DNA from: Oscillospiraceae bacterium
GTDB taxonomy: Bacteria > Bacillota > Clostridia > Oscillospirales > CAG-272
DNA: 45,761 nucleotides
Reading direction: 5' to 3'
Assembly (NCBI GenBank): GCA_015065175.1
Contig: SVQV01000005.1
Span: 1 to 45,761, forward strand
Under the pieces are notes generated by a model, which ran no database searches, was not told where the DNA came from, and saw only the letters and a program-made list of their open reading frames with translations. Positions 1-45,761 of this stretch are shown piece by piece; within the stretch, counting starts at the first letter, position 1, and every line of letters begins with the position of its first letter. The translations under genes and the position numbers were made by a program.

Positions 1-110
1 TTCGGCTTGTCGGGCTGGCTCAGTACGGCAACTACCTCTTTTCCGTCGTCAAGCAATCTTCCGAGACAGGCGGCGGCAATATCGGGTGTGCCCATAAAAA
101 GTATTCTCAT
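1..110 (-). CDS. fmt: Methionyl-tRNA formyltransferase, N-terminal fragment
   Basis: Partial gene cut by the window edge; not in the ORF track. The 36 visible codons read [20 protein letters not shown]..., the start of the Rossmann-type formyltransferase domain; the MGTP motif after a short beta strand is typical of Fmt. The enzyme transfers a formyl group from 10-formyl-THF to Met-tRNA(fMet) in the cytosol. The ATG lies 3 nt beyond the def stop codon, so the two are transcribed and probably translated together. The order priA-def-fmt is the usual Firmicute order and supports the call. The catalytic residues lie outside the window. Confidence 0.88.
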
Positions 111-113
111 TAT

Positions 114-593
114 TTATCCTCTTAACTCTTCTATTTCTTTTTTTGTAAGCGGTCTTATCATTTCGTCGGTGAAAAGCTTTCCTTCAAGGTGGTCAAGCTC
201 GTGGCAGAACGCCTTCGCAAGCATTCCCTTTCCTGTTATCTCGACAGTCTCGCCTTTTCTGTTCAGGGCGCGCACCGTGACCGCATAGGGACGGCTCGTG
301 ATTCCCCAGACGTTAGGAACCGAAAGACAGCCCTCTACCTCCTCCTGCTTGCCCGAGTAGGCGATTATTTTCGGATTTATAAGCTCGAAATATCCGTCCT
401 CGTCTGTCTCTACTATGACCACTCTGCGCAAAACGCCTACCTGTACGGCGGCAAGTCCCGCGCCCTGCGCCTTGTGCATCGTCTCCTTCATATCATCCAA
501 AAGAGTGATGATGCGGGGTGTTATCTCCTCTACGGGACGGGATACCTTTCTGAGTATCGGGTCGCCCTCTTTTACTATCTTGAGTATTGCCAT
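114..593 (-). CDS. def: Peptide deformylase
   Basis: 159-residue protein, a normal length for a type 1 deformylase. It removes the formyl group from the N-terminal methionine of new proteins, using a metal ion (Fe2+ in most bacteria). All three family motifs are visible: GAGLAAVQ (residues 44-51), EGCLS (87-91, metal-ligand Cys90) and HELDH (131-135, two metal-ligand His and catalytic Glu). It lies in the priA-def-fmt order and makes the substrate partner of Fmt directly downstream. No own promoter was seen; the 73-nt gap to priA is AT-rich with only a weak short palindrome. Confidence 0.96.
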   Translation of the reverse strand: MAILKIVKEGDPILRKVSRPVEEITPRIITLLDDMKETMHKAQGAGLAAVQVGVLRRVVIVETDEDGYFELINPKIIAYSGKQEEVEGCLSVPNVWGITSRPYAVTVRALNRKGETVEITGKGMLAKAFCHELDHLEGKLFTDEMIRPLTKKEIEELRG

Positions 594-666
594 TGTCCTG
601 TTCTCCTGTTGTTTTTCTTATGTTAAATGTAAAGCTTTGTTTACACAATTGTTTGTGTGCTTATGT

Positions 667-2961
667 TCAGCCGACGGGGTTGAAGTCTATTGAAAGAGAC
701 ACATCTCTCTCTGTCGCAAACATACAGAGCAGACGTGAAAAATATTCTCTTGTATCACGGTTCAAGCGGCATTTTACCACCATTCGCATGCGGTACTTGC
801 CGGACACCTTATAGGTCTGCGCTTCAAACGGACCGAATATCATCATCGGCTGGGTCTTGTATTCCCTGTCTGCGAGTCCTACCGATTCGGAAAGCAGCTT
901 TTCACTGCTCGCCTTCAGCTTTTCCTCGTTCTCCGAGGTAAGTGTCAACTGTACGATATCGCAAAAGGGCGGAAATGAAAGCGATTTGCGGAGCTTTATC
1001 TCACGCTCATAAAAGCTGTCGTAATCCTGTCGGCAGGCTAACTTTATCACATCGTTATTCGGTGACATCGTCTGTATTATCGCCTTGCCGCCCGACTTTG
1101 ACCTGCCCGCTCTGCCTATGACCTGCGTGAGCAGAGAAAAGGTCTGCTCGGAGGCTCTGAAATCTCCCATATACAGAGAGGTATCCGCCAAAAGCACACC
1201 GACCAGCGTAACGAGCGGAAAATCGTGTCCCTTCGTCACCATTTGTGTGCCGAGCAGAATATCGGACCTATGCTCTCGGAAATCTCCCAAAATGGCGTCA
1301 TATGCCTGCTTGCCTGCTGTGGTATCGGCATCCATTCTTGTTATTTTAGCGTTTTCTAAAAACGAGCCAAGCTCGCCCTCTATCTTCTGCGTACCTATAC
1401 CCAAGTGAGAAATGCGCTCGCTTCCGCATTCGGGACAGGTCCTTCGGACCCCCTCCCTGTATCCGCAGGAATGGCAGAGCAGATATCCGCCCGCCTCGGA
1501 ATAATGATAGGTCAGCGAGATACTGCAATGGGGACAGGTAAGAACGTATCCGCATTCACGGCAATGAAGATGCGAGTGGTAGCCTCTCCTGTTTAAAAAG
1601 AGTATAGCCTGATTTCCGCCCTCCACGGTCTCTTTAAGCTCATCGGCTAAGAGAGCGCTTATTCCGCTCGTGTTTCCCGCGCGAAGCTCGTCTCTCATGT
1701 CCACTATCTCGGTCTCGGGAAGGGTTGCGCCTCCGTACCTGTAGCGCAGCTCTATGAGTGAATACTTCCCTGTTTTTGCCTTATAAAAGCTTTCAAGCGA
1801 AGGAGTTGCGGATGCTAAAAGCATAAGCGCATTGTTTTTTCCCGCTCTGTATGCCGCAACGTCTTTGGCGTGATATTTCGGATTTGCCTCCGACTTATAG
1901 GTATGCTCATGCTCCTCGTCTATGACGATAAGACCTAAATTCTTAAGAGGCGCAAAAACTGCCGAGCGTGTTCCTATGACTAAATCCACCTCGCCGTCGG
2001 CAATTCTGCGCCACATATCGAAGCGCTCTCCCTCTCCGAGCGAGGAATGTATGACGGCTACTCTGCTTCCGTATCGGCGGCAGAAAATGGAGACCGTCTG
2101 CGGTGTAAGTGAAATTTCGGGGACCATCATTATAGCGGTCTTTTTCTCGGAAAGCACACGGTCGAGAAGCTTCATTATTACCTTCGTCTTACCGCTTCCC
2201 GTTACTCCGTAAAGAAGCGCCGCATTCGCCTTGTCCTCGGCATAGAGCGAGCAGAGAGAGTCATACGCCTCGGCTTGCGCTCTGTTCAATACTATCTCAC
2301 TGTTATCAAGCTCTTTTTCGTACTTGAGATACGGGTTTCTTATAAGCTCCCTTTCGGTGTAGGAAATTATCCCTTTTTTACAAAGCGCGCTAAGCTGTGC
2401 GCCCGTAACACCGAGAGAGTCAAGAAGAATATTTGCGCCCGTCTCGCCATTTTCAAGCAGGTAGGCTATTATTTTTCTGTGGGACTCGCTCTTTAAGGGC
2501 TTTATCTCAGAAATTTCATCCGATTCGCTCTCTGAGAGCTTCTCGCCCGCAAGCATAGCCGCCTCATTTTTCGGGACTGCAAGGCTATAGAGCTTTTCTT
2601 TTTTTATGTTCCTCGCTCCGCCAAGTGAGAAAACGGGAGCGGGAGTCATAGCCCGTACCGCCTCGCCGACGGTACAAAGGGTCTGTTCTTTTAAAAACAA
2701 GCATAGCCCGAGCATTTCTTCCGAGAGGGAAAAACGGTTATCTAAAACCGACAGCACGGGCTTTATCTTTATTTCCTCGGTCGGCGCAGAAAAGCCGACC
2801 GCCACACCAAAGCTCACCCTGTCACCGCGCCCGAAGGGAACGGCAACAAGACTGCCCACCTTTATTTCGTCCGAAAGCGGAAGCTCGGGCAGAGCGTAGG
2901 TGTAGGGCTTATCTATATGATAGGGAGAATTAAGTAAATAAATGTTTACATATTTCTGCAC
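667..2961 (-). CDS. priA: Primosomal protein N' (PriA helicase)
   Basis: 764-residue replication-restart helicase that recognises stalled forks and loads the replisome. Visible parts: N-terminal fork-binding region, Walker A GVTGSGKTK (about 252-260), Walker B/DEEH box (VIDEEHEHTYK), a zinc-binding Cys array inserted between the helicase lobes (CRECGY, CPHC, CHSCGY, CPECGS), and helicase motif VI (QVIGRAGRS). The start is GTG at 2959-2961, set by AAGGAG 9 nt upstream; a closer ATG is out of frame. It sits between rpoZ and def. The coaBC gene that often precedes priA in Firmicutes is absent here. Confidence 0.96.
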   Translation of the reverse strand: MQKYVNIYLLNSPYHIDKPYTYALPELPLSDEIKVGSLVAVPFGRGDRVSFGVAVGFSAPTEEIKIKPVLSVLDNRFSLSEEMLGLCLFLKEQTLCTVGEAVRAMTPAPVFSLGGARNIKKEKLYSLAVPKNEAAMLAGEKLSESESDEISEIKPLKSESHRKIIAYLLENGETGANILLDSLGVTGAQLSALCKKGIISYTERELIRNPYLKYEKELDNSEIVLNRAQAEAYDSLCSLYAEDKANAALLYGVTGSGKTKVIMKLLDRVLSEKKTAIMMVPEISLTPQTVSIFCRRYGSRVAVIHSSLGEGERFDMWRRIADGEVDLVIGTRSAVFAPLKNLGLIVIDEEHEHTYKSEANPKYHAKDVAAYRAGKNNALMLLASATPSLESFYKAKTGKYSLIELRYRYGGATLPETEIVDMRDELRAGNTSGISALLADELKETVEGGNQAILFLNRRGYHSHLHCRECGYVLTCPHCSISLTYHYSEAGGYLLCHSCGYREGVRRTCPECGSERISHLGIGTQKIEGELGSFLENAKITRMDADTTAGKQAYDAILGDFREHRSDILLGTQMVTKGHDFPLVTLVGVLLADTSLYMGDFRASEQTFSLLTQVIGRAGRSKSGGKAIIQTMSPNNDVIKLACRQDYDSFYEREIKLRKSLSFPPFCDIVQLTLTSENEEKLKASSEKLLSESVGLADREYKTQPMMIFGPFEAQTYKVSGKYRMRMVVKCRLNRDTREYFSRLLCMFATERDVSLSIDFNPVG

Positions 2962-3008
2962 TGCATTTTTCTCCTTGCTTCTCCCGACGGCATTTCCGTC
3001 TCTGTTTT

Positions 3009-3368
3009 TTACTCGTTTGCTTCTGCTACCTGAGCTTCTTCTGTGGGAGTTGCTATCTCCTCCGCCGCGGCTTCCGCAGTATCGGCGCTCTCGCAGATCT
3101 CCTCCTGCTCGCTCTTGCGAACCATTTTAAGCTTGCCCTCGTGCATTCTTCCTATAGCTATCTTTACAGCCTTCTGATCTCTGTATTCGGGGCTGATAAG
3201 TGCGGAAAGGGGCTTTTCTGTCTCGCGGTTGGCTATCATTTTTTCAGCCGCTTCTCTTTCCTTTACGTATTCGTCTGTAACGAGGCGCGCGGACTTTGCC
3301 GTGCCTATAACCAACTCATAACGGTTGAATTCGTTTTTTGTAAGGTCTGCAATGGATGGATAGATCAT
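3009..3368 (-). CDS. rpoZ: RNA polymerase omega subunit
   Basis: 119-residue omega subunit, which helps assemble and stabilise RNA polymerase by clamping the beta' C-terminus. The N-terminus MIYPSIADLTKNEFNRYELV, followed by GTAKSARLV and the later KAVKIAIGRM segment, matches the family pattern (Y-P-x-I ... V-x-x-A-K-x-A-R). The last 30 or so residues are an acidic, Ala/Glu-rich tail (TAEAAAEEIATPTEEAQVAE), longer than in most homologues and probably disordered. It lies between remA and priA in the housekeeping operon. gmk, which normally sits between remA and rpoZ, is missing. Confidence 0.9.
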   Translation of the reverse strand: MIYPSIADLTKNEFNRYELVIGTAKSARLVTDEYVKEREAAEKMIANRETEKPLSALISPEYRDQKAVKIAIGRMHEGKLKMVRKSEQEEICESADTAEAAAEEIATPTEEAQVAEANE

Positions 3369-3425
3369 AATTTTCTCCTATATTGAATTTTGATAAATTA
3401 AAAACTTATAAAAAGCTCAAAAGGC

Positions 3426-3692
3426 TTATTCCTCTTCCTCGGGATCCTCGTCATCCGCGCTGTCTATCAAGCGGTTCGAGATAGTTTCGGGCTGAAGTGC
3501 CGAAAGGATAACATGCTCACTGTCGGTGATTATTACCGCCCTCGTTCTTCTTCCGCAGCTGACGTCAATTATTCTGTTGTCGTCCTTAGCGTCCTGAACG
3601 AGTCTCTTTATCGGAGCGGAGTCGGGGGTCGCTATAGCTACTATTCTGTTAGTTGAAACCATATTGCTGAAGCCTATGTTGATGAATTTCAT
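3426..3692 (-). CDS. remA: RemA-family DNA-binding regulator (DUF370)
   Basis: 88-residue protein of the RemA/DUF370 family. In Bacillus subtilis RemA is a DNA-binding activator of matrix and osmoprotection genes. Family hallmarks are visible: INIGFSN near the N-terminus, [16 protein letters not shown], the [17 protein letters not shown] core and [11 protein letters not shown]. An acidic C-terminal tail (DDEDPEEEE) is extra. In Clostridia the gene is a fixed part of the yicC-remA-gmk-rpoZ cluster; only gmk is missing here. Target genes in this organism cannot be read from the window. Confidence 0.92.
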
Positions 3693-3736
3693 AATTACCT
3701 CTTATTTCGATTGTTCGATTTTTTCGCGTCTTCGTC

Positions 3737-4624
3737 TTATTCGATATTCTGAATCTGTTCACGTATTTTTTCAAGCTCGCCCTTTATATCAACCACCAAA
3801 CGGGCTATTTTTACATTGTTTGCCTTAGATCCTATCGTGTTCGTCTCTCGGTTCATTTCCTGCATAAGAAAATCAAGCTTTCTTCCCGATGGCTCTGACG
3901 ACAGACATATCTCGTCAAATGCGTCTATATGGCTGTTGAGTCTCGCTATCTCCTCGTCTACCGCTATCTTGTCGGCATATATAGCTACCTCGGTAAGTAT
4001 TCTCTGATCGTCGGGGGCAATCCCGTTTTCCTCTAAAAGCTGTGTTATGCGCGCCTTGAGCTTGTCGGCATAGCCTACCTTATCGGTACGGGATATCAGG
4101 TCTATCTCGGCAGCCGTCTCTCGCACGAACGCAAGCTTGCCCTTTATGTCCGCTTCGGTCTTCTTGCCCTCAAACTCACGCATAGCGACATATTCCGCAA
4201 TTGCGCTATCAAGCGCGGGCAAGAGCTTTTCCCATTCGCCCTCAAGGTCCTCCTCGGGAGCTTCAAAGGTGAATATATCCCTGTTCTGTGCCACTCTCAT
4301 AGTTGAAATATCGTCGGGCAGTGAAAACTCACGAGAAAGCTCACGGAGAGCCTCTATATACTGCGAAGCAAACTCTCGGTCGAGCGCTATGTGTCCTGCG
4401 TCGGAGCAGTGACGGTCGAGGGATATGCTTATATCTATCTTTCCTCTGCTGAGCGCATTCTGCTTTACGTGCGCCTTTATTCTTTCCTCTAAGGACGAAT
4501 AAATTCTCGGCGCCTTCAGAGTGCAGTCGAAATATCTGCTGTTTACGGATTTAAGCTCGACTGTTATGTCCTTGTCCTCGCCCTCGATCTTTGCGCGTCC
4601 GAAGGCGGTCATGCTCTTTATCAT
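3737..4624 (-). CDS. yicC: YicC/YloC family endoribonuclease
   Basis: 295-residue protein of the normal length for YicC/YloC, a stress-linked endoribonuclease family. The N-terminus MIKSMTAFGRAK and VELKSVNSRYFD, and the C-terminal DUF1732 signature FLMQEMNRETNTIGSKAN, are all typical. The middle third is coiled and charged. Its start lies 4 nt beyond the nrdR stop, so the two are translationally close. It is the second gene of the nrdR-yicC-remA-rpoZ-priA-def-fmt run. The RNA target cannot be inferred from the sequence. Confidence 0.93.
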   Translation of the reverse strand: MIKSMTAFGRAKIEGEDKDITVELKSVNSRYFDCTLKAPRIYSSLEERIKAHVKQNALSRGKIDISISLDRHCSDAGHIALDREFASQYIEALRELSREFSLPDDISTMRVAQNRDIFTFEAPEEDLEGEWEKLLPALDSAIAEYVAMREFEGKKTEADIKGKLAFVRETAAEIDLISRTDKVGYADKLKARITQLLEENGIAPDDQRILTEVAIYADKIAVDEEIARLNSHIDAFDEICLSSEPSGRKLDFLMQEMNRETNTIGSKANNVKIARLVVDIKGELEKIREQIQNIE

Positions 4625-4628
4625 TTTC

Positions 4629-5099
4629 TTATTCCTTTGCGCTATTTTTCTTTTTTTCCTTGCGTATCATACTGTTAAGCTCCTCAAGGAAGGTGTCAAC
4701 ATCCTTGAATTCTCTGTAAACAGAGGCGAAACGAACATACGAGACTGCGTCAAGCCCGCGCAAGCGGTCCATAACCATATTTCCTATATCCTTCGTGCTT
4801 ATCTCGGACACAAGGGAATTTGTAAGCTCGGCTTCTATCTGTGAAACTATCTGCTCGGTATCCACAGGACGCTTCTGGCACGCCTTCAGAATTCCCGCGT
4901 GAAGCTTGTGTCTGTCGAAAAACTCGCGGCTTCCGTCCTTTTTCAGAACGGTTATCGGCACGGAATCTATAACCTCATAGGTCGTAAAGCGCTTACCGCA
5001 GGAAACACACTCTCTGCGCCTTTTGATGCTGTTCCCCTCGTCAACAGGTCTTGAGTCCAAAACCTTGCTGTCGGAAATGCCGCAAGCAGGACATCTCAT
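4629..5099 (-). CDS. nrdR: Transcriptional repressor NrdR
   Basis: ATP-cone repressor of ribonucleotide reductase genes. It has an N-terminal zinc ribbon (CPAC ... CVSCGKRF) followed by an ATP-cone (VLKKDGSREFFDRHKLHAGI). The ORF track starts at GTG 5108 (159 aa), but NrdR proteins start at MRCP/MKCP, and an ATG at 5097-5099 gives exactly MRCPACG (156 aa) about 8 nt after a GGGGG ribosome site, so I prefer that start. It is the first gene of the housekeeping operon, directly behind a consensus promoter. A 15-bp perfect palindrome lies in its leader. No NrdR box was recognised in the window. Confidence 0.95.
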   Translation of the reverse strand: MRCPACGISDSKVLDSRPVDEGNSIKRRRECVSCGKRFTTYEVIDSVPITVLKKDGSREFFDRHKLHAGILKACQKRPVDTEQIVSQIEAELTNSLVSEISTKDIGNMVMDRLRGLDAVSYVRFASVYREFKDVDTFLEELNSMIRKEKKKNSAKE

Positions 5100-5118
5100 A
5101 TTCTTCACCCCCGATGTT

Positions 5119-5133
5119 AAACAATGGTTGTTT
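5119..5133. promoter_or_regulatory. Palindrome in the nrdR leader
   Basis: AAACAA-TGG-TTGTTT is a perfect 6-bp inverted repeat between the nrdR promoter and its ribosome site. It is a candidate operator or small hairpin. It does not resemble the NrdR box, so autoregulation is not supported. Confidence 0.3.
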
Positions 5134-5149
5134 TATACTTTATTATAGT

Positions 5150-5178
5150 ATTATATCACAAAATACAGGCTTTGTAAA
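5150..5178 (-). promoter_or_regulatory. Sigma-A promoter of the nrdR-yicC-remA-rpoZ-priA-def-fmt operon
   Basis: On the minus strand TTTACA, 17 bp, TATAAT. It lies about 50 nt upstream of the nrdR start in AT-rich DNA. No other good promoter was seen before fmt. Confidence 0.8.
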
Positions 5179-5240
5179 CTGTTTTTTTGAAAATATACAA
5201 AATTTTTAACATTATAATCCTCAAAAAAACCCATCCCATC

Positions 5241-6092
5241 TCAAAAACGAGGATTATCGGGGTCCCTGTCGGCGTCGCCCAAGCCCGTCATTCCGTCGAG
5301 GAATTCCATATCCTCCTGTGATATCTCAAAGTCGAAAATATCGATATTTTCGGCAATTCTTGACGGAGTCGTCGACTTTGGCAAAGGCAGGATTCCGTGT
5401 TGCAGGCACCAGCGCAAATGTATCTGCGCGCTTGTTTTTCCGTACTTTTCTCCGATTTTAACGATTTGCTCGTTTTTAAGCGCCAACGTCCTGTTAAGAG
5501 GTGCCCAAGCAGCCACCAAAATGCCTTTTTGACTACAATAGTTTACAGTTTCTGCGGGATACGTGCCTATATGACACTCCACCTGATTGACTGCGGGGCA
5601 TATTTTTGCGTTTTTCAATAGCGGCTCAAGATGATGCGGTCGGAAGTTGCTGACACCTATGCTTTTGAGCTTTCCTTCGGCAACTGCCTCCTCCATAGCT
5701 CTCCAGGTCTCTGCGTTCGTCTCCTGCCAGCAGTCGCGGAGATCCTTCGGTATCGGCCAATGTATGAGATAGAGGTCGAGATAATCAAGTCCCAAATTCA
5801 TAAGGCTCTCGTCTATCGCTCTTTTTGCTTTTTCATAGCTATGCTCGGTGTTCCAGAGCTTGCTCGTGACGAAAAGCTCCTTCCTGTCGAGTCCACACCG
5901 TCTTATTCCCTCTCCGACCGTCTTTTCGTTTTTGTAGAAAAATGCCGTGTCTATATGTCGGTAGCCTGCATTGACAGCGCAAGCAATAGCCTCGACTCCC
6001 GCTTCGCCCTCGGGCAAGAGCCACGTGCCGTATCCGACACAGGGAATCCTGTTCCCGTCATTCAAAAGAAAGGTGTCCTTCTGATTTTTCAT
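5241..6092 (-). CDS. Aldo/keto reductase
   Basis: 283-residue NADPH-dependent aldo/keto reductase (TIM barrel), closest in pattern to the AKR5-type 2,5-diketo-gluconate/methylglyoxal reductases. The catalytic tetrad is visible: Asp48 (GYRHIDTA), Tyr53 (FFYKNE), Lys78 (VTSKLWN) and His111 (LIHWP). The ORF track starts 19 codons earlier, but ATG at 6090-6092 follows AGGAG by about 8 nt and begins MKNQKDTFLLNDGNRIP, the normal start. The natural substrate is unknown. It is a single gene; repeat block 1 lies just upstream, and no clear promoter could be separated from that repeat. Confidence 0.88.
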   Translation of the reverse strand: MKNQKDTFLLNDGNRIPCVGYGTWLLPEGEAGVEAIACAVNAGYRHIDTAFFYKNEKTVGEGIRRCGLDRKELFVTSKLWNTEHSYEKAKRAIDESLMNLGLDYLDLYLIHWPIPKDLRDCWQETNAETWRAMEEAVAEGKLKSIGVSNFRPHHLEPLLKNAKICPAVNQVECHIGTYPAETVNYCSQKGILVAAWAPLNRTLALKNEQIVKIGEKYGKTSAQIHLRWCLQHGILPLPKSTTPSRIAENIDIFDFEISQEDMEFLDGMTGLGDADRDPDNPRF

Positions 6093-6120
6093 TATTTTTT
6101 CTCCTGGTAGTTTCGTTTTA

Positions 6121-6606
6121 CGTGTTTTTCCTGAGGGACTTTTTTGCAAAAAAGTCCCTCAAACTCTTCAAAAAACTCTTGAAGAAATATTTTTTAATTT
6201 AAACGTCAGATGTTCTGCCCGCCCACACGTGTGCTTCAAATTTTGATTTATCGGCGCGTTTGAAGATATCCTTGCCTTTTATTGTTTCGTGGTTTTGCCT
6301 CATCCACCACTGCGTGGTCCCCCTTCCCCAAGGGGAAGGCTTTAAAAAACACTTTTTCGCTTATTATCTAAAATAAATGTCTGCCATTTATGTTGTCTTT
6401 TTATTTTGTTTTCACACGAAAAAGGCTTCAAAAAATAGCCTTCCCCTTGGGGAAGGGGGACCGCTTGCGGTGGTTGAGGTACACTCTATAACAATTGCTT
6501 AATCGCTTCCTTAAGAATCAATCCATAAAAAACCTTTTTTGCAGCAGCTTTCTTTGCTTACTTTCTTTCCACGAAAGAAAGTAAGAGACCGATAAATTGC
6601 AATTTA
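6121..6606. repeat. Mosaic repeat block 1
   Basis: Non-coding block between pheT and the aldo/keto reductase gene. In order: a 30-bp perfect palindrome (6132-6161); a shared unit with CAGATGTTCTGCCCGCCCAC; an inverted-repeat element with 26-bp arms (6316-6341 and 6437-6462) around a 95-bp core; a shared tail (ACACTCTATAACAATTGCTT); a 13-bp-stem hairpin CTTACTTTCTTTC/GAAAGAAAGTAAG (6557-6585); and AAATTGCAATTT (6594-6605). Three related blocks occur at 28.8, 32.9 and 35.1 kb. No gene was seen in it. Confidence 0.9.
6298..6479. mobile_element. MITE-like inverted-repeat element (block 1 copy)
   Basis: Arms GGTCCCCCTTCCCCAAGGGG... (left, 6316-6341) and their exact 26-bp reverse complement (6437-6462) enclose 95 bp with no ORF. 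Each arm can itself fold (CCTTCCCC/GGGGAAGG). The outer hairpins differ on the two sides: CCACCACTGCGTGG on the left, CCGCTTGCGG on the right. The core starts TTAAAAAACACTTTTTCGC at the left arm, the opposite orientation to the copy at 29 kb. Confidence 0.8.
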
Positions 6607-6632
6607 TCCAATGCAAAAGCGCTTCATTTAAC

Positions 6633-6676
6633 AAAAACGCTTATGGTGGCGAATAATCGTTGGCATAAGCGTTTTT
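6633..6676 (-). terminator. pheST terminator
   Basis: Perfect 13-bp stem AAAAACGCTTATG / CATAAGCGTTTTT, 8 nt beyond the pheT stop, followed on the minus strand by a T run. It can also act on the plus strand. Confidence 0.8.
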
Positions 6677-6683
6677 CTATGAA

Positions 6684-9056
6684 TTATATAGCTTTAAATG
6701 AAAGTCCGATGCCTGAGAGGTCTGCTATTATCGCATCGGTTATGGGAGTAAGCTCCGACTTTGCGAGCGTGCGCTCCTTCGACGAGAAGGTGAAGCGGAA
6801 TGTGATATTCGAAGCCTCCGCGCTCTCGTATATGTCAGAAACAGAAATATCTGTGATATACTCACCGCCGAGCGCAAACGCGCGGCGCTTGATGTCGCTG
6901 AAGTTGATGTCCGAAAGAGAAGCGTTAAAGCAGAGGTCGATCTCGATAGACGGGAACTTGGACGCCTCTACATACTTAACGTCGGAAGCGGATATGCCCG
7001 AGAAGATATTCATATCTATATCGGCAAACGCAACTCCCGCCTTCTTGTCAAGCTTCGCAATTACCGAAGGATGAGGCACCGAAAGGAATCCGACCTTTTT
7101 GCCGTCAAGGAGGATATCAAAGGTGTTCTTCGGATGCTGCCAGTTGTATTCCGGCTCTGCGGAAACAAATTCGGGGGTCTTGTGCTTGATGTTACGGCAA
7201 ACTGTAGTAACGATATCTCTTACACGAAGGAATATTGCTTCCTCACTCTGCTCTCTTGTGTAGAGAGCGACACCGAGAGTCTTTCTCTCGTCACACTCGT
7301 TCTTTTCGTCAAGTCCCTTTACGACCTTACCTACCTCAAAGATACCGAACGTGTCGGCATAGCCCTTGTTCTCGTTAAGGAAGTTCAAAAGTGTGGGAGT
7401 CATAGAGCTGCGGATCGTATCATGCTCGGGTGTCTGCGCATTTATTATGCGCACGTTTCTGTCCGTCTCGATGCCGAGCTGGGTGTTTTTCGCTCTGTCA
7501 AACCAGATGTAAGAATGAACCTCGGAGAGCGCATACTTGCTTACAAGAATGTCCTTCGCTCTGTCCTCGTCGGTCTTCTTTACCTCCTGCTTTATGGGAG
7601 CAAGCTCGCTTTTCGCTGTGAATATCTCAAAGTTGTCATATCCGTAGATACGGGTAATTTCTTCTATGAGGTCGGCTTTTATGGTTACGTCCTTTGTCGC
7701 TCTGTATGAGGGTACTGTAACGGTAAAGCTGTCGCCGTTTCTTACGACACCGAAGCCGAGAGATGTAAGTGTTTTCTCTATTCTGTCGGAGGAAATATCT
7801 ATTCCCGTGTATCTGTCAACAAACGCCTTGTTTATTTCAAGAACGATAGTGTCATACTTCTTTACATAGCTGTCTGTTATGCGGCTGATTATCTTCGCGC
7901 CCTTGTCTATGTCGCAGAGCAGATACAAAAATCTCTTGCAGGCAAGCATAGCAAGCTCGGGGTCGAGCATCTTCTCGTATCTCATTGAAGCGTCGGTGCG
8001 GAGACCTATTCTTGTAGAGGACTTACGGATGCTTACGCCGTCAAAAGTAGCGCTTTCAAGCAAGAGCGAGGATGTATCGTCCTCGATCTCGGAGTCAAGT
8101 CCGCCCATAATACCCGCAACAGCGACAGGCTCGTCGTCTCTGCATATCATAAGCGTGTTTTCGTCTATATTTCTCTCTGTTCCGTCAAGCGTCTTGAACT
8201 TGAAGGGAGAAGCAAATCTCTGTACACGTATTCTGTCAACACGGCGAAGATCAAAGGCGTGCATAGGCTGACCAAGCTCAAGCATTACATAGTTCGTAAG
8301 GTCCGCCAAAAGATTTATCGCGCGCAGACCGCAGTAGTGCAGACGTATCTTCATATTTACGGGAGATGTCTTTACCGTGATGTTCTCTGCCTTTGTGCCT
8401 ATATAGCGGTAGCAAAGCTCCTTGTCCTTTATCTCAATATCAACGGGAGGGAGAGTCTCATAGCTCTTTTCATCAATAAGAGCGGGAGCCTTAAGCGGTC
8501 TTTCAGCTAAAACGGCTATCTCTCTCGCAATACCGAAATGTCCCCAAAGATCAGGGCGGTTTGTAAGAGATTTGTTATCAACCTCGAAGATAAGGTCCTC
8601 TATATCGTAAATTTCTTTAATATCCGTACCGAGAGCTACGTCCTCGAAAATTTCCATAATGCCGGAATTGTCCGCACTTATGTCAAGCTCTGCCTCGGAA
8701 CAGCACATACCGTTCGACTCATAGCCCGCAACGGTCGCCTGTGTTATCTCGTGACCGCAGACCGCACCGCCCGCTGTCGCGAAGGCAACCTTCATTCCCT
8801 CACGGACGTTGGGCGCACCGCATACACAGTCGGTTATGCCGTTACCCGTGTCTATCTTAAGAAGGTGAAGCTTCTTTGAGTTGGGGTGATTTTCAACAGA
8901 AACTATTTTGGCAACGATAACGCCGCGTGTGTCCTTGCCTTTATAATAGATATCCTCGACCTCGGCGGCGGAAAGTGTAAAGCGGCGAACGAGCGCCTCC
9001 TTATCAAGTCCGTCGAGACAAACGAAGTCGCTTATCCAGTTCATTGATAAAAACAT
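6684..9056 (-). CDS. pheT: Phenylalanine-tRNA ligase beta subunit
   Basis: 790-residue beta subunit of the (alpha beta)2 phenylalanyl-tRNA synthetase, a normal bacterial length. Domains in order: N-terminal start MNWISDFV, EMAP-type tRNA-binding domain (VIVAKIVSVENHPNSKKLHL, about 45-155), B3/B4 editing domain (FGIAREIAVLAERPL onwards), B5 domain (ISSDRIEKTLTSLGF), catalytic-like core and a C-terminal FDX-ACB anticodon-binding domain (VEASKFPSIEIDLCF). The start follows AAGGAGG by about 7 nt; Met5 is an alternative. It lies 12 nt after pheS and is followed by a strong terminator. Confidence 0.96.
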   Translation of the reverse strand: MFLSMNWISDFVCLDGLDKEALVRRFTLSAAEVEDIYYKGKDTRGVIVAKIVSVENHPNSKKLHLLKIDTGNGITDCVCGAPNVREGMKVAFATAGGAVCGHEITQATVAGYESNGMCCSEAELDISADNSGIMEIFEDVALGTDIKEIYDIEDLIFEVDNKSLTNRPDLWGHFGIAREIAVLAERPLKAPALIDEKSYETLPPVDIEIKDKELCYRYIGTKAENITVKTSPVNMKIRLHYCGLRAINLLADLTNYVMLELGQPMHAFDLRRVDRIRVQRFASPFKFKTLDGTERNIDENTLMICRDDEPVAVAGIMGGLDSEIEDDTSSLLLESATFDGVSIRKSSTRIGLRTDASMRYEKMLDPELAMLACKRFLYLLCDIDKGAKIISRITDSYVKKYDTIVLEINKAFVDRYTGIDISSDRIEKTLTSLGFGVVRNGDSFTVTVPSYRATKDVTIKADLIEEITRIYGYDNFEIFTAKSELAPIKQEVKKTDEDRAKDILVSKYALSEVHSYIWFDRAKNTQLGIETDRNVRIINAQTPEHDTIRSSMTPTLLNFLNENKGYADTFGIFEVGKVVKGLDEKNECDERKTLGVALYTREQSEEAIFLRVRDIVTTVCRNIKHKTPEFVSAEPEYNWQHPKNTFDILLDGKKVGFLSVPHPSVIAKLDKKAGVAFADIDMNIFSGISASDVKYVEASKFPSIEIDLCFNASLSDINFSDIKRRAFALGGEYITDISVSDIYESAEASNITFRFTFSSKERTLAKSELTPITDAIIADLSGIGLSFKAI

Positions 9057-9068
9057 TGTAAGACCTCC

Positions 9069-10097
9069 TTAATTATTCTCGAATTGCGAGAGTGCTTTCA
9101 GATTTCCCGAGTTGAAGTCACGGATATCCTTGATGCCGTACTTCATCATTGCGAGACGTGTCATACCGAGACCGAAAGCGAAGCCTGTATATTCCTCGGG
9201 GTCGATTCCGCCCGCGGTAAGAACGTTTGGATGTATCATTCCGCAGGGACAAAGCTCGAGCCAGCCCGAATTCTTACAGGAAGGACAGCCCTTACCGCCG
9301 CAGATAAGACAGCTTATATCAAGCTCAAAGCCCGGCTCGACGAACGGGAAAAATCCGGGACGGAGTCTTACGTTTATCTCTCGCTCGAAAACCTCACTGA
9401 GCATCGTCTTCATAAAGTAGATGAGGTTCGATATGGAAATGTCCTTGTCTATCATCATACCTTCCATCTGGAAGAAGGTGTTCTCGTGGCAGGCGTCTGT
9501 TGACTCATTACGGAAGCAGCGTCCGGGGAAGATCGCGCGGAGAGGCGCGCCGTACTTCTTCATGATAGCGTTCTGTGCCGCAGAGGTCTGTGTCTTGAGA
9601 AGCTGACCGTTTTCAAGATAATAGGTATCCTGCATATCTCTTGCGGGGTGGTGCTTGGGTATGTTCAACGCTTCAAAGCAGTTATAATCGTCGGTTACCT
9701 CAAAATAATCCTCCACGGTAAATCCCATGCTTACGAATATCTTTTCAAGGTCTCTCTGCACGAGTGTTATCGGATGATAAGAGCCCTTAGGCTCGGAGGA
9801 AGGCAGTGTGGGGTTATAACGCTTAGCGTTATTTATAGCATCGGCGAGAGCCTTGTTTCTCAAGCTCTCCTCTGCCGCCTCGATCTCACCTTCAAGCGAG
9901 GTCTTCAAGTCATTTATAAGCTGACCCACTTCCTTCTTCTTCTCGGCGGGAACGTCTCTCAAGCCCTTCAAAAGCTCGGTTACCTGTCCCTTTTTACCGA
10001 GAAAGGAAACACGCAGAGCCTCAAGCTCTTCCGCGGTGAGCGCTTCTGCCATACGAAGCTCAAATTGCTCCTTCAGTTCCTTTATTTTGTTTTCCAT
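9069..10097 (-). CDS. pheS: Phenylalanine-tRNA ligase alpha subunit
   Basis: 342-residue catalytic subunit that charges tRNA(Phe). An N-terminal coiled coil is followed by the class II core: HPARDMQDTYYL, motif 2 region FPGRCFRNESTDACHENTFFQMEG, and motif 3 FGLGMTRLAMMKYGI. The C-terminal half carries a Cys-rich stretch, CLICGGKGCPSC followed by CPCGMIHP, that looks like a small metal-binding knuckle found in only part of the family. No T-box leader fits in the 88-nt upstream gap; transcription starts from a consensus promoter about 50 nt upstream. pheS and pheT form the operon. Confidence 0.96.
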   Translation of the reverse strand: MENKIKELKEQFELRMAEALTAEELEALRVSFLGKKGQVTELLKGLRDVPAEKKKEVGQLINDLKTSLEGEIEAAEESLRNKALADAINNAKRYNPTLPSSEPKGSYHPITLVQRDLEKIFVSMGFTVEDYFEVTDDYNCFEALNIPKHHPARDMQDTYYLENGQLLKTQTSAAQNAIMKKYGAPLRAIFPGRCFRNESTDACHENTFFQMEGMMIDKDISISNLIYFMKTMLSEVFEREINVRLRPGFFPFVEPGFELDISCLICGGKGCPSCKNSGWLELCPCGMIHPNVLTAGGIDPEEYTGFAFGLGMTRLAMMKYGIKDIRDFNSGNLKALSQFENN

Positions 10098-10146
10098 AGT
10101 AAGTTCCTTTCGGTTATTACATTAGTTTATTATATTACAACATTAT

Positions 10147-10175
10147 ATTATACAGCATTGTTACGTCTTTGTCAA
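10147..10175 (-). promoter_or_regulatory. Consensus sigma-A promoter of pheST
   Basis: TTGACA, 17 bp, TATAAT on the minus strand: a perfect match. It lies in the short gap after the MATE gene, so pheST does not depend on read-through. Confidence 0.88.
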
Positions 10176-10185
10176 GTGTACGCCT

Positions 10186-11571
10186 TTATTTTTCTTCAAT
10201 TGCAGAGGTGCTTCGGTCGGAAAGCTCTATTATCCATTTGCGGCTGAAAAAATGACGGGCGCACATAGCCATTTTCGGTATATCCTCCGAGATATACATA
10301 AGCAAAACGAGAAGCGGAAACGGTATCTCGGTAAAGAAGCCTAAAATCACAACGGTCGGAATGCCGACAAGATAGAGTGACAGAAAATCTATAAGGAAGC
10401 CTGTTTTCGTGTCTCCGCCCGCGCGAAAAACTCCGCATATTGCGGTATATGGTATCATTTTTACGGGAAGCCAGCAAGCATATCCTATGAGAAGGGTCGC
10501 CGCTATCTGCCGTGTGCCTTCGGTTTCGACAGGCAGAAGATTGAGTATCGGCATTCGCAGAAGCAGCATAAGTATTCCTATAAAGACCGCAACGACAGGG
10601 GTAAGGAACAAAAATCTCTTTGCGCAGTCGTAGCCGCCCTCTCGGTCCCCTTCGCCTATCCGCTTTCCTATCATAATAGCCGCGGCATTGCACATACCGA
10701 CGAAGAACACGAAAAAGAGCTGCTGGAAGGTATCATAAACGGTATATGCGGAATGGTTTTCAACTCCCTGCCTCGCAATTACCGCAAGATAGACGTTAGT
10801 ACCGACAGCCCACACAGTCTCATTGAAAAGCACAGGCGCGCCAATCCTTACGAATTTATAGACAAATGCCCTCGACTGACCGAAATAGTCCTTTATTTTG
10901 CCCTTTATGGGCGAGTTTCCCAAGAAAACAAACATAAATACTACAAGCGCCTGCACAAATGCGCCTATGGCGGTAGCTATAGCCGCGCCCTTCATTTCAA
11001 GACGTGGAAATCCGAAATTTCCGCCTATAAGGCAGTAGTTGAAAAATATGTTCACGCAGACCGAAACAAGCGAGGAAATAAGCGGTACAGAAACACGCTC
11101 CACCGCGCGCAATGCGGCGCAGCCGACCTGTGAAAACATAACGAAAACAGTCGCAAAGGCATAATATTTAAGATAAACCGCCCCCACCGCTATGACCTCC
11201 GCCTCATCGGTAAAAATCTTCATAAGCGCCGAAGGAAAGGAGTAGAAAAGCAGACCGAAAAGAAAGGCGACAACGAGTGATGAGAAAAGCGCAAGACCAA
11301 AGGTTCTCTTTATATTTTTATGCTCTCCCGCGCCCCAGAACTGCGAAATAAGAGTAGCCGAGCCTGAGCAAAAGCCGAAGGCTACAACATTTAAAAGAAA
11401 GGCGAAACGCCCCGCAAGACCTACGGCAGAGGTAGCCACATTTCCGAGCGCCATTACCATAGACGTGTCTATAAGCGAGCCGCAGGAAACAAGCAAATTC
11501 TGAAAAGCAATAGGAAGCGCAAGAGACAAAGCCGTTTTATAAAAATCCTTGTTATCTCGAATAGAATTCAT
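10186..11571 (-). CDS. MATE family efflux transporter (first of two)
   Basis: 461-residue polytopic membrane protein, about 12 predicted transmembrane segments in two pseudo-repeats, the normal MATE length. Such carriers export drugs or metabolites by Na+ or H+ antiport. Family marks: IAFQNLLVSCGSLIDTSMVMALG near the N-terminus (the P-x-x-x-x-x-L-x-x-x-x-D-x-x-M region), VNIFFNYCLIGG in the middle and GVFRAGGDTKTGF in the second half. Start ATG follows GGAG by 6 nt, behind a consensus promoter. It diverges from the CPBP-tadA operon. Substrate unknown; the second MATE at 33.6 kb is a separate subfamily member. Confidence 0.92.
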   Translation of the reverse strand: MNSIRDNKDFYKTALSLALPIAFQNLLVSCGSLIDTSMVMALGNVATSAVGLAGRFAFLLNVVAFGFCSGSATLISQFWGAGEHKNIKRTFGLALFSSLVVAFLFGLLFYSFPSALMKIFTDEAEVIAVGAVYLKYYAFATVFVMFSQVGCAALRAVERVSVPLISSLVSVCVNIFFNYCLIGGNFGFPRLEMKGAAIATAIGAFVQALVVFMFVFLGNSPIKGKIKDYFGQSRAFVYKFVRIGAPVLFNETVWAVGTNVYLAVIARQGVENHSAYTVYDTFQQLFFVFFVGMCNAAAIMIGKRIGEGDREGGYDCAKRFLFLTPVVAVFIGILMLLLRMPILNLLPVETEGTRQIAATLLIGYACWLPVKMIPYTAICGVFRAGGDTKTGFLIDFLSLYLVGIPTVVILGFFTEIPFPLLVLLMYISEDIPKMAMCARHFFSRKWIIELSDRSTSAIEEK

Positions 11572-11611
11572 TTTTTCTCCGTTTTTTGTTTTTTCTTATT
11601 GTATCCTTACT

Positions 11612-11640
11612 ATTATACATTCAAGATATAGAAAAGTCAA
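11612..11640 (-). promoter_or_regulatory. Promoter of the first MATE gene
   Basis: TTGACT, 17 bp, TATAAT on the minus strand, about 40 nt upstream of the start codon. Confidence 0.82.
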
Positions 11641-11682
11641 TAACAAAAAAACAAAAAAATCCTTCAAAAAAGCCGTAAAATA

Positions 11683-11711
11683 TTGACTTTCTCGCTTTAT
11701 TTGTCTATAAT
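11683..11711 (+). promoter_or_regulatory. Promoter of the CPBP-tadA operon
   Basis: TTGACT, 17 bp, TATAAT, ending 28 nt before the CPBP start codon. It lies back to back with the MATE promoter. Confidence 0.85.
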
Positions 11712-11739
11712 AAAAATATCAAAAAGAAAGGAGATTTTT

Positions 11740-12537
11740 ATGAAGCGGTCAATGTCCTGTATTGCTCTTATTCTTTTTTTACGGGTTGCGCTTGCTTATG
11801 CCTTTGCGGGATTTTTTCCCCGTTTTGTTGAGCTTGGAAGTCTTTTTGCATCGCTTTTGCCGCTTCTTGTCCTCATTACTCCTTTCGGAAAAGGCTGTAC
11901 TCAATCGACCGAAATAGGCTTTTCCCCAAAAAGCACTTTTTCCTTTCTCCCGCTTTTTCCCTTTTTTCTCGCGGGAGTTTTAATAATCTCGGTCATAACC
12001 TCAAGCGTATCCGCCGCGGTCGGATATGAGATAGTCGAAGTAAATCCGAGCGGTAACATTTTTTCGGCACTCATTTTTGATGCGCTCGTTCCGTCTGTCT
12101 GTGAGGAGCTTCTCTGCCGTTACGTTCTTTTACGCCTGCTTTCTCCCTTCGGGCGAGGGGGAAGCGCGCTTCTCTCGGCAATTCTTTTCTCGCTTCTGCA
12201 CGCTAATCTTTATCAGATGCCGTATGCCTTTTTTGCGGGACTTATGCTGGCGACACTTACGCTTGCCTCAAAAAGCGCATTTATACCTATACTTTTCCAC
12301 CTGTTAAACAATTTAACTTCCATTGCGCTGTTTTATTTGCCCGACTCGGCGGTCCTTTACTTCTTTGCCGCAACTATACTTTTACTGCCGATATCATTTT
12401 TCATTGCCTTGAAAAAGGGCTCACTCAAAAGCTGTACAGAGGTACTGTCCGACGGAAGCGCTTACCCTATGCTGAAGGCGTCACTTTCCTCGCCTCTCAT
12501 CTTCTTTGCGCTCCTGATGCTCTTGCTAACCGTGTAA
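11740..12537 (+). CDS. CPBP family intramembrane metalloprotease
   Basis: 265-residue membrane protein with about 7-8 hydrophobic segments. The CPBP (Abi, Rce1-like) motifs are present: VCEELLCRYVLL (Glu-Glu and Arg of motif 1), FSLLHANL (motif 2 His) and FHLLNNLTS (motif 4 His-x-x-Asn). In Firmicutes such proteins process or protect against peptides, but no substrate can be named here. The ORF track begins 19 codons too early, inside the promoter; ATG at 11740 follows AAAGGAG by 7 nt and starts MKRSMSC. It lies 20 nt before tadA, in one operon. Confidence 0.85.
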   Translation: MKRSMSCIALILFLRVALAYAFAGFFPRFVELGSLFASLLPLLVLITPFGKGCTQSTEIGFSPKSTFSFLPLFPFFLAGVLIISVITSSVSAAVGYEIVEVNPSGNIFSALIFDALVPSVCEELLCRYVLLRLLSPFGRGGSALLSAILFSLLHANLYQMPYAFFAGLMLATLTLASKSAFIPILFHLLNNLTSIALFYLPDSAVLYFFAATILLLPISFFIALKKGSLKSCTEVLSDGSAYPMLKASLSSPLIFFALLMLLLTV

Positions 12538-12557
12538 AAAATATTTTGGAGATAGTT

Positions 12558-13046
12558 ATGTTTGAAGCAATCGAAAATGACAAGCTTTTCATAAGCTGCG
12601 AAGCCGATGAGACTTTTATGAAGGAAGCCCTCAAATTAGCAGAGGAAGCCGCAGAAGCAGACGAGGTCCCTGTCGGCGCGATAATCGTGCACAAGGGCGA
12701 AATAATAGCAAGAGCATACAACAGACGCGAGACCGACAAGTGCGCCACGCATCATGCCGAACTGCTCGCAATAGAACAGGCTTGTGAAAAGCTCGGCGGC
12801 TGGCGACTGCCGAATTGTACACTTTACGTTACATTAGAGCCGTGTCCCATGTGCGCGGGAGCTATTATAAATTCGAGAATTGCCCGTGTCGTATACGGCG
12901 CGCCCGACAAGAGAGCTGGCGCGTTCGGAACGCTGTTTGACCTTAATTCCCTACCCTTAAACCACAAAACGCAGATAGAAGGCGGAGTTCTCTCCGACGA
13001 GTGCGCAAATGTCCTCCGCGCCTACTTTCAAAGAAAGCGAAAGTAA
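12558..13046 (+). CDS. tadA: tRNA(adenine34) deaminase
   Basis: 162-residue zinc deaminase that converts A34 to inosine in tRNA(Arg). The zinc/catalytic motifs are HAE (His66, Glu68) and PCPMC (Cys96, Cys99); the C-terminal GAFGTLFDLNSLPLNHK is typical of TadA rather than of a riboflavin or cytidine deaminase. It has about 12 more N-terminal residues than most TadA proteins. The track starts at TTG; the ATG four codons later follows GGAG by 6 nt and is preferred. It is the second gene of the CPBP operon and ends at an intrinsic terminator. Confidence 0.94.
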   Translation: MFEAIENDKLFISCEADETFMKEALKLAEEAAEADEVPVGAIIVHKGEIIARAYNRRETDKCATHHAELLAIEQACEKLGGWRLPNCTLYVTLEPCPMCAGAIINSRIARVVYGAPDKRAGAFGTLFDLNSLPLNHKTQIEGGVLSDECANVLRAYFQRKRK

Positions 13047-13075
13047 GGAGCTATAGAAAAACAAGCAAGAAGAAA

Positions 13076-13109
13076 CGGCAGCTTTTACCGAAAAGGTATC
13101 AAGCTGCCG
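13076..13109. terminator. Terminator between tadA and the amidotransferase gene
   Basis: Perfect 9-bp stem CGGCAGCTT / AAGCTGCCG with a 16-nt loop between two convergent genes. The T run on the plus side is interrupted (CTTCCTTTTAT), so it may serve both directions weakly. Confidence 0.6.
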
Positions 13110-13122
13110 CTTCCTTTTATAA

Positions 13123-13818
13123 TTATTTTTTATTTGCGCATTTTTTACAGCACTCTATAAAATTCTCGAAAAACTTATTTTCTATCCTGTCGCCTGTATG
13201 GAAGGACTGCTCAGGATGCCATTCGGTCGCGAAAATTTTCTTTTCCTTACATTCGATAGCCTCGATAATGTTGTCTGCCGTCCTTGCCACAACATCAAAG
13301 CAGGGTGCAAGTCTGTCGAGTGTCCAGCTGTGGTATGAATTTACCTCCGCGCGCTCGCTCTTAAAGACATCATAAACAAATGAGTTTGGAACAATATTTA
13401 TCTCGTGGTTCTGATCTTGATGTGCAGGAGCTACGTCGTCCGACATTTTCTTGATGCTTCCTCCGAAATAGATATTTAATTCCTGAAAGCCTCCGCAAAC
13501 TCCGAAAATAGGCTTGTTATGCTCTGTAAAATATTTTATAAGCGCGGCATCCAAGGCGTATTCGTCTATTTCGGGGGGCGGGTCCATAGGAGTACCGCCG
13601 TAATACTTGGGGTCTATCGCCGTAGCACTTCCGGGAATAACAAGTCCGTCGCAATTCGCGCATATACTTTCAATGTCGTTCTCGTTCATAATAGCTACAA
13701 GCCCGACTCCGTACTGTCTCGCCATTATCTCATAATCATGCATGATATAATATCGTCTGCTCCAGACCGTAGGCGGATCGTTCAGACAGACATATCTCAA
13801 TGTAGTTGCAAAAGTCAT
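13123..13818 (-). CDS. Class I glutamine amidotransferase-like hydrolase (peptidase C26)
   Basis: 231-residue protein of the class I GATase fold, closest in layout to gamma-glutamyl-GABA hydrolases (PuuD type). The triad is visible: nucleophile Cys108 in IFGVCGGFQELN, His201 and Glu203 in TEWHPEQ. Family marks GLVIPGSATAIDPKYYG and NSYHSW fit, although the elbow is GVCGG rather than the more common GICRG, and no synthase domain is attached. It is likely a free-standing hydrolase of gamma-glutamyl compounds; the substrate is uncertain. It has its own promoter and is not part of a recognisable putrescine pathway. Confidence 0.78.
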   Translation of the reverse strand: MTFATTLRYVCLNDPPTVWSRRYYIMHDYEIMARQYGVGLVAIMNENDIESICANCDGLVIPGSATAIDPKYYGGTPMDPPPEIDEYALDAALIKYFTEHNKPIFGVCGGFQELNIYFGGSIKKMSDDVAPAHQDQNHEINIVPNSFVYDVFKSERAEVNSYHSWTLDRLAPCFDVVARTADNIIEAIECKEKKIFATEWHPEQSFHTGDRIENKFFENFIECCKKCANKK

Positions 13819-13850
13819 AACAAAATCCCTTTCGGTTTTACTTCTTGCTT

Positions 13851-13879
13851 ATTATATTACACGTTCCCGCAAAAGTCAA
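13851..13879 (-). promoter_or_regulatory. Promoter of the amidotransferase gene
   Basis: TTGACT, 17 bp, TATAAT on the minus strand in the gap behind the cardiolipin synthase gene. Confidence 0.82.
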
Positions 13880-13886
13880 CATAAAA

Positions 13887-15422
13887 TTACATAAACGGTG
13901 CGAAAAATCTAAGGAAATTCTGCATAGTGTATTTGAATATTCCGCCCTTGCAATCCTCCTCGGTAATGGGGGTGCAGGACTCAAGCGTACTAAGAAAATC
14001 CTCCTTTAGCGTCAGGACAGCCTCGGTATCACACATATAAGCTCCGCACTCAAAATGCAAATAAAGGCTTCGGAAATCAAGATTCGCGCTTCCGACAGTC
14101 GCCACTCTATCATCCGAAACAAAGGTCTTTGAATGGATAAAGCCGTTAGTGTATTCGTATATTTTTACCCCTGCCGCAATAAGATTGGCATAATATGAGC
14201 GTGTAGTCATATGGACCAGCTTTTTGTCGGCAATATGCGGTGTAACTATTCTCACGTCTATCCCGCTTTTGGCGGCAAGGCAGAGCGCCGACATCATAAG
14301 CTCATCAAGTATAAGATAGGGGGTATTGATATATACGTATTTTTTCGCGTTCTGTAAAATTTGCAGATAGACCTGCTCGCCCACGTTCTCGTTATCCAAG
14401 GGACTGTCGCTGTAGGGCTGCACGTATCCGCGCGCTCCGCTTGATGTGTTTATACGGGGATAATATTCCGTAATATCCTCGCTTTTGTTCGCAAGGATCT
14501 CCCACATTGAAAGGAACATCACGGCATAGCTCCAAGCCGCCTCGCCCTTCAGCATAAGGGCGGCGTCCTTCCAATGCCCGAAGCGTACTTTTTCATTTAT
14601 ATATTCATCGGCTAAATTTATACCGCCCGTAAACGCCACCTTGCCGTCAATGCAGGCTATTTTTCTGTGGTCGCGATTGTTCTGTCTGATAGTAAGAAAG
14701 GGGCGGAAGGGGTTGAACACCGCGCATTCTATGCCGAGCTTTTTGAGTGTTTTCGGATAGTCGGAAGGGAGCAGCATAAAGCAGCCTATATCATCGTATA
14801 TGATACGCACCGTCACGCCGTTTGCCGCCTTTTCCTTAAGGATATTAAGCACCGAGTTCCACATCTGTCCCTCTTGTATTATGAAATATTCGAGGAAAAT
14901 ATAATGCTCCGCTCGGGAAAGCTCCTCTAAGAGCGCTCGGAACATTTCTTCTCCCGGGCTTAAATACTTCGTTTCGGTGTTTTTATAAAGCGGAAAGCCC
15001 GCAAATGTCTCTAAATATCGCATCTGAGGCGCATATTCGGGGACTTTGTTCTCCGCCTCGGAAAGCACGGAATTTGAGAGCGACAATGCTTCCTTAGTCT
15101 TTTTTTCTACATTTGCAGACTGCTTTTTAAGCTTTCTGTTTGCTGTTTGCATCGAAAACATAAAGTAGAACACGCATCCGAAAAGAGGAAACATCAAAAT
15201 CACAAAGACCCAGAGCAGCTTATATGCCGAAATTGAGTTTTTGCGCACGATTACGTAAATGCTCACAAGCACGCTTATGATATCTGTCACGGAATGAATG
15301 ACCTTGGATGCCGTGCCTTGGCTCGCCGTAAAATAAATTATCAGGGCTATCTGTGCCAATATCAGCGTTATCGCCAGCACTCTCTGCCGAAACAGCGATC
15401 TTACCCAATTCTTTTCCAGCAT
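13887..15422 (-). CDS. cls: Cardiolipin synthase
   Basis: 511-residue membrane-bound phospholipase D family enzyme that joins two phosphatidylglycerols. Two N-terminal transmembrane segments (about 16-33 and 68-90, with a third hydrophobic stretch at 44-60) precede two PLD domains with complete HKD motifs: His252-Lys254-Asp259 (HRKIACID) followed by GGINLADEY, and His430-Lys432 (HSKTFVSDD) followed by GSANLDFRS. The length is that of bacterial ClsA. It starts 44 nt after the GH20-like gene and is probably read from that gene's promoter, although no functional link is evident. Confidence 0.93.
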   Translation of the reverse strand: MLEKNWVRSLFRQRVLAITLILAQIALIIYFTASQGTASKVIHSVTDIISVLVSIYVIVRKNSISAYKLLWVFVILMFPLFGCVFYFMFSMQTANRKLKKQSANVEKKTKEALSLSNSVLSEAENKVPEYAPQMRYLETFAGFPLYKNTETKYLSPGEEMFRALLEELSRAEHYIFLEYFIIQEGQMWNSVLNILKEKAANGVTVRIIYDDIGCFMLLPSDYPKTLKKLGIECAVFNPFRPFLTIRQNNRDHRKIACIDGKVAFTGGINLADEYINEKVRFGHWKDAALMLKGEAAWSYAVMFLSMWEILANKSEDITEYYPRINTSSGARGYVQPYSDSPLDNENVGEQVYLQILQNAKKYVYINTPYLILDELMMSALCLAAKSGIDVRIVTPHIADKKLVHMTTRSYYANLIAAGVKIYEYTNGFIHSKTFVSDDRVATVGSANLDFRSLYLHFECGAYMCDTEAVLTLKEDFLSTLESCTPITEEDCKGGIFKYTMQNFLRFFAPFM

Positions 15423-15466
15423 ATCCTCTCTCCTTTTCCTTGATTATTATTGCCAAAAAGCAAGAA

Positions 15467-16438
15467 TTATTCAAAGGTGTCGCCGTAAAGCTCCTTGGCG
15501 TAGCCGAGCAATGCGGCATCAGCCAAAATGTAGTGATAATTCTTTCTGTGAGTCAGTACCCAGGAAGCTGTCATAAAGCCCTTGATATTCTTCATTTTTG
15601 CGTCCGAAAGCGCCTTGACTACCTGCTCGCTGTTGCCCGCATGAGACCAGATAGTAGTGGTAGGCACCTGATCGTAGCCCAGCTCCTCAAGGCCGAAGAA
15701 TGCGCGGAAGCACTGTGACTGCACGCCCTCATCTCCCTTTTCGCCCTTAAGAGCCCAGTAATGCCAGTTGGACTGCAAAACGCTCTTAGGCATTTTTTTG
15801 GCGAAGGACTCGGGGCGGTGCCAGTAGCAGTCAGACCATATCCAGGGGCGCATGTTATCCTTTTCACAGCAGTCTACCATATGGTAGAAGTCTTTCCACC
15901 AATGCTCCTCCGCGCGAACCACCACATGTCCGTAAGCCGCCTGATTGTTCGCGGTCTCCTCGTCCATACCCAGATGGAGATGCGTAGGCTTTTCAAATAT
16001 ATCGCATATTTCGTGAATGAGGTCTCCTATTACTTGACGGTAAATATCGGTCGTGAGCATTCTCTCATATTCTCCGAGCCAAGCGTCATGTCCTGCCGAG
16101 AAGTTCAGCTTCGGCACGGGATTGAGTCCCTTTGCGCGCACGCTTCGCACAAGCTCACGAAGCTCATCGGGTGTAAGCGCACCCTTTACACCTATCTCGG
16201 GGTGGCTGTCATAGCGAACACCGTCTCCGATATCCAGAACCACGGTATTGAAGCCGAGCGAGGGAAGCTCGTCTGTTACACGGTCAAAAACCTCGCGGTC
16301 AAATTGCATCTCATCCTCCCACAAGGTTCCGCTTGGATGTGTGATATACTTATCGTCAACAAGCGGCGGTGCGTCCTTATCACGCCACATGTTGGTTCCT
16401 ATGTGTAAAAGCGATGCCCAGATTTTTTCTTCAGCCAT
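15467..16438 (-). CDS. GH20-like TIM-barrel glycoside hydrolase
   Basis: 323-residue cytosolic protein without signal peptide. The sequence resembles the catalytic barrel of GH20 beta-N-acetylhexosaminidases: GFNTVVLDIGDGV, AKGLNPVPKLNFSAGH, then HLHLGMDEET, where the adjacent Asp-Glu would be the GH20 catalytic pair, and late Trp-rich strands (WIWSDCYWHRPE, IWSHAGN). The usual N-terminal GH20b domain is absent, so it may act on small imported sugars or be a non-canonical family. Start Met6 of the track ORF follows GGAGG by 8 nt. Behind it lies a promoter with a palindrome in the leader. The exact substrate is unknown. Confidence 0.6.
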   Translation of the reverse strand: MAEEKIWASLLHIGTNMWRDKDAPPLVDDKYITHPSGTLWEDEMQFDREVFDRVTDELPSLGFNTVVLDIGDGVRYDSHPEIGVKGALTPDELRELVRSVRAKGLNPVPKLNFSAGHDAWLGEYERMLTTDIYRQVIGDLIHEICDIFEKPTHLHLGMDEETANNQAAYGHVVVRAEEHWWKDFYHMVDCCEKDNMRPWIWSDCYWHRPESFAKKMPKSVLQSNWHYWALKGEKGDEGVQSQCFRAFFGLEELGYDQVPTTTIWSHAGNSEQVVKALSDAKMKNIKGFMTASWVLTHRKNYHYILADAALLGYAKELYGDTFE

Positions 16439-16478
16439 GATGATGTCCTCCAAATTTCATATAATATTTAATATAGAC

Positions 16479-16494
16479 AGGCAAAATCTTGCCT
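16479..16494. promoter_or_regulatory. Operator-like palindrome before the GH20-like gene
   Basis: AGGCAA-AATC-TTGCCT, a perfect 6-bp inverted repeat just downstream of the -10 box, where a repressor would block transcription. No regulator can be assigned. Confidence 0.4.
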
Positions 16495-16501
16495 TATAAC
16501 C

Positions 16502-16530
16502 ATTTTACACGAAACAATTCCGTTTTGCAA
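16502..16530 (-). promoter_or_regulatory. Promoter of the GH20-like gene and cls
   Basis: TTGCAA, 17 bp, TAAAAT on the minus strand, about 65 nt upstream of the start codon. The rest of the 346-nt gap up to the feo promoter is AT-rich and shows nothing recognisable. Confidence 0.6.
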
Positions 16531-16705
16531 TACCTTTTCATTCTTTTTTCAATTATTATTTTTGTTGTTCAAATTCTCAAAGCATCAACAAGAAATGGAT
16601 GTAAACACACTTGTGCAAAATGCCGATTTTTCCGTTTTTTATAAGCTCTTTGATTTGTGAAAGAAAACGAAACTCAAAAAATCACAAAAATTTTTTCTAA
16701 AACTA

Positions 16706-16734
16706 TTGACAAATAAGCAAAAAAAAGGTATAAT
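16706..16734 (+). promoter_or_regulatory. Consensus promoter of the feo operon
   Basis: TTGACA, 17 bp, TATAAT, a perfect match, followed directly by an operator palindrome over the start point. Confidence 0.9.
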
Positions 16735-16740
16735 ATTTCA

Positions 16741-16760
16741 CGGTTAGCAACGGCTAACCG
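16741..16760. promoter_or_regulatory. DtxR-type operator 1, feoA promoter
   Basis: CGGTTAGC-AACG-GCTAACCG, a perfect 8-bp inverted repeat starting 6 nt after the -10 box. The TTAGC/GCTAA half sites resemble DtxR/IdeR/MntR-family boxes. A second copy of the core lies before feoB. Confidence 0.7.
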
Positions 16761-16799
16761 ACAGGGCACGACATTTCTCACGGCAGGGAGGCTGTTTAG

Positions 16800-17012
16800 A
16801 TGAACTTAAGAGAAGCGGAAGATGGAAAAGAATATATTATACGCGAAATAAAAACGGACGACGAAGAGTTAAATTCTTTTCTCTTTTCTCTCGGCTGCTA
16901 TAGCGGAGAGACTATTACCGTAGTGCGCCATATGAAAAACGGCTGTGTCGTAGCAATAAAGGACGGAAGATACAGCATTGATAATCAGCTTGCTGAAGCT
17001 ATCATCGTATAA
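16800..17012 (+). CDS. feoA: FeoA ferrous iron transport accessory protein
   Basis: 70-residue single-domain SH3-like FeoA protein, cytosolic, thought to modulate the FeoB GTPase pore. Marks: the early acidic N-terminus (REAEDGKEYIIREIKTDDEELNSFLFSLGCYSGETI), a central hydrophobic strand pattern and the terminal VAIKDGRYSIDNQLAEAIIV, where FeoA proteins have the L-x-x-x-x-A-x-x-I-x-V end. The start follows GGGAGG by about 8 nt. It is first in the feo operon, directly under operator 1. Confidence 0.9.
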   Translation: MNLREAEDGKEYIIREIKTDDEELNSFLFSLGCYSGETITVVRHMKNGCVVAIKDGRYSIDNQLAEAIIV

Positions 17013-17072
17013 TTTTGTGCATATGAAATTGTAATACGGCAGCTTTAGCGACTGATTATTTTTTACTCCCTT

Positions 17073-17090
17073 AGTTAGCGGCGGCTAACT
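17073..17090. promoter_or_regulatory. DtxR-type operator 2, feoA-feoB gap
   Basis: AGTTAGC-GGCG-GCTAACT, a perfect 7-bp inverted repeat sharing GTTAGC-N4-GCTAAC with operator 1. It lies in the 130-nt feoA-feoB gap, suggesting a second regulated start before feoB. No convincing -35/-10 pair was found next to it. Confidence 0.65.
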
Positions 17091-17142
17091 CTAATAATTA
17101 AAGGTATCAATAAAAACATATAAAACCACAGGAGAATACAAT

Positions 17143-19197
17143 ATGAGAATTGCTATGGCGGGCAACCCCAACAGCGGCAAAACTACTATGTACAATGCCT
17201 TGACAGGCAGCAGCGAAAAGGTCGGAAACTGGGCGGGCGTTACGGTTGAAAAGAAGGAGCATCCTATCAAGAAGAGCTTCTGTCAGGGAGACGGGGAAAT
17301 TATAGCCGTTGACCTTCCGGGCGCTTATTCTATGTCGCCGTTTACGTCTGAGGAAAGCATTACAAGCGATTTCGTGAAAAACGAAAATCCCGACGTAATA
17401 ATCAACATCGTGGATGCGACCAATCTCAGCAGAAGCCTTTTCTTCACTACACAGCTTTTAGAGCTTGGAATCCCTACCGTCATCGCACTTAACAAGGCAG
17501 ACCTTAACAGAAAGAAGCAGAACAGGATAGACACCGCTTCCCTTTCCGAAAAGCTCGGATGCCCTGTTGTGGATACAGTCTCCACCTCTGCCGAGGGTCT
17601 TAAAGAGCTGATAAGCGTTGCGCTTTCGCTTGTCGGAAAAAGTCAGAGCGCGCCTTTTATGCAGAAGGATGTCAGACTTACCGACAAAGAAGCCGTCGCT
17701 CTTGCGGACCGCAAGCGCTTCGCCTTTGTAAACGGAATAGTTAAAGAGGTCGAAAAGCGCAAGGTCCTTACGGCGAACAGAAACATCGGAGATAAAATAG
17801 ACGAAATTCTTACAAATAAGTGGCTGGGCATTCCGATATTCGCTCTCGTTATGTGGGCAGTGTTCTGGATATCTCAGGCGGGACCGGGCGTATGGCTCTC
17901 CGAGGGTCTTGACGTCGGCGAGACACACCTGTGGGGTCTTGTTGACTGCATCGGTTGGTTCAAAGGAATAGTTGAAGGCTGGATGAGCGGCGCAAACGGC
18001 ATTTTACAGGCTATAGTGCTTGAAGGTATCATCGAGGGTGTTGCCGCCGTTGTCGGATTTTTGCCTCTCGTTATGGTTATGTACTTCCTCATTGCTCTGC
18101 TTGAGGACTGCGGATATATGGCTCGCGCGACTGTCGTGCTTGACCCCATCTTCAAGCGCGTCGGTCTTTCGGGCAAGTCGGTCATTCCCTTTATTATCGG
18201 AACAGGCTGCGCTATCCCCGGCGTTATGGCATGCCGTACAATAAGAGACGAGCGCGAAAGACGCGCGACCGCAATGATAGCACCCTTTATGCCCTGCGGC
18301 GCGAAGCTTCCCGTTATCGCACTTTTCGCGGGCGCGTTCTTTGACAATGCCGAGTGGGTAGGCACCGTTATGTACTTTGTAGGTATCCTTATTATACTTC
18401 TCTGCGCGCTTCTCATAAACAAGCTCACAGGACACAAGGCGAAGAAATCCTTCTTCATTATCGAGCTTCCCGAATATAAAGCGCCTTCCTTCCGGTTCGC
18501 ATTCAAGTCTATGTGTCAGAGAGGTAAGGCTTACATAGTAAAGGCAGGAACTATCATTCTCGTTTGTAACTTCATAGTTTATATGATGCAGACCTACGGC
18601 TGGAATTTCAAAATCGCGGAGGACCCGTCAAATTCTATTCTCGCAACTATAGCTACACCTATAGCTTACCTTATCGCGCCTATAGTCGGAATTGCGCTCT
18701 GGCAATTGGCGGCGGCAGCCGTTACGGGCTTTATCGCCAAGGAATGCGTAGTTTCCACGTTGGCAACAGTATTCGCTTTCGAGCATCTTATAAATGAGGA
18801 GCTTGAGGCAGTCGGCGAGATAGGCGCCGCGAATATGGGCGGCATTTCTGCCGCGGCAGGCCTTGCGTTCCTTATGTTCAACCTCTTTACACCTCCCTGC
18901 TTTGCGGCACTCGGCGCAATGAGCTCCGAAATGAACAGCAAAAGGTGGTTTTGGGCAGGAATAGGTCTCCAGTTCGCTGTCGGCTACACTGTCGGCTTCC
19001 TTGTATTCTTCTTCGGAACGCTGTTCACAGGCGGCTCGTTTGGCGAAGGCTGGATGCCTATCGTAGGCTGGGCAATAGTGCTTGCTATCGCCGCCGTCTT
19101 CTCCGTTCTTATATTCAAAAAGGACAGAGAGCAGAAAGCCGAAAACGCGCTTAAATCAAATGAAAACAAATCAGTAAAAAGTGAAATAGTAAAATGA
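17143..19197 (+). CDS. feoB: FeoB ferrous iron transporter
   Basis: 684-residue inner-membrane Fe2+ uptake protein. The N-terminal G domain has G1 GNPNSGKT (7-14), G3 DLPG (57-60) and G4 NKAD (117-120), then a helical GDI-like segment, then about 8-10 transmembrane segments. Gate motifs are visible: FIIGTGCAIPGVMACRTI and APFMPCGAKLPVI in the first pore repeat and FNLFTPPCFAALGAM in the second. It starts after CAGGAG, and its stop overlaps the next gene (ATGA), so translation is coupled. The downstream Cys-rich peptide is a regular partner in Firmicutes. Confidence 0.97.
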   Translation: MRIAMAGNPNSGKTTMYNALTGSSEKVGNWAGVTVEKKEHPIKKSFCQGDGEIIAVDLPGAYSMSPFTSEESITSDFVKNENPDVIINIVDATNLSRSLFFTTQLLELGIPTVIALNKADLNRKKQNRIDTASLSEKLGCPVVDTVSTSAEGLKELISVALSLVGKSQSAPFMQKDVRLTDKEAVALADRKRFAFVNGIVKEVEKRKVLTANRNIGDKIDEILTNKWLGIPIFALVMWAVFWISQAGPGVWLSEGLDVGETHLWGLVDCIGWFKGIVEGWMSGANGILQAIVLEGIIEGVAAVVGFLPLVMVMYFLIALLEDCGYMARATVVLDPIFKRVGLSGKSVIPFIIGTGCAIPGVMACRTIRDERERRATAMIAPFMPCGAKLPVIALFAGAFFDNAEWVGTVMYFVGILIILLCALLINKLTGHKAKKSFFIIELPEYKAPSFRFAFKSMCQRGKAYIVKAGTIILVCNFIVYMMQTYGWNFKIAEDPSNSILATIATPIAYLIAPIVGIALWQLAAAAVTGFIAKECVVSTLATVFAFEHLINEELEAVGEIGAANMGGISAAAGLAFLMFNLFTPPCFAALGAMSSEMNSKRWFWAGIGLQFAVGYTVGFLVFFFGTLFTGGSFGEGWMPIVGWAIVLAIAAVFSVLIFKKDREQKAENALKSNENKSVKSEIVK

Positions 19198-19382
19198 AGG
19201 ATATAATAATTATTATCGCCATAGCAATAGTGATAGGTGCCGCCCTGTTTTATATCATTCGCGCAAAAAGGCGCGGAGAAAAATGCATCGGCTGTCCTCA
19301 CTCAAAGGAGTGCAGCGGAAAATGCTCTTGCGCAAAGCAGGAACAAAAAAGCAACGACGACAAATGCAACCGTTGCAAATAA
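19194..19382 (+). CDS. FeoB-associated Cys-rich membrane protein
   Basis: 62-residue protein with one N-terminal transmembrane helix (DIIIIIAIAIVIGAALFYII, about 3-22), a basic stop (RAKRRGEKC) and a Cys-rich tail (CIGCPHSKEC, CSC, CNRC; eight Cys in all). This is the usual small partner encoded behind feoB in Clostridia, likely a metal-binding or FeoB-stabilising subunit; its exact role is not established. It overlaps feoB by 4 nt. Confidence 0.88.
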   Translation: MKDIIIIIAIAIVIGAALFYIIRAKRRGEKCIGCPHSKECSGKCSCAKQEQKSNDDKCNRCK

Positions 19383-19521
19383 TTAACTGTTTATAAAATC
19401 TCTTTATAAAACAAAGCTGAAGCTGTTATTGCCTGCGGGCAAGCATATCATAACGCTTGTTTCGCAATCAATAACGGAGAGCGAAGGCGAGCCTCACAGC
19501 TCTAAGCTAAAGCGAACAGAA

Positions 19522-19567
19522 AAAGAGCAAACGTACAAGATTTTTTCGTCTTGTGTGTTTGCTCTTT
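19522..19567 (+). terminator. feo operon terminator
   Basis: Long hairpin with 19-nt arms and two mismatches (AAAGAGCAAAC.../...GTTTGCTCTTT), ending in TTTCTGTTTG. The 140 nt between the last feo gene and this site contain only a short TTGCC/GGCAA hairpin and no gene. Confidence 0.7.
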
Positions 19568-19587
19568 CTGTTTGTTTATATTATTTT

Positions 19588-19631
19588 TAAAAAAGGACTG
19601 CCGCAAACATTTTTACACATTTGCGGCAGTC
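19588..19631 (-). terminator. Terminator of the QueG-like operon
   Basis: Perfect 12-bp stem GACTGCCGCAAA / TTTGCGGCAGTC followed on the minus strand by CCTTTTTTA, 36 nt beyond the oxidoreductase stop. Confidence 0.88.
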
Positions 19632-19667
19632 TCGGATATATCAATCAACAGCGGTCTCTCGGACTAA

Positions 19668-20930
19668 TCAAATAATCTGGCCGTCGTCCAATACTTCCCA
19701 ATCCTCAGGAGGATTGCCGAGGTCGATAACGTCCATGACCTGTCCTCCGTTAAGGGCAGACTGGTGCGCCATAAGACCGGGGATATTATAACGCGCGGCG
19801 TTCCAGATATTGGTGGGAGAAAGCTTGCCCGTATCGTATGCGCGGCAGAAGTCGTCAACGATGAAATGGTGAGTTCCGTTATGTCCGTTACGTACTCCCT
19901 CTATCTCCTTCGGCAGACGGTGGAGCGGCTGAATGGGAGAGGTGGAATGGAAGCCTATTCCTCTGCCTATTCTGTATATAGCTTCATCGTAATCCGAGGT
20001 TATAAGCTCATAGACCTCCTTCGGCTGAAGCTCGGCGGTAACGTCCTTCATAATAACGGTGTTCGGATTTTCGGGGTCCCACTGCGCAAGGCTGTGTCTC
20101 GCAACCGAGAATTCATATGCGCCGTCTGTTCCGTAGAACTGAGAAATATAGGTCTCGGGAGCGTGCCAGCCGACACATCTGTTTTCGCTTATTCTCGCGA
20201 TACCGCCGTTTGAAAGCTCAAGCAGCATTGTGGTATTAGAGAAGGGGTTGTTGTAGTTGTTCTGTCCGTCGGTTCCGAAAATATCTGTTCTCGGACTTTC
20301 CTTGTAGCCGAATGCCACTACCTTTTTCGCGTATACTCCGGGCATTGTGCTGAGTATCATAGCGGTAGAGTGTGTGGGGTAGAACATAGGCGGAATACCC
20401 GCAAAACGTCTCCATTCCTCTCCGCCCGAGCTTCTGAAGCTGTTCTCCATGTTTCTTATATCGTGGTTGTAATGAGCTTCGCCATAGGTAAACTTACCGA
20501 ATGTGCCCTTCTTGAATTCACGGCGGCAGAAGAGAGCGGGCGCTCTGTAGTATCCGGTCTCACCCATAGAATAGGTGAGGCGTGTTTTCTCAACAAGCTC
20601 CTTTATCTCGATTATCTCGTCAATATCTGTTGTGCAGGGAACGGCGCTGTATACGTGCTTTCCTGCCTTCAGAGCCTCTATTACCAGCTTTCCGTGCAGG
20701 GTTCTCTGGGTGAATATAGCTACCGAATTTATTTTGTCCGACGCGAGAGCCGCTTCAAAGCTATCTATAATTTCAACGTCGAATTTCTGAGCATACTCCT
20801 CCGCGCGTTCACGTATGAGGTCACAAACGTATACCTTCTCAACAGAAGGGTGCGCCTTAAAAACAGGCACAAAATTCTTGCAGAATCTTCCGCAGCCTAT
20901 AAAGGCTATTCTGATTTTCTCTTTACTCAT
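19668..20930 (-). CDS. Gfo/Idh/MocA family oxidoreductase
   Basis: 420-residue NAD(P)-dependent oxidoreductase with an N-terminal Rossmann fold (RIAFIGCGRFCKNF, acidic end of strand 2 YVCD) and a C-terminal alpha/beta substrate domain. Members act on sugars, inositols or related alcohols. The usual catalytic EKP lysine motif after GKHV is replaced by SAVP (GKHVYSAVPCTTDID); a subset of the family has this and it argues against a standard dehydrogenase step. It is the last gene of the six-gene operon, 5 nt behind the first QueG-like gene, and ends at a strong terminator. The substrate is unknown. Confidence 0.85.
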   Translation of the reverse strand: MSKEKIRIAFIGCGRFCKNFVPVFKAHPSVEKVYVCDLIRERAEEYAQKFDVEIIDSFEAALASDKINSVAIFTQRTLHGKLVIEALKAGKHVYSAVPCTTDIDEIIEIKELVEKTRLTYSMGETGYYRAPALFCRREFKKGTFGKFTYGEAHYNHDIRNMENSFRSSGGEEWRRFAGIPPMFYPTHSTAMILSTMPGVYAKKVVAFGYKESPRTDIFGTDGQNNYNNPFSNTTMLLELSNGGIARISENRCVGWHAPETYISQFYGTDGAYEFSVARHSLAQWDPENPNTVIMKDVTAELQPKEVYELITSDYDEAIYRIGRGIGFHSTSPIQPLHRLPKEIEGVRNGHNGTHHFIVDDFCRAYDTGKLSPTNIWNAARYNIPGLMAHQSALNGGQVMDVIDLGNPPEDWEVLDDGQII

Positions 20931-20935
20931 AGCTA

Positions 20936-21922
20936 TTACTCCTTATTTGTTTTTTGTGTAAAATTCCACGGTTTTTCTCTTTTTTGCGTCTCAAACTGCT
21001 TGGTGTCAAGCTGCCAGTCCTCGCCCTCTCTGAATTTTCTTTTGAAGGTTTTGGAAAGAAGCCCCTTCTGTTCAAGATGAATATAGCAGGCTCTGTCGCA
21101 GGCTCTTCCGCAGATGGACGAGCGGTAAAAATGCTTTGCGGGCGGGTAAAAATAAATGTTATCAAGTATTTCCTTCGCGCCCTCGCTGTCAAACTCCGCC
21201 TCTCCGTTTATAATATCCATCCTGTTGTCAAATTTCGTAAAAGCGTCAGGCGGCATAAACGGATTCTTTTTTCCGTTCGCTCCGTTATAATATACGGCGC
21301 ATCTCCAGGCATCAAGCACGCCGTCCTCTCCTATCGCATGACCGGGGCAAGCCTTGATGCATTCTCCGCAACTGTCGCAAAGATTATATGTCGCTTTCGG
21401 CGTTTCCTCTATTTCGGCATCGGTAAGGATAAAGCAATACCTTATAAAAGGTCCGTATTCCTTGTTGATTATTCTGCCTCCGACGCCTCTCTCGCCTATA
21501 CCGCACAGCTCTGCCGTTTCTTCAAAATCGAGCTGAGCCTCCGCATTTATTCCTCTGAATATATCGGTATAATCCACCTCGGGATTAGTGCCGTTTTCCT
21601 CTTTCATTATCGTCTGATGACGTCTCTGAGGCAGCGCAAGGAAGCCCTCTCTCTCAATCAATGCCGATGTCTGAAGCATCGCAAAGGGCATTACGGTCTC
21701 CTCCAGATTTTCGACTCCCATAGTCGTATACTGATAATATACCGTTCCCTCCTCGACACCTCTGTAGGAGCCGCGGAGAACACGGAAGCCGAGTCCTATG
21801 ACCGTCTTTACATCGGGAAAAATTTTAAACAGCTCGCTTTCCTTCGGAAAGTGCTTTGCCGATGTAACTGTCACAACGTCGGCGTCATATTTTTTCGCGC
21901 ATTCAATTATAGCCTGTCTCAT
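20936..21922 (-). CDS. Epoxyqueuosine reductase-like 4Fe-4S protein, paralogue 1
   Basis: 328 residues, cytosolic. The family's central fold (CGIGERGVGGRIINKEYGPFIR, about 140-161) is followed by a 4Fe-4S site Cys182-Cys185-Cys188-Cys192 (CDSCGECIKACPG), a DAWRCAVYYNGA block and a C-terminal second Cys set (CGRACDRAC). QueG and reductive dehalogenases of this fold use cobalamin plus Fe-S clusters; whether this protein binds a corrinoid cannot be seen. It lies 1 nt after paralogue 2 in the operon. It is not the housekeeping QueG, since three differing copies stand together. The role is unknown. Confidence 0.72.
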   Translation of the reverse strand: MRQAIIECAKKYDADVVTVTSAKHFPKESELFKIFPDVKTVIGLGFRVLRGSYRGVEEGTVYYQYTTMGVENLEETVMPFAMLQTSALIEREGFLALPQRRHQTIMKEENGTNPEVDYTDIFRGINAEAQLDFEETAELCGIGERGVGGRIINKEYGPFIRYCFILTDAEIEETPKATYNLCDSCGECIKACPGHAIGEDGVLDAWRCAVYYNGANGKKNPFMPPDAFTKFDNRMDIINGEAEFDSEGAKEILDNIYFYPPAKHFYRSSICGRACDRACYIHLEQKGLLSKTFKRKFREGEDWQLDTKQFETQKREKPWNFTQKTNKE

Positions 21923-21923
21923 G

Positions 21924-22820
21924 TCATTCTCCCTTCAAATGCTTTCTGCAAGCAAGCTCGCACTTCTTGCCGCAAAGACACGGAACATATCCGAAATGCG
22001 TTTCGGGCAGGAAACGGAGATACGGATAAAGCGCCTTGGCGCTCTCGCTGTCAAACTTCTTTTCTCCGTTCAGGATAGCTTCTCTGTCGGGATGTCCCTC
22101 AAGAAAGCCTTCCTTGATAAACGGATTTGATTTGTGCGCGCCTCTGTAATAAACGCTGCACTGCCAGGAGTCCAAGCCGTCCTCGGACACCGCGTTTCCG
22201 GGGCATGCCTTGATGCATTCTCCGCATCCGTCGCAAAGCTCCCCTTCAAACGGAGCGTCGCACTCAAGCGGAGCGTCCGTAATGATATAAACGAAGCGCA
22301 AAAATGTACCGTACTCGGGGGTTATGACCTTTCCGTGCAGACCTACCGAGCCGAGACCGCACACACGCGCCGCTCGGTTCGTGTCAATTATGACATCGGG
22401 CGCGGGCTTTCCTTCCGCGACGGGACTTGCGTGAACAAGCTCATATGTGCCCTTTACCTCGGGGTTTGTCGTTTTGTCGCCCTTTATTCTCATACCCGGA
22501 ACATTTCTCTGAAGGCAGGCATCATAGCCCTCGTTCTCTATCATATTTCCGAGCTTCAAAAGAAATATCTCCGCAAAGGTCTCGTCTATATATTTTACTC
22601 CGAGACTTGTGTATGTATAAAACTGAGTCTCCGACTCCATTGCCTTATATAAGCCCTTCGGCACGGGAAGCGCGCAGCCTATTACGCATTTTGCGTTAGG
22701 GAGTATGCTTTTCGGGTCTCTTTGTATGTCTTCACCCTCAAAATACTTGATATCTCCTATGCCGCACAGGACCGCTCCAAGCTCCCTTGCCTTATTTTTG
22801 ATTATTTCCGCAGTAAGCAT
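21924..22820 (-). CDS. Epoxyqueuosine reductase-like 4Fe-4S protein, paralogue 2
   Basis: 298 residues, the shortest of the three paralogues. Same layout: CGLGSVGLHGKVITPEYGTFLR (about 154-175), 4Fe-4S site Cys196-Cys199-Cys202-Cys206 (CDGCGECIKACPG), the DSWQCSVYYRGA block and terminal CLCGKKCELACRKHL. The start ATG at 22820 follows GGAG by 5 nt and lies inside the end of the cupin gene (19-nt overlap), so translation is coupled. Identity with the other two is partial throughout, so these are old paralogues rather than a recent duplication. Confidence 0.72.
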   Translation of the reverse strand: MLTAEIIKNKARELGAVLCGIGDIKYFEGEDIQRDPKSILPNAKCVIGCALPVPKGLYKAMESETQFYTYTSLGVKYIDETFAEIFLLKLGNMIENEGYDACLQRNVPGMRIKGDKTTNPEVKGTYELVHASPVAEGKPAPDVIIDTNRAARVCGLGSVGLHGKVITPEYGTFLRFVYIITDAPLECDAPFEGELCDGCGECIKACPGNAVSEDGLDSWQCSVYYRGAHKSNPFIKEGFLEGHPDREAILNGEKKFDSESAKALYPYLRFLPETHFGYVPCLCGKKCELACRKHLKGE

Positions 22821-23164
22821 TCAAGCTCCATCCTTTCTGTATCCTCGGGAAAAACATCCTTGTTTTCTACTATTATCAGAAGCGCGTCACTGCTTAATTC
22901 AAGATAGTGCCACGTACCCTTATGAACACAGTATATTTTTCCTTTTTCGATTTTTATATCCGCCGCCTTTCCGTCCTCTACGGTATGTAAAACGGCTTCT
23001 CCTTCTATAAGCGTAAAGACCTCGTCTGTCTTAAGATGCCTTTTCATATATGTAAAATCCTCTTTCGAGTAGGATTTTGCGTATCTTGCCGAGGCTACCT
23101 GCCAGAAATCCGACTTGAAAACAGAATTGAAGCCTTCCTTTTCACAGTCTATTATTTCTGTCAT
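22802..23164 (-). CDS. Small cupin-domain protein
   Basis: 120-residue single cupin. The barrel motifs are recognisable: HLKTDEVFTLIEGEAVLHTV (first motif, with the normal first His replaced or shifted) and KGKIYCVHKGTWHYLELS (second motif, His of TWH). Such proteins bind sugars, small acids or a metal, as isomerases or sensors. The start Met6 of the track ORF is preferred: its ATGA overlaps the stop of the upstream paralogue and GGAGG lies 8-9 nt before it. It is placed between paralogues 3 and 2, so it probably acts on the same compound. Confidence 0.7.
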   Translation of the reverse strand: MTEIIDCEKEGFNSVFKSDFWQVASARYAKSYSKEDFTYMKRHLKTDEVFTLIEGEAVLHTVEDGKAADIKIEKGKIYCVHKGTWHYLELSSDALLIIVENKDVFPEDTERMELECLLRK

Positions 23165-24243
23165 CTGTCCATCCTCCACGGCTTGCCCTTTCTGAGCGGG
23201 GTCTCGAATCTTCCTTCCATACAGCCGCCCTTTTTCTCAAGCATAGAAACACAGCCTCTTATACAGCCGCCGCATTTTGCCATGTTATATCCGACCCAGC
23301 TCGGAAAATACTTTTCAAGAGATGTATAGACCTTCATTACTTCCTTTTCGTTCGCTTCATCCGTAACGCCTTCAAGCAGGTCAAGGCTTCCGTTTTCGTT
23401 TGCGTCAAAGACCTCCTTCGGAACAAAGGGGTTGTAATATCTTCCACCGTGGGTATAGAAGGCGTAGCATCTCCACATATCTATGTCGCCCCACTCGAGA
23501 ATCTTACCCGCCAAATTGACCCTTACGGTCTTGCCCGATTTTATGTCGGGAATACATCCGCCGGGACATTCTCTTACACACGCTCCGCACTTTCTGCAAA
23601 GCGGCTCTCCGTTATACATCTCGTCATACTCGTCAAACTCGGCATCGGTAAATATAAAAGCAACACGCTGAAGCGGGCCGAATTCGGGAGTGAGAAGCAT
23701 CTTGCTCCATCCTATCTCGCCGAGACCGCAGGCAACAGCCGCAATACGGAACTGGAACTGCAAGTCGGGCGGTACCTTTCCGTCAGATACCTCACGTGTA
23801 AACTGAACGCTTCTGTGGTGGTTGGTCTTTGCCTTCGCGTTCTTGCTCACCTCTATCTGCTCCTCGGGAGAAAGGCTGTTTCCGGGGCTTCCGTCCATAT
23901 CGGAAACCACGCCTCGAGCGCCTGTGTTGCGGTAAACAAACGCCTCGTAGCCCTCGTCCTCAATGACCCTTCCCACGTGGTGAAGCACCGCAGGCGCAAA
24001 TATCTCGTTTATTCCGCCGTATGCCATTGAAGGATACTGATAAAACTGCGTGCCCTCCTCAATTCCTCTCTGAACACCTCTCGGTATTCTGAAAACAAAG
24101 CCTATTATGCTCTTTACCCCGGGAAAAAGATATCTGGGGTCCATTTCCTTCGGCGCGCCCTCAAAGCGTGACACGGGAGCAACTCCGCAAGCGTCAGCCC
24201 CTGCCTCGAGCGCCGCCTTTTTTATCATTTCAAGCTTTAACAT
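23161..24243 (-). CDS. Epoxyqueuosine reductase-like 4Fe-4S protein, paralogue 3
   Basis: 360 residues, the longest paralogue. CGLGEIGWSKMLLTPEFGPLQR (about 172-193) precedes the Cys216-Cys219-Cys222-Cys226 cluster site (CRKCGACVRECPG), DMWRCYAFYTHGG and a terminal CGGCIRGCVSML. An insert with SPGNSLSPEEQIEVSKNAKAKTNHHRS (about 119-145) is absent from the other two. The start Met6 of the track ORF lies 6 nt after AGGAGG; it overlaps the U32-like gene by 14 nt. With paralogues 1 and 2 it may form a multi-subunit or serial reductive system. Confidence 0.72.
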   Translation of the reverse strand: MLKLEMIKKAALEAGADACGVAPVSRFEGAPKEMDPRYLFPGVKSIIGFVFRIPRGVQRGIEEGTQFYQYPSMAYGGINEIFAPAVLHHVGRVIEDEGYEAFVYRNTGARGVVSDMDGSPGNSLSPEEQIEVSKNAKAKTNHHRSVQFTREVSDGKVPPDLQFQFRIAAVACGLGEIGWSKMLLTPEFGPLQRVAFIFTDAEFDEYDEMYNGEPLCRKCGACVRECPGGCIPDIKSGKTVRVNLAGKILEWGDIDMWRCYAFYTHGGRYYNPFVPKEVFDANENGSLDLLEGVTDEANEKEVMKVYTSLEKYFPSWVGYNMAKCGGCIRGCVSMLEKKGGCMEGRFETPLRKGKPWRMDR

Positions 24244-25237
24244 ATATATCCTCCTCAAGCTTTATCAATGCGTCATCTATATTTTCGTATATAAGTTTAT
24301 CTTCTCTGAGCGTTGCTTTTATATCACTGTTTTCAAGGAAATAGGGATATATCGCGCCCGTATGGTTTGGCTCAAGCAGCGCAAGCGCGCTTCCCGTGAA
24401 GCGTTTCTTTTCTATGTATGCCTCCAGAATTTTTGCGGGTTTTTCATTTACTCTCGTCGCAAGCTTAAGAGCGGGAAAAAGTCCCTCATAGAGATAAACG
24501 TCCTCAGGTCTTATGAAGCTCGTATATTCAAGTATCTTACTTAAGTTATCCCGGTTTTTCAGATATTTACGGCACACTCCCTCAAAAACGAAGCCGTTAT
24601 CCATAGCGGATATCTCGCCTTCATGGGAAACGAGATTGTCGTGAAAGGTATGCGCCGAGCAGTTGTTCAGGCAGCCGCTGTTCGCCAGCGCGTAAAGCGT
24701 TTTGCCGTTAGAGTCACACCAAGCTTTAAGCTTTTTTATTTCCGAAAAGTCACGGTTAAGCTCCCTCTTTAAATAAAAGCTGTCAAAAGCGTCCTTTACG
24801 TACTCCATGCCCTCGATGCTTCCTATGCACATATTTACCGACGCGCGCACATCTATGCCTTCAAAGTTGTTCTTGATGAAGGCGGCAATAACAGGTGAGG
24901 TAGTTGTCACCGATTTCAAGCCGAAGGCGGTTTTTATAAAATCCACCGCATCCCCTACCTTTTCAAAAAAGGCACGAGAGAGACTGTCCTTACCGTAGCA
25001 GGTGGCGTTAAAGAGCAGATTGAGAGCGATATTTTCAAGAGAAAGCCTTTTTAAGTCCTCATTCTGCTTGCTCTGCGCCTCCCACGGAAGCATTCCCTTC
25101 TGGTTCAACTGACTGTTTCTTCCGTTTGGAAAATCGCCAAAGGAAAAATACACCTCATAGATATCATCTTTATATTTTATTATGCTGTCAAGAAAATCCG
25201 AATCCCCGAACAGCTGATATCCGACAGAAAATTTCAG
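24230..25237 (-). CDS. U32-like TIM-barrel protein, first gene of the QueG-like operon
   Basis: 335-residue protein (CTG start) that I only partly recognise. The layout recalls peptidase U32-type proteins, some of which are Fe-S hydroxylases rather than peptidases: a barrel-like N-terminus (KFSVGYQLFGDSDFLD, VYFSFGDFPNGR), and CLNNCSAHTFHDNL (Cys189, Cys193) followed by Cys222, which could hold a cluster. Start: the track uses an ATG 31 codons earlier, and Met26 (25255) has no ribosome site; GGGAGG lies 7 nt before a CTG that opens KFSVGYQ, where homologous proteins would begin. The start is therefore uncertain. It heads the operon and diverges from AraC regulator 1. Confidence 0.5.
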   Translation of the reverse strand: MKFSVGYQLFGDSDFLDSIIKYKDDIYEVYFSFGDFPNGRNSQLNQKGMLPWEAQSKQNEDLKRLSLENIALNLLFNATCYGKDSLSRAFFEKVGDAVDFIKTAFGLKSVTTTSPVIAAFIKNNFEGIDVRASVNMCIGSIEGMEYVKDAFDSFYLKRELNRDFSEIKKLKAWCDSNGKTLYALANSGCLNNCSAHTFHDNLVSHEGEISAMDNGFVFEGVCRKYLKNRDNLSKILEYTSFIRPEDVYLYEGLFPALKLATRVNEKPAKILEAYIEKKRFTGSALALLEPNHTGAIYPYFLENSDIKATLREDKLIYENIDDALIKLEEDIYVKA

Positions 25238-25266
25238 AAATATTCCTCCCAACATTTTGTTCTGTA

Positions 25267-25295
25267 TTGACAATATCACATTTTTGTGATAAAAT
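25267..25295 (+). promoter_or_regulatory. Promoter of AraC regulator 1
   Basis: TTGACA, 17 bp, TAAAAT, about 50 nt before the start codon. A palindrome fills the spacer and reaches the -10 box. Confidence 0.75.
25275..25290. promoter_or_regulatory. Operator-like palindrome in the divergent AraC 1 / QueG-like operon promoter region
   Basis: ATCACA-TTTT-TGTGAT, a perfect 6-bp inverted repeat, placed so that a bound protein would cover the AraC promoter and lie upstream of the leftward operon. It is a candidate site for autoregulation. Confidence 0.5.
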
Positions 25296-25347
25296 GTGTA
25301 AAAAAACATACGAAAAATATTAAAAAACAAAGAAACGGAACAAAAAA

Positions 25348-26202
25348 ATGAAGTTATCCGACTTAAATCCTCATATAAGGTATGCCTCTCGGCTTTATTA
25401 CAGCGTATTTGAAAACAAAAAACAGTTCAGCATCTGTTACGATTGCCGCCTGTTTTTTCTGGAAAACGCCAAGGGATATGTTGTGGCTAACGGAGAAAAA
25501 TATGATATTTCAAACGGAAGCGTTTTATACTTTCCGCCGCTGACGAAATACCGATTCCACTTCACAAAAACGAAGGACTTCAGCATAACAGTTCTGGATT
25601 TTGACCTGATAAACGATTTTTCTTACATTGAGAACTCGCTCAACACCGCGACCGAGGATGCCTTTGTTTCGGACAAGGCGCCGGTCTATCCCATAAACGA
25701 GGCGCTCGCCAAGCCTATAGCGAAGGAGCTTATTAAGATCAAGCCCTCTCTCAGGCAGTGCTGCGAATATTTTTTGCTGAAAAACGAGCTTTACCGTGAA
25801 AGCTCCTCGGCTCTTCTCAAGCTCTGCCTGCTTGAGCTTATACGCAACTCTTCAAAAAAGAGCTCCTATTCCGAGCTGTGCAAGAATGTATCGGACTACA
25901 TTTACAATAACTACGCAAACAGAGAGCTTACGAACACCGCAATTGCCGAGGCTTTTGGTTATCACCCGTATCATTTAAACCAGGTGATGAAGGAAGCGAC
26001 AGGCAAGTCGCTTCACAGGCATCTGACCGACACCCGAATAAACGGCGCGAAAAATTATCTCCTCACAACTCCGTACAGCATCGAAGAAATCTCCTGGAAA
26101 AGCGGCTTTTCTTCAACGAGCTATTTTATAAAAGCCTTCAAGGACAGCGTGGGAATGACTCCGAAAAAATACCGACAGGCTTATTTCTATACGGAATTAT
26201 AA
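25348..26202 (+). CDS. AraC family transcriptional regulator 1
   Basis: 284 residues. The N-terminal half is a cupin-like ligand domain (GYVVANGEKYDISNGSVLYFPPLTKYRFHF), and the C-terminal 100 residues hold two helix-turn-helix units (NTAIAEAFGYHPYHLNQVMKEATG and SIEEISWKSGFSSTSYFIKAFKDSVGMTPKKYR), the AraC/XylS signature. It diverges from the QueG-like operon across 110 nt with a palindrome and is most likely its regulator. The ribosome site is weak (GGAAC). The inducer is unknown, probably the operon's substrate. Confidence 0.9.
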   Translation: MKLSDLNPHIRYASRLYYSVFENKKQFSICYDCRLFFLENAKGYVVANGEKYDISNGSVLYFPPLTKYRFHFTKTKDFSITVLDFDLINDFSYIENSLNTATEDAFVSDKAPVYPINEALAKPIAKELIKIKPSLRQCCEYFLLKNELYRESSSALLKLCLLELIRNSSKKSSYSELCKNVSDYIYNNYANRELTNTAIAEAFGYHPYHLNQVMKEATGKSLHRHLTDTRINGAKNYLLTTPYSIEEISWKSGFSSTSYFIKAFKDSVGMTPKKYRQAYFYTEL

Positions 26203-26224
26203 ATTCATTTCCTCTGGATAAAAT

Positions 26225-27031
26225 TTATTGCTCCGATGTCATTTTTCTGTACCGCAGAGGAGATGCTCCGTAGGCGAGTCCGAATTCCTTTATGAAGTGA
26301 GACACCGAGGCGTAGCCCAAAAGCTCGGATATCTCTCCGACCGAGATATCTCCGTATGTAAGATAATCCCGCGCCCTCTCTAACCGAAGCCGCTTACAGT
26401 AGACAGCAGGTGCTTCTCCCATGCTCTCTTTAAAGATACGTCGGAAGTACACCTCGCTTATATGGCACTCGTATGCAAGAGATGCGACTGTAGGTATTGC
26501 CCCCGTTGCCTCAGAGAGCCGTCGCAGAGCAGGCTGTATCACCGAAGGAACAGACGCGCGCGGATGCGAGCAAAGCGAATTTAATATCTCAAGCATCAAG
26601 ATCCGCCTTTCGAGCGGAGAACGCTCGGACACCGACAAGGCTCGCCTGAAAAGTATAGGCGCCGACGGCACCTCTGCCTGTCTGAAAACCAATATTTTGT
26701 CCGAGAGCGCAATTTCCTCTCCCGCATCGCCGTAAAGAGAAAAGTTTATGCCTACCGTATGAGAACAGTTATCCCGAAAATCCGAAAGGACTGCCCGATA
26801 TTCACTTCCGACAGGCGTATAGACAACATCGCCCGAGCCTGCGCTGATGCGCCTCCCCGACTTGTCGGTATAGCTTATACTGCATCCGTCAAGATAGAGG
26901 AGCAGATGCTGCTTTTTCGGAAGTCCGATGCACTGAAAGCTGCGTGTGGTGCGCCAATATTGCGCCAGAGCATTTATGAAATTAACTCCAAACTCACGCT
27001 CAGAAAGCGTGTCTACGGGATATATCTCCAC
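26225..27031 (-). CDS. AraC family transcriptional regulator 2
   Basis: 268 residues with an N-terminal cupin-like domain (LPKKQHLLLYLDGCSISYTDKSGRRISAGSGDVVYTPVGSEY) and a C-terminal AraC DNA-binding domain (TVASLAYECHISEVYFRRIFKESMG, SVGEISELLGYASVSHFIKEFGLAYGASPLRYRK). GTG start behind GAGGTGA. It diverges from the alpha-glucuronidase-like gene and has a consensus promoter with a long hairpin-containing leader, while the target gene has a poor -35 region, as expected for an activator. It converges with AraC regulator 1 and is only distantly related to it. Confidence 0.9.
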   Translation of the reverse strand: MEIYPVDTLSEREFGVNFINALAQYWRTTRSFQCIGLPKKQHLLLYLDGCSISYTDKSGRRISAGSGDVVYTPVGSEYRAVLSDFRDNCSHTVGINFSLYGDAGEEIALSDKILVFRQAEVPSAPILFRRALSVSERSPLERRILMLEILNSLCSHPRASVPSVIQPALRRLSEATGAIPTVASLAYECHISEVYFRRIFKESMGEAPAVYCKRLRLERARDYLTYGDISVGEISELLGYASVSHFIKEFGLAYGASPLRYRKMTSEQ

Positions 27032-27052
27032 AATATCACCTCGTTTTTTGTT

Positions 27053-27072
27053 TTGTAAATTAAAGTTTACAA
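27053..27072. promoter_or_regulatory. Palindrome in the AraC 2 leader
   Basis: TTGTAAA-TTAAAG-TTTACAA, a perfect 7-bp inverted repeat, about 20-40 nt before the AraC 2 start. It may be an operator or a leader hairpin. Confidence 0.4.
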
Positions 27073-27083
27073 TAATGCCGTGT

Positions 27084-27104
27084 AGCCGTGTTACGGCTTT
27101 TTTT
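27084..27104 (+). terminator. Short hairpin with T run in the divergent AraC 2 / hydrolase region
   Basis: AGCCGT-GTT-ACGGCT followed by seven T on the plus strand. No plus-strand gene ends here, so the hairpin more likely acts in the AraC 2 leader on the minus strand or blocks stray rightward transcription. Confidence 0.4.
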
Positions 27105-27105
27105 A

Positions 27106-27134
27106 ATTATATCGCCTTGAAGCTTTTTTGTCAA
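27106..27134 (-). promoter_or_regulatory. Consensus promoter of AraC regulator 2
   Basis: TTGACA, 17 bp, TATAAT on the minus strand, giving a leader of about 65-70 nt. Confidence 0.85.
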
Positions 27135-27232
27135 GCACATCAGTATCGAAAAACGATATTTTTTGACAGATATGTGTATAGTATTTTTTCCTTCCTTCTG
27201 CTATACTGATAAAAAAGAACGGAGGTTTTTTT

Positions 27233-28675
27233 ATGAAGCAGACAGACTGGAAAATCATTTATTCATCCTATGAAGGAGTGGCAAAGCGCGCGATTCAGCT
27301 TCTTTCGCGAGAGGCGGGCGGTCTCATCATCCGAGAGCCTGATGTATATTCAATATACACCCTGCCTGTAGAAAAGGAAGGCTGTGAGATTTCGAAGAAC
27401 GCTTTTTTTGTCGGTCTTTATGCCGACAGTCCGACTATCCGCCAATTTGTCAAGGAGGACGAGCTGCCCGAGGACGGATTTATCGTCAGAATTACGGAGA
27501 ACCCGAATGACCCCGATGGACGGTTCGTTATTCTTTCCGCTCATAACGAAAAGGAGCTTTACTATGCTGTAGTCAGCTTCCTCGACGATTACATCCCGGG
27601 CTATGCGCCTAACCACAACCCAAACTATATGCCCGACCTTATTTTCGATTCTCCTCTCGGCATTTACAGCTATACCGAGCGTCCTTCGTTTGAGACACGG
27701 AGCGTTTTCACCTGGGGACATTCCTTCAACGATTACCGCGCCTATATTGAAAACATGGCTCGTATGAAGCTGAACGAGGTCATTATCTGGAACGATTATC
27801 TCCCTCTCAACATAGATGATATAATCGAATATGCCCACTCGTTCGGAATCCGTGTAATTCTCGGATATTCTTGGGGTTGGCGCGAAATTTCCAACAAAGC
27901 CGAGATAATCACCGACGAGGAGCTTACCGCGCTTCGTGAGAAGATCATTTCCCAATATGTAAACGTTTATGCGAAAACCAATTGCGACGGCATCTATTTT
28001 CAGTCGTTTACCGAACGAAAGGACGAGATAGTGAACGGTAAGCCTATCGCAAGGATAGTGACCGAATTTGTAAACGAAACATCTGATGCGCTTTTCAAGC
28101 TGAAGCCCGACCTGCGCCTCCAGTTCGGTCTGCACGCCACCTCTGTAAAGAGCTGGCTGTCGGAAATAGCCAAAGTAGACCCACGTATTGAAATTCTCTT
28201 CGAGGATTGCGGCGCCTTTCCGTTCAGTTATATCTCGGCAATGCCCGAAGAAAACGCCTTCCGCGAAACGCTTGACTTTGTAGAAAAGCTCCTTTCCCTC
28301 CGTGACGGCGCGGGCGTCGGTCTCGTGTTCAAGAGCGTTATGATGCTCGACTGGGGACGCTTCGCTATGCAGCGCGGTCCGTACATTATGGGCGACAACT
28401 CAAAGAGAATAGCCGAGCATGACCGCCGTATCCGCGCAAACTCCTGGCGCCGCTATTCTGCCGACTGGTTTGTGGGCGGTCACAAGGCGCACGAGCTTCT
28501 TACCTTTATAAAGGAGCATAGCAATGGCAAGGTCAACATCTGCCTTGCAGGCACCTTTGACGGCGGTATATATCTGCCCGAGGCTCTCTGCGCTCAGATG
28601 ACACGCCGCTTATACGAGGATTTTCCGACTACCCTGCGCCGAGTGACCCGCCGCCCCTCGCTGACAGTCGATTAA
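27233..28675 (+). CDS. Putative glycoside hydrolase, alpha-glucuronidase-like
   Basis: 480-residue cytosolic protein. An N-terminal alpha/beta domain (about 1-130) resembles the leader domain of GH67/GH20/GH84-type enzymes, then a TIM barrel begins: SFETRSVFTWGHSFNDYRAYIENMARMKLNEVIIWNDYLP, GIRVILGYSWGWRE, CDGIYFQSFTER, LRLQFGLHATSV, RIEILFEDCGAFPFSY. The Trp/Asp/Glu pattern at strand ends fits a sugar hydrolase, but I cannot name the catalytic pair or substrate. The start follows CGGAGG by 8 nt. It diverges from AraC regulator 2, so an AraC-controlled sugar or uronate function is likely. A strong terminator follows. Confidence 0.5.
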   Translation: MKQTDWKIIYSSYEGVAKRAIQLLSREAGGLIIREPDVYSIYTLPVEKEGCEISKNAFFVGLYADSPTIRQFVKEDELPEDGFIVRITENPNDPDGRFVILSAHNEKELYYAVVSFLDDYIPGYAPNHNPNYMPDLIFDSPLGIYSYTERPSFETRSVFTWGHSFNDYRAYIENMARMKLNEVIIWNDYLPLNIDDIIEYAHSFGIRVILGYSWGWREISNKAEIITDEELTALREKIISQYVNVYAKTNCDGIYFQSFTERKDEIVNGKPIARIVTEFVNETSDALFKLKPDLRLQFGLHATSVKSWLSEIAKVDPRIEILFEDCGAFPFSYISAMPEENAFRETLDFVEKLLSLRDGAGVGLVFKSVMMLDWGRFAMQRGPYIMGDNSKRIAEHDRRIRANSWRRYSADWFVGGHKAHELLTFIKEHSNGKVNICLAGTFDGGIYLPEALCAQMTRRLYEDFPTTLRRVTRRPSLTVD

Positions 28676-28724
28676 AGCGCGGCTTTTTACGAAGCATATA
28701 CTTTATAATGAATCCGACCCTACA

Positions 28725-28765
28725 GGACCGAGCCAGGCAAACCTTTGGCTCGGTCCCAATTTTTT
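28725..28765 (+). terminator. Terminator of the alpha-glucuronidase-like gene
   Basis: Perfect 10-bp stem GGACCGAGCC / GGCTCGGTCC with a 12-nt loop, followed by CAATTTTTT. Confidence 0.92.
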
Positions 28766-28788
28766 ATGCGTTTTTTGAAAGTTTAAAA

Positions 28789-29292
28789 TTTCAAATTTTG
28801 ATTTGTAAGTCTTTTTCTTGAGGGACTTTTTTGCAAAAAAGTCCCTCAAACTCTTCAAAAAACCTTAAAGAAATATTTTTTTATTTAAACGTCAGATGTT
28901 CTGCCCGCCCACACGTGCGCTTCAAATTTTGATTTAGCGGTGAGTTTGAAGATATCGTTGCCTGTTATTGTTTCGTGGTTTTACCTCATCCACCACTTCG
29001 TGGTCCCCCTTCCCCAAGGGGAAGGCTGTTTTATCAAGCCTTTTTCGTGCGAAAACAAAATAAAATGTATCAAAAAAACAAGCATTTCTTTTAGATAATA
29101 AGCGAAAAAGTGTTTTTTAAAGCCTTCCCCTTGGGGAAGGGGGACCGCTTGCGGTGGATGAGGTACACTCTATAACAATTACTCAATCACTTCCTCAAGA
29201 ATCAATTCATAAAAAATCTTTTTTGCAGCAGCTTTCTTTTGCTTACTTTTCTTTCGCGAAAGAAAAGTAAGTCACCGACAAATTGCAATTTA
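28789..29292. repeat. Mosaic repeat block 2
   Basis: About 500 bp non-coding block closely matching block 1. It has the 32-bp perfect palindrome (28818-28849), the CAGATGTTCTGCCCGCCCAC unit, the inverted-repeat element with its core reversed relative to block 1, the ACACTCTATAACAATTACTC tail, a 14-bp-stem hairpin (29242-29271) and AAATTGCAATTT (29280-29291). The 147 nt from there to the next gene hold only a promoter. Confidence 0.9.
28984..29163. mobile_element. MITE-like inverted-repeat element (block 2 copy, core inverted)
   Basis: Same arms and same outer hairpins, in the same left-right order, as the block 1 copy, but the 93-bp core between them (29028-29120) reads as the reverse complement: TTTTAGATAATAAGCGAAAA stands at the right arm here and its complement at the left arm in block 1. 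Confidence 0.85.
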
Positions 29293-29365
29293 TCAAAGCT
29301 ACACACAACAAAGAAGCTTTCGCTTTTACTCGTCTCTTTTTTTCTCTTCTTTTGCAATGCGCCTA

Positions 29366-29394
29366 TTGCTTTTTGCGGAAAACCGTGATATACT
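29366..29394 (+). promoter_or_regulatory. Promoter of the small-membrane-protein / VanZ operon
   Basis: TTGCTT, 17 bp, TATACT, ending 44 nt before the start codon. Confidence 0.7.
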
Positions 29395-29438
29395 GTAATA
29401 AAGAAAAAACTTTGCAAAATCTGCTTTTGGAGGCATTT

Positions 29439-29705
29439 ATGCTTGATAAAATACGGAAGTTTTTGAAATGCTTTATTTTTGTGGAGCTTGGCTCACTTTT
29501 TGGCAAGGCACTGGCGGATTATATCCACTACAGACGCTACCCCGAATTTTATGAAATGATGTCTGCGCCTTGGTATACCGACATATTATTGAGCGCAGTC
29601 CTTACCGCCGCCGTCGTATTTCTTACGTTTTTGGCATACATCATTCTCGGTTGCGTGTCAAAAAAGCAGAAAAAGGCAAAAGAGAAAACGGAGGCAGAGT
29701 CTTGA
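29439..29705 (+). CDS. Small two-helix membrane protein, unknown function
   Basis: 88 residues. One weak hydrophobic helix (KCFIFVELGSLFGKALADYI, about 9-28) and one strong transmembrane helix (ILLSAVLTAAVVFLTFLAYIILG, about 49-71), then a lysine-rich tail (SKKQKKAKEKTEAES). The track ORF begins 52 codons earlier in repeat DNA; ATG at 29439 follows GGAGG by 5 nt. The stop overlaps the start of the next gene (TTGA). I recognise no family. Confidence 0.65.
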   Translation: MLDKIRKFLKCFIFVELGSLFGKALADYIHYRRYPEFYEMMSAPWYTDILLSAVLTAAVVFLTFLAYIILGCVSKKQKKAKEKTEAES

Positions 29706-30046
29706 ATTTCGCAACATACCTACCGATATTTTTATTGTTCGTAATTATATTTATCGTATTACGAAACCGCAAAAGAATAATTGCAAAGAAAACCATTGAA
29801 AGAAAAAGAAACGGAGACAAAAACAAAATGAAAGAGCTGGCAAAAAGATTTATTGACAAGGAATGTGTAATTACCTCCTTCGACAACGGAAAAAACTTTG
29901 ACGGCATTATCCGCGAGGTAACCGACGGCGCGCTCCTCATAGAAAAGGACGGCAAATCCGAAGCTATCAACCTCGACTTTGTTATAAGAATAAGAGAGTA
30001 CCCTAAAAACAAAAACGGCAAGAAAAAATCCGTCATACTTGACTGA
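29702..30046 (+). CDS. DUF6897-like small protein with N-terminal membrane helix
   Basis: 114 residues with a TTG start, set by GGAGG 7 nt upstream and overlap with the preceding stop codon. The N-terminal transmembrane helix (YLPIFLLFVIIFIVL, about 5-20) is followed by a basic linker and a small domain, KELAKRFIDKECVITSFDNGKNFDGIIREVTDGALLIEKDGKSEAINLDFVIRIREYPKNK, which I match from memory to the short Sm-like DUF6897 proteins of Clostridia. An internal ATG (Met at MKELAKRF, 29828) could start a soluble form of the usual family size, so the membrane helix may be an addition or a misassigned leader. The function is unknown. Confidence 0.55.
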   Translation: MNFATYLPIFLLFVIIFIVLRNRKRIIAKKTIERKRNGDKNKMKELAKRFIDKECVITSFDNGKNFDGIIREVTDGALLIEKDGKSEAINLDFVIRIREYPKNKNGKKKSVILD

Positions 30047-30054
30047 CATACCTC

Positions 30055-31443
30055 ATGAACGATTTCTTAAGACTCATAATAAACGAATTCAAGGATGCGC
30101 TACCGCTTGCGTTTGTGGCGGTGGTATTGTGCGCGCTCGGTGTTGGCGTCGCTTTTCTCATCTTTAAATTGAAATACAAGGACACACGAAAATTCCCTTT
30201 TTCCAAGGTCCTTTTGTATCTTGCGCTTGCGGGATACATTGCCGCCGTTCTTGCGGTCACGGTACTGCGAAGCGAAGGACTCAAGGGCACCAATCTGCAC
30301 CTTTTCAGAGCTTGGCGCGAGGCGTGGAACAGCTTTTCCTTCAAGAATTGGGCAAATGTTCTTCTCAATATCGCAATGTTCATTCCTCTGGGCGTTCTGC
30401 TTCCTTGGATAAGCAAGCCTTTTCGGAAATGGTATGCTTCGTTTTTGTGCGCTTTAGGCATTTCTCTTGCCATTGAAGTATTCCAAAGTATAACGGGCAG
30501 AGGTCTTTTTGATGTCGATGACCTGTTTGCCAACACGCTCGGCGCGCTTTTCGGGTACGGCTTGTTTATGGCTGTATTCTCCGCGCTTGAAAAGAGAGAA
30601 AAAAAGGCGCTGCGGATATCTGCCTATGCCGCAATTCCGACGGCTATAGCTCTCGCCGTCTCAAGCATTTTTTTAGTATATGCGCTCCGTCCCTACGGAA
30701 ATCTTCAAAATGCGGCTATCTACAAGGTTTCGACGAAGGGCGTTTCCTTTAATAGCGAATGCGAGCTGTCCGACGAAGGCAAGACCGTGCCTGTGTACCG
30801 CGCGCAACGCTTAAACACACAAAGCTGTGACGAATTCGGACTCGCCTTCCTTGAAGGCAGGACCGACCTCAGTGCGCTTGATATCTGTTATTACGATAAC
30901 GAGACCTATTACCTCGACCACCGCGAGCATTCCCTGTTCGTCTCACATTTTGACGGCAGCTATGAGTACAGCTATCACCCCGACGGAAAACGGCAACCCG
31001 CCGAGCTTGACCGAGAGGGTATAGAAAAGCTGCTTGCGGATTACGGAATTTTTATTCCCGAAACTGCCCTGTTTTGCTACGAAGGCGACGGCTGGCATCT
31101 CTTTGAGTCGCCTATGTCAGACGGTGAAGCGGTCGGCGGCAGACTCAGATGCCGCTATTCCGCCGAGGGCTTTATTTATACTATTCATAACGGCATGGTG
31201 TCCTTTGAGACCTGCGCCGAGGAAGAAATAATTTCGGAGTCCGAAGCCTTCGAGCAAATGAAGAAGGGCAGATTTTTCGGCGATGTTTTTGAGTTTATAA
31301 GCCCCAAAAGCGTCACTCTGCTTTCCTGCTCTCTCGAATATCAGGCAGACACGAAGGGCTTCTATCAGCCCGTCTATATGCTCGAGGTTATGTATGACGG
31401 CTCGGCAGACGAAATGAAAATAATGATACCCGCTTTAGACTGA
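30055..31443 (+). CDS. VanZ-family membrane protein with C-terminal extension
   Basis: 462 residues. Residues about 1-200 are a VanZ domain with about six transmembrane segments and its marks NVLLNIAMFIPLGVLLPW, AIEVFQSITGRGLFDVDDLFANTLGALFGY. VanZ confers low-level teicoplanin resistance in Enterococcus; most relatives have unknown roles. The remaining 250 or so residues follow one more helix (YAAIPTAIALAVSSIFLVYAL) and form a probable extracytoplasmic soluble region that I do not recognise; a free VanZ is about 160-200 residues. It starts 8 nt after the DUF6897-like gene, in the same operon. Confidence 0.78.
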   Translation: MNDFLRLIINEFKDALPLAFVAVVLCALGVGVAFLIFKLKYKDTRKFPFSKVLLYLALAGYIAAVLAVTVLRSEGLKGTNLHLFRAWREAWNSFSFKNWANVLLNIAMFIPLGVLLPWISKPFRKWYASFLCALGISLAIEVFQSITGRGLFDVDDLFANTLGALFGYGLFMAVFSALEKREKKALRISAYAAIPTAIALAVSSIFLVYALRPYGNLQNAAIYKVSTKGVSFNSECELSDEGKTVPVYRAQRLNTQSCDEFGLAFLEGRTDLSALDICYYDNETYYLDHREHSLFVSHFDGSYEYSYHPDGKRQPAELDREGIEKLLADYGIFIPETALFCYEGDGWHLFESPMSDGEAVGGRLRCRYSAEGFIYTIHNGMVSFETCAEEEIISESEAFEQMKKGRFFGDVFEFISPKSVTLLSCSLEYQADTKGFYQPVYMLEVMYDGSADEMKIMIPALD

Positions 31444-31466
31444 CACAAGCTAAAAAGGAGCGAAAA

Positions 31467-31985
31467 ATGGAAAACAGGACTACAGGCATAGTAATTTCGG
31501 TAAAAAAGCATTGGTACTTTAAGGTGAGCGCTAAGCCCTTTCGGAAGCATGCGCTTGACGGAGCGACCTTTCCTCATACGGTCACTGTTAAATATTGCGT
31601 TAACGGCAAGGAATACGTAAAGAAAAAATGGCTCCGCGCTTGTATACCCTGCCCCTCTGTAAACGAAACGCTTACCGTGATATATGACGAGGAAATGCCC
31701 GAAAAGATCCGCTTGGATATAACGCCTGAGCTTGACACGGCACAATTACATAAGGCGGTTTCTGTGCTATCGGTGCTTTCAAGCCTGTCTGTCATAGCCC
31801 TATCCCTCTTACAGCTTTTTGAGGTGTGGACCCGCGCGATAGACCTTTGCGTTCCGCTTATGGGTGTAATGATGCTCTGTCAGGCGCATTTACATTGGAA
31901 TAAGAGCCGCAAGGTCGCTTATTTCAGTATAGGAACGGCGGTTTTCATATTTGCCTGCGCTATTGCGGTGCTTTTCTTAAAATAA
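31467..31985 (+). CDS. DUF3592-like membrane protein
   Basis: 172 residues. The N-terminal 75 residues are soluble and beta-rich (TTGIVISVKKHWYFKV, HTVTVKYCVNGKEYVKKKW, ETLTVIYDEEMPEKIRL), the pattern of DUF3592-type domains; the C-terminal half has three hydrophobic segments (about 97-117, 126-140, 152-171). Start ATG follows AAAGGAG by about 6 nt, 23 nt behind the VanZ gene, so it closes that operon. The function is unknown. Confidence 0.6.
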   Translation: MENRTTGIVISVKKHWYFKVSAKPFRKHALDGATFPHTVTVKYCVNGKEYVKKKWLRACIPCPSVNETLTVIYDEEMPEKIRLDITPELDTAQLHKAVSVLSVLSSLSVIALSLLQLFEVWTRAIDLCVPLMGVMMLCQAHLHWNKSRKVAYFSIGTAVFIFACAIAVLFLK

Positions 31986-32067
31986 AAGCTTTGACCTTGC
32001 GGAGCTAAACACGGCAATTCTATAAAATCTATTATTTGTAATGCCCGAATGGGCGGAAAGAGAAACT

Positions 32068-32928
32068 ATGCTTTGGACTGAAATTTTATCGGGTGATTTT
32101 GAAAAGGCTGTCGAGAAGTCGAAGGGAGTTTGCGGCTTGGTAGTCGGGTGCGTTGAGCATCACGGCAGGCATCTGCCTCTCGGAATGGACGTGTTTCACA
32201 CGGCGGGAGTCGCCGAGCGCGCCGCCGAAAAGGAGCCGTTCGTGCTTTTTCCGCATATGTATTTCGGCGAAAAGCAGGGGGCGGGCGAGTTTAAGGGAAC
32301 TATAATTTTCTCGTCAAAGCTTATGTTCGACATTCTGACCGAATCCTGTGACGAAATGGCGAGAAACGGCTTCAAAAAGATAGTTCTCATAAACGGACAC
32401 GGCGGAAACACCGCAATGCTGAGCAATTTTGCCCGCAGTGTGCTTCACGAAAAAAAGGATTATATGGTTTTTAACTACGGCATCGTTTCCGCATGGCCCA
32501 AGGTCAAGCAGATGCTGAAAATGATAGAGTCGGGAGACAGAAGATTTGCCGAGCTTACCGAGGAAGATGTTGCCGTCCTCCGCAATTTTGCCGAGAACAA
32601 TACGGCGTCGGGACATGGCGACCTTCTCGAAACCGCAATGCTTCTCGGCTACCGCCCCGAGCTTGTCGATATGAGAAGGGTAAACGACGTCGACGGACGC
32701 TCCACGCATCTGCTCGACCACCTCGCGAGAGCAGGCTTTTCCACCCATTACAGTTGGATGTCCAGCTTCCCGAACTCGCTTTCCTCGGACGCTCACGACG
32801 GCAACAACGAGCGCATAGGAAGATGTGTCGTCAGATTGGCAGCCGACAAAATGGCAGCCGATTTCAAGGTATTAAAGGAGGACACCGTCTGCGAGGAATA
32901 CCACAAGCTCTGGCTCTCCAAGCAGTAA
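32068..32928 (+). CDS. Creatininase-family amidohydrolase
   Basis: 286 residues from ATG 32068; the track start at 32041 has no ribosome site, whereas this ATG follows GGAAAGAG and begins MLWTEIL. Binuclear-metal motifs of the creatininase/FAPy hydrolase family are visible: EHHGRHLPLGMD (Glu30, His32, His35, Asp41), NGHGGN, and SGHGDLLETAMLL in place of the common HAGExETS, so the late Glu ligand is conserved in a changed context. Members hydrolyse creatinine, formamidopyrimidines or small lactam/amide compounds; the substrate here is unknown. A weak TTGCGG-N18-TATAAA lies upstream. Repeat block 3 follows directly, with no other terminator. Confidence 0.8.
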   Translation: MLWTEILSGDFEKAVEKSKGVCGLVVGCVEHHGRHLPLGMDVFHTAGVAERAAEKEPFVLFPHMYFGEKQGAGEFKGTIIFSSKLMFDILTESCDEMARNGFKKIVLINGHGGNTAMLSNFARSVLHEKKDYMVFNYGIVSAWPKVKQMLKMIESGDRRFAELTEEDVAVLRNFAENNTASGHGDLLETAMLLGYRPELVDMRRVNDVDGRSTHLLDHLARAGFSTHYSWMSSFPNSLSSDAHDGNNERIGRCVVRLAADKMAADFKVLKEDTVCEEYHKLWLSKQ

Positions 32929-32932
32929 AACA

Positions 32933-33433
32933 TTTCAAATTTTGATTTGTAAGTCTTTTTCTTGAGGGACTTTTTTGCAAAAAAGTCCCTCAAACTCTTC
33001 AAAAAACTCTTGAAGAAATATTTTTTATTTAAACGTCAGGTGTTCTGCCCGCCCACACGTGTGCTTCAAATTTTGATTTGTCGGTGCGTTAAGTGTTCCT
33101 GAAAAGAGCCTCCCTCCGAGAGGGAGGGGGACCACGCAGTGGTGGAAGGAGCCTCCGCACGATTCAAGATAAGGCAAGCATTGTTATGTGCGAAATCTCC
33201 TTCAGTCACTTCGTGACAGCTCCCTCTCGGAGGGAGCCATTTTAGATACATTTACAAGGCTATAAACACACCGACAAATTGCAATTGTTTAACGATATGA
33301 TTGTCTTTGTTACTTCAAACTGTGACGAAGTCACATCATAACTATGCGCAGCATATCATCACTCATAACTTGCCCGTAGGGCAATCATAACTGAGTCTGT
33401 TGCCTTCGCAACAGACTCATAAATTGCAATTTG
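32933..33433. repeat. Mosaic repeat block 3
   Basis: Non-coding. TTCAAATTTTGATTTGT leader, 32-bp perfect palindrome (32962-32993), the CCGCCCACACGTGTGC unit, a different MITE-like element (33108-33238), then an array of short hairpins joined by TCATAACT: TGTGAC-gaa-GTCACA, ATGC-gca-GCAT, TTGCCC-gta-GGGCAA (33370-33384), a 26-nt GAGTCTGTTGC hairpin (33393-33418), and AAATTGCAATTT (33421-33432). The next 120 nt up to the MATE promoter show no gene. Confidence 0.88.
33108..33238. mobile_element. MITE-like element with CTCCCTC arms
   Basis: Ends GCCTCCCTCCGAGAGGGAG (left) and CTCCCTCTCGGAGGGAGCC (right) are inverted relative to each other, each also folding on itself; inner hairpins GTCAC-ttc-GTGAC and CCAC-gcag-TGG lie next to them. 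About 130 bp without ORF. From memory, palindromic elements of this kind are common in gut Clostridia. Confidence 0.75.
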
Positions 33434-33553
33434 TTTATGTAAATGTATGACTGCCTTTCTTTTTCCAAGCGCTTCCCTTTTACATATCTTTTAGCGCTCG
33501 GCTGCCGAAATTTCATAGTGAAATCCTGCGAAACTTTTTCGCCTTTCCCTTTG

Positions 33554-33582
33554 TTGACAACACCTTCTCTTTGATGTATAAT
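33554..33582 (+). promoter_or_regulatory. Consensus promoter of the second MATE gene
   Basis: TTGACA, 17 bp, TATAAT, ending 39 nt before the start codon. Confidence 0.88.
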
Positions 33583-33621
33583 ATATGAGTACGGTTATAT
33601 TACTGCTTTTAAGGTGAGAAA

Positions 33622-35025
33622 ATGAACACGAGTGAAAAAATTATTGAGGAAAAACAGCCTCAAAAAAGAAAAATATTTCGCGGCTATAATAAAAAAACAG
33701 TCAGAGAGGCCTTAAGAATAGCGCTGCCTGCGCTTATTGAATCCTTTTTCATATCATTTGCGGGTCTTGTGGACACCCTTATGGTAAGCTCACTCGGCTC
33801 GGATGCGGTGGCATCCGTCGGGCTGACTACTCAGCCTAAATTTATAGGACTCGCTTTGTTTATAGCGTTGGGCGTGGCTACCTCCGCCGTTGTCGCGCGC
33901 AGATTCGGAGAAAATGACAGAGACGACGCAAACAAAACTCTGCTCTCCTCTCTTTCGCTTATGCTTATCGGCGCTATAGGAATTACCCTTTTATTCGTTC
34001 TCTGTACCGACAAAATAATATCCCTTAGCGGCTCCTCCGAAAACACACACGGGGACGCCGTGGATTATCTCAGAATTATCATGGGCGGTATGATATTTAA
34101 CTGTGTCCAGATAGTTATCAACAGCGCGCAGAGGGGCGCGGGAAACACCAAGATAACAATGACCACTAACCTGACCTCCAATGCGGTAAATGTCCTTTTC
34201 AACTATCTTCTTATAGGCGGTCATTTCGGCTTTCCTGCTCTCGGCATCAAGGGCGCGGCTATAGCTACCGTACTCGGCACTGTAGTCAGTTGCAGCATGA
34301 GCATAATTTCTATCTTCTACAAAAACAGATTTTTAAGCATTCCCTACATAATAAAAAGAAGACTGCTCCCCGCATGGCAGTCCTTCAAGGTTCTTTTTAA
34401 ATTTGGATACAGTGTTTTCTTGGAGCAGATTCTGGTGCGTATAGGTCTCGCATTAACGGCGGTAATGGCGGCAAAAATGGGAGACGCATCTATGGCGGCA
34501 CATCAGGTCGGAATGAATCTCCTGTCGCTATCTTTTGCTCTGGGAGACGGTCTGCAATCGGCATCTGTCGCGCTTGTCGGGCGTAGTCTCGGTCAGAAAA
34601 ATCCCGACTTAGCTAAGGAATACGGACGGACCTGCCAGGCACTCGGCGGCGCCATTTCGGTTGTATTGGCGCTTGTGTTCTTCTTCGGCGCAGACTTCAT
34701 TATGGGCTTGTTCTTCAAGAATGATCCCGACATTGTCGTAATAGGCAGAGGCATTATGTGGATGATAATCCCGACAGTGCTTTTCCAGATAAGAGAGGTC
34801 ATTTATATGGGGTGTCTTCGCGGCGCGGGCGACACTCTCTACACAGCGTTCGCCTCTACCATGTCGGTAACCATTTTAAGAACTATAGTCTCCTATACCT
34901 GCGCATTTCTCCTTGACTTCGCAATAATCGGTGTATGGGCAGGCGTCTTAGCCGATCAGATCGGTCGCTTTTTGTTCGGCTCGATCCGCTTCAAGAGAGG
35001 AAAATGGGTACACATCAAGGTCTGA
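33622..35025 (+). CDS. MATE family efflux transporter (second)
   Basis: 467 residues, about 12 transmembrane segments after a basic cytosolic N-terminus of about 30 residues (QPQKRKIFRGYNKKTVREA). MATE marks: ALPALIESFFISFAGLVDTLMVSSLG, NAVNVLFNYLLIGGHFGFPALGIKGAAIATV and MGCLRGAGDTLYTA. It probably exports a toxic or waste compound by cation antiport; the substrate is unknown. Its own consensus promoter and terminator make it a single-gene unit between repeat blocks 3 and 4. Confidence 0.92.
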   Translation: MNTSEKIIEEKQPQKRKIFRGYNKKTVREALRIALPALIESFFISFAGLVDTLMVSSLGSDAVASVGLTTQPKFIGLALFIALGVATSAVVARRFGENDRDDANKTLLSSLSLMLIGAIGITLLFVLCTDKIISLSGSSENTHGDAVDYLRIIMGGMIFNCVQIVINSAQRGAGNTKITMTTNLTSNAVNVLFNYLLIGGHFGFPALGIKGAAIATVLGTVVSCSMSIISIFYKNRFLSIPYIIKRRLLPAWQSFKVLFKFGYSVFLEQILVRIGLALTAVMAAKMGDASMAAHQVGMNLLSLSFALGDGLQSASVALVGRSLGQKNPDLAKEYGRTCQALGGAISVVLALVFFFGADFIMGLFFKNDPDIVVIGRGIMWMIIPTVLFQIREVIYMGCLRGAGDTLYTAFASTMSVTILRTIVSYTCAFLLDFAIIGVWAGVLADQIGRFLFGSIRFKRGKWVHIKV

Positions 35026-35040
35026 TTTCAAAAAAACAAT

Positions 35041-35088
35041 AAAAGCGTTTATGACAGATACATCAGGTCATAGACGCTTTTCCTTTTT
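35041..35088 (+). terminator. Terminator of the second MATE gene
   Basis: 15-bp stem AAAAGCGTTTATGAC / GTCATAGACGCTTTT with one G-U pair, followed by CCTTTTT. Confidence 0.85.
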
Positions 35089-35109
35089 GCTTGTGGTTAT
35101 GCCCAAAGG

Positions 35110-35457
35110 CGTCGCCCACACGGTGTGCTTCAAATTTTGATTTGTCGGTCTTTTTCTTGAGGGACTTTTTTGCAAAAAAGTCCCTCAAACTCTTCAAAAA
35201 ACCTTAAAGAAATATTTCTTGATTTAACCGTCGGACATTCTGCCGAGACCCTTCGCTTCACGTACTGGATGAGCTACAACTCTATAACAAATACTCAATC
35301 GCTTCCTTAAGAAGCAACCCATAAAAAATCTTTGTTTCTTCAAGCTGTGACGAAGTCACATCATAACTATGCGCAGCATATCATCACTCATAACTTGCCC
35401 GAAGGGCAATCATAACTGAGTCTGTTGCAGTGCAACAGACTCATAAATTGCAATTTA
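35110..35457. repeat. Mosaic repeat block 4
   Basis: Non-coding. The CACACGGTGTGCTTCAAATTTTGATTTGTCGG unit comes first here, then the 32-bp perfect palindrome (35157-35188), the tail ACTCTATAACAAATACTCAA, then the TCATAACT-joined hairpin array (TGTGAC-gaa-GTCACA, TTGCCC-gaa-GGGCAA, a GAGTCTGTTGC hairpin) and AAATTGCAATTT (35445-35456). There is no MITE-like element in the middle. It ends 6 nt before the stop of the PHP gene and may serve as its terminator. Confidence 0.88.
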
Positions 35458-35462
35458 CCGCA

Positions 35463-36485
35463 TCAGAAATTTTCGAATTCATCCCTGAAGAATCCCCTTG
35501 TATCTGCTGAGCCGCCGCGGAAATCGAAGGCACTAAGACGGACATATTTGGCGGCATCGGGAATTATGAAATCCGCGCTTGTTACGGGATTTTCTTCGTC
35601 TCCTATCACCTTGGCGGTTCTTTTGCCGCCGTCGTGCATAGTTATCTGTCTGACGGGCGAGGTCTCTATATGGACTTTGTTTCCGTCAAAAACAAGCTCT
35701 TTTATTAGGGGTCCCATGGAAGAATAGAAGTCTCCCCTTTCAAGCGCTTCTATTACCGACTGATAGCTCAGTTCTCGGCTGAGTATCATAGTAAACGCGC
35801 CGAAGGAATCGGATGCGGGACTGTCTAAGGGAGCTGCATTGTGATTATCATCCGCGCTGTGAACGAAGATCCGCCTTCCGCTGCGAAGCATCCTATCATA
35901 AAGATTTGCGTTATACTCGGCGCGGTTTAAAAGATAGGAGCCGTAATTGCACATCTCCATTGAAAAGAAGCCCTCATACTCCATTATCCGCTCATAGTCC
36001 TCCATTGACCACGTCGGGTGATTATATGTGCAAATATAGCCGTTTTCTTTCGCGGTCCTTATAAAGCTATTTATATATTCGGTGTCATATCTGCGTTTTT
36101 CCTGCGAGCCGACCTTCTGTAGCAGGTCTTTCTCCTCTTTGCCGATATATTTACAGTATTCATCATTGAAATTTATATACTTTAAATTATGCGGCTCCTT
36201 TGCTAAGAGATTTATGTGTATCTCCGGTTTGTATATTCTGTATACGTCATAACCGGATGTCGGACGTATGTATGCCTCATATCCTGTTATCATAAGAAAG
36301 TCATTTTCGCTCATCTCACTGTAATCGTAAGGCGCTTCATGATCGGTTATTGCAAGCACGGAATATCCCTGCTCCTTGTAGATTTTTTTAAGCTCCGAGG
36401 GCGAAAGCTTGCCGTCAGATCTTGTGCTGTGGCAATGAAGGTTTGCCTTGTATTGCGCTACACTCTTTTTTATATATTCGTACAT
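35463..36485 (-). CDS. PHP-domain phosphoesterase
   Basis: 340-residue metal-dependent hydrolase of the polymerase-and-histidinol-phosphatase family. The metal motifs are NLHCHSTRSDG (His17, His19, Asp24), AITDHE, YNHPTW and HSADDNH. It is free-standing, not fused to a polymerase; relatives act on phosphate monoesters or 3',5'-nucleotides. The C-terminal 80 or so residues (KELVFDGNKVHIETSPVRQITM...) are a beta-rich extra domain. It starts 15 nt after the inositol-monophosphatase-like gene behind GAGGTG, so the two phosphatases form an operon and may act in sequence. Confidence 0.86.
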   Translation of the reverse strand: MYEYIKKSVAQYKANLHCHSTRSDGKLSPSELKKIYKEQGYSVLAITDHEAPYDYSEMSENDFLMITGYEAYIRPTSGYDVYRIYKPEIHINLLAKEPHNLKYINFNDEYCKYIGKEEKDLLQKVGSQEKRRYDTEYINSFIRTAKENGYICTYNHPTWSMEDYERIMEYEGFFSMEMCNYGSYLLNRAEYNANLYDRMLRSGRRIFVHSADDNHNAAPLDSPASDSFGAFTMILSRELSYQSVIEALERGDFYSSMGPLIKELVFDGNKVHIETSPVRQITMHDGGKRTAKVIGDEENPVTSADFIIPDAAKYVRLSAFDFRGGSADTRGFFRDEFENF

Positions 36486-36500
36486 TTTTCACACCTCTTT

Positions 36501-37268
36501 TTATATTCCCAACAGAACCGAAAGATGCGCCTTATCCGAGACGGCTATCACCGCGGAGGAAGAGCCGTTGTATTCCTCTCCGTCAAGACCGCAGACATAT
36601 GCGCCCGCCTCCTTTGCAAGCAGCACGCCGGGGGCAATATCCCATAGATTTTTTGTAAATATTACTGTCGCATCTGTTCTTCCGCAGGCGACCGAGCTGA
36701 AATCCATACACGCCGCGCCGAACATTTTTATGCGCATAAAGCCATGGATCGAGCGCTCGAGCATTTTTGCCTGCTCTTTCATATCCTCCTCGCTCTTATG
36801 TAAAAAATCGCCGAAGGAAACTATAGACTGTGCGCTCTTTCTGTGCTTGACAAAAATCCTCTCTCCGTTTTTATATGCGCCCTCGCCCGAAACGGCATGG
36901 AAAAGCTCGTCAAAGGTCGGCAAATATATCATACTCATAACGGTCTGTCGGTTTTCAATCAATGCGCATTGAATACCGTATATCTTTATCCCTCTCGCCA
37001 TATTTACGGTCCCGTCTATCGGGTCCATTGTCCAGAGTCTGCCGCTCTCTCCGCCGCTTTCGCCCTGTTCTTCTCCGTATATGGCATCGTGCGGATATTT
37101 CTCCTTTATACGCGCGCGAAGAAATTTCTCTATTTCAATATCCGCAGACGTAACAAGGTCGAACTCTCCCTTGCCCATAACATTTGTATGAGACTTGGGA
37201 TATATCTCCCTGTAAGACGTCATCATATTCTCTTTTAAAAATTCAAGCTCTTGCGTGTATTTCTTCAT
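36501..37268 (-). CDS. Inositol monophosphatase family protein
   Basis: 255-residue Mg2+-dependent sugar/inositol phosphatase. Metal motifs: GEE (65-67), DPIDGT (82-87) and WDIAPGVLLAKEAGA near residue 208; VTSADIEIEKFL is also typical. Members hydrolyse myo-inositol-1-phosphate, fructose-1,6-bisphosphate or PAP. It is the first gene of a two-gene unit with the PHP phosphoesterase and has its own promoter, back to back with that of the ABC-F gene. The substrate is not decided by the sequence. Confidence 0.88.
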   Translation of the reverse strand: MKKYTQELEFLKENMMTSYREIYPKSHTNVMGKGEFDLVTSADIEIEKFLRARIKEKYPHDAIYGEEQGESGGESGRLWTMDPIDGTVNMARGIKIYGIQCALIENRQTVMSMIYLPTFDELFHAVSGEGAYKNGERIFVKHRKSAQSIVSFGDFLHKSEEDMKEQAKMLERSIHGFMRIKMFGAACMDFSSVACGRTDATVIFTKNLWDIAPGVLLAKEAGAYVCGLDGEEYNGSSSAVIAVSDKAHLSVLLGI

Positions 37269-37304
37269 TCTCTTTCCTCATATCTTTAAAATTCAACCCT
37301 TAAT

Positions 37305-37333
37305 ATTGTAGCAAAAAGAAAAAACAATGTCAA
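37305..37333 (-). promoter_or_regulatory. Promoter of the IMPase-PHP operon
   Basis: TTGACA, 17 bp, TACAAT on the minus strand. Confidence 0.85.
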
Positions 37334-37364
37334 GGAGTCTTTTTATTATAGTACGCTTTTAGGA

Positions 37365-37393
37365 TTGACTTTTTTGCTTTTATTTGGTATACT
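37365..37393 (+). promoter_or_regulatory. Promoter of the ABC-F gene
   Basis: TTGACT, 17 bp, TATACT, 42 nt before the start codon. Confidence 0.82.
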
Positions 37394-37435
37394 ATGGATT
37401 GTGTGTTTTGATTACTGAAAAATGGAGAAAGATAA

Positions 37436-39043
37436 ATGATTACAATAACCGATTTAAGCTTTCAGTTTGGCGGACAGATACTGTTCAAGGACGTCAACCT
37501 GAAATTCACAGAGGGCAACTGCTATGGCATCATAGGCGCGAACGGCGCGGGCAAATCCACCTTTTTGAAGCTCCTCTGCGGAGAATTAGAGCCGACGAAG
37601 GGAGATGTATCAATTCCCGAGGATGTAAGAATGTCGGTTCTTCGTCAGGACCACTTCGCTTTTGACGAATACACCGTGCTTGACACGGTAATTTACGGCA
37701 ACAAAAAGCTGTATGACATAATGAAGGAAAAGGACGCGCTTTACGCAAAAGAAGACTTTTCCGAGGAGGACGGAATACGCGCCTCTGAGCTTGAAGCCGA
37801 TTTTGCCGAAATGAACGGCTGGGAAGCCGAGTCGGACGCTTCAAAGCTACTACAGGGTCTTGGACTTGACGTTGAAATTATCTATTCGCCTATGTCCGAG
37901 CTTACCGAAAGTGAGAAGGTCAAGGTTTTGCTTGCTCAGGCGCTTTTCGGAAATCCCGATATAATCCTGCTCGACGAGCCTACAAACGGTCTTGATATAG
38001 ATGCGGTCATCTGGCTTGAGGACTTTCTTTCGGACTATTTCGGTACGGTTTTAGTCGTATCCCATGACCGCCATTTCTTAAATGACGTATGCACCAATAT
38101 AGTCGATATCGACTACTCCGAAATAAAGCTCTATGTGGGCAACTATGAATTCTGGTATGAGTCCAGCCAGCTTATCCAGAAAATGATAAAGCAGCAGAAC
38201 AAGAAAAACGAGGAAAAAATCAAGGAGCTTCAGGAATTTATTTCACGCTTCTCGGCAAACAAATCAAAGTCCCGTCAGGCGACCTCGAGAAGAAAGCTTC
38301 TCTCGAAGCTTACTGTAGAAGAATTGCCCGCATCCTCCCGACGTTATCCGTTTATCGGATTTGACATGGACAGAGAGGCAGGAAAGGACATTCTTTCGGT
38401 CGAAGGACTTACAAAGTACGCTCCCGACGGCACTCCCCTCTTTAAAGACCTTTCCTTCTATGTAAACCACGGAGACAAAATAGCGTTTGTAGGAAACGAG
38501 CTTGCCGTTACCGCGCTTTTCCGCATACTTATGGGAGAGGAGGAAGCCGACAGCGGAAGCTTCAAGTGGGGCGTAAGCATCACTACCTCCTATTTCCCGC
38601 ACGATAACAGTGAATACTTCAACAACTGCACCGACAGCATCCTCAACTGGATGAGAAAATATTCAAAGGACCAGACAGAGACCTATCTGCGCGGATTCCT
38701 CGGAAGAATGCTCTTCTCGGCAGACAGTGTATTCAAGCCTGTAAACGTTCTTTCCGGCGGTGAGAAGGTACGCTGTATGTTCTCGCGAATGATGCTTTTC
38801 GGCTCTAATGTGCTATTACTCGATCAGCCGACAAACCACTTAGACCTCGAATCCATCACCGCAGTCAACAACGGTCTTTCCGACTTCAAGGGCAACCTCT
38901 TATTCTCCTCCCACGACTACGAGCTTGTAAACACAGTCGCCAACAGAATTATAGAGCTGTCCCCCGAAAAGATTGTGGACAGAAGCGAAAGCTATGAGGA
39001 TTTTCTCGCATACAAAAAATCTCTTGAAGAAAACGCTCAGTAA
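37436..39043 (+). CDS. ABC-F family ATPase with degenerate second ATPase site
   Basis: 535 residues, no membrane segments; two ABC domains joined by a charged helical linker (about 240-290). ABC-F proteins act on the ribosome, as translation factors or antibiotic-resistance proteins. NBD1 has an intact Walker A (GANGAGKST, 34-42) and LLDEPTNGLD, but its signature is LTESEKVKV. NBD2 keeps the signature LSGGEKVRC, but its Walker A is GNELAVTA (353-360, no lysine) and its Walker B ends DQPTNHLD (Gln464 instead of the catalytic Glu). The arrangement resembles the YkpA-like subgroup. It is a single gene with promoter and terminator. Confidence 0.88.
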   Translation: MITITDLSFQFGGQILFKDVNLKFTEGNCYGIIGANGAGKSTFLKLLCGELEPTKGDVSIPEDVRMSVLRQDHFAFDEYTVLDTVIYGNKKLYDIMKEKDALYAKEDFSEEDGIRASELEADFAEMNGWEAESDASKLLQGLGLDVEIIYSPMSELTESEKVKVLLAQALFGNPDIILLDEPTNGLDIDAVIWLEDFLSDYFGTVLVVSHDRHFLNDVCTNIVDIDYSEIKLYVGNYEFWYESSQLIQKMIKQQNKKNEEKIKELQEFISRFSANKSKSRQATSRRKLLSKLTVEELPASSRRYPFIGFDMDREAGKDILSVEGLTKYAPDGTPLFKDLSFYVNHGDKIAFVGNELAVTALFRILMGEEEADSGSFKWGVSITTSYFPHDNSEYFNNCTDSILNWMRKYSKDQTETYLRGFLGRMLFSADSVFKPVNVLSGGEKVRCMFSRMMLFGSNVLLLDQPTNHLDLESITAVNNGLSDFKGNLLFSSHDYELVNTVANRIIELSPEKIVDRSESYEDFLAYKKSLEENAQ

Positions 39044-39054
39044 ATTTAACAAAG

Positions 39055-39102
39055 AAGCGCACAGCCGATCCCGAAGGAAAGGCTGTGCGCTTTATTATTT
39101 AG
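39055..39102 (+). terminator. ABC-F gene terminator
   Basis: Perfect 12-bp stem AAGCGCACAGCC / GGCTGTGCGCTT followed by TATTATTT, 12 nt after the stop codon. It can also serve the converging large gene. Confidence 0.88.
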
Positions 39103-39114
39103 TTATGTCTTTTA

Positions 39115-42100
39115 TCATCCCCAGATACTTATATCATAATCAACACCGAATATTTCGGAAAGTGCATCAATAGCTTTCTTCTGATAAGACTTTGTCGCCT
39201 GCTCATAGTTCTTTTCGAACGCGATCTCAAGAGAACCTATATCAAACTCGGAAAGCTTTCTGTCACTCAAGTCTATAGAAATTACCTGAACCGCATTACA
39301 AACCGCTCTCGAAGAAATGATAGTCTTTACGAACGCATAAGCAGTGGTATTCAAGGTGCTGTCACCGTCACCGGCAAACAAGTTCTTAGCATTCTTATTA
39401 ATGAATACGAGGGAGAAGAGCGATCTTACAGCCGCTCTGTCTTCAGGCTTGACCTCTTCGGAAAGAGAGTTGAACAATACTCCCAAGCCCTCTGCAAGAC
39501 CACCTGCATATTCTTCCTTTATACCGTACTCCATAAGCAGATCTGCATCACAGACATAGGACAACGCTTTAGCCGAGGTTGTGGAGATATTACCCATCAT
39601 AGCCTCGATAGCCGCAAACTTTTCTTCTGCCGACGCATCACTTGTGAGGATCATAATATTAACGAGCATCTCACCTGTTGCGCCGAAGAAGTTCTCATAT
39701 CCGGGCTCTTCTGTCTCAGGAACTTCGGGTTCTTCGGGTGCTACGGTTACAGGGGCTTCCGTTACAGGCACTGTAGTTACAGGAGCCTCTGTTACAAGCG
39801 CTGTTGTAACTGCTGTTACGGGAGCGGTTGTAACTGCCGCTGTTGTAACGGGTGCAGCTGTTGTAACTGCCGCAGTTGTCGCAGGAGCTTCGGTTACGGG
39901 AGCATCTGTTACAGGAGCTACCGTTACAGGAGCTTCAGTTGTGGGAGCTACTGTTACCTCAGGCTCTGTATCTGTATTACCCTCGCTGGGTTTGTTCTCG
40001 TTTTCCTGCTTTTCCTGTTCCTTCTTAGCTTCTTCTCTTGCCTTAATTACATCGTTTGAAATAGCCTCAGCCATATCAATGAGCTTATCCTTGGAAACGG
40101 GAATGCGGTCTGCTACTATGTCACAGGAAAGGATAGACTTTGTAAGAAGGCTCGCCTTTTCGCTGCCGCTCTCGGAAATTTCGGTGATACCGTCAAGAAT
40201 AACACCGGTCTGTTTCATAATAACATTCATGTTTTCCATGACATTATCATTTTTTACAAGCACTGTGGAAAGTGTCGAAACCGCCTTAGCAATTTTTTCT
40301 ACAGCCTTGGCAGCTGCCTGGTTTGCAGCCTTCTGCTGTTCCTTCTCAGCCTTTTCTTTTTCCTTCTCTGCTTCTTTCTCGGCCTTTTCCTGTTCCTTAT
40401 CCTTCTTCTTATCTGCCTTCTGCTGTTCCTTTTCTTCCTTCTTGTCGTCCTTCTCCTGCTCCTTATCTTCCTTGTCCTTATCCTTGTTGCCATTATTGAC
40501 TATAGGAGCAAAATCGTCTTCTTCTGTGAAGAGAATGTCGGATACAACGGGAATTTCGGTCGGGAAATTCTCAGGCTTCGAAGCAAGCTTAGGCTGAAGC
40601 TCTACACCGTTTTCAACGTCTTTTTCCATTTTTGCGCTAAGAGACTGAGATATCTTTTCGCTATCCTCAGCAGAGCCTGCCATATCAAGAGTAAGCTCCA
40701 TAACCTTAACCTTTGCTTCCTCGGCATTGCCCTTGCCCTCAAAGATAGCATCAGCCTGCTCACGGAGAAGCTTCATCAAAGCAGCAGCATAAGCCGCGCC
40801 TGACATCTTGCCCTCATTCTTCTTAACTGTAAGAGAGCCGTCGGCGTTTTTGGTTGCGTCAAGTGTTACGAACTCGCCAATGTTCTCGGCATTCTTAAAA
40901 GTCACAAGGAATGAATCACTGCGAGTGTAAGCCTTGCTTTCACCGTATGAAATAACGGTTATACTATCAAACTTTACACGCTTTGTTACTATTTCGGATT
41001 CTTCATTTTCAATATATGCGGTGTATTCCGTAAAGAAGTCTGCGACCTCCTCATCGGTGATATCGCTTCTTCCGTTAAACTCATAAGAAATACCTACAGC
41101 AAGACAGTATTTCTCTGTATCGGAAATTTTAAGAGCATAATTTGCGCATATCTTATCCATTTTACCTGTAAGCACATCTGTCATTTCGCTTACAGAAAGA
41201 TCTGCCATTGCGTTAAGCTCGCCTGCTACCTCTGACGTAAAATTAGAATGAAGTGCTTCCTTGGATTCGGGAATGTTCATGACCTTTGCCGCCGCGCGCA
41301 GACCTATATTGATTATCTCGGGTACGAGAACGGTCATTCTCGGGTTATCGTAAAGAGGAACTGCCATGGAGGATACAACACCGTCCTGCTGCATGAGTGT
41401 CATAAGCTCTTCGGTATTGCCTATCTTTGTAAGCATTCCGCTGTCAACGACCGCATCCGCCAAGGAAACGAGTGTATGCAAATCCTCCTCGATATTATCC
41501 TTCGAAGATGTTGCGAATATCTTGAGCAAAGCATCAAATGCGCCTGTAATCATCTCATTCATAACAGGCTTCTTCATTCCGAGGAATTCATTGCCTTCAA
41601 TCCAAGCTTTACTTGCAGAGGAAAGAACCTCGGGCAATATTCCCATAAGAATTTCGGATTCTGTAGCAGCCGCCTCTATATTATAGAGAGCATCTACCTG
41701 CGCATCCCCTATATTATCGACCTTAACGCCCTTGAATGCGGTAGCGGAAAGCGCCGCATCAAGCATGTGCGAAAGCTCGTTCTTGAGAACTATCTTCTCG
41801 CCGTTCAGCTTTGCCGAAGAAAGAGTTCCGTAAAGCCATTTTCCGCCAAGAGCCTGTGTTCCGGCAAAGAGAGGAGAGGAGTCTACGCCATCGGCATATC
41901 CCTTTGCGGTAATAACGGCATCTGCACCGCTTATCCCGTCCAGATCCTTCTCGGTTATCTCAAGAGAAGCAACCGTATCCACCAAGCCGACTACGGGTGT
42001 GTAAACGCCAACAATAAGTACGAGGGCTACGACTGCGCCGATAAGCGCGCCAAACACCTTATGCTGAACGCCTGACTGCTTTTCGTCAAGCGGCTTCACT

Positions 42101-42471
42101 GCCTTCTTTAAAAAGTGGTAGGCTATCAAAAGCAAAAGCGAAAGCACTATAAAGCATACAGCGAAAACAAACGGTGCCGCCACAGAGTATGCAAGAGTGC
42201 CGGGCAAAGCCTCAAGAGTGGGCATGGACGCAAGCGTCTCTTCGGTTATTCCCGCCTTTGCAAGCAATGAAATAATAAGCGCTCCCACGGGTTTAGCCAC
42301 TGTCTTTGAAACAGCGAATGCTATCGGAATGGAAAGAAAGAAAGCAACAAGAATCGTGCCAAGCTTTACAGCAGCCTTCACTGTCTTTCTGAACATTCCA
42401 AACAAAACCGCAAGAACAAATATTATTATTGCGGGAACGGAAATCAACAGATTAATAAGTGTGATATTCAT
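39115..42471 (-). CDS. Large CvpA-like membrane protein with Lys/Glu coil and Thr/Pro/Ala repeats
   Basis: 1118 residues. Residues about 1-175 hold four or five transmembrane segments in a CvpA-like layout (LLISVPAIIIFVLAVLFGMF, AVKLGTILVAFFLSIPIAFA, YSVAAPFVFAVCFIVLSLLLL, GALIGAVVALVLIVGVYTPVVG). A long helical extracytoplasmic region follows. About 660-724 is a Lys/Glu/Gln-rich coil (KDKEDKEQEKDDKKEEKEQQ), and about 832-915 is an imperfect pentapeptide tract (APVTV, APVTD, APVTE, TTAAP), probably an extended wall-spanning linker before a C-terminal domain (918-1118). It is alone behind a good promoter. The role is unknown; an envelope or division-septum function is a guess. Confidence 0.65.
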   Translation of the reverse strand: MNITLINLLISVPAIIIFVLAVLFGMFRKTVKAAVKLGTILVAFFLSIPIAFAVSKTVAKPVGALIISLLAKAGITEETLASMPTLEALPGTLAYSVAAPFVFAVCFIVLSLLLLIAYHFLKKAVKPLDEKQSGVQHKVFGALIGAVVALVLIVGVYTPVVGLVDTVASLEITEKDLDGISGADAVITAKGYADGVDSSPLFAGTQALGGKWLYGTLSSAKLNGEKIVLKNELSHMLDAALSATAFKGVKVDNIGDAQVDALYNIEAAATESEILMGILPEVLSSASKAWIEGNEFLGMKKPVMNEMITGAFDALLKIFATSSKDNIEEDLHTLVSLADAVVDSGMLTKIGNTEELMTLMQQDGVVSSMAVPLYDNPRMTVLVPEIINIGLRAAAKVMNIPESKEALHSNFTSEVAGELNAMADLSVSEMTDVLTGKMDKICANYALKISDTEKYCLAVGISYEFNGRSDITDEEVADFFTEYTAYIENEESEIVTKRVKFDSITVISYGESKAYTRSDSFLVTFKNAENIGEFVTLDATKNADGSLTVKKNEGKMSGAAYAAALMKLLREQADAIFEGKGNAEEAKVKVMELTLDMAGSAEDSEKISQSLSAKMEKDVENGVELQPKLASKPENFPTEIPVVSDILFTEEDDFAPIVNNGNKDKDKEDKEQEKDDKKEEKEQQKADKKKDKEQEKAEKEAEKEKEKAEKEQQKAANQAAAKAVEKIAKAVSTLSTVLVKNDNVMENMNVIMKQTGVILDGITEISESGSEKASLLTKSILSCDIVADRIPVSKDKLIDMAEAISNDVIKAREEAKKEQEKQENENKPSEGNTDTEPEVTVAPTTEAPVTVAPVTDAPVTEAPATTAAVTTAAPVTTAAVTTAPVTAVTTALVTEAPVTTVPVTEAPVTVAPEEPEVPETEEPGYENFFGATGEMLVNIMILTSDASAEEKFAAIEAMMGNISTTSAKALSYVCDADLLMEYGIKEEYAGGLAEGLGVLFNSLSEEVKPEDRAAVRSLFSLVFINKNAKNLFAGDGDSTLNTTAYAFVKTIISSRAVCNAVQVISIDLSDRKLSEFDIGSLEIAFEKNYEQATKSYQKKAIDALSEIFGVDYDISIWG
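39725..39980. repeat. Degenerate tandem repeat in the large membrane-protein gene
   Basis: GTTACAGGAGC-type units of about 15 bp encode the APVT[VED] pentapeptides (GTTACAGGGGCTTCC, GTTACAGGAGCCTCT, GTAACGGGTGCAGCT). They stay in frame, so length variation by slippage is possible without breaking the gene. Confidence 0.75.
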
Positions 42472-42537
42472 AAAATTTTCTCCTTTGTTTTTTTTCTGAT
42501 ACAGTCATTTTTGAAATAGTCTTATTTCTCATAATAT

Positions 42538-42565
42538 ATTATATACCTTTCTCAAATTTTGTCAA
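42538..42565 (-). promoter_or_regulatory. Promoter of the large CvpA-like gene
   Basis: TTGACA, 16 bp, TATAAT on the minus strand, about 70 nt before the start codon; ribosome site AAAGGAG. Confidence 0.82.
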
Positions 42566-42631
42566 TAGTTTTTCAGTAATTTTTTGTTCACAATTGTAAA
42601 TTTTATCGTTTTTTTGCAAAAATGCAAACAA

Positions 42632-43102
42632 TTATGAACAAAAAAGGGCGTAAATTACATATCGCCCCTTTATCTCTACACGTACATTTTCATATGACGG
42701 CAGATCGGTATAATCCTTTAATGAATAAATCAGAGAAATTCTTCTGTGGCACATCTTCGCTATTCTCTCCGTATCCGTGTTGCTGTGGCAAAGAAAAATT
42801 CCCACCTCGCAGACAGTGTCAAGTGAGCTTGAAAGATATATAGCGCAGTCCTCAAGCAAAGACATTTCCTCATTTGCGTCCTCGTTTGGAGGAGTTACAT
42901 AAAGAGAGGAAAAAAGCTCGCTTGACAGATATCCGTCCTCCCACTCATTCGCCTTCAAAAGATACAGTCTGCCTGCGGCGAGCCTTTCGTTTCCGTAAAG
43001 CTCCGAAAACATTTCCTCACACCCTCGCCCCCTGCCCCCGCAGGAAAAAAGCATAAGCGCCGAAAGAAGCAGAAGCGCTATACCCTTGATTGTCCTTTTC
43101 AT
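42632..43102 (-). CDS. Lipoprotein, DUF4358-like
   Basis: 156 residues with a lipoprotein signal: basic start MKRTIK, hydrophobic core GIALLLLSALM and lipobox LFSC (lipidated Cys about 21). The mature part (CAIYLSSSLDTVCEVGIFLCH ... RISLIYSLKDYTDLPSYENVRVEIKGRYVIYALFCS) follows the DUF4358 pattern, a tentative match from memory. It would sit on the outer face of the cytoplasmic membrane. A MITE ends 21 nt upstream, so the native promoter may have been displaced. A hairpin-T-run overlaps its last codons. The role is unknown. Confidence 0.6.
   Translation of the reverse strand: MKRTIKGIALLLLSALMLFSCGGRGRGCEEMFSELYGNERLAAGRLYLLKANEWEDGYLSSELFSSLYVTPPNEDANEEMSLLEDCAIYLSSSLDTVCEVGIFLCHSNTDTERIAKMCHRRISLIYSLKDYTDLPSYENVRVEIKGRYVIYALFCS
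42641..42668 (-). terminator. Terminator overlapping the lipoprotein gene end
   Basis: On the minus strand AAAGGGGCG, 12-nt loop, CGCCCTTTTTTG with one mismatch; the stem lies inside the final codons. Confidence 0.5.
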
Positions 43103-43122
43103 TTTCCGCCCGCCCTTCTGAA

Positions 43123-43385
43123 GGGCTGTCTCAAATGGAAATTTGAGACAGTCCTTTTTTTAATGTGCAAGGGGATAGTCAGATTTGAGGAAGAAGCGTC
43201 GTTTTCCGCCCCGAAGACGTATTAAATACGTCGAGAGGAAGGAAACGGCGGTAGAAAAAGTCCATAAATTCAGAAGAATTTCGCAGAAATTCAACCTTTT
43301 CTGTCTCATTTACACTTTTTGTTGTAAATATGGTCTTTTTTAATACTTTTCCGGACTTTTTCGGTCTTACCAAATGTGACAGCCC
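43123..43385. mobile_element. MITE copy A, GGGCTGTC termini
   Basis: 263-bp non-coding element. The left end GGGCTGTCTCAAATGG and right end (read inward) GGGCTGTCACATTTGG are near-matching terminal inverted repeats. The left end also folds into a hairpin with T run (CTGTCTCAAA/TTTGAGACAG, TTTTTTT). Its inner 180 bp recur at 45581-45761 in reverse orientation with two differences. No target-site duplication is evident. The 64-codon ORF inside (43179-43373) has no ribosome site. Confidence 0.8.
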
Positions 43386-43429
43386 CAGTGATATACTTAC
43401 TGTAATAAAATATGTATATCCTTTTTGCT

Positions 43430-43774
43430 TTATACCAGATTGAGCTTTTTGGCTATTCTGTATTTGCAGTTTCTCTTACGGGTCTTATATGTTCCCGCCG
43501 CCATATAGTATAGCTGAGTGCGGCGGTGTCCTACTCCGTTTCCTATGTCTTCTCTAAGCTTCTTTCGTATTCCCTCCTCGCACTCCTCCTCAAGCGCCGA
43601 GTCTATCACCTCATTAAGAAAGCGGTAATGCTCTATCGTTTTCTCGTCGGCAGTCTGCTTCTCTATTTCCCTCTGCCGTCTTTCGTAATCTCCGCAAAGC
43701 GCCACCACCACGCGGTTTATCTGTAACGGAAGCATCTTCGCTCTTGCCTCTTTGTTGGTTTCTACTGTTCTCAT
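43430..43774 (-). CDS. Phage ArpU/RinA-like regulator
   Basis: 114 residues from ATG 43774, which follows GGGAGG; the track ORF begins 26 codons too early. It is charged and helical (NRVVVALCGDYERRQREIEKQTADEKTIEHYRFLNEVIDSAL), ending YYMAAGTYKTRKRNCKYRIAKKLNLV, the helix-turn-helix-like end seen in phage late-transcription regulators of the ArpU/RinA type and in sigma region 4-like proteins. The family assignment is from pattern only. It is the last of three leftward genes in the phage-type cassette, 43 nt after the coiled-coil gene. Confidence 0.5.
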   Translation of the reverse strand: MRTVETNKEARAKMLPLQINRVVVALCGDYERRQREIEKQTADEKTIEHYRFLNEVIDSALEEECEEGIRKKLREDIGNGVGHRRTQLYYMAAGTYKTRKRNCKYRIAKKLNLV

Positions 43775-43817
43775 TTGTATTTCCTCCCTTTCTTTTTCTT
43801 CCTTTGGTTTTTCTCTT

Positions 43818-44138
43818 TTATCTGCTTTTCGCAAGCCACAGGGTTTCGTCAAGCTCGTCCTTTAAGCATTCGAGGTTTTCGACAAGCCTCTCGCATTCGC
43901 TGTAGGTCATCTCCGCGTTTTCGGCTATGTCCTCAAGCTCAGAGAGAAGCTCCTTTTCCTCACCCTTCCCTTCTTCTATAGCCGACTTGACACTCTCCTT
44001 CGCTTCTTCAAGCTCCTCTATTTTCTTGTTGGCGCGCTTTAAAGAGCTTCTCACCTCATCTATCTCGGATTTTATATCCGATACATCTCTTACGTAATAA
44101 GGCTCCTCATAATAGCCGCTGTTTATCATATGTAGCAT
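43818..44138 (-). CDS. Small coiled-coil protein of the phage-type cassette
   Basis: 106 residues, acidic. After MLHMINSGYYEEPYYVRDV it is one long heptad-patterned coil (IKSEIDEVRSSLKRANKKIEELEEAKESVKSAIEEG ... LLSELEDIAENAEMTYSECERLVENLECLKDELDETLW). Its start follows GGGAGG by 7 nt and lies inside the end of the preceding small ORF, so translation is coupled. No family was recognised; small coiled-coil proteins of this size are common in early phage regions. It is transcribed from the operator-covered promoter at 44.38 kb. Confidence 0.6.
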   Translation of the reverse strand: MLHMINSGYYEEPYYVRDVSDIKSEIDEVRSSLKRANKKIEELEEAKESVKSAIEEGKGEEKELLSELEDIAENAEMTYSECERLVENLECLKDELDETLWLAKSR

Positions 44139-44343
44139 TTTTCAACCTCCCGTCAAATAAAACACGCGCATATTTTTTATTTTTGCGCATACACTCTATT
44201 GTGTCACCTGTTGTGTGACTCGGCAGCAGTAAGCCTCCGCAAATTTTATTTATCAAGCAGACACTGTTTTCTTCGGGCAAACAGCGCCCTTCCCTTGACG
44301 GCATGTAGCCTTTTTTCCGTCTTTTTGGGGTAGCGGATTTCAT
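44107..44343 (-). CDS. Small basic ORF, first gene under the operator-controlled promoter
   Basis: 78 residues from ATG 44343; the track's GTG start at 44352 leaves almost no leader. AGGTGA lies 5 nt before the ATG, and the predicted start point of transcription is about 16 nt upstream, so a short-leader mRNA could be read. The protein is basic at the N-terminus (KSATPKRRKKGY) and has no recognisable domain. It overlaps the coiled-coil gene by 32 nt. Operator C lies within it. It could instead be an untranslated leader. Confidence 0.4.
   Translation of the reverse strand: MKSATPKRRKKGYMPSREGRCLPEENSVCLINKICGGLLLPSHTTGDTIECMRKNKKYARVLFDGRLKNATYDKQRLL
44203..44219. promoter_or_regulatory. Repressor operator C
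   Basis: GTCACCTGTTGTGTGAC, half sites GTCAC-N7-GTGAC. It differs from operator B at one position and lies about 140 nt inside the transcribed region. Confidence 0.7.
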
Positions 44344-44347
44344 TCCT

Positions 44348-44364
44348 GTCACCTGTTATGTGAC
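44348..44364. promoter_or_regulatory. Repressor operator B
   Basis: GTCACCTGTTATGTGAC, half sites GTCAC-N7-GTGAC, beginning directly after the -10 box and covering the predicted start point of the leftward promoter. Confidence 0.78.
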
Positions 44365-44365
44365 A

Positions 44366-44394
44366 ATTATAGCATAGGTTTTGTCACCTGTCAA
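44366..44394 (-). promoter_or_regulatory. Leftward promoter of the phage-type cassette
   Basis: TTGACA, 17 bp, TATAAT on the minus strand, a perfect match. Operator A contains the -35 box and operator B begins at the -10 box. Confidence 0.88.
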
Positions 44395-44399
44395 GTGAT
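44383..44399. promoter_or_regulatory. Repressor operator A
   Basis: GTCACCTGTCAAGTGAT, shares GTCACCTGT and GTGA with operators B and C and contains the complement of the -35 hexamer. Confidence 0.75.
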
Positions 44400-44424
44400 T
44401 TTTCAAAATATTTTTCAAAAAAAT

Positions 44425-44441
44425 GTTGCATATTATGCAAC
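44425..44441. promoter_or_regulatory. Palindrome over the -35 box of the repressor promoter
   Basis: GTTGCATA-T-TATGCAAC, a perfect 8-bp inverted repeat covering TTGCAT. It is unlike operators A-C, so it may bind a second regulator. Confidence 0.5.
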
Positions 44442-44454
44442 TTTATGTTATAAT
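44426..44454 (+). promoter_or_regulatory. Rightward promoter of the repressor gene
   Basis: TTGCAT, 17 bp, TATAAT, 31 bp from the divergent leftward promoter. It gives a leader of about 295 nt before the repressor start. Confidence 0.78.
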
Positions 44455-44497
44455 ATGTTGTAGAATGTAGAATAAGATAAAAGTGTGTCGGTTGTGA

Positions 44498-44719
44498 AAT
44501 GCTCTTTTGTTTGGAAAGAGTGATGTATCGGCTACGCCGAAGTGATGTTATGGCTTTGCCATAGTGATGTATTGCTCCTTCGTCGCAAAGCGATGTGATG
44601 CTTGCCTACTTCGCCGCAAGGCGAAACATCACTCACGCAGTGAACATCACTGCCGAAGGCTACATCTCTTGCCCGAAAGGGCAAACATCGTTCGGCTGAC
44701 CTGCTTTATCGCAGGTCAC
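44498..44719. repeat. Hairpin array in the repressor leader
   Basis: About 220 nt of short stem-loops joined by GTGATGT / ACATCAC: CTCTTT-AAAGAG, TCGGC-tac-GCCGA, TATGGC-ttt-GCCATA, TTCGCC-gcaa-GGCGAA, CAC-gca-GTG, GCC-gaa-GGC, TTGCCC-gaaa-GGGCAA, ACCTGC-tttatc-GCAGGT. No ORF. The same design with a TCATAACT joint occurs in repeat blocks 3 and 4. Confidence 0.8.
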
Positions 44720-44757
44720 CGTTAAACGGAAAAGCTTATTTTAAGAAAAGGGGCGAA

Positions 44758-45402
44758 GTGATTTTGAGCATTGGTGCGAAAATAAAAAGAGAGAGACTCG
44801 CAAAGGGCTATACCCTGGACGAGCTTGCAAAAAAGGTAGGGACGAGTAAGCAGACTATATTCCGCTATGAAGCGGATGCCATCTCAAATATTCCGCCCGA
44901 CAAAATAGAGGCGCTCGCATTCGCCTTGGGAACTACCCCTGCCTATCTTATGGGCTGGGAGAGCGAGGACTCCGAGGAAGCGCTGCTGAAAAGGAGGGGA
45001 ATTATGCCAATTCGCAAAAAAAAGATCCCTCTCTGCGGAGAGATCTCCTGCGGTCAGCCTATCTATGCGGAGGAAAACCGTGAGACCTACGTTTCCACCG
45101 ACTGTGATTTTGACGCAGATTTCTGTCTTACCGCACACGGAGACAGTATGATAGGCGCGCGTATCTATGACGGCGACCTCGTGTTCATAAAGAAGCAGCC
45201 TACAGTCGAAAACGGAGAAATAGCCGTAGTCATCATCGAGGACGAGGCGACGCTCAAGCGGGTATACTATTACCCCGAGGAAAGCAAGCTTATCCTCTGT
45301 CCCGAAAACCCTCACTACGCGCCCATGTCCTTCTCGGGTGCCGAGCTTGACCGCATAAACATCTTAGGCAAAGCCGTCGCCTTCCAAAGCAAGATAAGAT
45401 AA
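44758..45402 (+). CDS. CI/LexA-like repressor, XRE domain plus S24 peptidase
   Basis: 214 residues. The N-terminal helix-turn-helix (AKIKRERLAKGYTLDELAKKVGTSKQTIFRYE, about 7-38) binds DNA; the C-terminal S24 domain (about 88-210) carries nucleophile Ser130 (HGDSM) and Lys167 (LKRV), with a probable self-cleavage bond Cys98-Gly99 in GEISCGQP. This is the architecture of temperate-phage repressors inactivated through RecA. GTG start at 44758 just after AAGGGGCGAA; TTG at 44764 is the alternative. It faces the operator-covered leftward promoter and is its likely regulator. No integrase or structural gene lies nearby. Confidence 0.9.
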   Translation: MILSIGAKIKRERLAKGYTLDELAKKVGTSKQTIFRYEADAISNIPPDKIEALAFALGTTPAYLMGWESEDSEEALLKRRGIMPIRKKKIPLCGEISCGQPIYAEENRETYVSTDCDFDADFCLTAHGDSMIGARIYDGDLVFIKKQPTVENGEIAVVIIEDEATLKRVYYYPEESKLILCPENPHYAPMSFSGAELDRINILGKAVAFQSKIR

Positions 45403-45436
45403 ACGAGCCCTCTCTCGAGAAAGCTCGTTTATTCTC
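45399..45436 (+). terminator. Terminator of the repressor gene
   Basis: Perfect 10-bp stem ATAAACGAGC / GCTCGTTTAT that includes the stop codon; the T run after it is short. Confidence 0.7.
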
Positions 45437-45509
45437 GCAGTAATATGGCTTGCAAGTCTTAAAGACAGTTTTCGAAATTCTATTGAATACGTTACTTACT
45501 GACAGGAAA

Positions 45510-45550
45510 AGGACAGAGAATGTTTAAGCTCTCTGTCCTCTTTTCTTGAT
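45510..45550 (+). terminator. Second hairpin terminator behind the repressor
   Basis: Perfect 10-bp stem AGGACAGAGA / TCTCTGTCCT followed by CTTTTCTT. No gene lies between it and the first terminator, so it either backs that up or ends an unseen short transcript. Confidence 0.6.
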
Positions 45551-45580
45551 AAGCACTGTATTAAATAAAGACAACAAACG

Positions 45581-45761
45581 GGGCTGTCACATTTGGTAAG
45601 ACCGAAAAAGTCCGAAAAAGTATTAAAAAAGACCATATTTACAGCAAAAAGTGTAAATGAGACAGAAAAGGTTGAATTTCTGCGAAATTCTTCTGAATTT
45701 ATGGACTTTTTCTACCGCCGTTTCCTTCCTCTCGACGTATTTAATACGTCTTCGGGGCGGA
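45581..45761. mobile_element. MITE copy B, truncated by the window end, inverted relative to copy A
   Basis: Begins GGGCTGTCACATTTGGTAAG and over 181 bp is the reverse complement of 43205-43385 with two base differences. Copies A and B thus frame the phage-type cassette as inverted repeats. Confidence 0.88.

Follow-up and report, generated by a model that had tools for sequence, protein, structure and literature searches.

A probable chromosomal phage-type repressor switch, co-opted for local control, in a genus of uncultured gut Clostridia

In a stretch of 45,761 nucleotides from an Oscillospiraceae bacterium (the whole of contig C119, hereafter the window), we found a repressor of the phage CI/LexA type divided from two small, divergently oriented genes, p106 and p140, by a set of predicted operators (Table 1). 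This unit of repressor, operators and p106-p140 occurs genus-wide in chromosomes. We consider it likely that it is a chromosomal phage-type repressor switch that was co-opted for the local control of genes in response to DNA damage, and that it is not a mobile unit. The source is a 2.34-Mb assembly of 187 contigs that is 92% complete, and all genomes with which it was compared are likewise metagenome assemblies.

Table 1. Features at the right-hand end of the window
Feature	Position	Strand	Remarks
MITE, left copy, complete, 265 bp	43122..43386	+	ends GGGGCTGTCTCAAATGG / CCAAATGTGACAGCCCC
p140, 114 aa, all-helical	43430..43774	-	GGAGG ribosome site before ATG
p106, 106 aa, helical hairpin (coiled-coil)	43818..44138	-	GGGAGG before ATG
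81-aa open frame	44107..44352	-	probably not a gene; third small gene of the preliminary description
Operator O1 (predicted) GTCACCTGTTGTGTGAC	44203..44219		in p106 leader
Operator O2 (predicted) GTCACCTGTTATGTGAC	44348..44364		just downstream of leftward -10
Leftward promoter for p106-p140, TTGACA-17-TATAAT	44366..44394	-	12/12 sigma-70
Operator O3 (predicted) GTCACCTGTCAAGTGAT	44383..44399		over leftward -35; 35 bp from O2
Palindrome GTTGCATATTATGCAAC, possible operator O4	44425..44441		over -35 of rightward repressor promoter
Gut-1-like dispersed hairpin repeat	44509..44722		inserted between operators and repressor
CI/LexA-like repressor, HTH_3 + S24	44758..45402	+	PF00717 1.7e-26, PF01381 3.5e-12
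Another dispersed intergenic repeat	45457..45562		adjoins right MITE
MITE, right copy, inverted, 182 nt	45580..45761	-	truncated by contig end; 99% identical

Repressor, predicted operators and target genes

The repressor, whose start codon may be the TTG at 44764, carries the residues needed for autocleavage, namely a C98-G99 cleavage site and the catalytic S130 and K167, and these were invariant in 25 homologues. Its best PHROG match was the phage repressor family phrog_4 (2e-43), and it was 46.8% identical to a protein from a faecal phage contig. The LexA family profile TIGR00498 also matched (E 7e-25), with 87.8 bits lying below the cut-off of 110.95 bits. Protein-level comparison of the fetched loci revealed orthologues of 45 to 63% identity in nearly all those of the genus, the one in L058 reaching only 34%. 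A tree of 92 repressors gathered the p140-bearing ones on one side (39/50 rows) and the viral-contig ones on the opposite side (9/9), with an SH-aLRT support of 90; the exception was L142, a divergent p140-bearing row on the viral side. Taken with the distribution described below, the system belongs to the host lineage and has its ancestry in phages.

The 17-bp predicted operator GTCACNTGTNNNGTGAY, of the form GTCAC-N7-GTGAC, has three exact matches in the window, at 44203, 44348 and 44383. No exact match was obtained in 100 shuffles of the window, and under the strict pattern these three sites were the only ones in the genome to which the window belongs. O2 and O3 bracket the leftward promoter, and the rightward promoter of the repressor reads TTGCAT-17-TATAAT; the palindrome over the -35 of the latter suggests autoregulation. 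The operator consensus was detected in 48 of 60 genus genomes, some of the 60 having no match to it, and one subclade possesses a variant operator, GTTGC...GTAAC. Since nearly all good matches (0 to 1 mismatch) were located at the switch locus, the regulon looks local.

From this arrangement we propose that the S24 repressor would bind the paired operators O2 and O3, thereby covering the -35 and flanking the -10 of the p106-p140 promoter, and that it probably also binds the palindrome over its own -35. Upon DNA damage, RecA would stimulate self-cleavage of the repressor between C98 and G99, with S130 and K167 as the catalytic pair, and p106-p140 would be freed. The conserved output would be p140, which may in turn switch on further genes.

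The two target genes are small, overlapping or adjacent, and lineage specific. The p140 gene is shorter than the 140-aa open frame in which it lies, and its predicted model, a confident one (pLDDT 93), consists of six helices. Among the best matches of this fold to viral structures (BFVD) was A0A8S5TWS6, a phage protein with the annotation of transcriptional activator; the match was weak (E 0.11, TMq 0.67, prob 1.00), and no significant fold match was found in the PDB. No Pfam, NCBIfam or PHROG family fitted p140. The ArpU profile TIGR01637 (ArpU/RinA late activators) had no match at the p140 gene, and hmmscan gave none to that family either. A sequence search of the PDB returned helical tobamovirus coat proteins (best E 1.2e-5), which we took as a helical-bundle coincidence. 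By these searches p140 is a new conserved protein family, named here, and its function can be tested directly; our hypothesis, based on the structural model, is that it acts as an activator resembling a phage late transcriptional activator. Its upstream partner p106 has an N-terminal R-x4-I motif and is modeled as a long helical hairpin, for which the fold search gave only generic helical hairpins.

A preliminary description of this DNA had listed a CI/LexA-like repressor, divergent promoters and three leftward small genes, with no phage structural gene or integrase nearby. The repressor and both promoters were borne out, and we likewise saw no phage structural gene or integrase near the repressor in the window. 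Among the three small genes, p106 and p140 are conserved, and the 81-aa frame, for which no homologue was found in any relative, is probably not a gene.

Distribution across the genus and unlinked p140 genes

Of the genus genomes, 45 were at least 80% complete, and p140 was present in 36 of these. In a further draw of 294 genomes from the order it was detected in only 4, two of them belonging to the same genus, one to a different genus of the family and the last giving a weak partial match; its range is this genus and one other genus of the family. When the region was used in a DNA search, 44 of 59 relatives were matched, many of the matches being to its internal dispersed repeats, and the repressor and operator segments were matched in most genus members. 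p140 lay beside the repressor in most of the fetched genus loci and adjoined it in 38 of 80 named loci from species genomes, the named records being uncultured Clostridia and Oscillospiraceae metagenome-assembled genomes, mostly from ruminant and deer guts. Neither p140 nor p106 was present at any of 80 viral-contig repressor loci, and a search of 50,697 phage records gave no match to p140.

The surroundings of the unit are likewise chromosomal. In relatives with 7 to 10 kb available on both sides, no phage genes were observed beside it, and spoIIA, groESL and metabolic genes were found there instead; the phage portal family PF04860 was absent from all 41 genus genomes searched. Distances between repressors and between p140 proteins correlated modestly with those of the linked sigF and groEL (Spearman 0.29 to 0.38). 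Because these mirror-tree correlations are weak, the case for vertical inheritance rests on the distribution and the tree, and some exchange between lineages may have occurred. No site lacking the unit was found, as the DUF4358 gene at its left flank has only distant homologues elsewhere.

In six genomes p140 was found alone at another locus, away from the repressor and without p106. The repressors of this group, seven near-identical sequences in the tree, have no p140 beside them. All six unlinked p140 loci nevertheless carry a pair of operators, one covering the -35 and the other behind the -10, at a spacing of exactly 35 bp, which is the O3/O2 geometry of the window (35 to 37 bp in linked genomes). 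Upstream of p140 the best operator match had 0 to 3 mismatches in 30 of 30 loci, where shuffled sequence averaged about 5.7. Since the unlinked p140 retains the same operator pair, p140 is very probably the conserved target of the repressor. The operator that has followed p140 in trans is the strongest nonexperimental support for control of p140 by the repressor, and it supports p140, rather than p106, as the indispensable output. With a target gene that has left its repressor yet kept the operators, the system goes one stage further towards a larger network.

Sporulation genes, inverted MITEs and the contig end

The linkage of the switch to spoIIA is notable. In 30 of the 38 p140-bearing named loci, spoIIAA lies directly downstream of p140 in the same direction, about 93 to 264 nt from its stop codon, and wherever the contig extends far enough it is followed by spoIIAB, sigF, groES and groEL, also in the same direction. 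This arrangement speaks for a switch that governs commitment to sporulation, with p106-p140 feeding spoIIA-sigF-groESL either through transcriptional read-through or through an action of p140 at the spoIIA promoter. However, the gap between p140 and spoIIAA contains a conserved TGNGACA-N21-TAWAAT element, which also stands before spoIIAA in G000 and G010, two genomes with p140 elsewhere. This element resembles a Spo0A-box promoter with the 21- to 22-bp spacing known for spoIIG and spoIIE; spoIIA thus probably has its own promoter, and we therefore make no claim that the switch controls sporulation. As the switch also persists unlinked in several lineages, such a role appears unlikely. We regard as rather doubtful the more specific idea that a phage-derived, DNA-damage-sensing repressor and a phage-activator-like p140 came to occupy the locus of sporulation commitment in this genus, where p140 would link DNA damage to the expression of sigma-F and the chaperonin. 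No literature on spoIIA together with a phage-type repressor was found.

Two small lineage-specific genes under a cleavable repressor might also constitute a toxin-antitoxin or abortive-infection pair that is fired by DNA damage. The occurrence of p140 without p106 in the six genomes described above means that p140 needs no partner there, and this, together with the lack of any toxin match in Pfam, NCBIfam or PHROG, makes such a pair improbable.

The preliminary description was correct that inverted repeats frame the region: arms of 203 nt (43205-43407 and 45559-45761) are 94% complementary and belong to two copies of a 265-bp MITE, a short noncoding element with imperfect inverted ends and many copies. 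In the left copy the first base is an A, and Ts follow the hairpin at the 5' end; the right copy breaks off at the contig end. Contig C84 of the same genome carries a further full copy, and C100, C104 and C111 each have a part of the element at an end, as is typical of contigs that break at repeats. Across the genus the family is scattered over 36 of 60 genomes, with full but diverged copies at unrelated loci, and no parent transposase of the family was identified. Two other dispersed repeats lie within the framed region (44509-44722 and 45457-45562); neither they nor the operators had been mentioned in the preliminary description.

Two 99%-identical inverted copies only 2.2 kb apart could form a composite unit that moves the cassette together or inverts it by recombination, as had been suggested. 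In support of this, a chance pairing at such a distance is mildly unlikely. It nevertheless arose in 2 to 12% of random placements of 6 to 16 copies, so that coincidence is an adequate, if not a certain, explanation of the pair. Against mobility or inversion, the region is conserved without the framing repeats in the genus members sampled, an outcome that the preliminary description had itself named as refuting its reading: MITE fragments (75 to 82% identity) were present at only four switch loci of relatives, on one side at most, and in no sampled relative did MITEs frame the switch. Moreover, the left copy has nearly the same identity to the copy on C111 (99.0%) and to its inverted partner (98.9%), no transposase lies between the two MITEs, and no target duplication was visible with C104, the only candidate outer flank. 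A unit movable or invertible through its repeats is thus very unlikely. The framing MITEs are best seen as a local accident in this genome, unrelated to the switch; in this species one would have inserted at each flank of the unit, with no part in its operation.

It is also very unlikely that the window stops just inside an ordinary prophage or satellite with structural genes beyond 45761, as the kinship of the repressor to phage CI and the stop of the contig at that position would allow, given that the flanks of relatives, the absence of p140 and p106 from the phages searched and the missing portal family all speak against it, as does C104, the sole candidate continuation found and the only contig ending in a matching MITE half, which carries AraC, UxaC, SDR (short-chain dehydrogenase) and GH39 (glycosyl hydrolase 39) genes and no phage genes among the proteins scanned. 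The earlier proposal of a satellite element thus finds no support, and that of a domesticated lysogeny switch is borne out by a genus-wide chromosomal unit that no phage genes adjoin.

Comparison with known repressor systems

The nearest known parallel to a co-opted switch of this kind is FddR of Francisella, described in 2026 as a phage S24 repressor co-opted genus-wide, with autocleavage residues and a palindromic operator, GTG-N11-CAC (PMC13148647). FddR controls its own gene together with a divergent one whose function is unknown, its regulon is small and local, and it was tested by RNA-seq and EMSA; the LexA of Francisella is highly diverged (PMC13148647). Matched to FddR by description, our repressor shares the HTH and S24 domains, the cleavage site and the catalytic Ser/Lys pair, a palindromic predicted operator in a shared divergent promoter region with few sites elsewhere, and conservation across the chromosomes of a genus, outside prophages. 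The two differ in that the switch described here belongs to Clostridia, bacteria unrelated to Francisella, has GTCAC-N7-GTGAC as its predicted operator and other novel targets, and is described here from its sequence. In addition, its target is sometimes unlinked but keeps its operators, and spoIIA-groESL adjoins it in most relatives. By analogy, it would be an independent system similar to FddR with different operators and targets, the Clostridia counterpart of a phage repressor that was captured to serve as a local switch for DNA damage.

With phage CI repressors (phrog_4; lambda CI type) the switch shares the HTH and S24 domains and paired operators over divergent promoters. In contrast to them, it is accompanied by no cro, integrase or structural genes, it is conserved in the chromosomes of a genus, and its targets are absent from the phages searched. 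In its logic it also resembles RogA-gafYZ of Caulobacter, in which a chromosomal XRE-family repressor controls a small pair of transcriptional activators; these in turn activate a gene transfer agent, and the signal for the removal of RogA is described as unknown (PMC9632790). Here, the self-cleavage residues suggest DNA damage as the stimulus, and a function as regulator of a gene transfer agent was rejected, no phage portal gene having been found in the 41 genomes.

LexA has the S24 peptidase domain in common with the repressor, which differs from it in carrying HTH_3 in place of the LexA winged helix (PF01726), in its score below the TIGR00498 cut-off and in having local, not SOS-wide, operators. 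Because of this local distribution of operators, a replacement of LexA as the SOS master was also rejected. The PF01726 domain itself had no match in G000 and reached at most 34 bits in the genus, compared to 44 to 82 bits in most of the order's other families that gave a match, so that the parallel to FddR extends to a weak LexA.

The spoIIA-groESL neighbourhood

Throughout the genus of uncultured gut Clostridia to which the source belongs, sigF is immediately followed by groES-groEL, forming an uncommon spoIIA-groESL cluster (for example, L041:6368-10019, other loci, and L288 of genome G000). This order was observed even in genomes in which p140, the 114-aa presumed repressor target, is unlinked from the repressor. 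A conserved TGNGACA-N21-TAWAAT element lies upstream of spoIIAA, with sites found in the p140-spoIIAA intergenic regions of L085-L154, L288, and L290; we take it to resemble a Spo0A-box promoter with a 21-bp spacer.

Phage genes and LexA

The phage portal family PF04860 was detected in none of 41 genus genomes (set G000-G351); the genus is apparently prophage-poor. Genus-wide, the LexA DNA-binding domain either went undetected or gave weak hits that did not exceed 34 bits. One subgroup carries an additional LexA-like S24 gene close to the repressor (e.g., L035:4423-5028).

Dispersed repeats and the CvpA-like protein

Additional features of the window
Feature	Position	Strand or remark
CvpA-like protein, 1118 aa	39115-42471	-
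Dispersed hairpin repeat	44509-44722	Rfam Gut-1 match
Dispersed intergenic repeat, ~105 bp	45457-45562	Adjoins right MITE

The hairpin repeat is present in numerous dispersed copies within the genus, including L010, L011, L014, L019, and L053. It scored at most 48.7 bits against the Rfam Gut-1 "sRNA" model (gathering threshold, 50). Instead of being a gene for an sRNA, Gut-1 may represent a mobile repeat. The intergenic repeat occurs in many genus genomes and in one other family. The CvpA-like protein combines a long Lys/Glu-rich segment of EKEQQKA repeats with a Thr/Pro-rich stretch.
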